Assembly: GCA_000151295.1 (NCBI GenBank)
Contig: GG745331.1
Location: 1,161,516-1,225,515, forward strand
Direction: 5' to 3'
Source of the DNA: Allomyces macrogynus ATCC 38327
Taxonomy: Eukaryota > Blastocladiomycota > Blastocladiomycetes > Blastocladiales > Blastocladiaceae
Length of the DNA: 64,000 bases
Below are positions 1-64,000 of this stretch, piece after piece. How positions within the stretch are numbered: the first letter of the stretch is position 1; each line of letters begins with the position of its first letter. The translations under genes and the position numbers were made by a program. The notes beneath the pieces were generated by a model. The model was given only the letters and a program-made list of their open reading frames with translations. It did not search any database and had not been told where the DNA came from.

Positions 1-633
1 GGGACGCGCAGGGTGCGGGTGCATGGCATGGCATCGGTTGCCAAATCGGTCGTCCGTTGGTTCGTTGGTGTGCGCGTTCGTTGACGCGTTCGTTTGCCCG
101 GTGAAGCTGGAACGACTTGGCAAGCGTCCACAAATGGCTGTACCTCTCACGATGCTTGGCAACCGCATTCGATTCAGCCAGCGGCGGCCTGGGCGACGCT
201 TTCAACCAGGGCGGATTGCCTCGACTCACGTCAGTCTAAACGGCGTGTGCATGAGGTCGCCAGTTCCAACCCAACCGCGTTCACGTCAAAGAGCCTGTCG
301 TCACGAGACTGGTTCTGCGCTGCTGGAATCCGGAAACTGAAGACACGTGAGAAACAGTCACTGGGCGGCGACTCGCGACGACCATCAGCAACTGTCGAAC
401 ACGTCGTCGTTCTCGATGATCACCACCGTTCATGGCCACCAAGTGGCCACCTGCAGCTTTTCCACTGCCCGCAACACACTGCTAACCGACGACCTTGGAG
501 TTCTCTGCAATCTGCGACCAGCTGCACCGCATCCTGCTGGCCCGGTCCGAGCTTTTCAACTCAGCCGCGAAACTGCACATACATCCTTTGGTTCCCGCAC
601 TCGAATTTACTTGCACCTTGAAGTCGCTCCAGC
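1..633. other. no recognisable gene; upstream region of MCM2
   Basis: I see no coding stretch with family resemblance here. Short open frames exist on both strands, but none has a recognisable domain or a consistent splice pattern. The 3' part must hold the MCM2 promoter and 5' UTR, since the inferred MCM2 start codon is at 634. Confidence 0.5.
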
Positions 634-3599
634 ATGGTATCTCGATTTATTCCTCATGCCGCGGACATTGCCCGAACTGGACGCTGATCCGACCATTTTT
701 GTTCGGCTTTAGGCGGACCGCAAGCGCCCACGGTCACCTAGCCCGCACGATGATGACCGCATGTCGGTCCCGACGTCGCCCGGCGTGCGCACCTCGCTTC
801 CGCCGAGCAGCCCCGTGCCGTTTGCCGAGGACGACCTGATTGCGCGCGACATCGATGATCTCGGCGGCGACGAGGACGAGGGCGACGGAATTGACCTGTT
901 TGGGTCCGACATGGAGCGGTACGTTTGATGTTGCTTTTGCGGGCAACCGTTTGTGAAGGTTTTTGTGCACGATGCTCATTACGGCCCCAAATTGCTTTCT
1001 TGCGTTCTAGCGATTACCGAGAACACGACCGCTTGGACCGCTACGACGCCGTCGACCTGGACGACGAAGAGTACGCCCAAATGGACGCGGGCCAGCGCGC
1101 CGAGGTCGAGCGCATGATGCGGCGCCGCGACGCGCTCGAGGGCCGGCTGCCGATGCCGTTCATGGACGATCTCGGTATGTACGCAGCGGCGATCCCCTCC
1201 ACTCTCGCTTGGCGACCTGCCTTGCCTTAGAGGGTGCTTGCGCTCACCACCATCCACTTTTTCTCTGCACAGAGGACGACCAAGAAATGGAAATGCAGCC
1301 GCGCCGCCGCCGCCGCGCCTACCACGAGGACGCTGACATGGACGCTGACCTGGCCGGCGACGGCGACTTGCTGCTCGAGAGCATCCACGATCTCAAGGGC
1401 CAGTCGATTGCCGAGTGGCTGGCCATGGACCGCCCGCGCAACACGGTGCGCAAGGAGCTGATGCAATTCCTGCAGTCCTACACGGACAAGCACGGTCAGT
1501 CGATTTACGGCGAGAAAATCAAGATCATGGGCCAGCTGAACCGCGAGTCGCTCGAAGTCTCGTTTCAGCACCTTGAGGACGCGAATGCGATTCTCGCCTA
1601 CCTGCTCTCCAACTCGCCCGTCGAAATGCTCGCCATATTTGACGAAGTCGCGCGCGACGTGATCAAGTCCACCTATCCGGACTACGAAAAGATTCGCCAA
1701 GAGGTGCACGTGCGCATCACCGACCTGCCCGTCACGCTCTCGATCCGCGACCTGCGCGAGGTGCACCTCAACTCACTCGTGCGCATTTCGGGCGTCGTGA
1801 CACGCCGTACGGGTGTGTTCCCGCAGCTCAAGTACGTCAAGTACGACTGCGTCAAGTGCGGCACCGTGATTGGCCCGATTCACCAGGACTCGACGACCGA
1901 GGTGCGCGTGAAGGCGTGCCCAAACTGCATGTCCAAGGGCCCGTTTGTGCTCAACTCGGAGCAGACCGTCTACCGCAACTTCCAAAAGCTCACGCTGCAG
2001 GAAACGCCCGGCACCGTGCCCGCCGGCCGCCTCCCGCGGCACCGCGAGGTGATTCTGCTCTGGGACTTGATCGACGCCGCTCGCCCGGGCGAGGAGATTG
2101 AAGTGGTCGGGATCTACCGGCACAACTTTGACATGTCGCTCAACACCAAGAACGGGTTCCCGGTGTTTTCGACCATCATCGAGGCCAACCACATCAGCAA
2201 GCGGGAGGACGAATTTGCGTCGCTGCGGCTCACGCAGGACGACATTGCGCAGATCAAGGAGCTTGCCAAGGACCCCAACATTGGCCGCCGGCTCATCAAG
2301 TCCATTGCGCCGTCGATCTACGGACACGACGACATCAAGACGGCGATTGCCCTGGCGCTGTTTGGCGGCGTGCCGAAAAACGTCAACAACAAGCACCGCA
2401 TCCGCGGCGACATTAACGTGTTGCTCCTCGGCGACCCGGGTACGGCCAAGTCGCAGTTTCTCAAGTACGTGGAAAAGACGGGCCACCGCGCCGTCTTCAC
2501 GACGGGCCAGGGCGCCTCGGCGGTCGGTCTCACGGCGTCGGTGCGCAAGGACCCAATGTCCAAGGAGTGGACGCTCGAGGGCGGCGCCCTCGTCCTGGCT
2601 GACCGCGGCGTGTGCCTCATCGACGAGTTTGACAAGATGAACGACGCGGACCGCACCTCGATCCACGAGGCCATGGAGCAGCAGAGCATTTCCATTTCCA
2701 AGGCCGGCATCGTCACGTCGCTGCACGCGCGGTGCTCGATCATTGCCGCGGCCAACCCGATTCGCGGGCGCTACAACCAGCAAGTCAATTTCTCGCAAAA
2801 CGTGGACCTGACCGAACCGATCCTGTCGCGTTTTGACGTGCTCTGTGTCGTCAAGGACCGCTCCGACCCAGAACTCGACGAAATGCTCGCCGAGTTTGTG
2901 ATTGGGTCGCACATGCGGTCGCACCCGGCCGCGACCGCTGACGGCGTGGCGCACTTGCACGCCACGACCGATGCGACGCTGATCCCACAAGACTTGCTGA
3001 AAAAGTATATCATGTACGCGCGCGACAAGGTCACGCCTAAGCTGCACCAAATGGACGAGGACAAGGTGTCGCGTTTGTACGGCGAGTTGCGCCGCGAGTC
3101 GTTGCAGACTGGGTCGATCCCTATCACCGTGCGGCACTTGGAGTCGATGATTCGCATGGCCGAGGCGCACGCGCGCATGCACTTGCGCGACCACGTGCGC
3201 GCTGACGATATCGACATGGCCATTTCCGTCATGATCAACTCGTTCGTTTCCACGCAAAAGTACACGGTCATGCGCACGCTGCGCAAGTCGTTTGCCAAGT
3301 ATATTCGGTACCACCGCGACTCGGACGAGCTGCTCCTGTTCTGCCTCAACGAACTCGTGCGCGAGGCCGTGCGCATGTACCAGCTCGCGCACCGGTCTGG
3401 GCTCGCGGCGGCCGGCACGGGCGGAGGCGCAATGCCGGCACAGATCACGGTCAACATGGAGGAGTTTGTCTCGCGCGCGCGCGAACTGAACGTGCACGAC
3501 GTGTCGCCCTTCCTCGAGTCGTCGCTGTTCCGTGCCAATGGGTTCACCGTGCGTGACGAGGGCGCAAGGGGACCGCGTGTTGTCAAGTCGTTTAGTTGA
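634..3599 (+). CDS. MCM2: MCM2, subunit of the MCM2-7 replicative helicase
   Basis: MCM2 is one of six AAA+ subunits of the MCM2-7 helicase that licenses origins and unwinds DNA in the nucleus. I infer four exons: 634-636, 713-918, 1011-1174 and 1273-3599, giving 899 aa, the usual MCM2 length. The acidic N-terminus contains the MCM2-typical GSDMERDYRE segment. A C2C2 zinc motif (CVKCG...ACPNC) follows, then Walker A GDPGTAKSQ, Walker B CLIDEFDKM, the arginine finger in SRFD, and a C-terminal winged-helix region ending VVKSFS. The start codon forms its own exon: ATG at 634-636 is followed directly by a GTATCT donor, and the acceptor TTTAG at 708-712 restores M-A-D-R-K-R in frame. The family assignment is secure. 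The one-codon first exon is an inference, and a start inside exon 2 (MSVPTS at about 761) is the alternative. Confidence 0.95.
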
Positions 3600-3904
3600 G
3601 CAGCAGGGGATGTGGCGCTTATCTCATTGCTAGTGTCCTGGGTGGGAGAATTCGCGTGTTTACTGAAATCGTATGCGTTCTTGTTCGCTTCAACAAGGAT
3701 GTGAAGTTTGATCGTCAAGTGTCGCTGAAGAAAGTTTCGGCACCCTGATTTTGGTCACTCCTGATGCAAATCTTGATGACCTCTTCCCATGACGGCACCT
3801 CCGACGACAGAACCAATCCAAACCAAGGCAGCTTCTTGATATTTACGTACATGATTCTCTGACGTCTTGGCTCCGTGAACCACCCTTTTCTTCAAAATCA
3901 ACCA
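3600..3904. other. intergenic between two convergent genes
   Basis: MCM2 on the plus strand and the ethanolamine ammonia-lyase gene on the minus strand end facing each other. About 305 bases hold only the two 3' UTRs. I see no additional gene. Confidence 0.6.
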
Positions 3905-6649
3905 TCAAACCCCAAGGCCGCGGCGCGAGTTGACGCGCATCAATGCGGGCATCGTCTCGTTAACATGCTTGCTCGCCACATCCGCGGCCTTGCTCGAACC
4001 CGGCGCGCACTCTTCACCCTCAGTAGCACTCTCCAGGGCCCCATCCTCACGGCGCGCGCCCACGACTCTCTCTACGACCTGGTCCACAAACAGCAGGCAC
4101 TCGCGAGCAGCCGTCCGAGGGTCCAGTGCCGTCGCCGACACCCCCGACACGACGCGCGCGTGGTTATGGTCGACACCCTGCGCCCAAGTGCCCGGCGTCG
4201 CCGCAACCAGGTACACCGAGAGCGAATTCTGCCCGTTCCCCGGGCGCTCGCCAATCACATGGAACACGACCCCAACCTCTTCGTCAGCACCGTCGCGTGC
4301 GGCACGCGGGCTGAACAGGTCGCAGCCGACAACGTACCCGGCACGGACGCGCCCATTGCGCACGATAATCAGCGGGAACGGCAGATCGATCTGCCGCGCA
4401 GCGCATTCGGCGTGCAGCGCCTCGACGAGGACGTCAACATGGCCCGGCGCGTGGATGCTGTCGGCGTTCAATCCGTCGCTGATGACGATCGCCGCACGAA
4501 CGTGACGGCCCGGCAAGGGCACGGACTGAGCACGCACTTGCGCGAGCAAGTCGAGCGACGCGCGCGTGAGCCGCTCCCCCGTCACGGGCCGCCGCAAGTA
4601 CTCGTCACGTCCTTGCGCCTCTGATACGAGCTCCACGGCATCCTGCGCGGGCTGGTCACCGATAACTGGAGCAAGCCGCACGCGCAGTGTGGCCGGGTGA
4701 ATCTCCTGCCGCACGGCGCGCTTGGCGCCGTCGTATATCTCCTGCAGCCGTTGGCGCACGGTTGGCGGCGCGCGGAACGCGCCGTCGTGGCCGTACCCGA
4801 GATCGAGCCCACGGCGCTGCATTTTCTCGAGAATTGCGCGTCCCTCGGCGATAATCTCGGCGTGCGGGCGCGTATCGCCCTTGCGGTGCCGGTACGCGGC
4901 ATACACGGCGGCCGTGTCCCCAGCACGGCCGGTCATGCTGCCGTCGTAGTTCATGACGCCGAGATCGTGCACGAAAAAGTCGCGCATTTCGTCCGTGCCG
5001 TGAACACCGTGCGCGAGCCGAAGTCGCGGGTGGTCACGGAACCCCGTTGTGATGTAGCTGAGCATTGGGTCGTTGCGGCCGGCCACGGCCATGTAGAAAG
5101 CCGGCCCCGCGGCGAGAACCGCGTCTTGGATGAACTCGATGTCATCGAGGGTGATGTCCATGTGGTAGGTCGCGCAAATGTCGAGGCCGAACGTCAGGCT
5201 AGATGGAAGCAGTTGAGCATCAGCGAGCCGCACGAGATTGCTCAAAGCAGGCGAAACGTACCCGTGCAGCTTACCCATACAAAGATCCTCGAGACACGCG
5301 CGCAGCAGCTGGTCGCGCGACTTGTGCACTTCCGGCCCAATAAACCCAACCACGGAATTGACAATGGTCCAGTTGCGCGACTCGTTGCGCAGCGCGCGCG
5401 CGAGACCGTGTGCGCGGGCTTCACACGTCACCATATCGATCCCGTTGCTCGCACCATTCGTCACGGCACTGCCCTGGCCCGTCTCATAGTAGAGCGCGGG
5501 TACTTTGGTCGCGGCCGCGCGCAGCGACGCGACCGAAATACCAAACACGCGGTTCACGGCCAACGTGCCGCCAATCGACTGGAACGCGACGCCAATCAGG
5601 TCGTGGCCCGGGGTCGACTCGATGAGCTGGGCCGCTGTGTGCGCAGCGGGCGATGCTGATCGTTCCGTCGCCGCAGGTGGTGGGGAAGAAGCGTTGCTCG
5701 AGCTCGAGGACGGAGCCGGGCTGCGCGATCGGCGCAGTGCGTCGTCACGGTGCTGTCCGGCATGCACGGCCATTTGCTCGTCGAGGTGGGCCAGGACGCA
5801 GTGCTTGGTCTTGTCGCCGAGCTGGAAGGTCTGGATCACATCGAGGAGCACCGCCTCGAGCGTCGCGACGTTGGGCAGGTCGGATGCGACAATGTTGATG
5901 CCAAAAATGGCGTCGCCGCATCCGTAACTGGGTGTCGAGTCGATCGGTCAGCTATAAACGGAGCTATCACCCCAGAGCCTCGTGTACGGAAGAAGACCGC
6001 ACCTGAGCCCCTCGAGCACGCTCATGAGCACCTCCTCCGGGTCGTCGGTCGCGCTGTTGGGCTGGATGCGGCTCGCAAACCGGCCGTGCGTGCCGAGCGT
6101 ACTGCCCGGCGCGGGCGGGTTCCAAATTTTGCTTGCGACGCAAATCAAGTCGTCGTTGGACATGAGTTTGACGACACCTGCAATCACTTCGCTGCGCAGG
6201 CCCGGTAAAATCGCACGGATCGCATCCTCACTCGCATCAACAAGAAACTCGCGCAGTTCGCCGAGGGTCCACCCGGCGATCCGGGCCGCGACCTGCAGGT
6301 CGAGGCCAAATTCTTCGGCATAGTCGGCCAGCTCGCGGTCGTTGGAGAATCGGTCGGGCCGAATGTCGCCGACGCGCAGCAGCGACAGCTGGAGCCGCGC
6401 GGCGTCGCGCTCGGCGGGTGAGTGCGAGGCGATCCCGAGCGCGTCGTCCCCTTCCTTGAACTCGCTGGCGAGCCCGAATAGTCGGCGCAGGTCGGTTGGC
6501 GCCTCGGCGAGAATCAGACGAACCGGGTTGGGCGGGTCGGTGCCGTCGTTGGCGGGGCCGCGTCGGTCACGCTCTGGCGCGGGGTGCTGGTTGCTGTTGC
6601 CATCGTGCACGTCGGCGTCGGTTGCCGTGGCCGTGTGTGTGCGCGACAT
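3905..6649 (-). CDS. fused EutB-EutC ethanolamine ammonia-lyase (adenosylcobalamin-dependent)
   Basis: The protein resembles both subunits of ethanolamine ammonia-lyase, which converts ethanolamine to acetaldehyde and ammonia using adenosylcobalamin. Two exons (6649-6003 and 5927-3905) give 889 aa; the join restores the EutB motif GLSYGCGDAIFGIN. EutB-like landmarks in order are an N-terminal region ending FASRIQPNSATDDPEEV, FQSIGG, the substrate-binding YETGQGSA at about residue 363, NSVVGFIGPE, and GVMNYDGSMTGRAGD. After about residue 600 comes the EutC-like part, with EYLRRPVTGERL, VVISDGLNADSI and VIGERPGNGQ. In bacteria these are two separate polypeptides. A Ser/Pro/Ala-rich insert of about 30 residues (near 5650-5740) interrupts the EutB part and could be an unrecognised in-frame intron. 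I see no signal peptide, and no other eut or cobalamin gene is nearby. GC content and the intron look like the neighbouring nuclear genes, so bacterial contamination is unlikely. Confidence 0.9.
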
Positions 6650-7182
6650 GGTGCTGGTCCGCCGGCTGGCTGTCGCGGTAGCGAGCAGACGGGAGTCGTG
6701 GGACGCCAGAGGGGCGGGAATGGCGACGGTGCGCGAGCGCCACGCGCTGGAGCCAAGTCTCACCGCACGACAGCGGAGGTGCGCGCGGGTGGGACGGGAT
6801 CGATCGGCGCAGTCCTCTCTGCAGTCGAAGGTGAGACGCGTGTCCGGCGGCGCGAGACACTCTGCGCGGGCGCGACCGTGGCACAGCAGCAAGTCACGCG
6901 AGTCACGCGCTGCGCCCACCGCAGCCTTCCGCGGGTCAGGCCAACCCAGCCGCGCCGCCACACCCACCAGCTGCACCGCCTGCCACGATGACTGGCGGCG
7001 GACCCGTCGCCTCTCCGCCTTCGACGACGTCTCTCCTCGAGCTCCAAGCTGCAACGCCGTTGACCGACCTGACCGACTGGCTGCACTGCACTGCACCACC
7101 CTGCACTGCACCCGGCCTGTTGCTCGCCGCCGCCCCCGTCCCCGTCCCCGCCCAGCACCTCGTTTCTTCATACACTACCACC
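6650..7182. promoter_or_regulatory. shared upstream region of the Eut fusion (-) and EB1 (+)
   Basis: The two genes are transcribed divergently, with 533 bases between start codons. The region is GC-rich and no TATA box is obvious. An open frame runs on from the Eut gene upstream of its chosen ATG, but it lacks family similarity, so I treat it as UTR/promoter. Confidence 0.5.
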
Positions 7183-8290
7183 ATGACCGGCGAGTCGCGT
7201 CAGGACCTGCTCAACTGGGTCAACAGCCTGCTTGGCCTCAACATTGTCAAGATCGAGGAAATGGGCAAGGGCTTCGCGCTGTGCCAAGTATGTCCAACTC
7301 TCGGCTCTGCCCGCGCCAATGCGGTCCTTCAGAGCCCTCACCGCGATTCGCCATCCGTCTTTCGCTAGATTTTCGACTCGATTTTCCTCGACGTGCCGCT
7401 CAAGAAGGTCAAGTTCAACGCCAGGCACGAGGTATGATTTGATGCTCTCGTGGTGCACCAAAGCTGCTGCTCAGTGCTGACGTTGGCCCTCCCTTATCGC
7501 GACAAACAGTTCGAGTACATTCAGAACTTCAAGGTGCTCCAGTCCGTCTTTGACAAGCACAAGATCCCGAACGACATCCCCGTCGAGCGTCTCGTCAAGC
7601 TCAAGTTCCAGGACAACATCGAGTTCCTGCAGGTACGGCTTGCCGCCGCCCTCGTTTCCCTCTTCTCACTCCACTCACCAAAGTCTCGTTTTCTTGCCTA
7701 GTTCGTCAAGAAGTTCTGGGACACGCACTTCCCCGGCGGCTACTACGATGCTGCTGGCCGTCGCTCCGGTGCCGGTGCGACCGTCGCGACTGGCGCACCC
7801 AAGCCGACGCGCTCCCCCGTCTCGTCGGCTGGTCGCGTGAGCTCGCCGCTCAACGCGGGCCGCCCGCGTTCGTCGCTCGGGTCCAACAACGGCGCCTCCG
7901 CCGCTGCTCTGCAGCAGGCGCAGATGCAGGTCGCAGAGCTGACGGCGCAGGTCGAGGAGGCGCAGGCGGCGCTCGACGCCATGGGCAAGGAGCGCGACTT
8001 CTACTTTGGGTGCGTACAAACTGTTTGCTCTGACTCGTGCAAACTTTTGAGCGACGCGTTTCTTGCGTTGGCCATGTCGCACCTGTTCACCTGACTCACA
8101 CTCTTGGCCTCGCGTTTCTAGCAAGCTGCGTCAGGTCGAGGTGGCGCTGCAGGCGCTCCAGGAGCAGGGCCAGGAGTTTGCCGCTGTCAAGGACATTCTC
8201 GGCGTCCTCTACGCGCAGGACGCGGAGCCCGTGCCGATGCACGACGACATGGCCTACCACGACGGTGCCGCCATGGAGGAGACGTTCTAA
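7183..8290 (+). CDS. EB1-family microtubule plus-end-tracking protein
   Basis: EB1/MAPRE (yeast Bim1, fission yeast Mal3) binds growing microtubule plus ends and recruits other tip proteins. Five exons (7183-7287, 7369-7431, 7510-7632, 7702-8009, 8122-8290) give 255 aa, a normal length for the family. The N-terminal calponin-homology domain covers about residues 1-120, with LLNWVNSLLGLNIVKIEEMG, FDSIFLDVPLKKVKF and FVKKFWDTHFPGGYYDA. A Ser/Pro/Arg/Gly-rich linker of about 50 residues follows, then a coiled coil and the EB-homology region near the C-terminus (ERDFYFGKLRQVEVALQ, VKDILGVLY). The protein ends DGAAMEETF rather than with the EEY/F motif of animal EB1. All four introns are short with standard GT-AG ends, and the reading frame closes exactly. 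Confidence 0.95.
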
Positions 8291-9047
8291 GGCCGCTCCT
8301 CGTCGTCGCTCGTTGTCGTTGCCGTCGCACTTGTGTCATAGCGTCGTTTGCTTGTATTTTTTTTTTGTTCGCATTATTGGGCAAGTTTTGACCCTGTGTA
8401 CCATGCCTGCTGTAGGCGCCATGCTTTAATCGGGCGCTCTGTCTGTCTGTGTTGATTGGTTTTGTGGAGTCGTTTTGGCGTTCGTGTTTTCGCTCCAGAT
8501 TGTTGGGAAATAGGTTGGGAATGTAGCTTGTTGCTTGCTTGGCTGTCCTGGTTCCATGTTGACAACAACACAACACAAGTCGGGCTGTACTCTGACATTT
8601 GCTCAAAACAAGACCGGAAAGCTGCGGGTTTGTCGCTGCCAGGATTGAGAGTGATAAACACGTATCCACGATTGTCGCGGCAGTCGCGCTTGTGACGCGT
8701 GCATGTGGTCGCGCTCCGCCGCATGCGCGAAAAGGCGCGTGCGCTCGTGGCGGTCTTGTTTTTTTTTGATGCCCACGAATGTGACGAAAGATGCGCCGGA
8801 ACTGACGGCGTTGGTCAATTCGGGCGGATTGACGCTGCAGCAGGCGGCGGAGGTGGGGAGTGGGGGAGCGTAGGTGGGAGAGATGGGGATGGGGCTGGGG
8901 AGACTTACGAGGGAGGAAGACTTGATCAAGTGCGCCGGGCCGGCGAAGTAAATGTCGGCTCTCGTCTTCGTGTCGTCTGCAACCTCCTCGTTCCTTTCAA
9001 GCTCGCCGACTTGGCACCAGGAACCAAGTTGTGACCATGCCTGCTAG
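8291..9047. other. intergenic; EB1 3' UTR and unassigned sequence
   Basis: EB1's 3' UTR begins here with T-rich stretches (for example 8357-8366 and 8760-8767). No supported gene was found. An upstream exon of the damaged gene that follows could lie around 8700-9000, but I could not define it. Confidence 0.4.
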
Positions 9048-11230
9048 GTGACGCGTCCTCGTCGAGCAAGGACTCGGACCTGTTGCACGATATGCTGTCG
9101 TCGCCCGCAGTAGCTGCGGTGGGCCCGGTACCAGTCCCGGCCGTGGCCACGCCAACCGCGGACCCTCCCGCCGCGGGCTCCGGGCGGCACTTATCGACGC
9201 CGGCGCTCGCGCTGCGCCCAACGCAGAGCACACCGTCCGTCGCGACCTTGCAGCCGGTCACGTTCCTGCATCCGCCGTCCAGCAGTGGGGGCGTCGACGC
9301 GTCAAGCTCAATGCCGCGGATCGTCAGCATTGACGGCTACGCGCCTGCGCCCGGCGAAAGCAAACACGCATCGGCTCTGCTCGTCCACTCGCCCGGCGCC
9401 GACGGTGCCGCGGACGACCCGGTGCGCGTGCGGTCGCTGTCGTTTGGGAGCACCCGCGCCCACTTGTCAGCATCTCGGGGATTCTTGCCGCGCGAGCCGC
9501 CGCAGGAGCGTCGTTCCAGGACGTGCCGTCGGCGCGCGGGACGCTGCCTGCGCTCAAGGCGAACAACAGCAAGGCGTCGGCGGGCCGCGCGCCGACTCAG
9601 AAGTTGCGTCGCGTGTTGCCGACGAATCGGTGGGAGGACGCGCTGTCTAGTTTGGCGTATTTGACGGCGTGTGACCATGTTGCCGCCCGCCCACGGTGAG
9701 TTCGGTGCTCAAGGTGCATTTGAGAGTCTTGAAGCTGTGTTGAGGTGATTTCATTCTGACTGGGAGTTCCTTAAATATCCATTCAACAGGCGGTGGAGGA
9801 TCTGCAGTTGCTCTCGTCTGCGCTCACGTCGCGGCTGCATCCCAATGCGCCGCTTATCCCTCTGGCCATTGTGGAGCCCATTCGTCTGATGCATGACGAC
9901 GTGGATTCCCAGAATGCCAACTCAATTGGTTTGTTCTCTGTTCTTGCTGGTGATGCTACTGCGTTTTGTGGTGTGGAGCCATCAACTGACAGCTTCAAGC
10001 ACTTCTCAGTCCTTGCGCTCATACTCCTCACGGCCATCTTTGCATTCTTCGTTGCCGCCAAGGTCGTGCGGTCGTCCAGAATCCGATCGCGACACTGCGG
10101 CTGCTTCGGTTCTTGTTCACGATCGAAATGCTGGCGATCTCGATTCCAATCGCGTAGCTTCTGCTGGCCGGGCTCAATTGAGGGCCCGGCAAGGTCGTGC
10201 ACTACGACCAGCTATGCTGTAGCCCGACGCGTATGCCGCTCTTGGTCATGGACATGATTGGCATTATTGAGTTTGCACCACTAATGCTGGTAGCGTCGCT
10301 CGTGGTGCGTTGTTATCTTATGCTGCTGCACGCATTTTGGAAAGAGCTTGCTGTTCCACGCTTCTCTGACGCTCTTCCCTACCTTCTCCACGCGGTGTTA
10401 GTTCCTGGAAACGTCACAGTCCCGAAGCCAAGCCGCACAGCCGCATCGACTTTGTCTTTGTCGCTGCGCGCCTCTGCTTTGTCGCGCTCAACACGTTTAT
10501 GCCCGAGACGCCCACGGGCAACTGGTTCTACTCGGTCCTGATCACGCTCGGCCTCTCCCTGATTTGCTCCATCACGCTCGCACAGCCCTTCTACGACACG
10601 CGCATGACGGCGATGCGGCTTGGGTTCATGGTGGCGACGCTCTGCGTCACGATCGTGTCGATGATCGCGTACGGCACGGGCGCCGCGCAGGGGTGGCTGA
10701 CCAAGTTCGTGCCCGCGGCCATTATCGGGTTTGCCGCGGGCGTCGCGCCTGCAGCTGCTCGAGCGCGGCCTGATCGACTTCGACGATACGCTGCTGCTCT
10801 TCATTGCCGTCGCCGCCTACTTTGGCGACGCTGACAAGACCGCCGCCGCCGAATTGATTGGGCAGATCAAGGCGCGCCCAATCCGGTTCAACGAGAAATT
10901 CTTGGTCCACGCCAAGGAGCGGCAGGAGTGCCAAGACGACAAGCTCGGCGAGTACGGAGCGCAGGGCCGTGGACTGCTCGAGAGCACCGAGTTCCAAAAT
11001 ATGGACCGCAAGTCGAAAGTTGCGCACTTGTTGAGTTTGTACGCGGTACGTTTGGCTTGGTTCGGGCTTGGCGGGGGAGGGGGGTCTTGCATTGCGCCGG
11101 GGCTGATCGGGGAGTGGGTGTGTGGACGCGTGATTGTTTCGAGACGGTCCGCACGCACAGGTCGCTCGTGCAGTTGAGCAATGCGCTCAGCAAGTTGACA
11201 AATGGCTTCATCGAATCCTTCCGACACACT
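9048..11230 (+). pseudogene. frameshifted, 3'-truncated multi-pass membrane protein gene (possibly TmcB-like)
   Basis: Several plus-strand blocks look like exons of one large membrane protein. They are a Ser/Pro/Ala-rich block (9048 to about 9690), an AVEDLQLLSSALTSRL block after 9790, hydrophobic blocks around 10090-10300, a block from about 10402 with SRIDFVFVAARLCFVALNTF and several membrane segments, and a soluble block with LLERGLIDFDD, RPIRFNEKFLVHAKERQE and LLSLYA ending near 11045. A small final block at 11161-11225 reads SLVQLSNALSKLTNG. The reading frame breaks by one base near 9468 and again near 10738. Coding similarity stops where the 3' end of MRE11 begins, so the gene looks truncated. 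The layout recalls the Tiny macrocysts B (TmcB) family, but that is a tentative guess. I found no convincing start codon. Confidence 0.5.
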
Positions 11231-11239
11231 TCCCGTCCC

Positions 11240-13848
11240 TTACTTGCGCCCCCGCCCACGTCCACGTCCACGCGATGTGACCCCCGCGAACGACGACGGC
11301 AACGACCGCTGCGTTCCCGACTGCGACGCCGCCGCCGCTGATCCCGCCGCGGGCGGCGCTGCAAACTGCAGCGTCGTCTGCGTCAACCGCTGCGACGCGG
11401 CCGCTGCGGCCGCAGTACTCGCTCGCGTCGCGCGCGTTGCCGTCGTCCGCGCGGGCGCAGCGCGCTTCTTCGCCGGTGCGACCTCCACCAAATCATCGTC
11501 ATCATCATCGTTGTCGCCACCATCCACATCCATCGGCTCGTCCTCGTCCGACTCGTCCGACTCCTCGACGCGCCGCTTGCGCGACGCCGCCGTTGTCTTC
11601 CGCGTAGTCGCCGCCGAGGCCGTTTTTGCGGCAGCGCGCCCGCGTCCGCGGCCGCGCGTCGCGGTCGTAGTCTTGGTCGTGGCGGCCTTGGCGCGTCCGC
11701 GCGGCGCTGGGGCTGGCCCTGGCGGTTCCCCGTCGCTCATGAGCGTGTCGTCGCCGTCGGCTCCACCTTCGCCGCCAGCACCCCCACGACGGGTGGCGAG
11801 CATGCGCTCGAGCGTGGCGTCGGCCGAGTAGGCCTCGTTGCGCATTTGCTTGGCGGCGGCAATCGTTTGTCGCATCACGTCCTCGGATGGCGGCTTGGCG
11901 TCGACGAGGGTGCCGCGCACTTGGTCGAGCGACCCGTTGACGAATCTTCAAGAAGGTGTACCGCGTGTCAGTCCGAGTCTTCTCCACCGCTACAACAGCC
12001 CGCAGCAGCAACACGTACTCCTTGATCGCCTCGTTATCGTGCTTTTCCACAAACATGCGCACCGCGTCCCCAAGTTCGCGCTCCGGCAAGACCTCCAACT
12101 TCTGTCGGTCGAGCAGATCATTCACCAGGTCCTCCATGCGCACCTGGTCGAGCTTATCCGGTAACGTAACACGCAACTCCTCGGCCGTCGCGGCGCGCGG
12201 CGCCGCTGCCGCCTTCGCATCTTTCGGCACATGCGCGCGCCGCTTCCGGTAAAACAAAACCACGTCTTTCGGGTTGGCCACTTTGCCCACAAACTGCTGT
12301 CCGAACCGCTGCGGGTTGAACGTCGAGAACCCCGTGTACTCGACTTTCAGGCGCACGAGCGGGACAGGCGCGTCGGCCGGGCCCAAGTCCGGGTGTTCGG
12401 CAATCCACTCGTCGACAGCGGACCGCACCATGTCCTCGATGGTGGCTACAATCAGTTTGGTCGCGGCTTTCATGTCGCCTTCGCGCAGTCCGTCAATGGC
12501 GCCGAGGACCAGGTCGCGGATGACGAAGGGGCGCACGGAGGTGAGCCGGATTTTCTCGAGTTCGAAGGACGTCTGGTGGATGCGGAGCACGGCCACGTGT
12601 CTGCCGTTCGGACGGAGTCAGTCCTCGAATCGACGCGCCCGCAGCAACCGACCAGCAGAACGTACTTTTCCACGGCCTCCCCCTCGCTCAAACTCGTCGC
12701 GATCGAGCTGCCGGGTTGCGTGACGTAAAACTCCTGCTGCGAATTGAACACCGGGTCGATACAGCACTCGTGCTCGTGGCCCCACAAGACCAAATGCACA
12801 AACGGGTCGAGAAACGTTTCCGGGATATAGTTGGTCTTGCCGTGTGGGACGCGGTTCTGGTGAATCGTGAGCAGGTTGAACCACTCGTCGGTGGCCTCGA
12901 GCGGACGCAGCATCTTGACCTTCTTGTGCAAGAACGTGCGGTGCAGCCGCTCGTCGCGCACGTTGCCGAGCCCGTAGAGCGCCAGTTTGGTCGCGCCCTT
13001 GCGCAACAGGATTGGGGTCATGGTGATCGCGTCGGCCTCGCGTTGCCGGCCAAAGTAGTTGACAAGGCCGGTCACGGAGAGGAGGTCGAGCGCGGCGAGG
13101 TTGCCGTCCTGGGTGGGTGGGAAAGGGAGGGGAGCTCAGGGATAAGAGAATCGAGTCAACGAAAACGCGGAATAACCAAGTTCGTACTCCGGATGGGTCG
13201 TCATGGTTACCGTGGATCGAGAAGATGGGCATGGCCACGTTCAGGTTCGGGTCCTGGTAGTTGACGGTCGCGAATCTGGCCATGATTCACATTCAGTTTC
13301 AGGTCGTTGCCGAGGAGGATCGCGTCGTTGGCGAGAAGCGCTTACCGGTTCGGGAAATTGATCGACTGGTCACTGAGAATATCGAGCGCGCACGGCCGGT
13401 CGCCAAGACAATATGCGCGCAGCAGCTCCATGGTACTGTGCAGCGTCTTGCGCGACGGCTTGTTGTCGTGGAACAGATCGCCGCCGAGTAGGATCATGTC
13501 GACCTGATTCGGATCCTTCGTCAGCAACCAGCACTTCAAACCACGCCGACGGTCGCAGAAGAACCGCAAATTACATGCATTCTTTTTGTGCGCAATCTTG
13601 AGAATCTCCTCAAACGCGCGGATCGAGTCGTCGCCGCGAATCGGGTCTTTTTCCATGTATCCGAGGTGGTTGTCAGTTGCAATTAGCATCGTGATCGTGT
13701 CTTCGGGCGGCGCGTGCAGCCCACTCGCGTCGGCCTCGCCGTCGTGCATGCTCTCGTCGACGGCGTCGAGCATGACCGACTCGTCGGCGGCGCCGTCGCC
13801 CGAGGATCGGTCGTGGTCATCGTGGACGGCAGCAGGACGGTTGCGCAT
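11240..13848 (-). CDS. MRE11: MRE11 double-strand-break repair nuclease (one-base frameshift near 11944)
   Basis: MRE11 is the nuclease of the MRN/MRX complex (with Rad50 and Nbs1/Xrs2), acting in break repair and telomere maintenance. The phosphodiesterase motifs are all present: [32 protein letters not shown] and GHEHEC. Exons run about 13848-13576, 13503-13346, 13275-13188, 13108-12666 and 12600-11240. The C-terminus is acidic, then Ala/Thr-rich, and ends in an [10 protein letters not shown] run like the GAR motif of other MRE11 proteins. Two details are unresolved. The first intron (13504-13574) leaves one extra T. Within the last exon the frame shifts by one base after YTFLKI (about 11944), continuing as [10 protein letters not shown]. 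The gene is conserved and otherwise clean, so a sequencing or assembly indel is likelier than a pseudogene. Confidence 0.9.
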
Positions 13849-14842
13849 GGTTGGTTTGTGGTTGCTTTGCGCGTGCAGTTGGCAGTTGGTCGGTCAGGGC
13901 CGCAGGAGACAAGTTGGCGGCAGGATTGCAGCAGGTGGAGGGACTTGTCGACGCTGTCGCGAGCAGCGGTCGCGCAAATGTCGGTGGTTGAAAGAGCACG
14001 GCGCGTGCCTCGTCGATCAGAGAAGAAGGGTGGGACTCATTTCTTGCTCCACAACTCCACAGGTTGCAACAGGTACCAAGCGCCGAGCGGTCGGTGGGCC
14101 AATATGCGCGACGATCACGTCCGACACCAACAACCGCGACCAGAACGACCAGAAGACGCTACGAATACGATATATATATATATGTCCGAGAGAGAGCCAA
14201 AACTGTCCACCGTCGTCCGGTCCTCGTCTCCGCTCCGCAGACTACAATCACCCCAGTGGAGAACTGCTACCAAGCACGCGGCCACGGCGCCCCTCCCCCG
14301 CGCCCACAAAACCACATCCTATGGCGACTTGCGATCGATCGAGGCCTCCACGCGCATCATCTACCTACACGAAGAGAAGCGGGACGGGTGGTGAGCACCA
14401 GTCAGTCGTCGAGGTCGCAAGACGGCGGCGCAACTTGAAAGAGAACGCACCAGATGCCGCACAATGCCGTCAAGAAAAAGGAGAACGAGAAGCGGGAGAG
14501 AGAGCACGAGCAACAACGACAACACGAACGACAGCAGGGAGAACAGGATGCGATACAAACAGAAAGAAACAAAGGAAACGACAGAAAGAACTTCATGAAG
14601 CAACAACAAGACACACACAGTCCAAGACACCCCCCTGCTGCAGCTGTCCGTGTCCCAGTGCGCGCGCTCGTCGGCAGTTGCACCAGTACTGCGTCCCTGC
14701 GGGCCGAAGCGGCTGAAAGGTCGGCAGGCATCCAGGCCGAGAGGAGCAAGTCCACACACAACATCAAACAAGAAAGAGGAGGAAAAGAATCGAGAACAAA
14801 TCGCGGCACTTGGCGCCGCCGGCTCGGCGTCCTTGAACGGCC
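13849..14842. other. intergenic, with a TA microsatellite at about 14170-14183
   Basis: This stretch lies between the MRE11 start and the 3' end of the RRM gene. It is relatively rich in A and C, contains a short (TA)n run, and has no frame with recognisable similarity. It should hold the MRE11 promoter. Confidence 0.5.
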
Positions 14843-15367
14843 TTACTGGCTCGGCAACAGATGGTGCTGCGACGCGAGCGCGAGAATCGCCTCCGGATCG
14901 TCCTCGTACGACGGCCCGGCGCCTTGCTGCTGCTGCACCTGCTGCTGCGACGGCATGTACTGGAGTGGCGGCATCTGCTGCATCATCATCGGCGCCCCAG
15001 CGTACATCGGCATCGGTTCGGCGTACCCCTGGTCGACGAACCCCATGGGCCCGGCACCGTACATGTACGCGGCCGCACCCTGCGCGGCTCCCGGGCCGTA
15101 CCCACCACCCATTCCGGCGCCCATCCCGCCATACATGCCGCCGGCCGTCGCCATGCCCGCAGGCACATACCCGCCAAACCCGCCGGCCGCATCAAACCCG
15201 GTCGCACGCGCAGCAGCACCCATGGCAAACGCGCGGCGCGTGCGGTCGTCCATCATCATGCCCATGGGTGCGGCATCGACCATCATCATGTCGCCGCCCG
15301 CCTGGAAGTAGGCATTGGCGTTGGCCATGGCCGACATTTGCTGCTGCTGTTGTTGCTGCGCGGCCAC

Positions 15368-15403
<36 letters not shown>

Positions 15404-16339
15404 CTGCTGCTGCTGGACCTGCTGCGCCTGCGACGCGGCCGACATCATGCCCATGCCCATACTCTGCATCTGCCGCGCCTGGTTCGACGCGACAGCAGCC
15501 GCGGCAGCACCCATGCGCTGTGCGGTTGTGGGCCGCGGGTTGAAGAAGGCCTGGTTCGGGTTGCTGTTGGTGGCGGCCGTGCTGGCGGCGCTGTTCTGGA
15601 ACGCGCGGTTCTTGAACCCGAACCCGCGCGACTCGGATGACTGCGCGTACTCGATGCGCACGTAGCGGTTGTTGAGCGTGAGCCCTTGCAGTTCGCGGTG
15701 CGCGCGCTTGGCGTCCTCGACGTCGCGGAAGTGCACGTAGACCATTCTATGACCATTCAGGGACAAACACGAGTGAGACACTGGAGGAGTCGTGATGCGC
15801 GGCGTGATGGCACGGCCAAACAAACCCCATCAACGTACCCGCGATCCCCCAAAATATCGCACTGCTCAATCGCGCCATAGCTGCCAAACACATTCGAAAT
15901 TTCCTCCTCGTTCACGTCCCAGACATTTGCCAAGAACAGGGTCCGCACCGCTGGTTCACCCGTCTCGTCGCGCGACACGGCAATCGTGACGGGTTTCCCG
16001 TTGAGCATAAACTGGCCCGAGGCCTCGCACGCGCGCTGGACGGCGTCCGGGAACGTGAACTTGATGTAGGCGAACCCCATCATCTCACCCGTGTTCTTGT
16101 CGCGCGGCATGCGCACGTCGTCAATCTTGCCGAAACGACGGAAACAGCGCCGCAGCACAAACTCGTCAATGCCCGGTGGCAGGTCCGAGACATAGACGTG
16201 CTTAGCAAACGCGCGGACGGGATTATTGTTGCCCGCGGCGGGGGTCGTCGTGGCCGTGGCCGGGGTCGACGTCAACGCCGACGCCGACGCGTTCGCAGCG
16301 CCGGTGAGCGGCGGCGACCCTGCGGGGGTCCCGTCGGCA

Positions 16340-16376
<37 letters not shown>

Positions 16377-18065
16377 CCTCACCTTCGCCCGCATCCGCCA
16401 CCGCGGCCGGTTCTGCCGCAGCCGTCTCAATCGGCTTCTGCAGCGGGAACCCGCCCTGTTGTGCCGGCGCTGGAGACGAGTCGCGTTTGCCCGTCGACCC
16501 GGCACGCGACGCGCGGTCGCCATCACCAGCGCGATCGGACGGCGTCGCGTCGACGGCCATGGGCGACCCGGGCACGGGACGCGGCGAGACGGGCGTTGGC
16601 GCCGGCGAGAACGCGCGCGTTGCGGCGGGGGCCGCGGGCAAAGTCAGGGTCGGGACCGCGGGAGTCGCGGGCGCAGGCGATGCCGAGCCCTTGTTTGCGG
16701 GAGTCGCGGGCTTGCCCTCGATCTGGCGCAACTTTTTAATCAGGTGCGCAATGTGCTCGGGGCTGCCGGACGGCGCGGGACTGTCGGTGAGGTCAACGGC
16801 AGCAGGGGCCGGGGCCGGAGTCGCGGCAGCAGGTGCAACAGCTGGTGCGGACAGCAGGCGGCAGCGGGTGCCTGAGTCTTGGCGNNNNNNNNNNNNNNNN
16901 NNNNNNNNNNNNNNNNNNNNNNNNNNNNNNNNNNNNNNNNNNNNNNNNNNNNNNNNNNNNNNNNNNNNNNNNNNNNNNNNNNNNNNNNNNNNNNNNNNNN
17001 NNNNNNNNNNNNNNNNNNNNNNNNNNNNNNNNNNNNNNNNNNNNNNNNNNNNNNNNNNNNNNNNNNNNNNNNNNNNNNNNNNNNNNNNNNNNNNNNNNNN
17101 NNNNNNNNNNNNNNNNNNNNNNNNNNNNNNNNNNNNNNNNNNNNNNNNNNNNNNNNNNNNNNNNNNNNNNNNNNNNNNNNNNNNNNNNNNNNNNNNNNNN
17201 NNNNNNNNNNNNNNNNNNNNNNNNNNNNNNNNNNNNNNNNNNNNNNNNNNNNNNNNNNNNNNNNNNNNNNNNNNNNNNNNNNNNNNNNNNNNNNNNNNNN
17301 NNNNNNNNNNNNNNNNNNNNNNNNNNNNNNNNNNNNNNNNNNNNNNNNNNNNNNNNNNNNNNNNNNNNNNNNNNNNNNNNNNNNNNNNNNNNNNNNNNNN
17401 NNNNNNNNNNNNNNNNNNNNNNNNNNNNNNNNNNNNNNNNNNNNNNNNNNNNNNNNNNNNNNNNNNNNNNNNNNNNNNNNNNNNNNNNNNNNNNNNNNNN
17501 NNNNNNNNNNNNNNNNNNNNNNNNNNNNNNNNNNNNNNNNNNNNNNNNNNNNNNNNNNNNNNNNNNNNNNNNNNNTTCCCGTGAGCAATGCGAGCAGCGG
17601 CACAGCGAGCGCCGTGTTGGACGCGAGCTTGGTCGTCAAATTGGCAAACGCCATTTGCGCGTCGAGCATCGGCTGCGCGTCCGGGTTGGTCGCGGGGGCC
17701 AAGAGCGCAATCAGCTGCCGCAGTTGCGGGATCGCGCGTGTCGACAGAAGACGCGCACGGAACAGGTCCTCGGACGTGGACGAGGCCGTGGTTGTCGCCG
17801 CGGGCGCCCGAGCGGGTGCGGCGGCCGGGGCCGACGGGACGGGAGTGGGGACGCGAGCAGCAGGCCTGGCGATCGGGGACGGGGTGGGCCTGGCGGCCGA
17901 GGCGGCGGCAGGGTCGCGCTCGCGGGAATGATCGAAGGGATCAGCGTCGGCATCGGCGTCGGCGTCGGGCATCGGCACGTCCTCGTCCTTGCCCTGATTC
18001 TTGGTGTGGTTGGGGTGCGCGTGCATCGGGGCGGCCTCGGCGTTGGGCGTCGTGCTCGTTGGCAT
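14843..18065 (-). CDS. two-RRM RNA-binding protein with a Gln/Met-rich C-terminus (contains assembly gap)
   Basis: A predicted RNA-binding protein. I place the start at 18065 (MPTSTTPN). The N-terminal exon (18065 to the gap) begins with an acidic, Pro/Ala-rich stretch containing (DA)n, then a helical region ending ALAVPLLALLTG. After the N gap the frame resumes with VDLTDS, which resembles a SUMO-interaction motif, and EHIAHLIKKLRQIEG. RRM1 has KHVYVSDLPPG and GEMMGFAYIKF; RRM2 has RTLFLANVW and MVYVHFRDVEDAKRA, and is split by an intron at 15747-15838. The last exon carries poly-glutamine (encoded at about 15341-15424) and Met/Gly-rich sequence, ending ALASQHHLLPSQ. RRM2 looks a little like Mei2-type or poly(A)-binding proteins, but I cannot name an orthologue. 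Joining across the gap is an inference. Confidence 0.75.
15341..15424. repeat. CTG/CAG trinucleotide tract encoding poly-Gln
   Basis: The tract consists of runs of CTG on the plus strand, with GAC and TTG interruptions. Read as CAG on the minus strand, it encodes glutamine runs in the C-terminal region of the RRM protein. Confidence 0.85.
16340..16374. repeat. hexanucleotide GTCGCC repeat encoding an Ala-Thr run
   Basis: Perfect tandem GTCGCC units lie inside the RRM gene. On the minus strand they encode alternating Ala and Thr in the disordered linker upstream of RRM1. Confidence 0.8.
16885..17575. other. assembly gap (Ns)
   Basis: There are 691 undetermined bases inside the RRM-protein gene. 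The gap length may be an estimate, so the reading frame cannot be carried across it. Flanking sequence is GC-rich and low in complexity, which may explain the gap. Confidence 0.99.
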
Positions 18066-18141
18066 GGTAGCTCTGGCAAAAAATGGGGAAAACAAGCGAC
18101 CACGTCAGTACCACCGCACAAGCGCGATCCCTATCGGTCAC

Positions 18142-18537
18142 GGCCAGGACAACGCACGACTCTGCTGGTGCAGTGCTGCCCTCAACGGGCGCCGCCGTCG
18201 CTGCCGTTTCGGATGACTGGTCGGCGGTGGCCGCGCTGTCGTCGTTGCCGTTGCTGGCCGGTTCGTTCGAGGCGGTGCGCGGACTTGAGGGAGAAGAACT
18301 TGCGCGAGCTGCGGTAGACGGCGCGCGTTCCACGACGGTTGGAGAGGCCGAGCGCGCGCGGAGACGCTTGGCAGGCGGCGACCCAGGCGAGCTGGGCGGC
18401 GAGCGCTTGTTGGGCGAGCTTGCTGAAGACGACAGTTTGAGTTCGGTAGTCGTGGTGGGGGCAGGAGTTGCGGCGGGCGTGGGAGCGGGCGCGTCGGCGT
18501 CGCGCTCGGCCGGGCGCTCTTGCGCTTGCGGCGACAT
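18142..18537 (-). CDS. Ser/Pro/Ala-rich reading frame, possibly a first exon
   Basis: An ATG at 18537 opens a frame of about 130 codons rich in Ser, Pro, Ala and Thr, with a basic patch (SPPAKRLRARS) that could be a nuclear localisation signal. A GTGACC donor at 18141 and an acceptor at 18073 would form a 69-nt intron. Splicing them, however, puts the downstream exon in a different frame from the MPTSTTPN start of the RRM gene. It could be a separate small gene, an upstream exon of the RRM gene with an indel, or not coding at all. I recognise no family. Confidence 0.3.
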
Positions 18538-19014
18538 GGGAGACGTGCGTTCGGGTGGGCAGGACAGGAGGGGACGAGGAGTGGTCGAGCGAGAGAGACG
18601 GAGCGAGAAGGTGCGCTCTTGTCGTTGGGCCAGCAAACGTTTGAGCCCGCAAAACAGCGGGTGCAAATCGGCCAAGTCGGCGCGTAAGTACAGGCACGCT
18701 TCGCCACGTGTAATCCACGCTGACCACGCTGACGAAGCCATGTGCCTCGCACTCGCACAGATCTCACGCCGTGCTCTTCCAGCTGCCACCGTGAGAGGGC
18801 GAGGCGCCGAGAAGGCGCGCCGGGGACGCTCAGGGACGCTGACCGCCGGCTGTGCGCTGCCCAAAGAAACGATACTCCGAGCGGAAAAGCGACACGGAGG
18901 GCTGAGGGCGGAGGAAAGACATGAGAGTGCCTGAACCTGAAAAATTTGTGTACACGGTCGTGCCCAGAGATGAAACGACTCAAGCTCGCGTCATGATCCG
19001 CTTGCAGACTATAT
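18538..19014. other. intergenic; no gene seen
   Basis: This region lies between the Ser/Pro-rich frame and the 3' end of BUD13. Long plus-strand frames cross it but are Arg/Ala-rich, without domain similarity, and look like GC-driven shadows. Confidence 0.45.
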
Positions 19015-20156
19015 TTACATGTCCTCGCTGCGCCAGCGGTAAGCTACACGACGGGGGTAGGTCGAGGTGAGTACAACGTGGGGCCATCAGCAAGACAAGA
19101 CCAGCAAAGCGCACCCTTTTCCTCGAACACGGCCTTTTCGTTGGCGCCCATCAGCAACTTGGCCTCGAACCCGTTGGAACGGTCGACACCGTCCCATCGA
19201 AACCCGGGCGGGATGTTGTACCGGTTCGACGGCCATGCGCCTTGAAACGTTGGTCGGTTCGAGGCCTTGCGCGCCTTCTACAGGGTGGTGCGTCCTCGTC
19301 AGATTGTGGTCTTGTTCTCGGGCCACGAGAGCAGGATCAATTACTGACCTTCGCAGCCGTTTCGACCCCCATCTTGGCCGCCGGATCACCCCACCGGTCG
19401 CGGTCGCGCAGTTCGCGGTTGAGATCCACGTCGTCAGCCGTCCTAGATCAAGGGTCGAGGAGGGGTCAGCTCGCAGTCCTCTCTGTCCAACCCATGATCG
19501 AATTCACAAAGCCTGGGCGTGCCGTACCTTGCAAACGGTCCCTCGGCTGCCGCTCGCGACCGTTCCCGCGCTTGGTCGCGCTGTACTTTGCCGAGCCCCC
19601 ACTCGTAGTCGCGTCGCTTCTTCTCCTCCCGCTCACGCTCTTTGGTCTCGGCGTCACGGTACACGTCTTCGACCGCGACACGCCGGCCCATCTTGTCGCG
19701 GTACACGGTCGCTGCACCTTGTCCATCGTCCGCACCGGTATCGGACCCACCACGCGGTCGTGCGCGACCACGGCCACCATCGTCATCTGGCTCCGAATCC
19801 GAATCCGAATCATGCCGTTCGCGCGGCCCGCGGTCGTCTTCCGAGTCTGAGTCATGGCGCACGCGTCGTCCGGCGGGTGACGGCGACCGCGACGTGCTTC
19901 GGCCGCGGTTTGCCGGTTCCGCGAGCGGAATAGGCGCGCCGCGTGTCCTCAACGTACTGCTGCTGCCGCCAAACCTGTAGCTCATATCGTCGGCGTCGTG
20001 GATCGCGGACGTGCTTGACGAGGCATCCCATTGAATAGCGGCCACATCGTCCTCGTCAATGATCTGCGCGGCCGACGGTGCCGCGGACTTGGGCTTTTTC
20101 GGCTTTTTCGGTTTACTCGACGACAGATACTTGGCGAGGTAGTCCTTGCTCGCCAT
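19015..20156 (-). CDS. BUD13: BUD13, spliceosome-associated pre-mRNA retention and splicing (RES) complex subunit
   Basis: BUD13 is a core subunit of the RES complex, with Snu17/IST3 and Pml1 in yeast, and acts in pre-mRNA splicing. Four exons (20156-19528, 19442-19349, 19277-19115, 19043-19015) give 304 aa, in frame throughout. The N-terminus [13 protein letters not shown] followed by a Lys/Pro-rich stretch is typical. The middle is Ser/Asp/Arg-rich, and [10 protein letters not shown] begins the conserved BUD13 core. The C-terminal signature [20 protein letters not shown] ends AYRWRSEDM, matching the family end. The last exon is only 29 nt. The gene is head-to-head with NOP56. Confidence 0.93.
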
Positions 20157-20480
20157 GGTCGCAGGTTGCGGATGGTCAAGAAGCTGGCGAGATTACGTTG
20201 GACGTCGGAAAGGTCAAATCGAGCCGGCTGACGAGGTGGAGCAGCAAAAGCCGTGCAAGTCCGTTCAAGTCACTGGCACGGGGCAAGCAGATGCTTGTGG
20301 CATGGCTCTTTCCATCGATCACAGCAACCAACAACGTGACCGAAATCAACACGGTTCGCGGCCTGCAGTGTCGCTCTGCTGCACACCACCATCCACCGGA
20401 ACGACCCCGCCTTGCCTTCGACGTTGTTGCTTGCGCCCTCGAAATTGTCGTCGACCACCGCTCGCTGCAACCCCCCCGCA
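20157..20480. promoter_or_regulatory. bidirectional promoter region of BUD13 and NOP56
   Basis: There are 324 bases between the divergent start codons. Both products act in RNA metabolism (splicing; snoRNP assembly), so co-regulation is plausible but unproven. I see no clear TATA element. Confidence 0.5.
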
Positions 20481-22144
20481 ATGGTCACCCACGTGCTGTT
20501 CGAGACGTCGTCGGGCTACGCGCTCTTTGAGCGCGTCGAGTCGGACGAGATTGGCCAGGAGACCGATGCCTTCCAGGCCGCGCTCCAGGACCTGAGCAAG
20601 TTTGGCAAGATCATCAAGCTCAAGTCCTTCTCGCCCTTCAAGTCGGCCGTCGATGCCCTCGAGAACGCCAACGATGTGTCCGAGGGTACGGTCACAGCCG
20701 TGGACCGCTGTCACCCGCCTCGCTCTCACTTATCCTCCACGCAAGCTGACCATCCGTGTTCTTCATACCTCCAGGTGTCGTCAACCCCTCGCTCAAGGCC
20801 TTCCTCGAGCTGAACCTGCCCAAGAAGAAGGCCGTCCTCGGCGTCCAGGAAAAGAACCTGGCCGGTGCCATCAAGGCCGAGCTCGGCGTCGAGTGTGCGA
20901 GCAGCGACCTCGTCCAGGAAATCCAGCGCGCGATCCGCCTGCATGCCGCCAAGGTGCTCAAGCCCCTCAAGGAGGGCGACCTTGAGCGCGCGCAGCTCGG
21001 TCTGGGCCACTCGTACTCGCGAGCCAAGCTCAAGTTCAACGTGCACCGGTCCGACAACATGATCATCCAGGCGATTGGCATGCTCGACCAGCTCGACAAG
21101 GACATCAACACGTTCGCCATGCGCGTGCGGTACGCATTCTCTCCTCTTGATGTTCTGCACTGATCAACAGGAGGACTCATTCCGTGCCTTGAATTCCGTA
21201 GCGAGTGGTACTCGTGGCATTTCCCGGAGCTCGTCAAGATTGTCAACGACAACGAAATGTACGCGCGCGTGACCAAGTTCATTAAGAACAAGGCCGACCT
21301 CGCCGACGAGCAGCTACCGGCGCTGGCCGACCTGGTCGGCGACGAGGCCAAGGCGCAGCAGATTCTCGATGCGGCGCGCGCGTCGATGGGCACCGACATT
21401 TCCGAAATCGACCTGCTCAACATTGAGACGTTCGCCGACCGCGTCATCTCGCTCATGGACTACCGCAAGAACCTCTACGCCTACCTGACCTCCAAGATGC
21501 ACATTGTCGCGCCCAACTTGTCGGCGCTGATTGGCGAAGTCGTCGGCGCGCGCCTGATCTCGCACGCGGGTTCGCTCACCAACCTGTCCAAGTACCCGGC
21601 GTCGACCGTGCAGATCCTGGGTGCCGAAAAGGCGCTCTTCCGCGCGCTCAAGACGCGTGGCAACACGCCCAAGTACGGTCTGCTCTACCACTCGTCGTTT
21701 ATCGGCAAGGCCGCGCAGAAGAACAAGGGCCGCATTTCGCGGTTCTTGGCCAACAAGTGCTCGATCGCGTCGCGTATCGACTGCTTTGCTGAGGGCGGCG
21801 TCAACACGTTTGGCGAGGCCATGCGCGCGCAAGTCGAGGAGCGGCTCGCGTTCTACGAGCAGGGTACCGTCCCGCGCAAAAACGCCGACGTCATGTCGGC
21901 CGCGACTGCGCAGGCCGCCGAGGATGCCGCCGCGGCCGAGGCTGCGCAGCCCAGCGAGGAGGCGCCGGCACCCAAGAAGCGCGACGCCGACGCCATGGAC
22001 GTCGACGAGGCCGAGGAGCCCAAGAAGGAGAGCAAGAAGTCCAAGAAGGCCAAGAAGTCGAAGAGCGCGGCCATGGACGTTGATGAGGAGCCCAAGAAGG
22101 AGAAGAAGGAGAGCAAGAAGTCGAAGAAGTCGAAGAAGGAGTAA
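20481..22144 (+). CDS. NOP56: NOP56, box C/D snoRNP core protein
   Basis: NOP56 is a core protein of box C/D small nucleolar RNPs, which guide 2'-O-methylation and processing of pre-rRNA in the nucleolus. Three exons (20481-20685, 20775-21129, 21202-22144) give 500 aa. The N-terminal [17 protein letters not shown], the coiled-coil region, and the Nop domain are near-canonical. Nop-domain landmarks are [60 protein letters not shown] and [11 protein letters not shown]. The C-terminus is the usual Lys/Glu/Ser-rich tail with repeated KKESKKSKK units and two AMDVDE segments. Confidence 0.97.
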
Positions 22145-22719
22145 GTGGTCGCTGTCATTGCTGCCGCTTGCGCTGTCGTTATTGCCATCGTGAGCGGTCG
22201 AGCTGCGCACCGGCGCTTTTGGGTGGAGCAGGGCCGGCACGAGCTGCTGGCCTCGCTTCGGTCCGTGCCCTGGCCGTTTTGTCATATTTTGTTGGGTCTG
22301 ATTTGCCGTTTCCCGTTCCTGTTGTTTGCTATTTCCCGTTCTTCCTTGGTGGACTGCCGGTTATTTAACGTCGATACATAGCGAGTGCGAGTGCCCTTTC
22401 ACGACCATTTAGGAGCGGCGAGTGCGCGTCGTGCGCGTTGTGTGCGTCTTTGCTGCCACCGCCAGTGCGGCAGCTGGTGAGCGGGGATGAGCGGGGGTGA
22501 GCGGCCTGTGTCGAAAACGGACATGCCCGGCTGTTCTCATTCAACATACCATTGACCAGCCATTTTTTTCATCTCGACGTCCAACCCATCTCCAACCAAC
22601 TGCACCTGACCACCCGCAACCCATGCGCGACGTCGTCATGCTTTCTGTACGGCGCGTTTGGTCTCTCGACTCGGCGCCTCGGTTTCGCGGCTGCAGGAGA
22701 TCCATTTCGTGATGGCTGA
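22145..22719. other. intergenic; NOP56 3' region and upstream region of the F-box-like gene
   Basis: No complete gene was found. A short first exon of the downstream F-box-like gene may lie at about 22623-22760; several ATGs and GT donors occur there, but none could be joined convincingly. Confidence 0.4.
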
Positions 22720-24201
22720 CGCGATCGATGGACAATCACGACACGACCCTGGTTCACACTGGCATCCGACCAACCCAAGGCCAAAGCCGTTTCTGGCGAT
22801 GACAAGACACAAAATCAAAGCTCGCTGTCGCGCAAGTCGTCTCGCCGGTGGTCGAAACGCGTTTCGGCCGGCGCCGCGCACGCGTCGTCCTCGTCGGCCC
22901 AAGAAGAACGGCCGCACGAGCATCACGCCGCGATTGAGCTGCTTCCGGTGCACGTTTTCGAGGACCTTTGCCGTCACCTCATCCGCGCCGACCGCGGCAG
23001 CGTTATCCACCTTGCGCGGGCGGCTCCGGGGCTCTACGTGCCTGCAATCAGCGCGCTGATGCGCAACGTCGGCCGCCCTGTGCCGATGTTCCGCGTCAAG
23101 AGCGACATGGTCTGGCGGTGGTTCCAAATGACCGACGAGGACCTGCACCCGTGGGAGCTCTACGACTGGTCGCTCGTGTGCAACCCCAAGAACAAGCTCG
23201 GGCACGTCGGGGTGCTGGCCGCCGCAGACGACCAGGCGCCCACGTTCTTCTTGATTGCCGGGACCTGGGCCGAGCGCGGGTTCCATGGGATTGGCCGTCG
23301 CGGGCGCGACCTGATTCGGATCCCGATCGACCTCGTTCGCGCCATGGACCTGTACCAAGTCGAGGGCCTGTACTTGCCGCGGCACCTGGTCCGGTTCGAT
23401 CCGCGCGGCCCGGCGCCCGTGGTCCAGACCGAGTGTTATCTGCGCATGGCCCACGTCGAGTCGCTCCAGTCGCTCGCCATTACTCTGTCGTCGCTGCACC
23501 ACGACACGCTGCGCGTACTCGCGCTCAACTTGCCAGCGACGCTCTCCACCCTGGTGCTCATCGACATTGAGCTCAGCTGCCGGGACGTTGACTTTATTCC
23601 GCTGCTCCGCCCAAGCCTGACGACGCTTCGGCTCGCACAAGTGCGCGGGATGCGCGAAAGCGACTGGACCACAACGCTGACGCACTTCCCGGACGGCCTG
23701 CACACGCTCGAGCTCGGCCCGGCGCACTTTATAGCCGCCGCGACGCTCAATGCGCTCGCGACCGCGCTCTCCAAGCTCGACCGGCTCCGCGACCTGACGC
23801 TGCACCAGTACTACAACCCGCGCGCCGACCGCGACGCGATTCTTCACGTGGTCGCTTCGATCCCGCGCAACGTCAAGCGCCTACACCTGTCCAGCTCGAC
23901 GCACATCGTCGACGCGCTCGTGTCGCACATGCCGCAGCGTCTTCAGCACTTGGAGCTCGCGAGTACCGAGCTGCAGCACGACCATCTCGCGCACTTGGCC
24001 GCCGCATTCCCTACCACGTTCCAGACGCTCGATTTGTACGACACGCTCGTTTGGTTCCGGCTCGACCCAGGCCCGTCGCCGGTCACAGACATTAAGGTGC
24101 TGTTCATGAAGCAACTCGCGGGCACGGCGCGTCATGGGTTCCGTGCGAGGTTGGCGCAGCAGCGGGCGTGGGTCTACGTGCCTTCACGAACCGAGGTGTG
24201 A
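22720..24201 (+). CDS. F-box/leucine-rich-repeat-like protein (start unresolved)
   Basis: The open frame runs from 22720 to a stop at 24201. Its N-terminal part has an F-box-like segment (ELLPVHVFEDLCRHL, then IHLARAAPGLYVPA). The rest contains repeated Leu-rich units such as LRVLALNLPATLSTLVL, LHTLELGPAHFIAAATL, VKRLHLSSSTHIVDALV and LQHLELASTELQHDHLA. This suggests a substrate-recognition subunit of an SCF ubiquitin ligase, which is an inference from the fold pattern only. The first in-frame ATG (about 23059) would remove the F-box-like part. The true start is therefore probably in a spliced upstream exon, or is hidden by an indel. The final residues are YVPSRTEV. Confidence 0.65.
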   Translation, partial: RDRWTITTRPWFTLASDQPKAKAVSGDDKTQNQSSLSRKSSRRWSKRVSAGAAHASSSSAQEERPHEHHAAIELLPVHVFEDLCRHLIRADRGSVIHLARAAPGLYVPAISALMRNVGRPVPMFRVKSDMVWRWFQMTDEDLHPWELYDWSLVCNPKNKLGHVGVLAAADDQAPTFFLIAGTWAERGFHGIGRRGRDLIRIPIDLVRAMDLYQVEGLYLPRHLVRFDPRGPAPVVQTECYLRMAHVESLQSLAITLSSLHHDTLRVLALNLPATLSTLVLIDIELSCRDVDFIPLLRPSLTTLRLAQVRGMRESDWTTTLTHFPDGLHTLELGPAHFIAAATLNALATALSKLDRLRDLTLHQYYNPRADRDAILHVVASIPRNVKRLHLSSSTHIVDALVSHMPQRLQHLELASTELQHDHLAHLAAAFPTTFQTLDLYDTLVWFRLDPGPSPVTDIKVLFMKQLAGTARHGFRARLAQQRAWVYVPSRTEV

Positions 24202-24719
24202 GCAGCCGACATTGGGTACGACGGTTTTCCATTGTATCGTCGTTGTGACGTGGGGTTGGTTCTGACGCGACCGGAGCGACAACGTTGCCCAGCCAGCATT
24301 TGCTGTTCATTACCACGTCACCTTGATTCGTCCTCGATGACCAGCCCCCGAGCGCCAATATCCGTAGAACCATCAGCCATGGACGTTCTCCACGTCTCCC
24401 GACAATTTCGGGCGAGCCGCGACCAGCCCGGACCCATCCATTGCACCGCCTCCTCAGGATCGCCATGCGCGCATGCTCCCGCACCGGCAGGCGACTTTGG
24501 TTTCTCCGAGGCCTCACTCTTGTTTCTCGGAAAGCACGCGAAGCGGCACATCAAATCGTTACAGAATCATGTATCTCTCGACATGGACAGCGCTGGATGG
24601 TGTTTGGAGCGTTCCCTCCCCACCCCTCCACACTCCCCTCCTCATCCCCGTCTCAGTAGTTTCCCTTTGTCCAGCAACCGAGACTCTCCACCCTCTGCCG
24701 GACCAGCTCGCATCAAACC
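24202..24719. other. intergenic; no gene seen
   Basis: The sequence is less GC-rich than its neighbours. It separates the F-box-like gene from the first copy of the unknown gene family, and no frame shows similarity to a known protein. Confidence 0.5.
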
Positions 24720-25935
24720 ATGACCTCCCTCGATGTGATAGCTGCCCCAACACCAATAGCCGACACACAGCTCGACACGCAGCATGCGCGAACCTCCACT
24801 GCCACATCGACTATTGAGCTGGACCATGTTTCTATCCTTGATCGCAAGATCGAGGCTGAAGCCACGTCCAGCGGTTCGAATACCAGAGCGCCAACCGCGA
24901 TGGTGAGCGCGCTAAGTTTGTTCGATGGCAAACGTCCATGTACATACTGCTCTTGCCGTGCCGGATCGCCAAGGGCGTGCTCGGCACGCTCTTGTTTGAT
25001 TGTGTTCCAACGAATGTTGATGTATTCCTCTTCATTTTTGGGACGACCATGCTCATGCTCGTGCGCAAGGCCAATGCTGGTGCTGATGACGGTGCCGAGT
25101 ATGAAATTACCGTGCAAAACTGCCAGGTCCGCATGGCGCGTGGCGAGTATCAGCAGGAGCTGCGATCGTGGTCGGCGCGGTTCAGGTGCCCGCTACCGCT
25201 GATACTACGACGGGCTTCATCGATGTCGCCGCCGGATGTATGACTGAGTTTACCGTCGATGGCGAGCCCACGACCAACCTGCATCGTATGCTTCCCGTCT
25301 TGCCCACGTACTACTGCAGTGCACTGCACCCCAAGCTGCACGTCATGGCCGAGGTGACCATGCGCAAGATTGAAGAATACGACATCAGAGAGCTCTACCC
25401 GTCCCTCGAAATCACGCGCCCTGCACGCCACTTTGATTCACAGCGAGTGGTCGCCGCTTGGGAGCGTCATGACGACGCTCAATTTCTTTCCCGTCCAAGG
25501 CGTCGCTGCTCACCGAGTCGCGCAACTGGAAGGACTTCACGCACACGGCCATCTTCTTGTTCAAGGACACAATCCCGTTTGTCAAGTTTCTGTGGGCCGC
25601 GGGCAACGCATACATCAAACAGTCGCGCCGTTTTGGTCTTGATATGATGCATGCTGAGTATCTCTTCATTCATTCGGTCGGGCACTCGGACTATCACTAC
25701 TGCTCGACCAAGTTCACCGAGCATTTGCAGTTCCCAATCTTCATCGACGACGAGAACACGACCAACTGGGCCGATCTGGTCGGATCGGCGTGTGCACGGT
25801 ACAACTTCATCGCGCCCACGGTCGAACTTGCTCAATACGTTCCCGCCCGAGTCGGTGTGTGGCAAGATTTACCGCGATATCAGCGCTGTGAATCAAGAGT
25901 GGGCCGAAGTCGTCACGGCCAGCATCATGTATTGA
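24720..25935 (+). pseudogene. unknown gene family, copy 1 (multiple frameshifts)
   Basis: This copy is homologous throughout to the frame at 27394-28618 and to the minus-strand copy at 61721-62749. Shared segments include FIFGTTMLMLVRK, ELRSWSAR, HPKLHVMAE, IRELYPSLEITR, GLDMMHAEYLFIHSVGHS and the C-terminal GKIYRDISAVNQEWAE...SIMY. At least four frame changes (near 24860, 25185, 25440-25500 and 25835) are needed to follow the homology. It is therefore most likely a decayed copy. I do not recognise the protein family. It has no obvious signal peptide, transposase motif or zinc finger. Base composition is lower in GC than the housekeeping genes. Confidence 0.7.
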
Positions 25936-27393
25936 TTGATTGAGCATTGCTGCTGTTGTCGCTTCTTTTTTGTTTCGTTTTGATGCTCAGGCTGATGCTT
26001 TTCCGCCAGCTAACCCTATGTTGAAATTCTTCCGCAACGGCGCAACCCTTCCACACCCTCAGCATCCCGATCCTTCCGCGTTGTTTGTCCCACTCAAACA
26101 TTCTTTCGTTTCCTTTAACATTTTACCTGCTCTTCCCAGTCTCTACGAGCTTTCTGCCGACGTAATTGGAATATGTGATTGACAAATTCATGTCTTGGCC
26201 AGCAGACGGACGACAACGATGGATGGATGGGTTCTGATCAGGGCGAACTGCTTCGCCATTGGTTTGCGCCCATGCCGCTTAGCGTGTCGTAACAACGGTG
26301 GCAGCGGAGCCACGTCGTGTGGCGGACACACTGGGATGAGTGAAGTGTATGGCCGGCAAGATGATGTGTATGGGAGCGCGTCAAACTGTTCGACAGGAGG
26401 CACGGTCGAGCAGACAGTAACCGCGACAACATCGACCAAGAGCACAATGTGCGGATTGCGTTTGGGAAGTGGCGGCACCCGGCCGCCTGCACACGGCCGA
26501 ACCATGACCCTGGGTGGAAGCGCGACAGGCGCCGCGACCGGCATCAAGTTGAATTAATCTTCAGCGTCGAGCAGGCCGCCCATTTGTGTTGGCCAGGTCG
26601 AGGCCAGGCAGCGTTGCAAACGACGCCACGGGCAACACCAACAAATATGAGGTCGGGAGACAAATATGGCACCATGGACGGCGCTCGCGCGGCGCGCTCA
26701 CGACGGGCTCGGCCGGCGCAGACGACGGCGGAGCACGGAGGTAGATAGGCAGCGATGGGCATGGTTTTTGACAGGACAGCGGCCAACAAGCAGGACGATA
26801 TGGTTCTCTGGCTGTCGGCAATCGACCAGCACGGTCGCGACGGGCCTGCCGCGCTCCTCGCAAACCATGGCCTCGTCGGCGACGGGCGGCGTTGTTGCAG
26901 TGATGGAGACGGAGAGAGTATATGACGATCTTTGTCGCGCGGGTTAACGCACAAGGAGCCGGGATAGCGGCGCTGTGCCCTAGGCTGAGAGAGCTGGCGT
27001 CCACGCCATGCCTGGGCTGAAGCCTGAAGGTGACAGGATGTCAAGATCAAGCATGGCCAAGCAAAGCCCAGATCCATGACCCTTGGGGCTTGGAGCCCAT
27101 GTGATGCCGCGTGGCCTCGGGACCTCGTTGGGGTCCGTCGCGTTCGGCCATGCTCTGCCAACCCCATGCCCGGCCCCTTGGGCAAGGACACGGCGGTCTG
27201 GACACCACGTCGCCGCAACGCGCGACCGTTCTTGTTGTCACCCGGGAGCGCAGATGCGGGGATTTAAACCCGTTGAACAACAGCGCGGTCCGTGCTGCCC
27301 GCCAACCTCTCTCGACAGCTCGCCTGGCTTTGCCTCCGACGAGTCAGAGCGCGCTTTCCCAAACCTCCGACTTTCTTCTTCACGACAACAACC
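25936..27393. other. gene-poor spacer between two family copies
   Basis: There are about 1.46 kb with no supported gene. Open frames on both strands are short or low in complexity. The last 300 bases precede copy 2 and presumably contain its promoter; an A/T-rich patch (ATTTAAA at about 27261) sits roughly 130 bases before the start codon and could be a TATA-like element. Confidence 0.4.
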
Positions 27394-28618
27394 ATGTCCA
27401 CCCCCGACTGGACCGCGTCGGGGTCTGCTAGCAAGGTTTCGCTCACGAGTGCCGGCCTATTGGCCAAAGCGACGGTGCAGCACCGGCCTCGGGATCAGTT
27501 GGCCGAACTGGATCGCAAGCTTGACGCCGACGGCGGCCACGTCCACCGTTTCACGTACCCGAGCACCGACCGTGCCATCGAGTACGCCAAGTTTGTGTGG
27601 GCAGACGTCCATGTACTCGCTCTTGTGGCCGTTCCGTATGGCCAAGGGCGTGCTTCGCACGTTCTGGACTGCCAGCGACCCAACGATTGCCGATGTGTTG
27701 CGTTACATTTTTGGGACGACGATGCTCATGCTCGTGCGTAAGGATCCCGGCGGCAATCATGAGTACCTGATCGACGTGCAGCACTGCAAGGTGCACATGG
27801 TGCGCGGCCCTTACCACCAAGAACTGCGGTCGTGGTCGACGCGGTTCACGCTCCCGGCCGCGCGCGATCCAACCACGGGTTATATTAACGTCGGGGCCGG
27901 ACGCGTTCTCGACTTCACCATCAACGGCGCATCAACGTCCAACCCGCAGCGCATGCTCGCGGTCCTGCACACCTACTACGGCAGCTCGCAGCACCCGAAA
28001 TTGCATGTCGTCGCCGAAGCGGTCATGCACAAAATCGAAACCGACCAGATCAAGGAGCTCTATCCGTCGCTCATGGTTACGCGCAGTCTGCATGACATGC
28101 TTTTACATAGCCCTTGGTCGCCAGTTGGTGCCGTGTGGTCGCGTTCCCAGCTGTTCCCCATCACAAAGGCGTCAATGCTCACCGAGTCGCTCAACTGGGC
28201 CGATTTCACGCATTCGGGCATGTTCCTCTTCCACGACAAGGTGCCGTTTGCGCACTTTATGTGGATCGCGCGCAAGTCGGTTATCCAGCACACGCACGAG
28301 GTCGGACTCGATATGGTGCACGCCGAGCTGCTGTTCGTTTGCTCGATCGCGCACGCGGTCGACCATCACTGCACGACCAAGCTCACAGAGAAACTGAGGT
28401 TCCCGGTGCTCATCGAGGAATGGAACACGACCAGCTGGCCCGACCTGCTCTCGTCGGCGTGCTCCCGGTTCACGTTCATGGCGCCGACGCTCAACCCGCT
28501 GCGCGCCAACTTGATGAAGTCGTTCCCGCCCGAGTCGGTCTACGGCAAGATTTACCGCGATATTCGCGCCGTGAACCAGGAGTGGGCCGACGTGGCCACG
28601 GCCAGCATCATGTACTGA
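27394..28618 (+). CDS. unknown gene family, copy 2 (best preserved; one-base indel near 27600)
   Basis: This is the best-preserved of three homologous copies in the window. From the ATG at 27394 the frame reads MSTPDWTASGSASKVS to about 27598, where an extra G shifts it. Beyond that, a single frame runs to the stop at 28618 (about 340 residues). Dropping one G would give AKFVWQTSMYSLL, matching AKFVRWQTSMYILL in copy 1. Conserved features are a hydrophobic RYIFGTTMLMLVRK, YLIDVQHCKVHMVRG, ELRSWSTRFTLP, ASTSNPQRMLAVLHTYYG, HPKLHVVAEAVMHKIE, IKELYPSLMVTR, and an ending with GKIYRDIRAVNQEWAD and SIMY. I recognise no family or catalytic motif. The pattern of conserved Trp, His and Tyr suggests a folded soluble domain. 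Function unknown. Confidence 0.6.
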
Positions 28619-28812
28619 TCACCCGCTGCTGAGTGTGCGACGAGCTCAACCGGCTCTGGCGCGGTGGTTGAGGAGTTTGGTGTTTTCTGTTCCATGATGC
28701 CCATTTCGTCATCGGGCGAATTCTGTCGACGAGAAGCATCAAAACCGCTGATCTTTTATCCCTCGATGAAATCAAGGCCGACCTTGCAGCAACCGTCTTT
28801 GCTGCGACACAA

Positions 28813-31800
28813 TCAAGGAATCCGCCCCCGAATCAGCTCATACCGGTCCAACCGAGCCAGCCGCTCATTCAAGCTCACTGACCTAGCTCCAGTCCCTTTC
28901 TCTTTCCCTGGCGCTGTTGCGTTGGGCGACTTCGCCGCATCCGACTCGCCGTCGACGTCGCTTGGACGCGACGTGACCTGCGCCAAACACTGGTCCAGGA
29001 GCGTCATTCCAACGACAATCTTGAACGAAAGCAACCTACCATCCGCATATCACGGTCAGTATCCACCTTCTCCACCCAGTGAGAACACACGTACAGGACG
29101 TAAACCACTGCCACGACCACCACCGGCACCGTCCACTGCTCGACAGCCTCCACCACCGCCGCAACCAGTGGATCCTGGTATTCCCAGTGCCACGCCGGGA
29201 CCGTGAACGCAAAGAGTGGCGGCAAGTACCACACCGCATCTGCCGCGGCGACAATGTCCGCGACCATGCGGCATGTCAGTGCAGCGAGGGCCAGTGCCGC
29301 GAACCCGATTCGGCGCGAGACGAGTGGGACCAGGTCTTGCTGGAAGGCCAGGACGGGTGCGGTCGCGGTGGAGACGGGAGGGCGGGTGGATTGTGGTCGT
29401 GCGTCGTGATCGTCGCTTTCCGTGTGCACGTGCGCGGCAGGGGGCTTGGAGGTGTGTCGGCGCGCGGGGGTTGGAGTCGGGGCGGATGACCGAGAGCGTG
29501 AGCGTCGACGCGCGGACGGCGCAATGGAAGGTGATGACGAGCGTCTGCGCGAAGCCGTGGCGGCAAGCTTGGATTTGGTCGTGCTTCGCGCGCCGTCGTC
29601 TGGAGGTGCGGTAAGTGCGGGCGCTGCTGTTTTGCCGTATGCTGCATCGTCACCCGGTACCGTCGCCGACGGAGCAAGCTCGTGCTGCTCGGGCGAGTTG
29701 CGCGGAACAATCACGGCCGCGGGTTCCGGCTGAGACTGGTCGAGCGGCGTTTGCGAACTAGTAGTACGGTCGTGGAGCGACCTCCAAGGCACGGGCGTCG
29801 GCGCGGGCGTTGGCGAGTCGGCGCCGTGAGTGAATGGCATCGGGGTCGGCGTGTCGCGGCTCGGCGCGGGACTCGAGCGCAGCAATTCCTGCGACGAGGA
29901 CGTGACTAAGGTGGATGGAATGGCGGTAACCGCAGAGGGCGCATCTTCGTCGGGTGTCGCGGCACGGGGATCGCCGACAGATTCTGCTTGCGCTGGAGTT
30001 GGAGCGACGGCGATCGAGTCGCTGAGCTCGAGGCACAGTACGTAGCGGTAGCGGTGATACACCTCCGCGACCTGTGCAGGAATAAAGAGAGAAAGTCAGC
30101 TAAAGAACGCGGTGGGAGAGTATCAAAACATGGAACCTTGTGGTTGTTGAACTTGGAAATGAACGCGTGCTATGGGGAAGTGTCGCAAAAGTATCAGCTT
30201 ATGTGTCAACAAACAACGACAACCAAAACATACTTTGATCCAATCAACCGCGACCTCGCTGCTCGCCATCAACAGCGCCGGCTGAATCACCGTCCAGACA
30301 AGCCCGACCCACGCCGGCGCCATCCACGACCACGTCTGCCAGTGCCACTCGACGGTCGTCGGCGCCGTCCCCACCCAGTCGCTGACGACCTGCGTCGCGG
30401 GCCACAGCTGGTCCGTAAACGGCAGCGTGATCTCGCCCCACGTGCTCGCCGTTAGGTAGTCGAGAACGTGGCGTGCGAGCCGGGCGAAATCCGTCGCGTC
30501 AAGCCAATCCGACGCGGCCGTGGTCAGGTTTGCGGCCGACTGCCAGAGCCATGCGCCGCCGCCCGTCCACCAGAGCACGGGCACAGTCACAACCCACGAG
30601 CCCGTCACGTCCGTGTTGTTGGCGAGCTCGAGGTAGTTGCGCACCACGTTGAGCGTCAGGAGCACGCCGAGGTTCATGCGCTCGACCATGTCTGAAAAAT
30701 CGAGCAGCGAGTAAGCTGAAAAGGAGGTATCGCTCGATGGTTTCGCACCGCGTACCCGAGCACGTAATCTGGAACAACGGCTCCACCTCGAACCGCTTGA
30801 ACACGGTCGACTTGACCTCAATAAACTGGTTGCTGATTATGAGCGAAACGAGCGCGTTGTTGTGCGAGTTGATGGTCACGTTGAGCGTAATCTAGATTGC
30901 ACCGGAACCACACGCGATCAGTCTTCGCAAGTGGTGAAAGCGGAGAATCAGTCGAAGGCACCATTTGATAAAGAAAGACCACGGCGTGAAGGACTGGCAC
31001 AACCGAAACAAGAAAGCATTAGAACACAGGTCAGGAGCTTCGGCAGGAGCAATAGACGCACCAACGTAGCCCACCGCAACCACTACGTGAAGTATCAGTG
31101 GAAGCCGATTCGGCTTGGCCATCGAGCCCATTGGCGCGGGGCTGACGCGCGCAAAGAGCGAGTCGAGAATATCCATGCCGAAACTGCAGCACAGGCGGTC
31201 GCAGACCTGGCGTCGAGAATCGTCAGTTTGTGCCGTCCGAGAAGAGAGAATGACGCAGGCAGCACCCGAACCTCGAGCAAATTGAAAATCACATAGAGTT
31301 TGATCATGGCTGTAAGAACGAGCAAGCATTGAGATGAGCGCTCCAGACGGGCAGAGAACGGAAAACACTGCACTGTCTCTTACATTGCCCGCGAATAAAA
31401 TGGTATCTATTCGTCGTTTATCATTCACGTCAACAAAACCGAAGTTCTCCACCCAAGTCCCAAGCCGAGTCGAGTCAAGTCAAGACGCACGTGTGAGACG
31501 GGTCGATTCGCAGCAAGATCGTAACAGCTGAGACCAAGATCACGAAACGATATACATCCATGATGTGGTTTGGGTCGACCCGCCATTTGGAAGAGAGCAA
31601 CGACACGAGCGCCGATCGAGCAGCGAGGGCGACGCGGAGCGGGAGGATTGTGAAAAGACCGAGAAACGAGTCCAGACAGATCACGTAGCCGAGCCACAGC
31701 GTCTACAACGAGCACCACCCGAATGAGAACGACCATGGGAAGGAACCAAGCACAATAGCCAAAAGCGCACCTTCTCCACCTCGACCGGCACTTGGAAAAA

Positions 31801-32664
31801 GTTGCTCAGCCGTTCGCTCTTCTGGTCGGCGCCCTGGGGCATGTCGGCGCCGTACAACACCGCATGTATGTACTCGTGCGTCGAAACGATCGGCTTAGGC
31901 TCGTGCTGCGCTTGCGCTTGCGACTGCGATCCAAGGTCGGCCACAGTCGGCGATCGCGAGGAAGTCGCCGGGCGCGACTTGGACGACGAATCAAGCATCG
32001 CCAGCTTGCGATCGACCTCGACGAGCTCAGCGGGCGACAGTGATGCCGTGTCGCGGTCGATGGACCGGACTGACGACTTGCGCGACCGCGGACGGCGACC
32101 AAGACCCGGTGATGGCGAACGCGCGCGTGATCTGCGCGTCGTCAACGATTTGAGCTCGCTCGCCGTTCTTGTACACGTCGACGCGTGGTCGAGCAATGAC
32201 CGTAACTGCGGTGCCGAGAAACTGGCTTGCAGACACGTTTCGGCATCCTGTACGGCCGTGACGGTTGCTGATCGGCTTGGCGTCGGTGTCGGACCATCGA
32301 GTTGTGCAACGCCGATTGCGGGGTCAGCACGCTGCGCGTGGCCGTCGTCGGTTGGCGGCGATGGGGCGAGCTCGTCGCGCTCGAGAATGGGCGACAGCTC
32401 CGAGTTTGCAGGTAAGCTGGACCGATTTCCTGAGGCACCATTGCCGTCGTGCGAGTCGCCGCTGACTGGGATCGCGACAACTTGCGTGCAGAGCTCCGGA
32501 TCTGCGGCGGTCTCGGTGTTCACGTCCTCACCGGGTGGCAGAACTGTGGTTGGCGCTGGCGTGCTCTCGAGTTTGGGCGTGCCGGCCGTGGAACCAGCAA
32601 TGGTCGACGACGGATCATCGGTCGCCTCTGAGCGCGTTGCCGGTCCGTCGACGCAATCTGCCAT
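28813..32664 (-). CDS. TAPT1/EMP65-family ER membrane protein
   Basis: Homologue of animal TAPT1 and yeast Emp65 (YER140W). Yeast Emp65, with Slp1, protects soluble ER proteins; human TAPT1 is linked to ciliary and skeletal development. Eleven exons close in frame to 1,052 aa: 32664-31771, 31702-31491, 31406-31384, 31309-31272, 31206-31062, 30993-30962, 30891-30756, 30691-30234, 30169-30137, 30071-29091 and 29019-28813. The long Ser/Pro-rich N-terminus ends at SERLSNFFQVPVEVEK. The conserved core follows: FTILPLRVALAA, YHFIRGQSMIKLYVIFNLLE, CSFGMDILDSLF, ITLNVTINSHNNALVSLI, SNQFIEVKSTVFKRFE, SSEVAVDWIKHAFISKFN and VSRRIGFAALALA. The core should form about six to eight membrane segments. A disordered Ser/Pro/Arg insert of about 200 residues sits between YRYVLCLEL and VSRRIGF. 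Four exons are under 40 nt. Confidence 0.9.
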
Positions 32665-33125
32665 TGTTTTCGCAACCCCGACTTGTGGACGGCCAGACCA
32701 AGACGGGACGATGGTGCTCGGCGAACTGCAGGCGGTCGGTCCAAGTTGGTTGATTCGCAGCTGGCCAAGGGTTGTTGCGCAGCTCCTGTCGACGTTGTGT
32801 GCCTGCAACGATTGGCACCGCTATGTCTTCCGTTCGCTTTTGCCCTCTCTTTTCGCAGTTCGACTCCGTCCACTTGTATCCATTTTGCCCGAATCTTGCC
32901 AGTCCTGATCCTCTCCAAATCAGCGCGGTGTCCAAAAAAGCGAAGAGTCTTCAATGACGGACCAAACAAGACGGCAGCCGACGCGTGTGCACGTGCAATC
33001 CCAAAAACCAACGCCGCGCGAAGGGACCCTGGAGGATCCCGTGGTCGTCGGCGACGCGTCCTGCACGGCAACCGTAAATGAGAATAAAGAAGAACAAAAA
33101 GCAACCAAATTGCTCGCCGGTATCT
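32665..33125. other. intergenic between TAPT1-like and ARP3 genes
   Basis: Both neighbours are on the minus strand. This region holds the ARP3 3' UTR and the TAPT1-like promoter. No further gene was seen. Confidence 0.5.
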
Positions 33126-34883
<1,758 letters not shown>

Positions 34884-35256
34884 GATTGCAGGCAGTTGCA
34901 GGCTCGGCGGGCGGGCTGGGCGGGCGTGGTCCAAGGGCGAACGGCGCTAACGTGTTGAAGACGGCGACGCGACTTGTTCAGCGTGGCGGTGGAGGGAGTG
35001 CAGTGCGGTGGGGCCACTTGGCTCTGCACGCGCCAATCCACCGCACGTGACGTTTACAATGGACGCGCTCCCTTTCCTCTCCTCGTAGCTGAACTGCACG
35101 TTGACGACAATAAACTAATTATTGGGAGTGAGCCAAGCATGTGCTCTGCTATTCCCAGAAGAGAGACTCGCGCGACCGCCGAGCCCGCCGGCGGCACGGT
35201 CGCGTGAGGAATGGCCGCTGGCCTTTTGCCTGCATGTCGGCCACCCTGACATGCAA
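34884..35256. other. intergenic between ARP3 and RAV1
   Basis: The ARP3 promoter and RAV1 3' UTR lie here. No separate gene was recognised. Confidence 0.5.
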
Positions 35257-38200
35257 TCACGACGGATGCACCCACTTAATCTGCCCGTCGGTCCCGCACG
35301 TCAGCACGTACCCGTCACCCGCGACAATTTGCGTGATCCCACTCAGCGCCGCCTAACCATGATTCTCACGCGTCAGCGACTTTCACTCCTTCATTGCCCG
35401 CTGTTCCCGAAACTGCGACGTACCGGCATCTTGTCGAGCGACGGCATCAAAAACTTCTTGCCTGGGTGCAAGTTCTTGAACACGGCCGTTTCGACGGGCG
35501 GCGGCGCCGCGCTCGTGGTCGCCTTGGCCAGGTCCCACACTTTCAGCGTGCCGTCGGTGGACCCCGAGTAAATCGTGGTCGATGTGACAGCGAGCGCCGC
35601 GATGGTGCTCCCGTGCGCCTGGAAAGAGGCGACGGGCTTGGTCTGCCGCATGTCCACCACGTCTATGCGTCATAGCGGGATGAGTACATGCGGTTGAGAG
35701 TACGGTGCGTGCTGGGTGAGAGAAGAGGAAACACGCACGAATATCGCCCTTCTTGCCGCCCGACACGACATAATGCCCGTTGTAGGCGACCGCCGTCGCG
35801 CCCGACTCATGCAGGTGGTACCCGCGCACGCGCGCCGACTGGATTGGGAGCAACGTGTCCCAGAGCGCAACATTGTGCCTAGGTGCAAGCAAAGAGCAGT
35901 CAGTGTAGTTCACTCCAAGCGATCAAATCAAGCACGACTCAACACGCACAGATGCCCCGGCGACGAACCCGCCGATACCAACAACGTGCTGCACCCGAAG
36001 AACCGCACGTCGCCCGTATACCGCACGTGGCACGGCAAGACTGAAATCGGCGCCAGCGTCGCCAAATTATGCACGGCCACCTCGCCCACCGAGTCCCCGA
36101 CCGTAATGCGCCCACCCGCCGGATCGATCTGCATACAATGAATCCGCGCGGCCCCGTACGTCGCGCGGCGCACCTCGTCGCGCGCGCCAAACGGCCACAA
36201 CGAAATCGTCGAGACCGAATCGGTCCACTCGGCCGCGGCATCTAGGTTGCAGGGCAGCGTAAGCAACCAAACCATAACCACCGCACAAAAATCAAAGCCC
36301 CACACGTACAGAAATCTAAACGCGGATGACTCGCGACATGCACCGCTGACGCCGGCCGCACGAGCACCGCGCCCGCATCGCTCGTGAGCCCCGCCAAAAA
36401 CGATTCCGAGTGACTGCGCGCAAGATGCACCTTTTTCAACAGACTCACGTCCGTACTGAACCCGCGAATTCCGCCCTCCATGAGTACATTGTTATCCGTC
36501 GACGCCGACGCGACCAGCGCCGGCGGGTTGGTTGCCGGCACGGGTGCGGGCACAGGGGACTCGCCACGCGCCGCTGACGTCGCGCGAAACGCGCGTTCCA
36601 CGTCGAGTTCCACGACGAGTTTCGGCAGAGCGACAATGACGGATGCGGCGTCGGGACCGAGACACAGGGAGGTCACGGCCGTGTCCTGCTTGAACAGGGT
36701 CTCGGCCACGAGCGGCCCGTTCGAAACCAGCACCGGATCCTCCAGCACCGGCTCGGCGGCAGCGGCGGCCACCTCATCGAGCCACGCCGGACTCCACTGG
36801 ACCGCGGCAAACACTTCCTGCTGCGCGCTACCCAACCAGTCATCGGCCGGCGAGTGAATTCCCGTCTTGGTCACGAGAATTCGCTGCTGCGCGCGCGTCG
36901 TGCGCACGGCCATGAACGGTAAACACGTTTCCGCGGCAAAGTACCGCATTTGCTTGGACCATTTCGACGCGAACGTGCGAATCGCGACTTCCACGCGCGA
37001 CGTGACCATACGCTGCGCGAGATACTCGAGAACCAAGTGCTGCGACGCGACATCGTGCATGTGCGGCTGGATTTCGGTGACGAGGGACTTGAGTGCGGAT
37101 GCGACTTGGTCGGCGTCGGCACGTTCAGTCGGGAGTAAGCGCGGAACGTGCCGCAAGACGGCAGCGAGAGCATAGTACTTGCTCGCGTCGATTAGGACCT
37201 GCACGAGGATCAGGACCGTGCCGAGAGCCACGGGGACCGCCAGTTGGTCGGGCGACGGGAACGTGATGGCCGTGTTGACGGCGGGCGATGTGGTCGGGAG
37301 GGCAAACGTGTTGAGGATCTGCAACGCCGCGCGCAGCGACATTTCCGGGTCGTGCCGGTCATAGTGCAGGAGCAGGTGCGAGACGCGCGCCATGTACAGC
37401 GCCGCATCGGCCTTGCCCGTCACCAAGCTCGCGTGTGTCGGCGCGAGCGTGAGCCGGCACGCGCGGTCGACGGCGCCCTGGTCCTCGGGCACAACAAGCT
37501 TGGCGAAATTATCAAAGTAAAGATCGTCGCGCATCTCGGACGTGGCGACCGTATAGACTGACTCGGCGGCGGCCCAGCTGAACAGGGCGTCGTCGCACTT
37601 CAAGACCAGCGCCTTGTCGTCGTCATTCACAATCACGTCTGCATCATCACCACCACCAAACATGGCCGCAAACGCATCGACGACGGGCAAGCCCTGCAGG
37701 ACGAGCCGGTTCAGGTACGGCACGTTGCGCGCGTGGTACCAGGCAAGCACTTCGCTCGTGACGCGCTTCTTGTCGGCGCTTGTCGCCATGGCCGCAAACA
37801 TTTGGTTCCCGAGCTTGGCGTCCATCGATTGGTAGAGCAAGTACAGTGCCGGCGACGTGACGGCCGCCGCGTCCATCGACCGCTCCCCGAGCATCCACGC
37901 CGTCATGACCGTGTAGCACGGATGCCCGCCCAGCGTTCCCTGCGGGTCGGCACGGACATAGTCGGCAATTGGTTGCACCGACTGGTTCGTGCACTTGGCC
38001 GTGAGCAGCGCGAGCTGCGGGTCGTTCAAGTTCTTGAGACATACCGTGACCGCGTCCCCCGGCGACTCGGCGAGCAGGAAAAACGCGGCGGCCAGCTCGT
38101 ACCGCTGCTTGCCGAGCAAAACAAACGCGTTCTTGAGCGCCGACTTTCTCCACTTATCGTTAGCCTCCTGGCCCAAGAAATTCGTCATGAGCTGCTGCTC

Positions 38201-41200
38201 GGCGTGGCCATTCGCCTGCTTCCACAACGTGTGCATGAGCTTCTTCTTGCCGAGCATCAGGTAAAACAGGAAACAGTCGTGCGGGTTCTGCGCTTTCCGC
38301 CACTGGTGCCGTGCGATAATTTCGACCATCGTGTGCAGCGCGTCCGTGTGCGTGAGCCACCACCCAACCCCCAACTCTTTGGCCACGTCCCAGGTCGCCG
38401 TGAATGCGCCGTTGATGTGTTCCACGAGCGCCGGCTGGTCGTCGGAAAAAAACGCGAAAGCCATAGTCTCGGGCGTGAGTGGCGGCGCGCGCACGTCGAG
38501 TTTCGCCAAGTGTGCAGAGAGGACCAGGTCCCACCGGACGCGCTTGCCGTTATCATCCATGGAGGCCGAGACGGGTTCGCCGACGGCGTCGAGGATCGCG
38601 ACGAGCCACTTGCACTCGACCGTGTTTTGCGCGAGCAAGATCTCGCGCAACGCGCGCGCCTTTTCCGGGTTGAACGTCTTGGTGTCGACCAGGTCCCTGG
38701 ATTGTGGTCAGCACACGCGCGAAGTCAGTTCCGGAACCATCATCACCAGCAACATAAAAAGAAATGAAGAAGCACGTACAAGTCGGCCGTCGCGCTCTCA
38801 AACAAGAAATCCAGCTCCTTCCCCGCGCCACCGGACCCACCGCCCTCCACCTGCTCGAGCACCGCCCAGGGCACGACTGGGACCGTATGAGGTCTGGTCC
38901 CATGCTTGAGCACGTAATACAGGTGATTGAACGTGGCCTGCACGTACTCGGGCGCGTTCCATTTGAGCCACTCACGCAAGACCGCCGGTGCGGCGGGCGC
39001 CGGCATCGCCACCTTCAACGACGTTTCCGCCAACGTCGTCGGCGGAGTGACGTGCACGAGCGTGTTCCCCGCAAACGCGACCAAGTCCCCCGTCGACGTC
39101 CACTCGACGGCGCGCACGGGCACGTCAAATGCCTCAGTGTAAATTGGTTTCCACGCGGACTGCGCGAGGTCTTCAGCCGACGCGTGCGGCGCGTAGACGG
39201 TGAGCGTGTTGTCGGCGGCGACGGCGAGCATTGCTGAGAGCGTCGGGAGCGGGAACATGGCCATCCCCGCGACCTTGTCGATCGTGAGCGTGGTTTCGAT
39301 GTGAATGTGGTGGTTGGCCGCGCCCACGTGCAGGATCGTGACAAGGCCGGTCGATGCGCGCGCGGTGATTTTGCGCCCCGACGCGACGAGTTGGACGAGG
39401 TTGGTCAGCGACTGGATGGATTGTTCGGCCACGACTTGACCCGCAGAATCGAGCAGGAGCACGTCGGTCCCGCGCACCGTCACGGCGTGGTACGGCGCGT
39501 CTGCGTCAAAGAACGCGGCAACGTCGGCCGAGTGGAACCGCTCATTTACGGCGTCGAGGTCCGGGAGCGCGTACACGGCGAGTTCGTCGCGCGCAATCAC
39601 TGACACCCGCCACCCCTCTTCGTGGCGCCACGCGCGTACCGCGAGAATGCCGTCCATCGACACTCGCTTCGTGCCGCACCGCACCTGGTCGCCGTGCACC
39701 GTGACCGTCGGCACCGCCGTATCCAGCGGGAAACACCGGTCCTCGGTCGAATCCACATGCAGTCGCACGTGCGGCATCAACCCATCCGCGCGCGTCTGGC
39801 ACGCGACCGACGTGCCCGCCGTCCACGCGATCACTTCCGTCCCAGCCTGTGTGACGAGATCGGAGTCACCCACACGCGTAATCGCGTACGGTCCGTCGGC
39901 GGGCCGGTCGTGGTGCCCCGTCCATTCGCGCAAGAGGACCAGGTGCCCTTCGTGCCCGACGAGGAGCGGTGCAAGGTGCGCGGAGAACAGACCGAGCGAG
40001 CCCATGGCCGAGCACCCAAGGAGAAGCACATGGTCACACGCGGGCAGGAACGTCTGGTGCATGACGCGCAGGTGCGCGAAAAACGCGAAATAGGCCGGGT
40101 GCGTTGCGTTGGGGATGGTCGCGACGAGGTGCAGTTGGGTCCCGCCCGACTGCCGGCTCAGATTCTGGTGACATTCGCAAGGTTAGATGCGTCCTGTTGA
40201 CCAGAATCCCCACAAATGCACCGTACCGAAATGCCAAACACGAGCAGCGTGCCGTCCGGCTGCACCGACCCGATCAAATCGTCGTGGGGCTTCATGCGCG
40301 CGGCCAAGTCCGGGTCCGTGTTGGGCAACTCCTTGCCCGCGCGCCGTGCCAAGAAGGACGGTGGTTCCGGTCGCGGCGCAATCTTGTCGAGGTGCAGCCA
40401 CGTGTAGGTGACGAGGTCCTGGTCGCTGGCCGTGTGGAAGGCGCGCGCGTCCAGGGCCAAAATCATTTGGAAGGCGCCAACGTCAGGACACCACGCCCAA
40501 ATGCGACCGACGCCGTCGGCGCCGTTAGTGAGCAGCGTGCATTGGCCCTCGGATCTGGGCGCGGAGGGGACAAGTGAGCAGAGCTTTCGACAATTGAGGG
40601 ATTGGTGGGCGGAAAACGTACTGCTGCCAGGTCAGCGACGTGATGGCGCGCGGGTGCGGCAGAAAGTAGAAGTCGTAGCGCGCCCTCGAAAAGGTTCCCT
40701 CTGCGGTACATCCGGCCGAACAGGTCAGTCTCCCGTTCAACGCAATCGATGGGGGAGAAGTAATAACGAACCAGCATCAGCGCGCCAAACCTTGACCAAC
40801 CGATCGTCGTCGCCTGCGGCAGCAAGGCATTCCAATCCGGGCGAAAGGCTCAGGTACGTGATGGGCTGTCCGCACGGGAACGACCATGCGCACGTCCACG
40901 TTGTCGTGTTCCAGAGCTGAATGGTCAAACTGGCCGATAAAAGATCGTCGCCGCGCCAGAGCAGCGCCGTCGCGGGTCCAGACTTGGGGTCGAGCGTCTC
41001 GATGTGGCTCTCGGTCCACAGGTGGCCTTCCTAGCGTCGGATCAGCGGGTGAGGAGGCCCGGAAAGCGGGAAAACACGTCGGATCAAGGAGTCACGAACC
41101 AGGTTCGAGAGCTTGTAGACAATGATTCGGCCGTCATCCCACGCAGCAGCAATCTGTCCAGGGGGACAAGGGAACGTCAGCGATAGCACTGACCGACGAG

Positions 41201-41642
41201 CACTTGAGAGGAAAGATCACGCCGTACGTCGCCCGAAGAAGCATGCGCGGCAACGGCCGTGACGCGCGGCGGGACCTTGGCATCAAACTGTGGCGGCGGT
41301 CGCAGCGTCTGCACAGGCGTGAAGCCTGGGCTCAAGTCGCAAATCTCGACACGGTCCTCTTGCGACCCGTACACCTACCGACGGGGCCCGAGCAGGAGCC
41401 GTCAGCATGGGCGCATCCAAGACCGGATTGCAGACCCATTATCGGCTCGCTCTACGCTCGCTGATTGTCGAGATCATGGGCACTGTCGCGGAGAACCGTT
41501 GGCGCACGCTGGATCACGGCAAGTCGCGACATAGCGACGGGACCGGGAGGACACTCACGACGTAGGTGGCGGCATCGTGTTGCGCATAGACGGTGTCGAC
41601 GCAGTTGGCGCGGGCAACGCCCTCAAGGCGGTGGGCGGGCAT
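35257..41642 (-). CDS. RAV1: RAV1/rabconnectin-3 alpha (DMXL) homologue, V-ATPase assembly factor
   Basis: Rav1 is the scaffold of the RAVE complex, which reassembles V1 with V0 of the vacuolar H+-ATPase. The gene starts at 41642 (MPAHRLEGVARANCVD) and contains several short-intron exons; I did not resolve every junction in the first 1.5 kb. N-terminal WD-type segments include VYGSQEDRVEICDL, TIQLWNTTTWTCAW and ARYDFYFLPHPRAITSLTW. A long exon (about 40140-38760) carries further beta-propeller sequence. The conserved Rav1 C-terminal domain lies in about 38690-36300, with NPHDCFLFYLMLGKKK, WRKSALKNAFVLLGKQRYELAAAFFLL and DAVTVCLKNLNDPQLAL. After it comes another WD block: GYHLHESGATAVAYNGHYVV, VASFQAHGSTIAALAV, IYSGSTDGTLKVWDL and a last exon ending DGQIKWVHPS. 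The gene shares an upstream region with the divergent mitochondrial-type gene. Confidence 0.88.
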
Positions 41643-41852
41643 CGTTGGGTGGACAAGCGGAGCGGCACGACTGGCGCGTGGGTCGTCGAACACGACGCTT
41701 GCTCGGCGCGGTCACGTCGTGTCGAGATCACAACCACCAAACCACCGGAAACCGATCGCAACAGCGGCCATCTCCCCTCCTCTCTCGGCACGCTCGACAA
41801 CCACGACGACGACTACGACGACGCTGCCGGCACGCTGCTACCAGCCCACACC
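41643..41852. promoter_or_regulatory. bidirectional promoter region between RAV1 and a mitochondrial-type gene
   Basis: There are only 210 bases between divergent start codons. GC-rich on the RAV1 side and ACGACG-repetitive near 41805-41825. No TATA box is apparent. Confidence 0.45.
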
Positions 41853-42509
41853 ATGATGCGCTCCGCTCTGCCCGTGCGGGCCCTGCGCACCGCTGCCGCC
41901 ACCGCCCGCAATCCCGCGCCCCGCACCACTGCGGTCCGCCATACTTTCGCAACCTCCAACGACGATGCACCCAGCCCCGGCACGCAGGTCCACCCTCTCC
42001 CCGCCGACGCAACGGGCCGCATCGCGCTCTCGCTCTTCCCCAAATCCGGCCCGGCACACGCCGTCGTCGGGTGGACGCGCACGCCCACGAGCAACGGCAC
42101 CGACCTGCGGCCTGCCGACTTTGCGGAGAACCCAGCGTTTGTCGCGCACCTGCACAAGGTGCTGAAAGACCATGCGCACGAGGACGGTGACCTGGTCGCG
42201 CTCGCCAAGCACCAGAAGATTGGGTGGATGCACGTTGCGGATCAGCGCAATCCGCCGCCATGGGGCCGGTACGTCGTGCGCATTACGATGGAACAGAGGG
42301 AGGTGACTCGGACGCTGATCATGATCGTCGTGGACAGAATCCCGGACCCGGACGACATTATCGGCTCGGTGCAGCTCGACGGCGAGGGTCAGATCCGTGC
42401 GCATTCCTACCAGCCGATGCCGACGCACCGGATTGTCTCGAACCATGGCCTCTTCCAGCTGTCCCCGTTCTTGCACGAGAAGCTGGTGCAGAGCTTTGGA
42501 TCAAAGTGA
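41853..42509 (+). CDS. conserved protein of unknown function, probably mitochondrial
   Basis: An intronless frame of 218 aa. The N-terminus MMRSALPVRALRTAAATARN is rich in Arg, Ala and Thr with no acidic residues, a typical mitochondrial targeting sequence. The mature part contains DLRPADFAENPAFVAHLHKV, GWMHVADQRNPPPWGRY, IPDPDDIIGSVQLDGEG and the C-terminal YQPMPTHRIVSNHGLFQLS. I recall similar uncharacterised fungal proteins with a WMHVAD...NPPPWGR...PEDI..SV pattern, but cannot give a function. The frame is open upstream of the ATG without similarity; the targeting sequence decides the start. An alternative start one codon later (second Met) is equally possible. Confidence 0.75.
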   Translation: MMRSALPVRALRTAAATARNPAPRTTAVRHTFATSNDDAPSPGTQVHPLPADATGRIALSLFPKSGPAHAVVGWTRTPTSNGTDLRPADFAENPAFVAHLHKVLKDHAHEDGDLVALAKHQKIGWMHVADQRNPPPWGRYVVRITMEQREVTRTLIMIVVDRIPDPDDIIGSVQLDGEGQIRAHSYQPMPTHRIVSNHGLFQLSPFLHEKLVQSFGSK

Positions 42510-42706
42510 AATTGATCAAGACATGTAATGGATTTTTGACACATCAACGGCTGGTACCTCTGGACTTGGATCGCGTCAGTCTCCCCTGTCAGTCCCCGTC
42601 CACCCGTTATCATCGATCCTCTCAACCCACTCCGTCGGTCTCTCACTCTCAACCTACACTCTCGATCCATCCTCGACCTTCTCTCTCGGGACCCCACACG
42701 AGCCCC

Positions 42707-44435
42707 TCACTCCTCCCGCTCCACCCCACCCTCCCCACCACCCCCGATCCCCCCGATCCCTCCCGCCGCAGCACTCGCTGCCGCCCACCCGGCGACCCAT
42801 GCAGGCGCCTCCTCCACCCCGTCGGGCTCCTCTTCCACATCCTCATCCCCCGTGATCCCAAGCTCATGCAATTCCTCGTCCAAACTGCGCCCGACCTCGA
42901 CGCGCTCGGCCTCGCTCAACGGGTCGCTGAAAATCGACCAGTTTGAATCGGTCGTCCGGAGCCGCTGCCGCGGTTGGTGCGCGGGGGTGCTGGTGCCCGA
43001 GACCGGCGGCGGGAGGGCGGCGACCGAGTCCTCGTCGTCGAACTCGGTCGGAGGTGAGCGTGGGCGCGTGAGGAGGGTGGGGACGGTCGGGGGGTCTTCT
43101 TGGGGCACGTCGACGTGCGAGGTAGGGTTGAGTGCAGGTGCAGGTGCAGGGCGGGGCGGGGTGGGGTGCAGGGCGAGCGCGGATGCCGTGTCGTCGTCGT
43201 TCTGGTCGTCGGCGCGCGGGATCAGAAAGGGCACGTCAAAGTGGGTTGCTGACCCGTCGTCCGTAAAGTCGAGTAGCCTATATCGGTCGGTGCAGCGCGG
43301 CCAAGTGAGATTGACGTCAGACCCTCGAATATCCGGAAGAAAGACGCGCACCATTCGGCGACGGTCGGGTTGGCCGGCGTCTGAATGCTGGGTTTCCAGT
43401 AAATTTCGCACGCAATGTTGAAGATACCCCACCCCAACTAGCGCGCGATCGTGTCAACACGTTCGATCGGCGTTGCAAACCCGAGGGATAAATACACGAG
43501 CGTACCCGTTTCAGCTCAAACGGCGGCGCCGTCAGCGTGACCGACGCCGGGCGGAAAGTCGGGTGCAAGTGCACGACGACGCGGTCAATCAAGACCGCAT
43601 CGAGGTGCGGCGGGTCGGCGTGCACGTAGAACGTCCACAGGTGCACATTCGACCGGTTGGCGAGCATGTTCTGCTCAGTACCATCACGTCAGACACCAAG
43701 TCCTGCGCGACACCGCCACCCAGATCCAAACCATATAAGTACCTCAATCACATACATGTGCCGGTTGCCAATTGCAAACCGTACTGTAACCTGCCGCCGC
43801 GTCGCCCACACTTGCACTTCCGGGTCGCTCATCCGCGCCTTGACCTGCGCTCCAAACCGTTCACGAACACGGGCGACCAAATCGGCGCGCGGTGTCAGGT
43901 CGGACCACGCGACGGGCTGGCGGCACATGGCGCAGGGCATGGCGCGGTCGACCAGGGCAGCAGCGTCGCCGCCTCCGCCGACGCGGTCCCAGTTGGCGGG
44001 CAGCGCCGGAGACCCGAACATCCACTGCGCGAGACACGGGCCACAGAATGTGTGCGCGCAGGGCGTGGTCATGGCGTCGATCAGGGCGGCGTGGCAGATC
44101 GGGCACGCGGCCCAGTCGGGCAGGTCGGCGTCGGCCTCGGGCGCTGAATTCGGTTCGGTAATGGGCTCGTGGCGCGTGGACGCATCGTCAGCGCCGTCGT
44201 TGCGAGCGCGGGCATGGGGCATGTTGCTGCTGCCGCGGTCGGTACGGCGCGCAGGAGTATCGGGCGGTGTCGGCACGGCATGCAGCGCCGGGTCCGTCGA
44301 CGCGTCGTCGTGCAGTGCCGGCTCGCGTGCGCCGCGGTTGACGGGCTCGAAGACGGCGCGGCGCGGCGTTGCGGGTGGCGTGGTGGTGCTGGCCGTGTTG
44401 CGAGCAGTGGTGGGCGTGTCGTCGCGCGACGCCAT
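42707..44435 (-). CDS. RING finger-YEATS domain protein (one-base frameshift near 43355)
   Basis: The protein combines two domains. Exon 1 (44435-43743) is disordered for about 110 residues, then carries a C3HC4-type RING: CPICHAALIDAMTTPCAHTF, CGPCLAQW, CAMCRQP. Exon 2 (43670-43506) begins a YEATS domain, introduced by VTVRFAIGNRHMYV and continuing with VHLWTFYVHADPPH and VVVHLHPTFRPASVTLTAPP. Exon 3 (43437-42707) continues it with LGWGIFNIACEIYWKP and RFTDDGS-like sequence ending HFDVPFLIP. A one-base deletion at about 43353-43357 separates NPTVAE from MVRVFLPDIRG; one more A in the AA would restore it. YEATS domains read acylated histone lysines; RING fingers are usually E3 ubiquitin ligases. 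A chromatin-directed E3 is an inference. The acidic C-terminal tail is Pro/Glu/Gly-rich. Confidence 0.82.
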
Positions 44436-44711
44436 GGTCGCAGTGGTGGCTGTTGGTCAGCACGGAGGGGGATTTCGGCGAGGAGACTGCGAAGAGGACG
44501 AGCCTTGAACGAGCCTTCGACCAGCGGTGTCGACCATCCTGCCGCGACGCGACAGGCAGGGCGCGCGTGGTCTGACGTGGACTGCGCCTCTGACTCGATG
44601 CTCCCTTGCGTCGAGGCCACCAGCATCTTCGGCATCGTCGACGCGGAGCAATCCCCGTCCACTCAACTATGGCCACGCGCCCAACTTGCTGCATTTAGTC
44701 AAGAAACGATC
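44436..44711. promoter_or_regulatory. bidirectional promoter region between RING-YEATS and POLH
   Basis: There are 276 bases between divergent start codons, with no other feature seen. Confidence 0.45.
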
Positions 44712-47599
44712 ATGGATCAGCCTGCCCTCGACCGCGCCGCCATCCTCGCCAATTCCCGCAGTCTGCGATGCATTGTCCACATTGGTCAGCATCCCTTCCG
44801 TCCTGTCGGCCAGCTTTGCAGCTCATTGCAAACTGACGGGTCGAGCGTCTTTTCTGCCATTTTCCATGGTTCAAATAGACCTCGATTGCTTTTATTGCCA
44901 AGTCGGTAAGTCGTGCTCGCGCGATTATTCTCGGATTGCGCTATGGTCGGGTCAGGTCGGGTCTTGCTGGCTGTGTTCCTCACGCACGATTGTCGCAACC
45001 AGAGCAAAAACGTCTCGGCGTTCCCACGACTGTCCCGCTGGCCGTGCAGCAATGGCAAGGACTGGTATGTTGAAGCAAGCGTTGGCGACGTGCTCGGTCA
45101 TGTAGTGCTTGAGCCTGACAAACAATTTAGATTGCTGTCAACTATGCGGCGCGTGCTGCCGGCATCCAAAGGTGAGCGCCGAGATCGGCTCCACCTTGTC
45201 CACCCGTCACGGACGCTCACGCCCCTGCTGTGCTGTCCTCTAGGCACATGACGGTCACTGACGCGCGGCAAAAATGTCCCGGTACGCGTGCTCCCCCTCC
45301 TTGGGCTCTTCCCGTCCCGCCATGCGTGCTGATCCCCCTGCATTTCGGCACCTTTCCAGACATCCGTCTCGTGCACGTGGCCACCTACAACGACACCCAC
45401 CCGGAACCCACCTACCACGCGAATCCGACGCCCAAATCGCACAAAGTCTCGCTCGAACCCTACCGGCGAGCATCCACCCAAATCTTCCAGATCATTGCGC
45501 GATTTGCCAAGTCCTTTGAGCGCGCATCGATTGACGAGGCCTACCTCGACCTGACCGAGGACGTCGTGCAGCGCATTGTCGCCGACCCGCCACGCATGGT
45601 CGACGAGACCACGGTCGACTTTGATTGGAACGTGGGTGAGCTGGGCACGGTGGCCGAAGCTGACCGCGAGTCCAAGACGTGGGGCGATTACATGTTGTCG
45701 GTCGCTGCCGGAATCACGCGCGATGTGCGTCGCGCGATTTGGGACGAGTTAGGGTTTACTTGCTCGGCGGGTCCGTGTTCTCCATGCGCGTCGCGCCCTT
45801 GGTGGGTGGATGGATGGTGCTCACCAGAAACTGATCGTCGTAGGAATCGCACACAACAAGACGCTCGCCAAGCTATGCAGCGCGCTGCACAAGCCCAACA
45901 AGCAGGTTCGCGTCGGCAGCTCTTCTCCACCCGCTCATACCCGCACATTCCGCTCACAGCCGGTTTTTGATCCCCCCCCCCCCCCAAACCAGACGATTAT
46001 GCGGCAAATCTTAGTTCTCGACTTCCTGACCGACATGCCGATTGCCAAGATCCGGTCGCTCGGCGGGAAACTCGGGACGCAAGTCGAAACGCAACTGAAC
46101 GTGCGCACGTGCGGCGAGCTCCGCCAGTTCTCGCTCGAGGACCTGCAGGCGCAGCTCGACCCGGCGCTCGCGCACTGGCTCTACAATATCTGTCGCGGGA
46201 TTTGCGAACAGCCCGGTACGTTCGCCACTCCCGATTTGTGCAACGAAGTGAGCATGTTGCTCACGAGCGGTCCCTAGTCGTGACGCGCAGTAAAACCAAA
46301 TCAATGATGGCGGCCAAGTCCTTGCGCCCACCCGCGACTTCCACGCAACAGCTCGACCAATGGCTCGCGATCCTGTGCGGCGAAGTATTCACGCGCGTGC
46401 GCGACGACTTTGACGTCTATCAGCGGTGGCCGCGGCAACTCGTGGTACATATGTTTCGAGCTTCTCGTCTCTTGCACTTTCGACTCACCGTCTCACCCGC
46501 TTTTAGCTCAACATCCGCCCGACCAACGGCGACGACCGATCCCGCTCCTGCGCGTTCCCGCCGCGCGCGCACTTGCTCGACTCGCCCGACGCGCTCGTCG
46601 CCAAGGCCTCGGCGTTGCTCGCGCAGTTCACGAACGCCGTCCCGTGCGCCGCGATCTCGTTGCAGTGCCATGGGTTCGAGGACGCGGATACGGCCGACGC
46701 GCTGGGGAAGTGGATGCGGCAGGGAAACGCGAGCGCAGCAACGGTCCCGGACGCGCCGAATGCGCCGTTTGCGGCATCGGCATCTGCTACCAGTGCACCG
46801 CCAGCACCGGTGCCGGTACCGGTTCCGGTTCCGGTATCGGCCCCTGTGCCGGCGCCCACGTCGTTCTTCGCGTCGCACGCGGCGCGGATATCGACGAGCC
46901 CCCCTCCGCCACCCCCTACTGCACCACCCTTGAACTCCGCGCCCGCAGTTGCTCCGGCTCGCCCGCCACCACCGCCGCCGACTCACGCCCCACCTCCACC
47001 CCCAGCAGCAGCAGCAGCAGCGCGCGGCGGTGCATGGGCGCTTCTCGAAAAAGATCGGCACAGCGCGCGTCTCGCTCACCACTTCGGGCGGAAGCCAAAC
47101 CGAAGTGGTCGTTGGCGCGGCCGCGTCGACGGGCGGATTCGCTCTGCTCGAGCGCGAGCGGCAGAAACGTAGTGGGACCGCGACTAAACAGACCAAGTTG
47201 AGTTTTCCCGCGGCGCCCGCGGCGGCGAAACGGAAATGCGGCGCGGAGGTGGATGCGGTCGCGATGCTGCTCGGGTCGCCGTCCAAGACCAAGACGACCG
47301 ATAGTGGGGCGCCCGAGGGGACGAAGCGGCGGCGAATCGCGTTTTTGCCAGCCGAGTCGGACTCGGAGTCGGATGACGATGGGGAGCAGCTGGGAGTCGG
47401 CGGCTCGTCCGAAGCGGAGATTGAAGTCGGGGCGGGCGCGTCCTCGTCGTTGCCGGCACATGGGGGTCCGCGCGAGGAGGCAAATGAGGAGGCCGGGATG
47501 GCGACGTGTCCACGGTGTGGGGAGCCGTTCCCGGCGCCGTGGATCCAAGAGCATTTGGATTGGCATATGGCCGCGGATCTTAGTCAAATGCCGAATTAA
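44712..47599 (+). CDS. POLH: DNA polymerase eta (RAD30/POLH), translesion Y-family polymerase
   Basis: Polymerase eta copies past UV dimers. Eleven exons close in frame to 712 aa, close to human pol eta (713): 44712-44784, 44879-44905, 45003-45064, 45131-45171, 45244-45281, 45360-45770, 45844-45905, 45993-46215, 46278-46444, 46507-46947 and 47006-47599. Catalytic motifs are HIDLDCFYCQVE (metal-binding Asp), AVQQWQGLIAVNYAARA and SIDEAYLDLT (Asp-Glu). The helix-hairpin-helix region IRSLGGKLGTQVE and little finger QLVLNIRPTNGD follow. After a Pro/Ala-rich linker are KQTKLSF, resembling a partial PCNA-binding motif, and a C-terminal UBZ zinc finger, CPRCGEPF...EHLDWHMA. The start MDQPALDR is set by exon 1 splicing to give RCIVHIDLDCFY. 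The intron at 46948-47005 (58 nt) is the shortest; a frameshift there is the alternative. Confidence 0.94.
45972..45985. repeat. poly-C tract (14 C) in a POLH intron
   Basis: A run of 14 C lies directly upstream of the exon-8 acceptor, acting as an extreme polypyrimidine tract. Its length may be misread. Confidence 0.9.
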
Positions 47600-47813
47600 G
47601 TAATTTTGTTTTTGGAAAAACCAGAGGCACTGTTTGGAGGAACCGCACGCGGGCTCCAGCTCGAGGGAGCCACGGCGCGCGCGGTCGGTATGTACACGAA
47701 TAGCGGACCGGGAGGGAGAGGGAAAAGAAACAACAAAAAAGGGCAAAGTCGGGAATTTCTCGGATGTTACGGGGAACGGTTGTGTCCTCGGCTCCCACAA
47801 GCGCCGACCCAAT

Positions 47814-48918
47814 TTACGCGACAAAGAGCCGGATCAGGTCGGTGAGCGTGATTACGCCAAGACACTTGCGCTTGCCCGATGCGTCGTCGGCCGTGGTCAG
47901 GTAGACGCGGTGCAGCGCACCTTGGACAATGGCCGTGATAACGTCGCGCAGCGGCGTGGTCGGCGTGCAGGTTGCGACGGCGGGAAGCTGGCCTTGGTTT
48001 TGAGCCTGCAAGGTGGACATAATCAGATGACGGTCAACACAACCGAAGGCGAAGGGAGAACCGGCGCACTTTCAAGAACTCGAGCACGGGCAAGTCGAGC
48101 GCGTCGACATTGGCCGCCGTGAGCCCGCGCAGTGCTGCGGCCGACATGGCCGCGACCAAGGCTCCATCGGCATCCACAATCGGCACGGCCTGAACGCCCG
48201 CATTCCACATGGTCTGGAACGCGTCGAGCGCCGTCACGTCCGGACTAATCGTGACCAGGGTGCGATCCTTGGGCAACTGCCCAAGCGCCAAATCCGCAAC
48301 AGTCTTGTCGAGATCCACGGCGCCCGGAGTCACCGAATCCGGGTGCGCAATAACATAGCGCACGATATCCGACTGCGTGACGAGCTTGGCGGGCGCCGTG
48401 GGCCCGTCCGCGACCGACGTGAGCAGAGCGCGGTGCACGGCCTTGGCAAACCCGCTGCGCAGCGTGTCGTCGAGCGTGTCATCAATATCACGCTCCCAGA
48501 CGCGGTACGCCTCGCGTGCATTGTCGAGCGGCATGGCCAGATCCACAGGCTGGGCGAGCGCGGCCGCACGGTCGGCGGGGGACCGCGAACCCCAGGGCGT
48601 GCGAGGGCGGCCCGATTTGGCCGTCGACGCGCCAACGACAGCGCCCAGCAGGTCCACCACGCTGAGCAAACAAATGTACTGGCGCCCGGCAGCGGCAATG
48701 CCCGCGCCAGAGGTCGAGGCGGCGCGCGGCGAGACGACGGGCACTGACAGGATGTGGTGCTTGGCGAGGACAGCGAGCGCGTCCTTGATGGAGGCGGTCG
48801 ACGGGACGGCGACAAGCGGCGGGTGCGCACGGCCCTGCGCGGCGAGCGCGTCGAGCAGGGCGCGGAACGTGGTCTGGCGCAGCGGCGCGCCTTGTGTGGG
48901 GGACGGCGACATGGGCAT
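47814..48918 (-). CDS. CBS-domain protein (SNF4/AMPK-gamma-like or Sds23-like)
   Basis: Two exons (48918-48070 and 48005-47814) give 346 aa. At least three CBS-type units can be read. The first is VAVPSTASIKDALAVLAKHH with ILSVPVVSP and YICLLSVVDLLGAV. The second is LVTISPDVTALDAFQTMWNA with VQAVPIVDADGALVAAMSAA. The last is CTPTTPLRDVITAIVQGALH with CLGVITLTDLIRLFVA. A fourth, more diverged unit ends KLVTQSDIVRYVIAH. Four CBS motifs forming two Bateman modules is the architecture of AMPK gamma/SNF4 and of Sds23, which bind adenine nucleotides or phosphatases. I cannot choose between them. The start MPMSPSPTQ is chosen because upstream sequence, although open, is not similar. Confidence 0.78.
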
Positions 48919-49265
48919 GGGCTTGTTGGCGTTGGTTTGTTGGTTGGTGATTGGCGGCGAGCGGTTGGGCTTGGCGCGGCGGGCCGAGTGCGGGCAGTCG
49001 CGGCGTGCTGCGGGTCGTGATCGAACGGGTCCTGCAAGGCGATAGAGGGCTTGCGGCGCAGATGAAATCGTCGTCGTCGTCGGTGTTGGTTTGGCTCGGT
49101 TGGTTCTTTGTGGAGGGGAATCGAGTCGCGACGCGTCAATGTGAAGCGTCGGGCGCCTGGCATCGCTGATCACACCGGCACTCGTACGCCTGTTGCTGAT
49201 CGGCAACCGCCATTCCATCAACACCCAACAGTACGACGCTGTTCCTCCACTAACGCCCAACAACC
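48919..49265. promoter_or_regulatory. bidirectional promoter region between the CBS gene and COQ6
   Basis: There are 347 bases between divergent start codons. Open minus-strand sequence continues from the CBS gene but is low in complexity. No further gene was recognised. Confidence 0.45.
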
Positions 49266-51033
49266 ATGCTGCCAACACTCGCTGCAACCGCGCGCGGCCT
49301 TGCTGCACGACCATGGACCGCGGCTGCCACCGTTTCAGCCACGCGCGCCGCAGTGACCTGCTCGCACCGCGCCTTCTCGACCGACTATGCCGACGTCGGT
49401 GAGCGCCCATTTCTCAAGCTTACCGCACTGATCCGTTGCTGATCGCACGCGCCGATATGATTGACCACAGCGATTCTCGGCAGCGGTGTCGCGGGAGCTG
49501 CCTTGGCCTGTGCACTGGGTGTGTTCTTGTTGCGTTATTGCAAAATGGAGCGATGTTCCTCAGTGCTGATCTCCGCGGCCGCCACCACCATCCAGCGCAA
49601 GCGCCCGAACTCGCCGCGCACAAGATCGCCCTCATCGACAGCGCCGACCTGACGCGCCGGTACTCGCCCGCGACCGACGACCACTGGTCGAACCGCGTCG
49701 TTTCGCTGACGCCACGGTCGGTACAGTTCTTGCAAGGTACTGCTCCCTGCCCTCCTCTTCCATCCGGCTGCTCCCTGCCCTCCTCTTCCATCCGGTGGAG
49801 AATCTCACTCTCCCGGAAACCTGCAGACCTCGGCGTCTGGGACGCGATCCCCTCCACGCGGCAGCACCCTTACGAGCACATGAAAGTCTGGGACGCGTGC
49901 AGTAACGGGCGCGCCGACTTTTCCGCCGAAACCGTGTCGTCCCCCGCGATCGCGTACATGATCGAAGTGCCGTACCTGCAATCCGCGCTGCTCGAAGTCT
50001 TGTCCGCGCAACACGCCGACCGCATCACCGTGCACTCGAACGCGACCGTGGCCACCCCCCTCGCGCGGGACGACTCGGGCGACACCGATGCGTACCCGCT
50101 GTTGGACCTCGGTTCCGAAAAGATCGCTGCTCGCGTGCTGGTCGGTTCGGACGGCGCCAACTCGCGCGTGCGGTCGGACCTGGTCCGCACGCAATTCTTT
50201 GGACGGGACTATGGCCGCGTCGGGCTCGTGGCGACCGTCGCGATTGATCCGACGCAGGGCAACGCGACCGCGTGGCAGCGTTTTCTGCCAACGGGCCCAC
50301 TCGCAATGCTGCCTCTGTCGGATACGCACTCGTCGCTGGTCTGGACTCTGCCGCCGGCCATGGCGGCGAAAGCGGCCGCGTTGCCCGAGGACCAGTTTGT
50401 TGCGCTCGTGAATGCGGCCTTCTTTTACCCACCGGCGGAACTGGCAGTGTTTTTGGGAAACGAGTTGGACCTGGATATTGCTGAGGAAGTCGAGTGGCGG
50501 GACGAAGTGTACGAGCACGGTGTGGATTTGGACCGCGTCGTCTTGCCGCCGTATGTGGAGGGGGTGCAGGACGGGTCGCGCGCGGCGTTCCCGTTACGGT
50601 TGCGGCACTCGATGGAGTACACGGCGCATCGTGCGGTGTTGGTCGGGTACGTCTGTTCGATCTTGTCCTCTGACCATTGCCAGTTCTAAACTCACACTCC
50701 CACAGCGACGCCGCGCACCTGATCCACCCGCTCGCGGGCCAAGGCCTGAACCTCGGTCTCGGCGACGTCGAGTGCCTGTCGCGCACGTTCCGCGACGCCG
50801 CATCCACGGGCCAGGACCTGGGCCACGCGCACGTGCTGGAAACCTACGCGCGCGAGCGGTACCCGGTGAACGCGGCTATGCTGACGGCGTGCGACGCGCT
50901 GCACCATTTGTTCGGCACCGACGCGGCGCCCGTCGCCTGGATCCGGTCGTTTGGCCTGAACCGGTTCAATCAGCTGGATCTAGTCAAGCGCACGGTGATG
51001 CGCGCGACCATGGGCGAAGTGAGCATGCTGTAG
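49266..51033 (+). CDS. COQ6: COQ6, flavin-dependent monooxygenase of coenzyme Q biosynthesis
   Basis: COQ6 hydroxylates the ring at C5 in ubiquinone synthesis and sits on the matrix side of the inner mitochondrial membrane. Five exons (49266-49398, 49471-49518, 49596-49736, 49827-50646, 50706-51033) give 489 aa. The first about 40 residues (MLPTLAATARGLAARPWTAA...) are a good mitochondrial presequence. FAD motifs are present: the dinucleotide-binding AILGSGVAGAALACALG, the DG motif VGSDGANSRVR, and the GD motif GDAAHLIHPLAGQGLNLGLG. Other COQ6 landmarks are RVVSLTPRSVQFLQ, FLPTGPLAMLPL and the final LVKRTVMRATMGE. The frame closes exactly. Confidence 0.93.
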
Positions 51034-51096
51034 GGCCGATTACATTCTATTTCTCAGTTTCATTGATGGGTTTTTCGGGAGCATGATACACTACTA

Positions 51097-52080
51097 CTAC
51101 TTGGGCGCCGGCTCGCTGCCGCGCGTCGTGTGCAGCGGCGCGTGCCCGAGCGACCGGGTCTGGAGAGATTCCATGGCGTGCTCGACTTGCGCGGTCACCC
51201 ATTGTCGGTGGTCGCGCGCCGAGACAAAATGCTGGTCGCGCCATGCCGACGTGTCGATCGGGTCGCCGACAGAAATATCGAGCGGGAGGAACGGCCTCGG
51301 TAACCACCCGGCCGCGGGACCGCCCTTGAGCGGGTGGATCCGTGCGAGACCGCGGTGGTAGATGGGAAGGAGTAGCGGCGGACGCGTTGAGTCGAGGATC
51401 AGCCGGCCGACACCCTATCATTAAGAATTGTCAGCAGGGTGCAACACGGCCCGCGCGACAACGGGAAGAACAGTAAACGTACCCAGCGAAACGGCAGCAT
51501 CGTATCCTCCTGGTGCACTTTCCCCTCTGGAAAAATATGCACCCAGTCCCCCTTGCCGAGCCTCTCTGTCGCGAAATCCATGGCGGGCTGGTAAACGCCG
51601 TGGCCGCGCACAATCGGGACCGTCTTGCCCGCCGTAAAGAAATAGCTCAGCGGCCCGTTCTTGTAGCAAATCTCCTGTGCGCCGAGCGTCCACCGCAGCT
51701 TGTTGACACGCGTGTTGAAGATGGAGAACGGCAGGGCGCCCCAGATAATCGGGTCGTCGAGCGTCGAGGCGTGGTTGGAGACTATGCTAGTTGGTGGACA
51801 GCGTGCGCAGCGGGCAGCCGGGCGTGGTCAGGGTCTTGATTACTTGGTGGTTCGGGTGGAGCGAGCGCAGAATCGGACCCGTAATCAAAGGCGTGCCCTT
51901 GGGCCGCGCAAGGATGGCCTCGTGCAGCTTGTCAGCGCCGTGCACGTTGAGCTTGGTGAATCCGTGCAGGAAGAGCGAGCTGGCGCCGCCGACGACGGAG
52001 CAGACGGCGGCCATGGCGAGACGCCAGCGGCGAGCGTTGACGGCGGCGGTCAACGGACTGGTGTGCGGCGTGATGGTCAT
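51097..52080 (-). CDS. TAZ1: tafazzin, monolysocardiolipin acyltransferase/transacylase
   Basis: Tafazzin remodels cardiolipin in mitochondria by acyl transfer to monolysocardiolipin. Three exons (52080-51879, 51781-51483, 51414-51097) give 272 aa. The acyltransferase motif VSNHASTLDDP is formed at the first splice junction. It is followed by KLRWTLGAQEICY, FTAGKTVPIVRGHGVYQPAM, GDWVHIFPEGKVHQED (motif FPEG), FRWGVGRLILDS and LPIYHRGLARIHP, all typical of tafazzin rather than of other LPLAT families. A hydrophobic segment near the start (MAAVCSVVGGASSLFL) fits the membrane-associated N-terminus. An upstream in-frame ATG (52264) would add about 61 residues, and I cannot exclude it. COQ6 ends only 64 bases away, convergent. 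Confidence 0.92.
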
Positions 52081-52504
52081 GGTGGTGGGGTCGCGACAGT
52101 CGGAGCGCAGGGAGAGAGTGGTCCGCGCGACGAGTGCTGGGAGTTGCGCGGGCAGTGGACCCGCGGGCGAGGAGGATTGCCGGTCGGTGGCGGCGACGAC
52201 GATAGTGGCAAGGCTACAATCATTGACAGCACGACTGATCAACGTTGATCTGAGTGATGTGGGCACTGCGTGGAATCCACGAGACCGCGCCGATCCCGCC
52301 GTCGCGTTACTCGATCTACGGCCGTATCACCACGACGTCGCTGCTGGCGACCGCCATAACGACCACGACCACGACGACAGCAAGGGCCAGGTGACCGCAC
52401 CGTTCTCCAACAAGTGCCGGCACCGCACTCGCTGTCCTGCAGGACTGCGTCCATCTGCTCCTTCGTTAGCACCTCTGCAACCTGCAGCACCACACCGACC
52501 GACA
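52081..52504. promoter_or_regulatory. bidirectional promoter region between tafazzin and ALG14
   Basis: There are 424 bases between divergent start codons. The part next to tafazzin may be N-terminal coding sequence if translation begins at the upstream ATG. Confidence 0.4.
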
Positions 52505-53290
52505 ATGATCCTCTTGTTCATCCTCATCGCGCTCCTCTGGCTGCTCGCGCGGCACTACGCCGGCTTTGGCGCTCGCCGGCACCGTACTACCCTCTCCATC
52601 CCCTCATCCAACCCGCCAGCGACCCAGCAGCACACGCTCATGGTCGTTCTCGGGTCGGGCGGCCACACGGCCGAAATGCTGTCCCTCGTCTCGACGATCG
52701 GCCGCGAGTTCCCTTACGCATCGCGCGTCTACGTGGCCGCCCGCGGCGACGATTTGAGTGTAGCCAAGGCCGCGCAGGCTGAGCTCGCACGGTCCGACAC
52801 GAGCACTGTGGCGTATCGCGTGCGGCTGATCCCTCGCGCGCGCAACGTGGGCCAGGGTTGGTGGAGTACGCCGTGGACGACATTGCGCGCGTGCGTGAAC
52901 GCGGTCGGGGCCGTGTACGCGGACGCGCCGCATCTGGTGCGTCAAGGTGGACTCGGGCGAGGACTTGGGTCGGTTTCTGATGTCGAACGGGCAAACAGAT
53001 TCTCTGCAACGGTCCGGGAACATGCATTCCGCTCTGTCTTGCCGCGGCCGCGCTCAAGGTCGGTGCGCATCGATCTGGTTCTGTCGCTGCCATGCGCTCA
53101 CAACAAATGCCCTCAGATGCTCGGCCTCGTCGGCACGCGACTTCTCTACGTCGAGAGCTTTGCGCGCGTCAAGCGGCTCTCTCTCTCTGCGCGCATCTTT
53201 TACCACCTGCGACTCGGCACGCTCGTCGTGCAATGGCCGGCGCTGCAGACGCAGTACCCGCGGTCGATATACAAGGGCATTCTGATTTGA
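52505..53290 (+). CDS. ALG14: ALG14, membrane anchor of UDP-GlcNAc transferase (N-glycan precursor synthesis)
   Basis: ALG14 anchors ALG13 on the cytosolic face of the ER; together they add the second GlcNAc to the dolichol-linked precursor. Three exons (52505-52936, 52999-53058, 53117-53290) give 221 aa, the normal size. The N-terminus is a membrane anchor (MILLFILIALLWLLARHY). Then come VVLGSGGHTAEML, VYVAARGDD and RVRLIPRARNVGQ. Splicing reconstitutes PHLILCNGPGTCIPLCLA, and the last exon reads LLYVESFARVKRLSLSARI, LGTLVVQWPAL and YPRSIYKGILI. The middle exon is only 60 nt. Confidence 0.93.
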   Translation: MILLFILIALLWLLARHYAGFGARRHRTTLSIPSSNPPATQQHTLMVVLGSGGHTAEMLSLVSTIGREFPYASRVYVAARGDDLSVAKAAQAELARSDTSTVAYRVRLIPRARNVGQGWWSTPWTTLRACVNAVGAVYADAPHLVRQGGLGRGLGSVSDVERANRFSATVREHAFRSVLPRPRSRSVRIDLVLSLPCAHNKCPQMLGLVGTRLLYVESFARVKRLSLSARIFYHLRLGTLVVQWPALQTQYPRSIYKGILI

Positions 53291-53478
53291 GAATCCAGTC
53301 CAAGGCCCGAGAAAATGTGTTAGTGTTATATTACAGCGCCGACCACGCTTCGGCGCGATCGGCGACCCACTTCAACGGACGGTGCGCCCAGCGGACCGGT
53401 TGATCCAAAACGAACATGGCGAGGACTCACGCAGAACCAAAAACGGCAACAAAAATAAACGAGAGGTCTGCTCGGCGC

Positions 53479-54119
53479 TTACTTTTTGTCGGCAGCGGCC
53501 GCGGCGGCCGCCTTCCCGCGCGGCGCCAGCGGCTGGCCAATATCCTTGCCGCGCAGCTTGACGCCGAGCGCGCGCTCGAGCCGAGAGAGCACCTGCTGGT
53601 TCGGGATGGCCTTCCCCTGCTCGTAGTCGGTGATGACGGTCGACTTCTCATTCACTTTCTGTTGATGGGTTTTCCAAGTCGTCGTCAGCCAAGAAAGGTC
53701 CAACCGGAGGCACTGCACCAGAACCGAAAGAACACACGTACCGTCGCGAGCTCCTTCTGCGTCCACCCCTTGGCCTGCCGCGCCTGCATGATCGCGCGCG
53801 CCGCGTCGAGCGAAACCGTCTTGGTGTGAAACGTTTCCGTCTCGCGGTCCACTTTCGCCGCGTGCCGGTGGTCGCCCGTGTGCGCGCGGTTGGCCGTGGC
53901 CTTCTTTTCCACGACGAGCGCGCCCGACGACCGGCGCATCGCCGAGTTGACGGCCGACGAGGACGTGTCGAGTCGCACTTGCGTGCGCGCGCGCACGACG
54001 ATCTGGTCTGGTCATCAGGACAGGAAGCGCACGTCAGCGGTCCGCAAGACAAGCGAGGAGCAACACCCAAGACCCGTACCGTCCCAGCCGATGTTCGATT
54101 CGGGCGTGAACGAGTTCAT
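53479..54119 (-). CDS. MBF1: MBF1, multiprotein bridging factor 1
   Basis: MBF1 is a transcriptional coactivator that bridges activators and TBP, and in yeast also acts at stalled ribosomes. Three exons (54119-54080, 54007-53742, 53658-53479) give 161 aa. The N-terminal MBF1 domain includes [11 protein letters not shown] and [18 protein letters not shown], then [19 protein letters not shown]. The C-terminal helix-turn-helix (XRE-like) domain includes [38 protein letters not shown] and [18 protein letters not shown]. The tail is Ala/Lys-rich. The gene ends 188 bases beyond the ALG14 stop, convergent. Confidence 0.95.
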
Positions 54120-54608
54120 GGTGGTGGCGGGAGGGTAGATTTCGGGGCGGGAGGTCCAAGACGGGGTGAGGGGCGGCAGCGGAGACTTGTGCGGGCAGCG
54201 GGGAGGAGCGGGTCCGGTAGCAGCCCGAATTCGTGGAGTTGTTGAAGCAGGACACAACGGGAGCGTTGGCGTTGTCGTCAGCGGCAGCAGCGGTTGGTTG
54301 CGGGAGAGTGGGGATCGCGTTGGCAAAGGATCGCCACGAACCACTGGCTGGCTGGCCGACGCGGAAGCCGAGCGACCACGTCGAAGCGCGCGCTCACGTG
54401 ACAATGACGGCTCAGCCGCCGGGTGAAGTCGCCGTGGAGAGTCGACTCACTCTGCGTCAGCAAGGACTGCCCAGTGCATGCGGCAACAGCAAGTGTGCGT
54501 GCACGTGATTCAGTCAGCACAGCAGCTTCACCACCGCGAAGGACGCGCCACTGCCGACACGTTGTGGCCGACGACAACCACCGGACACGGCAACACGATC
54601 ACGGAAAC
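54120..54608. promoter_or_regulatory. bidirectional promoter region between MBF1 and RMT2
   Basis: There are 489 bases between divergent start codons. GC-rich; no other gene was seen. Confidence 0.45.
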
Positions 54609-55731
54609 ATGGCATCAGCAGAAGAACAGCTCCTCTACGCCGCGCTCAATGGCGACCAAGTCGAAGTCGAGCGCCTCTTAACCGACGAGGACGCGGACCC
54701 GACCGTCTCTGACGACGAAGGCCGCACTGCGCTCTTCTTTGCCGCGTCCAATGGCCACACCGACGTCGTCTCCACGCTGCTCCAGGTCCGTCCGCACCAC
54801 GAGTCCCTCGCGCACCCCCCCCCCCCCCCCTGCCGACCCACCATGACCAATGTGCCACTCGAACAACTTAACACGGCCACCCATGGAACCTGCTCGACAT
54901 CCACGGCAAATCCGCCGCCGACTACGCCGCGTCTTCCGACGTCTACGAAGCCATCGCGTCCGAGGGCGTGCGCGCCGAACGTCTCTTCATGGCGCTGCGC
55001 AAGATGCAAGCCGCCCCGGCGCTCGAAGATACCAACTCGGTCTACCTCACCCAAAAACTCGTGTATACGCCGATGGCGACCGGCTCATGGACGCCGACGG
55101 CAACGCCGTAATGATGGGCTGGGAAACCCCCCTGATGCGCGCGTCCGTCGACGCCCTCATCCCCGGTCCCGGTCTCCGCGTGCTGAACGTCGGGTTCGGG
55201 CTCGGCATCTTCGACAAGATGGTCGCGGCCACCCAACCCGCGGCGCACCACGTGATTGAAGCGCACCCGGACGTGCTCGCCTTCATTGCGTCGGGCCCAT
55301 TGGCCAAATCGATCGCCGTGCACGCCGGCACCTGGCGGGACCAAATCCCTCTGCTCATCGCGTCCGGCATCCAGTTTGACGCGATTTATTTCGATACCTA
55401 TGCCGAGTACTACGACGATCTCGCCGACTTCCACCGCGCGGCCGCGCAGTTGTTGGCGCCGGGCGGGCGGTACTCGTGGTTCCATGGCGGCGGCGCGAGT
55501 AATGCGTTGTTCAATGACGTGTACAAACGGATTGCGGACGCGGATGCAGAGGCGCTCGGGTTGAACGTCGAGTGGACGAGGATGGAGATGGCGCCGCTAG
55601 GCGACGCGACGTGGCATGGCGTGCGCAGGAATTATTTCAGTCTGGACCATTATTGGTTGCCGGTTGCGATCAAGCCTGCGGTCGAGGTGGCGGCAGCCAA
55701 GGAGTCGAGGAGACCAGTCAAGGCCGAGTGA
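54609..55731 (+). CDS. RMT2: RMT2, protein arginine N-delta-methyltransferase (one-base frameshift near 55067)
   Basis: In yeast RMT2 methylates the delta nitrogen of Arg in ribosomal protein L12. Exon 1 (54609-54785) holds MASAEEQLLYAALNG and an ankyrin-type repeat (GRTALFFAASNGHTDVVSTL). Exon 2 (54875-55731) continues GHPWNLLDIHGKSAADYA. The methyltransferase domain has GWETPLMRASVDAL, VLNVGFGLGIFDK (SAM-binding), HHVIEAHPDVLAF, FDAIYFDTYAEYYDDL and GRYSWFHGGGASN. Two oddities exist. The intron (54786-54874) contains no usable AG and would end in AC. The frame also slips by one base between QKLVY and ADGDRLMDADG. Both lie in a stretch with a 16-C homopolymer, so sequence error is likely. 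The family assignment is secure. Confidence 0.9.
54815..54830. repeat. poly-C tract (16 C) in the RMT2 intron
   Basis: A homopolymer of 16 C lies inside the intron that lacks an AG acceptor. Its true length is uncertain, and local sequence quality may be poor. Confidence 0.9.
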
Positions 55732-55770
55732 ATGTGCACGATAAAAATGGTATATTCAGTTCTTGTGATG

Positions 55771-56645
55771 CTAGAGGACGCGCGTGTAGTCCGCGCGTGA
55801 GAAATGCACAATGACGCAGACCTGAACGAGGGCCAGGACAGAGCCGAGCGCGTTGGGCACGATGATGTTGGCGTCGGCATGCGAGAGGCCGTAGACGGTC
55901 CACAACGACGCGACGAGCAGCGACATGCCCGAGAGCGCGAGCGACATGCCGGCCGGGTTGCGTGTTGCGAGGACTTGTTTCTGGAAAGGTTCGAGAAGGG
56001 TCAGGGACGTCCGTGGTCGAATCAAGAGAGAAGGAGGGCGAAAGGATTCGATCGGTACCAGGAGCACGAGCGGTGACCCAAACATGACGACCGAGAAAAC
56101 CATGGCGAGGAACCCAATGTGCCGCGTCGCCGTGGCGGCGTCGGTGAAGAAGCGCGCGTAGACGAGGACCGGGTAGATGAAGAGCGCCGCGTAGAGCAGC
56201 TGGCGCTCGACGTGCGACTACCGAGTGTGTCCAAGGAGCGAATCAGCATCATGCCCACGTCAAAGAAACTAGAAAAATGACCGGAAATTGTACCCGGTTC
56301 GTAGTATACTTGTAAAACGCAGCGACGTAGGCCAGCCCGAGGACGAGCCCCGTGACGTTTACCGTGGTCACGGCCGCGTCACCGCGCAAGATGCCGTACT
56401 TGGTCCAGAGCGTGCAATTGATGATGGTCGCGATGAACGGGAACACGTCGGTCGCGCCTGTCGACTTGGTCGTGACATACTCGCGAATAGTGCGGCTAGG
56501 TGCAGTGGACAGCGCTCGTGAGCGGACCAGGCGCGGCAATTCAGGACGGGGCAAGATGAGGTGGCACGGACGTTGGCGTCAAAAAGTAGGCAATCGTGCA
56601 AAGGGTCGCGGCGAGCGAGAGTGCTGCGTCGGCGTCAAATGGCAT
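55771..56645 (-). CDS. SWEET-family sugar transporter (MtN3/saliva)
   Basis: SWEET proteins are bidirectional sugar facilitators built from two three-helix MtN3 repeats joined by a linker helix. Four exons (56645-56572, 56495-56294, 56217-56059, 55980-55771) give 214 aa in frame, the usual eukaryotic SWEET size. The first repeat has LTPTRTIREYVTTKSTG, FIATIINCTLWTKYG and VNVTGLVLGLAYVAAFYKY. The linker and second repeat have RHIGFLAMVFSVVMFGSPLV, then VLATRNPAGMSLALSGMSLL, LWTVYGLSHADANIIVPNAL and SVLALVQVCVIVHF. The conserved TKSTG and the Pro/Asn of IVPN are present. SWEETs are common in plants and animals but scarce in fungi outside the early-diverging lineages. The gene lies 40 bases from the end of RMT2, convergent. 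Confidence 0.92.
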
Positions 56646-57119
56646 CGTGCAGCGGGCGGTCTTGTTCGGCGATCACACGAGAATGGTGGGCGATTCCGGG
56701 TTGCTTGTCGCGCGGCACGCGATGCAGCAAGTGCAGGGCGCGGATTCGTGCGGATTTAAGCAGAGCGTTGCGACGGCCGTGCATGACGAAGCCGTCGACG
56801 GTGTTGGCGTCGGTGCAACGTTGGGCGGGACAGCGACGTTTGGCGTCGTTGGCAACGGCGTGCCGCCGCCACATGATCGCGACAAGAGTGTTCGGCGCTC
56901 CTAGCTCACGCCTTGTGGAGCCGACGTTGAGCACTTCGAGCCGACGTCGGGCACTTCAAGCCAACTTCGAGCACCATTCAGGCAAAACAGCGGTGGTAAT
57001 ATTCATTTTGTACAAGGCGCACGAACCGAGTGCGCAGCATCTTCTCCCAGAACAAAAGTTCTCTCTGGGGCACTCGGCGCTCGCCGCAGCAACGAGCTGT
57101 CTGAGAAAACCCCACTGCA
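56646..57119. other. intergenic; SWEET promoter and VAP 3' region
   Basis: No supported gene. It contains an imperfect direct repeat, GAGCACTTCGAGCCGACGTC / GGGCACTTCAAGCC, around 56930-56965. Confidence 0.5.
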
Positions 57120-58594
57120 TCAACTTGGTGCCGCAGCCCCCACACAACTCCCGCCGGTGCCCTCTCCACCTTCTCCTCCCACCGCTACCGCCTTCCCAGC
57201 GCCACCCACACCCTCCACCCCTGTCTGCCCGCGCGCTACCATGACCCGCTGCACGACCATCCTCACCACCGCGCGTACGACCGCCGCCGCGACCCACACG
57301 ACGCGCACCAACGTCCATGCAGCCAGCACCACCGCAGCGATCAAAACCGTCGCCGCGTGCGCGATCAGCGCCTCACACACGGCCTGCAACACTTGAAACG
57401 CGCGTGACGAGGCCAATTCCGGCGGCAACAGCGGCGCATGTAACATGGTCGCCGGTGCCGTCGCCGAGTGCACGGGCGGGACGAGCGACACGGATACCCG
57501 TCGTTGTCGCGGGCCCGTGGTCGTAGACGCGGGAGCGGGTGCGGGCCACGCGCCAGGGGAGACAGAGCGTGCCTGGACCGGCCGCGAGCGCGGTGCCGCG
57601 TGGGTCGTTGTGGCGATGCGCGTGGGCGAGTGCGGGTGCAGTGGACGCGGGAGGACCAGGGTGCGTGTCGGTGACGCGGCGGTCATGGAGCGTGGGCGAG
57701 TAGCGGCGGGCACGGACCGCACAGGTACCGTGTCCCACTCGGTACCGTCGTCGGAAATGACGGAGCGGACGGGGCTCAGGCCAATGCCGAGGTGTGGCGA
57801 CGCTGCGGGCGTGACAAATGTCGACAGGGCCGGCGGGCTTGCGGCGCGGACGGGGGGAGGAGGCGATGATGGCGGCGACGCGAGAGCAGAGGCAGCGGCA
57901 GCGGGCCGGGTTGGCGGCCGCGCCGGAGACGCGACGCGGCATGCGAGAACGTGTTCGGCAATCAATGCGCGGCGCGTAGGGTCCTTGAACTGAGTAATCG
58001 GTGGAGCAAAATCGATGTCAGTACAACAAACGTCGACGCCGCCGTCAACCCGAAAATCATTGCACGCACCAGGTTCGAAATGACTTTAGTGGCCGTGGGC
58101 GTCGACGACGATGCGCCTCGGCCGCCATCGCCATTGTTGTGCGCATCCACGCCATCCACACCCGGATCGGCCATGACTTGCACGAGGACGCGGTCGTCGA
58201 CTGCCGTCGTTCCGGCAGATGCCGCGTCGATATCGGCCCACCGCACTTGTACCGTGACGGCCTCGCCCGCGGCGACTCGGCCGACAGCAGGCCGTACGCG
58301 GTACCGTTCCGGCCGGTTGGTCATGAACTTGAAGTACGCGGCGCTGCTTTGCTGCGTGGAGCCATCGTGGTGGGGTAACGACAGCGTGATCGCGAGCGGA
58401 GCCGCGTCAGCTTGCCGCGTCGCTGGCCAGACGAGCTCGGTGCGGCTGAGGACGACTTGCGGGCGCGTGGCAGATGGTGGGTGCAATGGTTGCGTGCTTG
58501 CAGTCGCGGAATCGTGCGAGCGGGTTGACGGAACTGATGCACCAGGCTCGACGGGCGCGAGGCCCGGGCCAGGATCGGGCGAGAGTCGCAGCAT
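57120..58594 (-). CDS. VAP/Scs2-like MSP-domain protein
   Basis: VAP proteins are tail-anchored ER proteins whose MSP domain binds FFAT motifs at membrane contact sites. Two exons (58594-58070 and 57989-57120) give 464 aa. The MSP-like part contains ELVWPATRQADAAPLAITLS, AAYFKFMTNRPERYRVRPA and VGRVAAGEAVTVQVRW. An intron at 57990-58069 joins it to FKDPTRRALIAEHVLACRV. A long Pro/Ala/Ser-rich region includes ISDDGTEWDTVPVRS. A hydrophobic segment (HAATVLIAAVVLAAWTLVRV) lies near the C-terminus, followed by about 45 residues. That is longer than a classical VAP tail, so the topology is less certain. The MSP match rests on the FKF.TN.P.RY.VRP pattern. Confidence 0.7.
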
Positions 58595-59295
58595 CGTTGA
58601 TGTTGTTGCCGTTTGCCCGGAGACTTTGGAAACTTGAGAGAGAGAGAGAGAGAGAGCGTTGGTGCACGACAGCAACTCAGGGAGAGGTTGAGAGAAATAT
58701 ATCCAGAGCGAATGATGACGGCGCGAACGGCCACAGGGACCGACTGTGCTTGCGATCGGCGGTTGACCCGCTCCCATCCCCCACGTGTTGCACCGCGGTT
58801 TCCCCGTCTGGTCCACGGCCGCTCAGCACCAACCACGGCCCGCAGCAGGAGCGGGTACGGCGTGTGCCAGGCCAGCGACGTCCCCAACAACGATCCCAAC
58901 CGTCGCCAAAGCAGCTGGCCCGTGCGTGGGGGGCAAGCGGCGTGCCGTCGCGACATTGGGGGTGGGGTTACCAGGCGCTTCACCCGACTCACCGAAAGAG
59001 CCGACACGCAACATCAGCGCTCGCGCTCACGCTACGGACATCTTGCTGACCGATCCGACCCACGTTCTTGTTGAGCTTCGAGTCGGCCTCACGAGCACGT
59101 CGCGCCCGAGGGGGCCGTGCGCACGATGCCGCGACAGCATCGCGTGCGTGACATGTGCGCTCGCGACGCCGAAAAACGCGCCAAAAAAAGAAACGCCATA
59201 CAAATGCACATTTGCTTGCGCTCGGGTATCAATCCACGTCCTCCTCATTATACAAGCGCCCACTCTTCCTCTCTTCTGCTTCTGCCTGATTCCGA
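58595..59295. other. intergenic with a GA microsatellite (58636-58656)
   Basis: A (GA)n run of about 21 bases lies 42 bases upstream of the VAP-like start codon, on the transcribed side, and may be a promoter element. No gene was seen in the rest. Confidence 0.5.
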
Positions 59296-60594
59296 TCAGC
59301 AAAACACGCCAGCGCGCAACCCCTCATGCTGCCCACGCCACACGACCACCCCCTCGCGCCCGACCGCCAAAGGCTTCCACACGAGACACTGCACCTGGAA
59401 ACACAAAAAGCTCACATACAGCTTGAGCAACACCCAACTCGCAATACATACGCACGGCGACACGCGTACGGCCCCGGCCCCGTGCGCACCGAGCAAACTC
59501 TGGACAACGTACGGCGCCAGCAGCGTATACGTGCGGTAGGCCGTCTGCCGCGCGCGCGACATGAACATGCGCATCGGGTGCACGCCCGGTGGCGGGGAAG
59601 GGGCCGTCGCAGGCGCGTGCTTGCCGCGAGGGCGGGTGCCGAGCGGTGGAGACGGCCATGCGCATGGGATCGTTGGGCTTGTGGCGCGTGGTGGTGGTGA
59701 GGTGGAGGTATCGCGTAATGGACTCGCGTCGTCGTGCGACCGCCCACGCGGGCGTCGGTCGGAGTCGGAGGGGGGTGACGGCGAAGGGGACGGCGAGGGA
59801 GACGAATCCGACGGCATGTTGCGCTCCGCGGTGGGCGTCTCTGCGTCCCGGTGCCGCGGCACGGCCACGTGCAGGTGCGGAAACGACCGCGAGTGCTGCC
59901 AGAGCCGCATCGACACGAGCGTGCGTCGGAGGACCAGGTGGTAGATGACCGATGCGGCGAGTGGGACAAGCGCGTGCGTGTGGAATGGACCGAGCAGGAC
60001 CAGGGCCTCGAGGACAAAGTAATTGAGCGGCCAGACCAGGTAGACGTGCACGGCCTTGTCGAGTCGCGGAAGGTAGGCGAGCGCGCAGGCCAGCGCGCCC
60101 ACGAGGTAGATGAGCGTCAACGCCGTTGTGCACTGTGCGCGCGCGGCGAGGACGTGTGGGTCGAGGCGCAGGTCGTCATCGTCGTGCCGAGTTGCTTCAT
60201 TCTGGCTGCTGTTGGGTATTACGGAAAGCGAAATGGCGGCGTGCATTTGGGTCAAGAGTTTCGCGGCGAGGATGGCGATGAGCACAACGTGGACGGCGAG
60301 CTTGGCGCGCGAGTAGGAAATTCGGCTACATGGCATGGAAAAAGAGCCGATCAACTTGATCAGCGGCAATCTTCGAGAGAAGAAGAGGTAGCAGGGGCCG
60401 TGGACGACATACATGGGTGAAGCCGTCTGGCGCAAGTGCCGCAGCACCCTTTGCTGTTGCTCGTCTTGCTGAGGGCGCTGGCGGTGGCTGCTAGCCGTCG
60501 TGTGCCGGCGCTTGTCGCCTCCAGGCAGAGGTCGTGCATCGTGTGGGTGATGGTCGTCGTGCAAGGTCGGCAGCGTTGGATCGGCGGCCGCCAT
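59296..60594 (-). CDS. multi-pass membrane protein of unknown function
   Basis: A single open frame; I place the start at MAAADPTLPTLHDD (60594), although in-frame ATGs upstream are possible. The N-terminal about 70 residues are polar and Gln/Arg/His-rich. Hydrophobic segments include KLAVHVVLIAILAAKLL, TTALTLIYLVGALACALAYL, VYLVWPLNYFVLEALVLLG, ALVPLAASVIYHLVL and CIASWVLLKLYVSFLCF near the C-terminus, about five or six membrane spans in all. A Ser/Pro-rich acidic and basic loop of about 100 residues (SSPSPSPSPSPPSDSDRRPR) separates the last two. I recognise no family. An unrecognised in-frame intron in the loop or after LFFSRR is possible. Confidence 0.5.
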   Translation of the reverse strand: MAAADPTLPTLHDDHHPHDARPLPGGDKRRHTTASSHRQRPQQDEQQQRVLRHLRQTASPMYVVHGPCYLFFSRRLPLIKLIGSFSMPCSRISYSRAKLAVHVVLIAILAAKLLTQMHAAISLSVIPNSSQNEATRHDDDDLRLDPHVLAARAQCTTALTLIYLVGALACALAYLPRLDKAVHVYLVWPLNYFVLEALVLLGPFHTHALVPLAASVIYHLVLRRTLVSMRLWQHSRSFPHLHVAVPRHRDAETPTAERNMPSDSSPSPSPSPSPPSDSDRRPRGRSHDDASPLRDTSTSPPPRATSPTIPCAWPSPPLGTRPRGKHAPATAPSPPPGVHPMRMFMSRARQTAYRTYTLLAPYVVQSLLGAHGAGAVRVSPCVCIASWVLLKLYVSFLCFQVQCLVWKPLAVGREGVVVWRGQHEGLRAGVFC

Positions 60595-61720
60595 GTTGTT
60601 GCAAGGTGCAGTCGCTGGCTGGCGTGGTGGGCGTGGCCTGATCGTGCAGCAAGTTGCCAAGTGCAGCCAGTCGCGATCACAGAAGCGGTCTGCGGCAGCG
60701 TTGAAGCGGTTCTCGACGGCGTGCAACAAGCGCAACGCCATCGACGACAGTCGTCTCGCTCGGTTCGGCCAGGCTGGGGGATCGTCGAGCGAGGAGGGGA
60801 TTTGTGGAGTTTCCTCCTGACTGCGTGGCGTTTTACTCCCACCTGAAAACGCACCGCAGCCGAACCATGGCCAAAGGGACTGACCGAGCGACCACGCGCT
60901 TCTCGACTTCTGCTTGTGCTCGACGGTCGGCCCACGCCGTCCTCTGAACCTCACCCATGCCGGTGTGGCAGCTGCAATCATTTCATCAACGACCTGCGCG
61001 CAAAACTGCTCTTCCCGCGCACGACCATGCCTGTCGATATGGACGGCGACTTGTTCGAACTCTTTGCCCTGTTCCCGCTACAAACCGCGCTGAACGTGAT
61101 CGCGATCCGCATGATCCGCGAGCACCACCGCCGTTGCCATGAACGGCGGCTCCACAATGTTGGCCACATCCACCATGCATTTCCTGATCCGCCGCCACCC
61201 CCACCACCTCCACCGCTTGAGCCAAACGCATCGCATCGTCAAACATGCTGGACACACCTCAATGAGCCTTGGAATCAAAAGTCTGTCTACTTGCTCGCGT
61301 GTAGAGCGCGGGCGAAGCGATCGTGCTCGGTTCTCATGTCTCTGCTCACATCAGGGCTTGCAGTGCGATTTACGCTGAGGAATGTCGCAACGGGTAGAGA
61401 GAAGTTTGAGTATCTTGTCCGAATGGACAGCCTGGGACAGCAGCGATCAATGCTGAAGGGCTCACAACCAACATGACAGCCAGCTTCATCAACCCATTTC
61501 ACCTGATTCCATGTATTTACTCTTTCAAGCACACTCTCCACCTGGTTTCGCGCATCAAAATTCCGCTGTTGGCAGCCCATTACTCTAATCCATTTTGGGA
61601 CGTGCCACACATCCTGCACCATTTCGGGTCATGTACACTCGACACGAGTACGTTTTTCCGGTCCAAGTCTGCTTTGAGTTTGACTGACTTGGTGTCATTG
61701 GCTTGCGGTTCGTTGTGGAG
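60595..61720. other. no convincing gene
   Basis: Open frames occur on both strands, for example a plus-strand frame containing DGDLFELFALFPLQTALNV around 61030-61090, but I could not extend any into a recognisable protein. From about 61480 the sequence is distinctly less GC-rich and flanks the decayed family copy. Confidence 0.35.
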
Positions 61721-62749
61721 CGTGTTCTCGTCCTCAACGAAGATCGGGAATCGCAGATGCCTGGTGAGCTTGGTTGAGCAATAGTGGTCAACTGAGTGCC
61801 TGACTGAATGAATGAAGACATACTTGGCATGCATCGTGTTGAGCCCAAGATGGCGCGTGTGTTTGATGCATGTGTTGCGTGCAGCACACAGAAACTGGGC
61901 AAGTGGAATGGTGCCCTTGAACAAGATGCCTGTGTGTGTGAAATCCGTCCTGTTGAGTGACTTGGTGAGCAGTGACGCCTTGGTGACAGGAAAGAAGTTG
62001 AGGGTCATCATAATGCTCAAGCGGCGACCAGTCTCTGTAGAGCAACGTGTCATGCTGCGCGTGATTTTGAGCGACGGGCAGAGCTCTTTGATACTTTCGT
62101 CTTTATTCTTGCGCATGTTTGCCTCGGCCATGACATGCAGTTTGGGGTGCAGCACACTGCAGTAGTAGGTGTGCAATACAGCAAGCACATGCTGTAGGTT
62201 GATTGTGCACACGCCATTGATGGTAAACTCGATCATGGATCCATTCGCGACCTCAATTAATCTCTTCTTTGCATCAGCAGTTGCAGGCAATGTGAACCGC
62301 ACCAACCACAATCACAGCTCTGCTGCTTGCCACATGTCATGTGGACCTTCCAGTTATGCACATTCATTTCATACTCGTTACCATTGCCAGCATTGGCCTT
62401 GCGCACGAGCATGAGCATGGTCATCCCAAAAATGAAACGAAAAACGTCAGTGGACGTCAGGACAGTCAAACAAGAGCATGCTGAGCATGCCCTTGGCGAT
62501 CCAGCACACCCAGAGCAGCAGCATGCACAGGGGCCTCTGCCAGAAAAAAAACTTGGCGCGCTTACCATCGCAGTCGGCGCTCTGGTATTCGAAGTGGTGG
62601 ACGCGGCCGGCTGCTGCCTCAATCATTAGGTTGAGAGCAGAAACACGGTTGAGCGCAATCGCCAATGAGGCAGTGGGGGTTGCACATGCTGGTTCAGAAT
62701 CAATTGTCACTGGGGCAATCTTTATGTCAGGGGGTGGCCCTGGTTTCAT
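61721..62749 (-). pseudogene. unknown gene family, copy 3 (decayed)
   Basis: This minus-strand copy of the family also occurs at 24720-25935 and 27394-28618. It starts near 62749 and reads RVHHFEYQSADCDGKRAKF, then, after a frame change near 62450, FRFIFGMTMLMLVRKANAG. After another change near 62310 it reads VRFTLPATADAKKRLIEVAN, QHVLAVLHTYYCSVLHPKLH, IKELCPSLKITRS, TLNFFPVTKASLLTKSLNRT and HLRFPIFVEDENT. Similarity stops near 61721; the conserved C-terminal block of the other copies is missing. It is clearly closer to copy 1 than to copy 2 (shared KANAG, TADTTTG/TADAKKR, YYCSALHPK-type sequence). It is a truncated, frameshifted relic in AT-richer sequence. Confidence 0.7.
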
Positions 62750-63578
62750 GCATTCTGGTCCGGTAGAGGGTTGAGAGTCCCAGTAACAAGGCAGAGAGAA
62801 ACAGCGACAAAACCAGGGGGAATGAACGCGTTAAATACGTTTCTCAAGCACCGTCCAGCACCATCCATGTTGAGGGCAGCTGAGAATTTATAACAGGCTG
62901 GTGCGCGTGGTGGCGCGAATTTGGGAAAGCGTGCATGGCCAGAAAGCCTGCCATGGTTTCAGGCACGAGCAAATGGTGATCATGAGGGACCACAGCGGAA
63001 AGGGGATGGGTCGCGGCAGGTCGCGGCCTGCCCTAAGTCACAGGTGACGTGGAGAAAGGCCATGGTTGATTTTGTAAATGGATTTTGGCGTGAGGGGGCT
63101 GGTCATCAAGATCCCATCAAGATGACGCGGTAGAGCACATGAGTTGATGTTGGCTGGGCAACGTTGCCACACTGGGCGCGTCAGGAGCCAACAAATATGT
63201 AATGGAATATTGTCGTCCCCAGTGCGCTTCTGTCAGGCACCGCATGACGCCTTTGCACGCAGCGAATCGTCACTCGAGTGGTCAAAAGTGGAGTGAACCA
63301 AAAGACAACCGCATCATCACGACTGTGATGGCTTCATTCTTTCGTGTCGAATCTCGAATCTCAGAATCAGAAACTCGGCCCCGCTTCCACCGCCTTCGCA
63401 TGCGGAGCTCATCTCGCATCACACCCGAAAACACAAAAAATGCCAAACACAAACGACACACGCGGCGCGCACCCACCCGGTTCCACCGCGTCGACCTCAG
63501 CATCCACGTCCTGCCCGCTCACCTTCCAGGTCCGACGCGTGCCAAGACGTGACGTGGCTCCGCCACCGCCGACACGCT
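62750..63578. other. AT-richer intergenic stretch; no gene seen
   Basis: This region lies between the decayed family copy and the Hsp20 gene. Composition is closer to that of the family copies than to that of housekeeping genes. No coding similarity was recognised. Confidence 0.5.
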
Positions 63579-63913
63579 TTACGACACGTCGACGCGGCGG
63601 TAGTTGTCGCCCTTGGGCACACGCACTTCGAGCAGGCCGTCCTTGTAGCGGGCCGTAATGTTGGTGAGCAGGCACCCGGGCGGCAAGCGGATCACTTTGC
63701 GGTACCGGCCAATGTTGCGCTCGCGCACGCGCGACGAGGCCGCTTGGAACTCGTCAAACTAGCATCAAATCCAAAAGCGGGCGCGGCAACGTGAGATTGA
63801 GTGTCATCCAGCTGTGGCAACGCGTCGTTCAAACTTCAAAATACGGTACGTACGCGCTTGGCCTCGCCATGAATCTGAATCTCGTCAATGTCGTTCGTGT
63901 CAATCTGGATATC
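63579..63913 (-). CDS. small heat-shock protein (Hsp20/alpha-crystallin), 3' part only
   Basis: Two exons can be supported: 63913-63854 (DIQIDTNDIDEIQIHGEAKR) and 63758-63579. The last exon encodes SSRVRERNIGRYRKVIRLPP, CLLTNITARYKDGLLEVRVP and ends NYRRVDVS. The pattern 'RxxGRYxxxxRLPxG...A.YKDGLLEVRVPK' is the C-terminal half of the alpha-crystallin domain, the core of ATP-independent chaperones. The stop is at 63579-63581. An acceptor at 63914-63915 shows that at least one more exon lies upstream, probably beyond the window edge, so the gene is partial. Confidence 0.85.
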
Positions 63914-64000
63914 CTAGTTGTAGGGGAGCGCGGGAGCACGGTGGCGAGGCGGCAGCGGTGAGGTCAGAAGCGATCTCGAAATTGCAGTGCATCTCCAGAA

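Follow-up and report, generated by a model that had tools for sequence, protein, structure and literature searches.

A nuclear gene of Allomyces macrogynus probably encodes a single-chain, adenosylcobalamin (AdoCbl)-dependent ethanolamine ammonia-lyase that would operate free of a metabolosome and of EutA and be fed by the fungus's own adenosyltransferase. The gene lies in a window of 64,000 nucleotides (C72:1161516-1225515 of a 54.0-Mb, 75-contig genome), and its structure, the EutB-EutC fusion, the conserved site, the predicted fold and the genome's other B12 genes were established computationally.

Structure of the fused gene

The gene is read from the minus strand, which the original prediction had left unstated, and consists of three exons separated by two introns (Table 1); the motifs YETGQGSA, NSVVGFIGPE and VIGERPGNGQ are present in the reading frame as first described. 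Removal of both introns yields a protein of 868 residues, identical letter for letter to the deposited AMAG_03000 (P0001) of A. macrogynus ATCC 38327. This corrects the product of 889 residues with one intron initially proposed, a reading that is 98% identical to the deposited protein and differs from it solely by intron 2, whose frame stays open when unspliced, so that it resembles coding sequence; the 21 residues that it encodes are missing from all 22 aligned relatives. The first intron had been placed correctly: although an alternative donor at 5987 also preserves the frame, the donor at 6002 is favoured because it creates the junction GLSYGCGD, which alignment shows to be common to fungal relatives.

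The central proposal, EutB and EutC fused in one intron-bearing eukaryotic gene, was borne out by the profile search suggested for it, which found both families rather than one domain alone. The 868-residue product scores 396 bits for EutB and 96.2 bits for EutC (373.2 and 96.1 bits in the 889-residue reading), beyond the curated Pfam thresholds (25 and 25.8 bits). Splicing has no bearing on the fusion, because a single open frame at 3905-5851 already covers the end of EutB and the whole of EutC. Two misjoined genes are ruled out by this unspliced frame, and fused open reading frames in 30 named bacterial loci speak further against them. The Ser/Pro-rich insert within EutB is long in Allomyces, shorter in other Blastocladiomycota and absent from the aligned bacterial proteins.

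Table 1. Features of the fused lyase gene and its neighbour, in window coordinates
Feature	Position	Strand	Description
MCM2-type replication licensing factor (neighbour)	1209..3599	+	Pfam MCM, MCM2_N, WH_MCM2
Exon 3	3905..5198	-	EutB end, linker, whole EutC; stop codon 3907-3905
EutC domain	4067..4750	-	Residues 588-815; Pfam PF05985, 96.2 bits; coordinates from exon lengths
EutB domain	4931..6496, introns included	-	About residues 52-527; Pfam PF06751; coordinates from exon lengths
Intron 2	5199..5261	-	63 nt, in frame, GTACGT...TCTAG
Exon 2	5262..5927	-	EutB middle part
Ser/Pro-rich insert within EutB	5621..5761	-	About residues 272-318 of 868; from alignment and pLDDT; coordinates from exon lengths
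Intron 1	5928..6002	-	75 nt, GTGCGG...ACCCAG
Exon 1	6003..6649	-	Start codon 6649-6647; N-terminal low-confidence tail and EutB domain start

Conserved substrate site and predicted fold

In alignment, seven of seven substrate-binding residues are identical to those of E. coli EutB. The predicted structure model contains both the EutB barrel and the EutC fold, with pLDDT below 50 at residues 1-45 and 288-305, and the EutC part is weakly similar in sequence to solved EutC (E about 0.0002). By its domains, ligands and modelled fold the Allomyces protein would belong with EutBC (EC 4.3.1.7), and the corresponding enzyme activity is predicted. The proline adjacent to ligand N193, found in 48 of 48 EutB proteins from unfused loci and retained in Gonapodya, is isoleucine in 9 of the 10 proteins that are fungal or resemble fungal ones; because of this exchange, kinetics or substrate range could differ in the fungal group.

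Relatives of the fused lyase

Each protein search scored about 8000 candidates. With the full-length protein, for which the length limits favour fused proteins, 1341 matches were obtained, and the top 20 of the 120 listed comprise seven proteins from Blastocladiomycota (three Allomyces, two Blastocladiella, Catenaria and Sorochytrium), one from Gonapodya (Monoblepharomycota) and 12 from metagenomes; a search from Gonapodya added the partial protein of a second Gonapodya. Identities within the family in Allomyces, Blastocladiella, Catenaria and Sorochytrium range from 55 to 88%, and UniRef and some NCBI records attach the automatic name ethanolamine ammonia-lyase to fungal members. Among the 120 matches listed in a search for shorter proteins, only P0209 and P0214 carry a eukaryotic name or source, and some others look eukaryotic by their Asn/Asp-rich inserts. 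P0214 (EukProt tig00020801_g13923.t1), an EutB-like protein, is presumably from Cyanophora, to judge by the style of its identifier.

The premise that the bacterial enzyme always consists of separate chains does not hold, since 30 of the best 80 loci in named prokaryote genomes encode a fused open reading frame, with 47 unfused and 3 cut by a contig end. The fused loci come from Myxococcota, Planctomycetota, Bacteroidota, Thermodesulfobacteriota, Desulfuromonadales, Acidobacteria, Gemmatimonadetes, Phyllobacterium and a Pseudomonadales bin. When 364 crude gene calls from these 30 loci were clustered, the rough calling revealed no conserved operon near the fused genes: the families recurring in at least three loci were the lyase itself (recovered in 26, plus 4 where an opposite-strand frame was picked) and only two others (5 and 4 loci), which on visual inspection look like a short-chain reductase and an ABC ATPase. 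A viral origin was also considered and rejected, as viral contigs gave 28 pattern matches, of which only 2 encode an EutB relative, and these, at 34-35% identity, are no closer than bacteria.

Separate trees of EutB (75 taxa, 491 columns) and EutC (69 taxa, 189 columns), as well as preceding FastTree analyses of 130 and 116 taxa, agree in separating fused from unfused proteins, and both of the separate trees advised in the original prediction assign the fungal protein to the fused class. Fused proteins from named bacteria cluster together (EutB 100/100, EutC 88.9/94), except for the divergent pair L049/L054, and the Blastocladiomycota, Sorochytrium included, form one clade (EutB 99.9/100, EutC 86.6/98), joined in the EutB tree by P0214. 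The fungal sequences fall outside the named bacterial fused group, alongside metagenome proteins, in a mixed group that is weakly supported (EutB 87.6/55 beside Gonapodya; EutC 13.8/46), is ordered differently within the EutB and the EutC tree, and has labels that can move by one node on rerooting. The EutB and EutC parts would most simply have moved together, already fused, whether through transfer or through old vertical inheritance. The ancient transfer suggested at the outset is possible, and the closest other sequences are metagenome proteins. In the EutB tree, the metagenome lyases close to the fungal ones are P0010-P0014, P0016-P0018, P0021 and P0211. The two members of the divergent pair, from a Desulfuromonadales bin (L049) and a Bacteroidetes bin (L054), are very divergent fused lyases, long-branched in the EutB and the EutC tree alike.

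Export signals and the question of substrate

We scored N-termini with a home-made export rule, not SignalP, widened after a first pass confined to the first 45 residues. By this rule, Sec, Tat or lipoprotein signals occur in 139 of 168 usable fused database proteins (37 of 205 were dropped for short N-termini), in 19 of 29 usable proteins of the 30 named fused loci and in 4 of 5 usable among 10 in the metagenome group near the fungal proteins. The counts are 1 of 24 usable for 48 EutB proteins from loci without fusion, 0 of 3 usable for 64 unfused proteins and 0 of 15 usable for 19 eukaryote-like proteins. The first pass had returned 91 Sec-like, 57 Tat-like and 18 lipobox signals (overlapping categories) among 178 fused proteins, and none among 41 unfused and 9 fungal ones. 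Bacterial fused proteins that start with Tat, Sec or lipoprotein-like signals include L024, L025, P0124 and P0131. Many bacterial fused lyases thus seem to be exported, which would be surprising for an enzyme that uses AdoCbl.

Such a location, unexpected for the classical pathway, is one of several observations that would fit a different reading, in which the fused chain, as an AdoCbl-dependent lyase or dehydratase, naturally acts on another amino alcohol or related compound instead of ethanolamine. The separate deep branch of the fused class, the isoleucine that the fungal group has next to a substrate ligand and, within the crude clustering, the lack of recurrent eut-like neighbours at the 30 bacterial fused loci point the same way. 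We nevertheless consider another substrate unlikely, and prefer an ethanolamine ammonia-lyase.

Residence in the nuclear genome and copy number

EutB matches in the 54 Mb searched, part of which reads N, fell within this gene alone. A second, EutB-only protein, P0209, occurs in the deposited A. macrogynus assembly on a contig of 1,033,996 bp, shares 61% identity in the searched piece, and is visibly broken, being without the stretch that carries the equivalents of R160, Q162 and N193 and without the entire EutC. P0209 was not located in the 54-Mb genome searched, where it matched only the fused gene; two MCM2-like stretches there, one of which has N at 6375 of its 9901 bases, gave no tblastn match to P0209 or P0001. 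Given the degenerate P0209, the lyase trait may be dispensable, and one could suppose that the present gene is intact by chance yet silent or inactive, a relic heading for loss like its sister copy. We regard this as very improbable, as the present copy has a full frame, two GT-AG introns and every substrate ligand compared, and the family is retained across the four blastocladiomycete genera named above.

The claim of a resident nuclear gene is upheld by the two GT-AG introns, by a position 1.16 Mb into a contig marked as nuclear eukaryotic by the adjoining MCM2-type gene, and by a GC content near that of the surroundings; although the family is mostly bacterial, these features, together with proteins 83-85% identical in two other Allomyces records, lead us to reject bacterial contamination and leave an assembly chimera next to no probability. 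GC is 0.65 at 4001-6000 and 0.66 at 6001-8000, versus 0.60 on both sides, and eight other 2-kb steps of the window reach 0.64-0.65. Elsewhere in the window, GC drops to 0.46 at 16001-18000, with flanks of about 0.62-0.64. EB1- and MRE11-like neighbours, spotted by eye, gave no Pfam match as single exons.

B12 machinery and the search for Eut partners

The proposed search of the same genome for other B12 enzymes was productive. Methylmalonyl-CoA mutase matches lie on C55 and C63, MetH on C65 and C36, and PduO-type adenosyltransferase (Cob_adeno_trans) on four contigs. In addition, an isolated fragment at C72:427390-427554 matches the MetH B12 domain with 74 bits. A class II ribonucleotide reductase (RNR) is probable, judged from exons on C43 and C45 that each score below the curated cut-off, as do matches in several control genomes. 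In the MMACHC search, no control genome matched. With other B12 enzymes and an adenosyltransferase encoded, Allomyces would appear to be a B12-using organism. According to Orlowska 2021 (PMC8085122), 50 of 59 non-Dikarya fungi have B12-related enzymes and Blastocladiomycota have the whole set studied, so the general view that fungi do without B12, echoed in the original prediction, is outdated for early lineages.

By eye, the adenosyltransferases are of two kinds, each a closely similar pair. The pair on C70/C30 (L116, L117) starts MKVYTKTGDRG, with no upstream in-frame Met in the open frame read, and a further upstream exon is possible; the pair on C67/C51 (L013, L016) has an Arg/Ser-rich, mitochondrial presequence-like N-terminus ending RYFSTP or RHFSTP. 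No presequence-like N-terminus was seen in the fused lyase, and from this absence a cytosolic location is suggested. We infer that the mitochondrial adenosyltransferase would serve the mutase, and the cytosolic one the lyase and perhaps RNR.

Six-frame searches of the 54 Mb, part of which reads N, gave no match to EutA or to BMC shell proteins, for which the controls matched in 5 and 2 of 14 genomes. A classical eut metabolosome pathway, defined by EutA plus BMC shell proteins, is thus not found in the genome searched. The adenosyltransferase, mutase and MetH matches all lie outside the window, in agreement with the initial remark that no other Eut, microcompartment or cobalamin gene is nearby.

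Proposed function

We infer the cofactor use, activity, location, pathway and physiological role of the fused lyase as follows. Imported B12 would be adenosylated by the fungus's own PduO-type enzyme, in the cytosol by the kind without a visible targeting sequence. The EutB part would form the barrel that binds ethanolamine, and the covalently joined EutC part would close the cobalamin site. Ethanolamine, from phosphatidylethanolamine turnover or decaying matter, would be split into acetaldehyde and ammonia, the latter a nitrogen supply, and acetaldehyde would pass to acetate via an aldehyde dehydrogenase. The lyase would operate without microcompartment or EutA reactivase, like the two-chain Acinetobacter enzyme. 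A. baumannii EutBC reportedly enables Salmonella deprived of the eut operon to use ethanolamine although metabolosome, EutA and EutE are all lacking, and its native host possesses a PduO-type adenosyltransferase (PMC9426561); a stand-alone lyase is plausible because that enzyme functions without metabolosome or EutA. Ethanolamine handling may also be special in Blastocladiomycota, because CHO1, with which one phosphatidylethanolamine route starts, is reported to have been lost in these fungi (PMC10629195).

To our knowledge, this would be, if active, the first eukaryotic ethanolamine ammonia-lyase. It would then be a fourth kind of B12-dependent enzyme in eukaryotes, by which zoosporic fungi, relying on B12 from bacteria, could turn membrane lipid into ammonia and acetate. 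It also represents a model radical enzyme in a form that has one chain and no metabolosome and is amenable to feeding and silencing tests. No report of a fungal ethanolamine ammonia-lyase was found among the papers searched, a collection short of all preprints and of most subscription journals. In published studies, only MetH, methylmalonyl-CoA mutase and class II RNR are given as B12-dependent enzymes identified in eukaryotes (Zhang 2009, PMC2667541), eight B12-related families are surveyed in the 59 non-Dikarya fungi with ethanolamine absent from the main text (Orlowska 2021, PMC8085122), and an ethanolamine ammonia-lyase was sought in Tilletia and none found (PMC9172201). We are evenly divided over a broader reading, in which the fourth eukaryotic B12 enzyme is a cytosolic single-chain lyase of Blastocladiomycota and Monoblepharomycota, perhaps also of a glaucophyte, with its own cytosolic adenosyltransferase beside the mitochondrial one, and would derive from a mostly exported, seemingly undescribed fused bacterial class, the fusion preceding entry into eukaryotes and the compartment being switched en route.

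Comparison with known systems

The Allomyces protein resembles E. coli EutBC (PDB 3abo, 7xrm) and Listeria EutB (2qez) in domains, predicted fold and all substrate ligands compared, and differs from them by its one chain instead of two, its N-terminal tail and its Ser/Pro insert, and by a genome in which our searches found neither EutA nor shell proteins. Acinetobacter baumannii EutBC, as described in PMC9426561, likewise works free of metabolosome and EutA and shares its bacterium with a PduO-type adenosyltransferase, but is bacterial and made of two separate subunits. The fused bacterial EutB-EutC proteins (about 690-800 residues; Geobacteraceae included) have the same domain order in a single chain, and the Allomyces protein is 39-42% identical to the nine that were aligned; by our crude rule they mostly carry export signals, whereas the fungal proteins have none.
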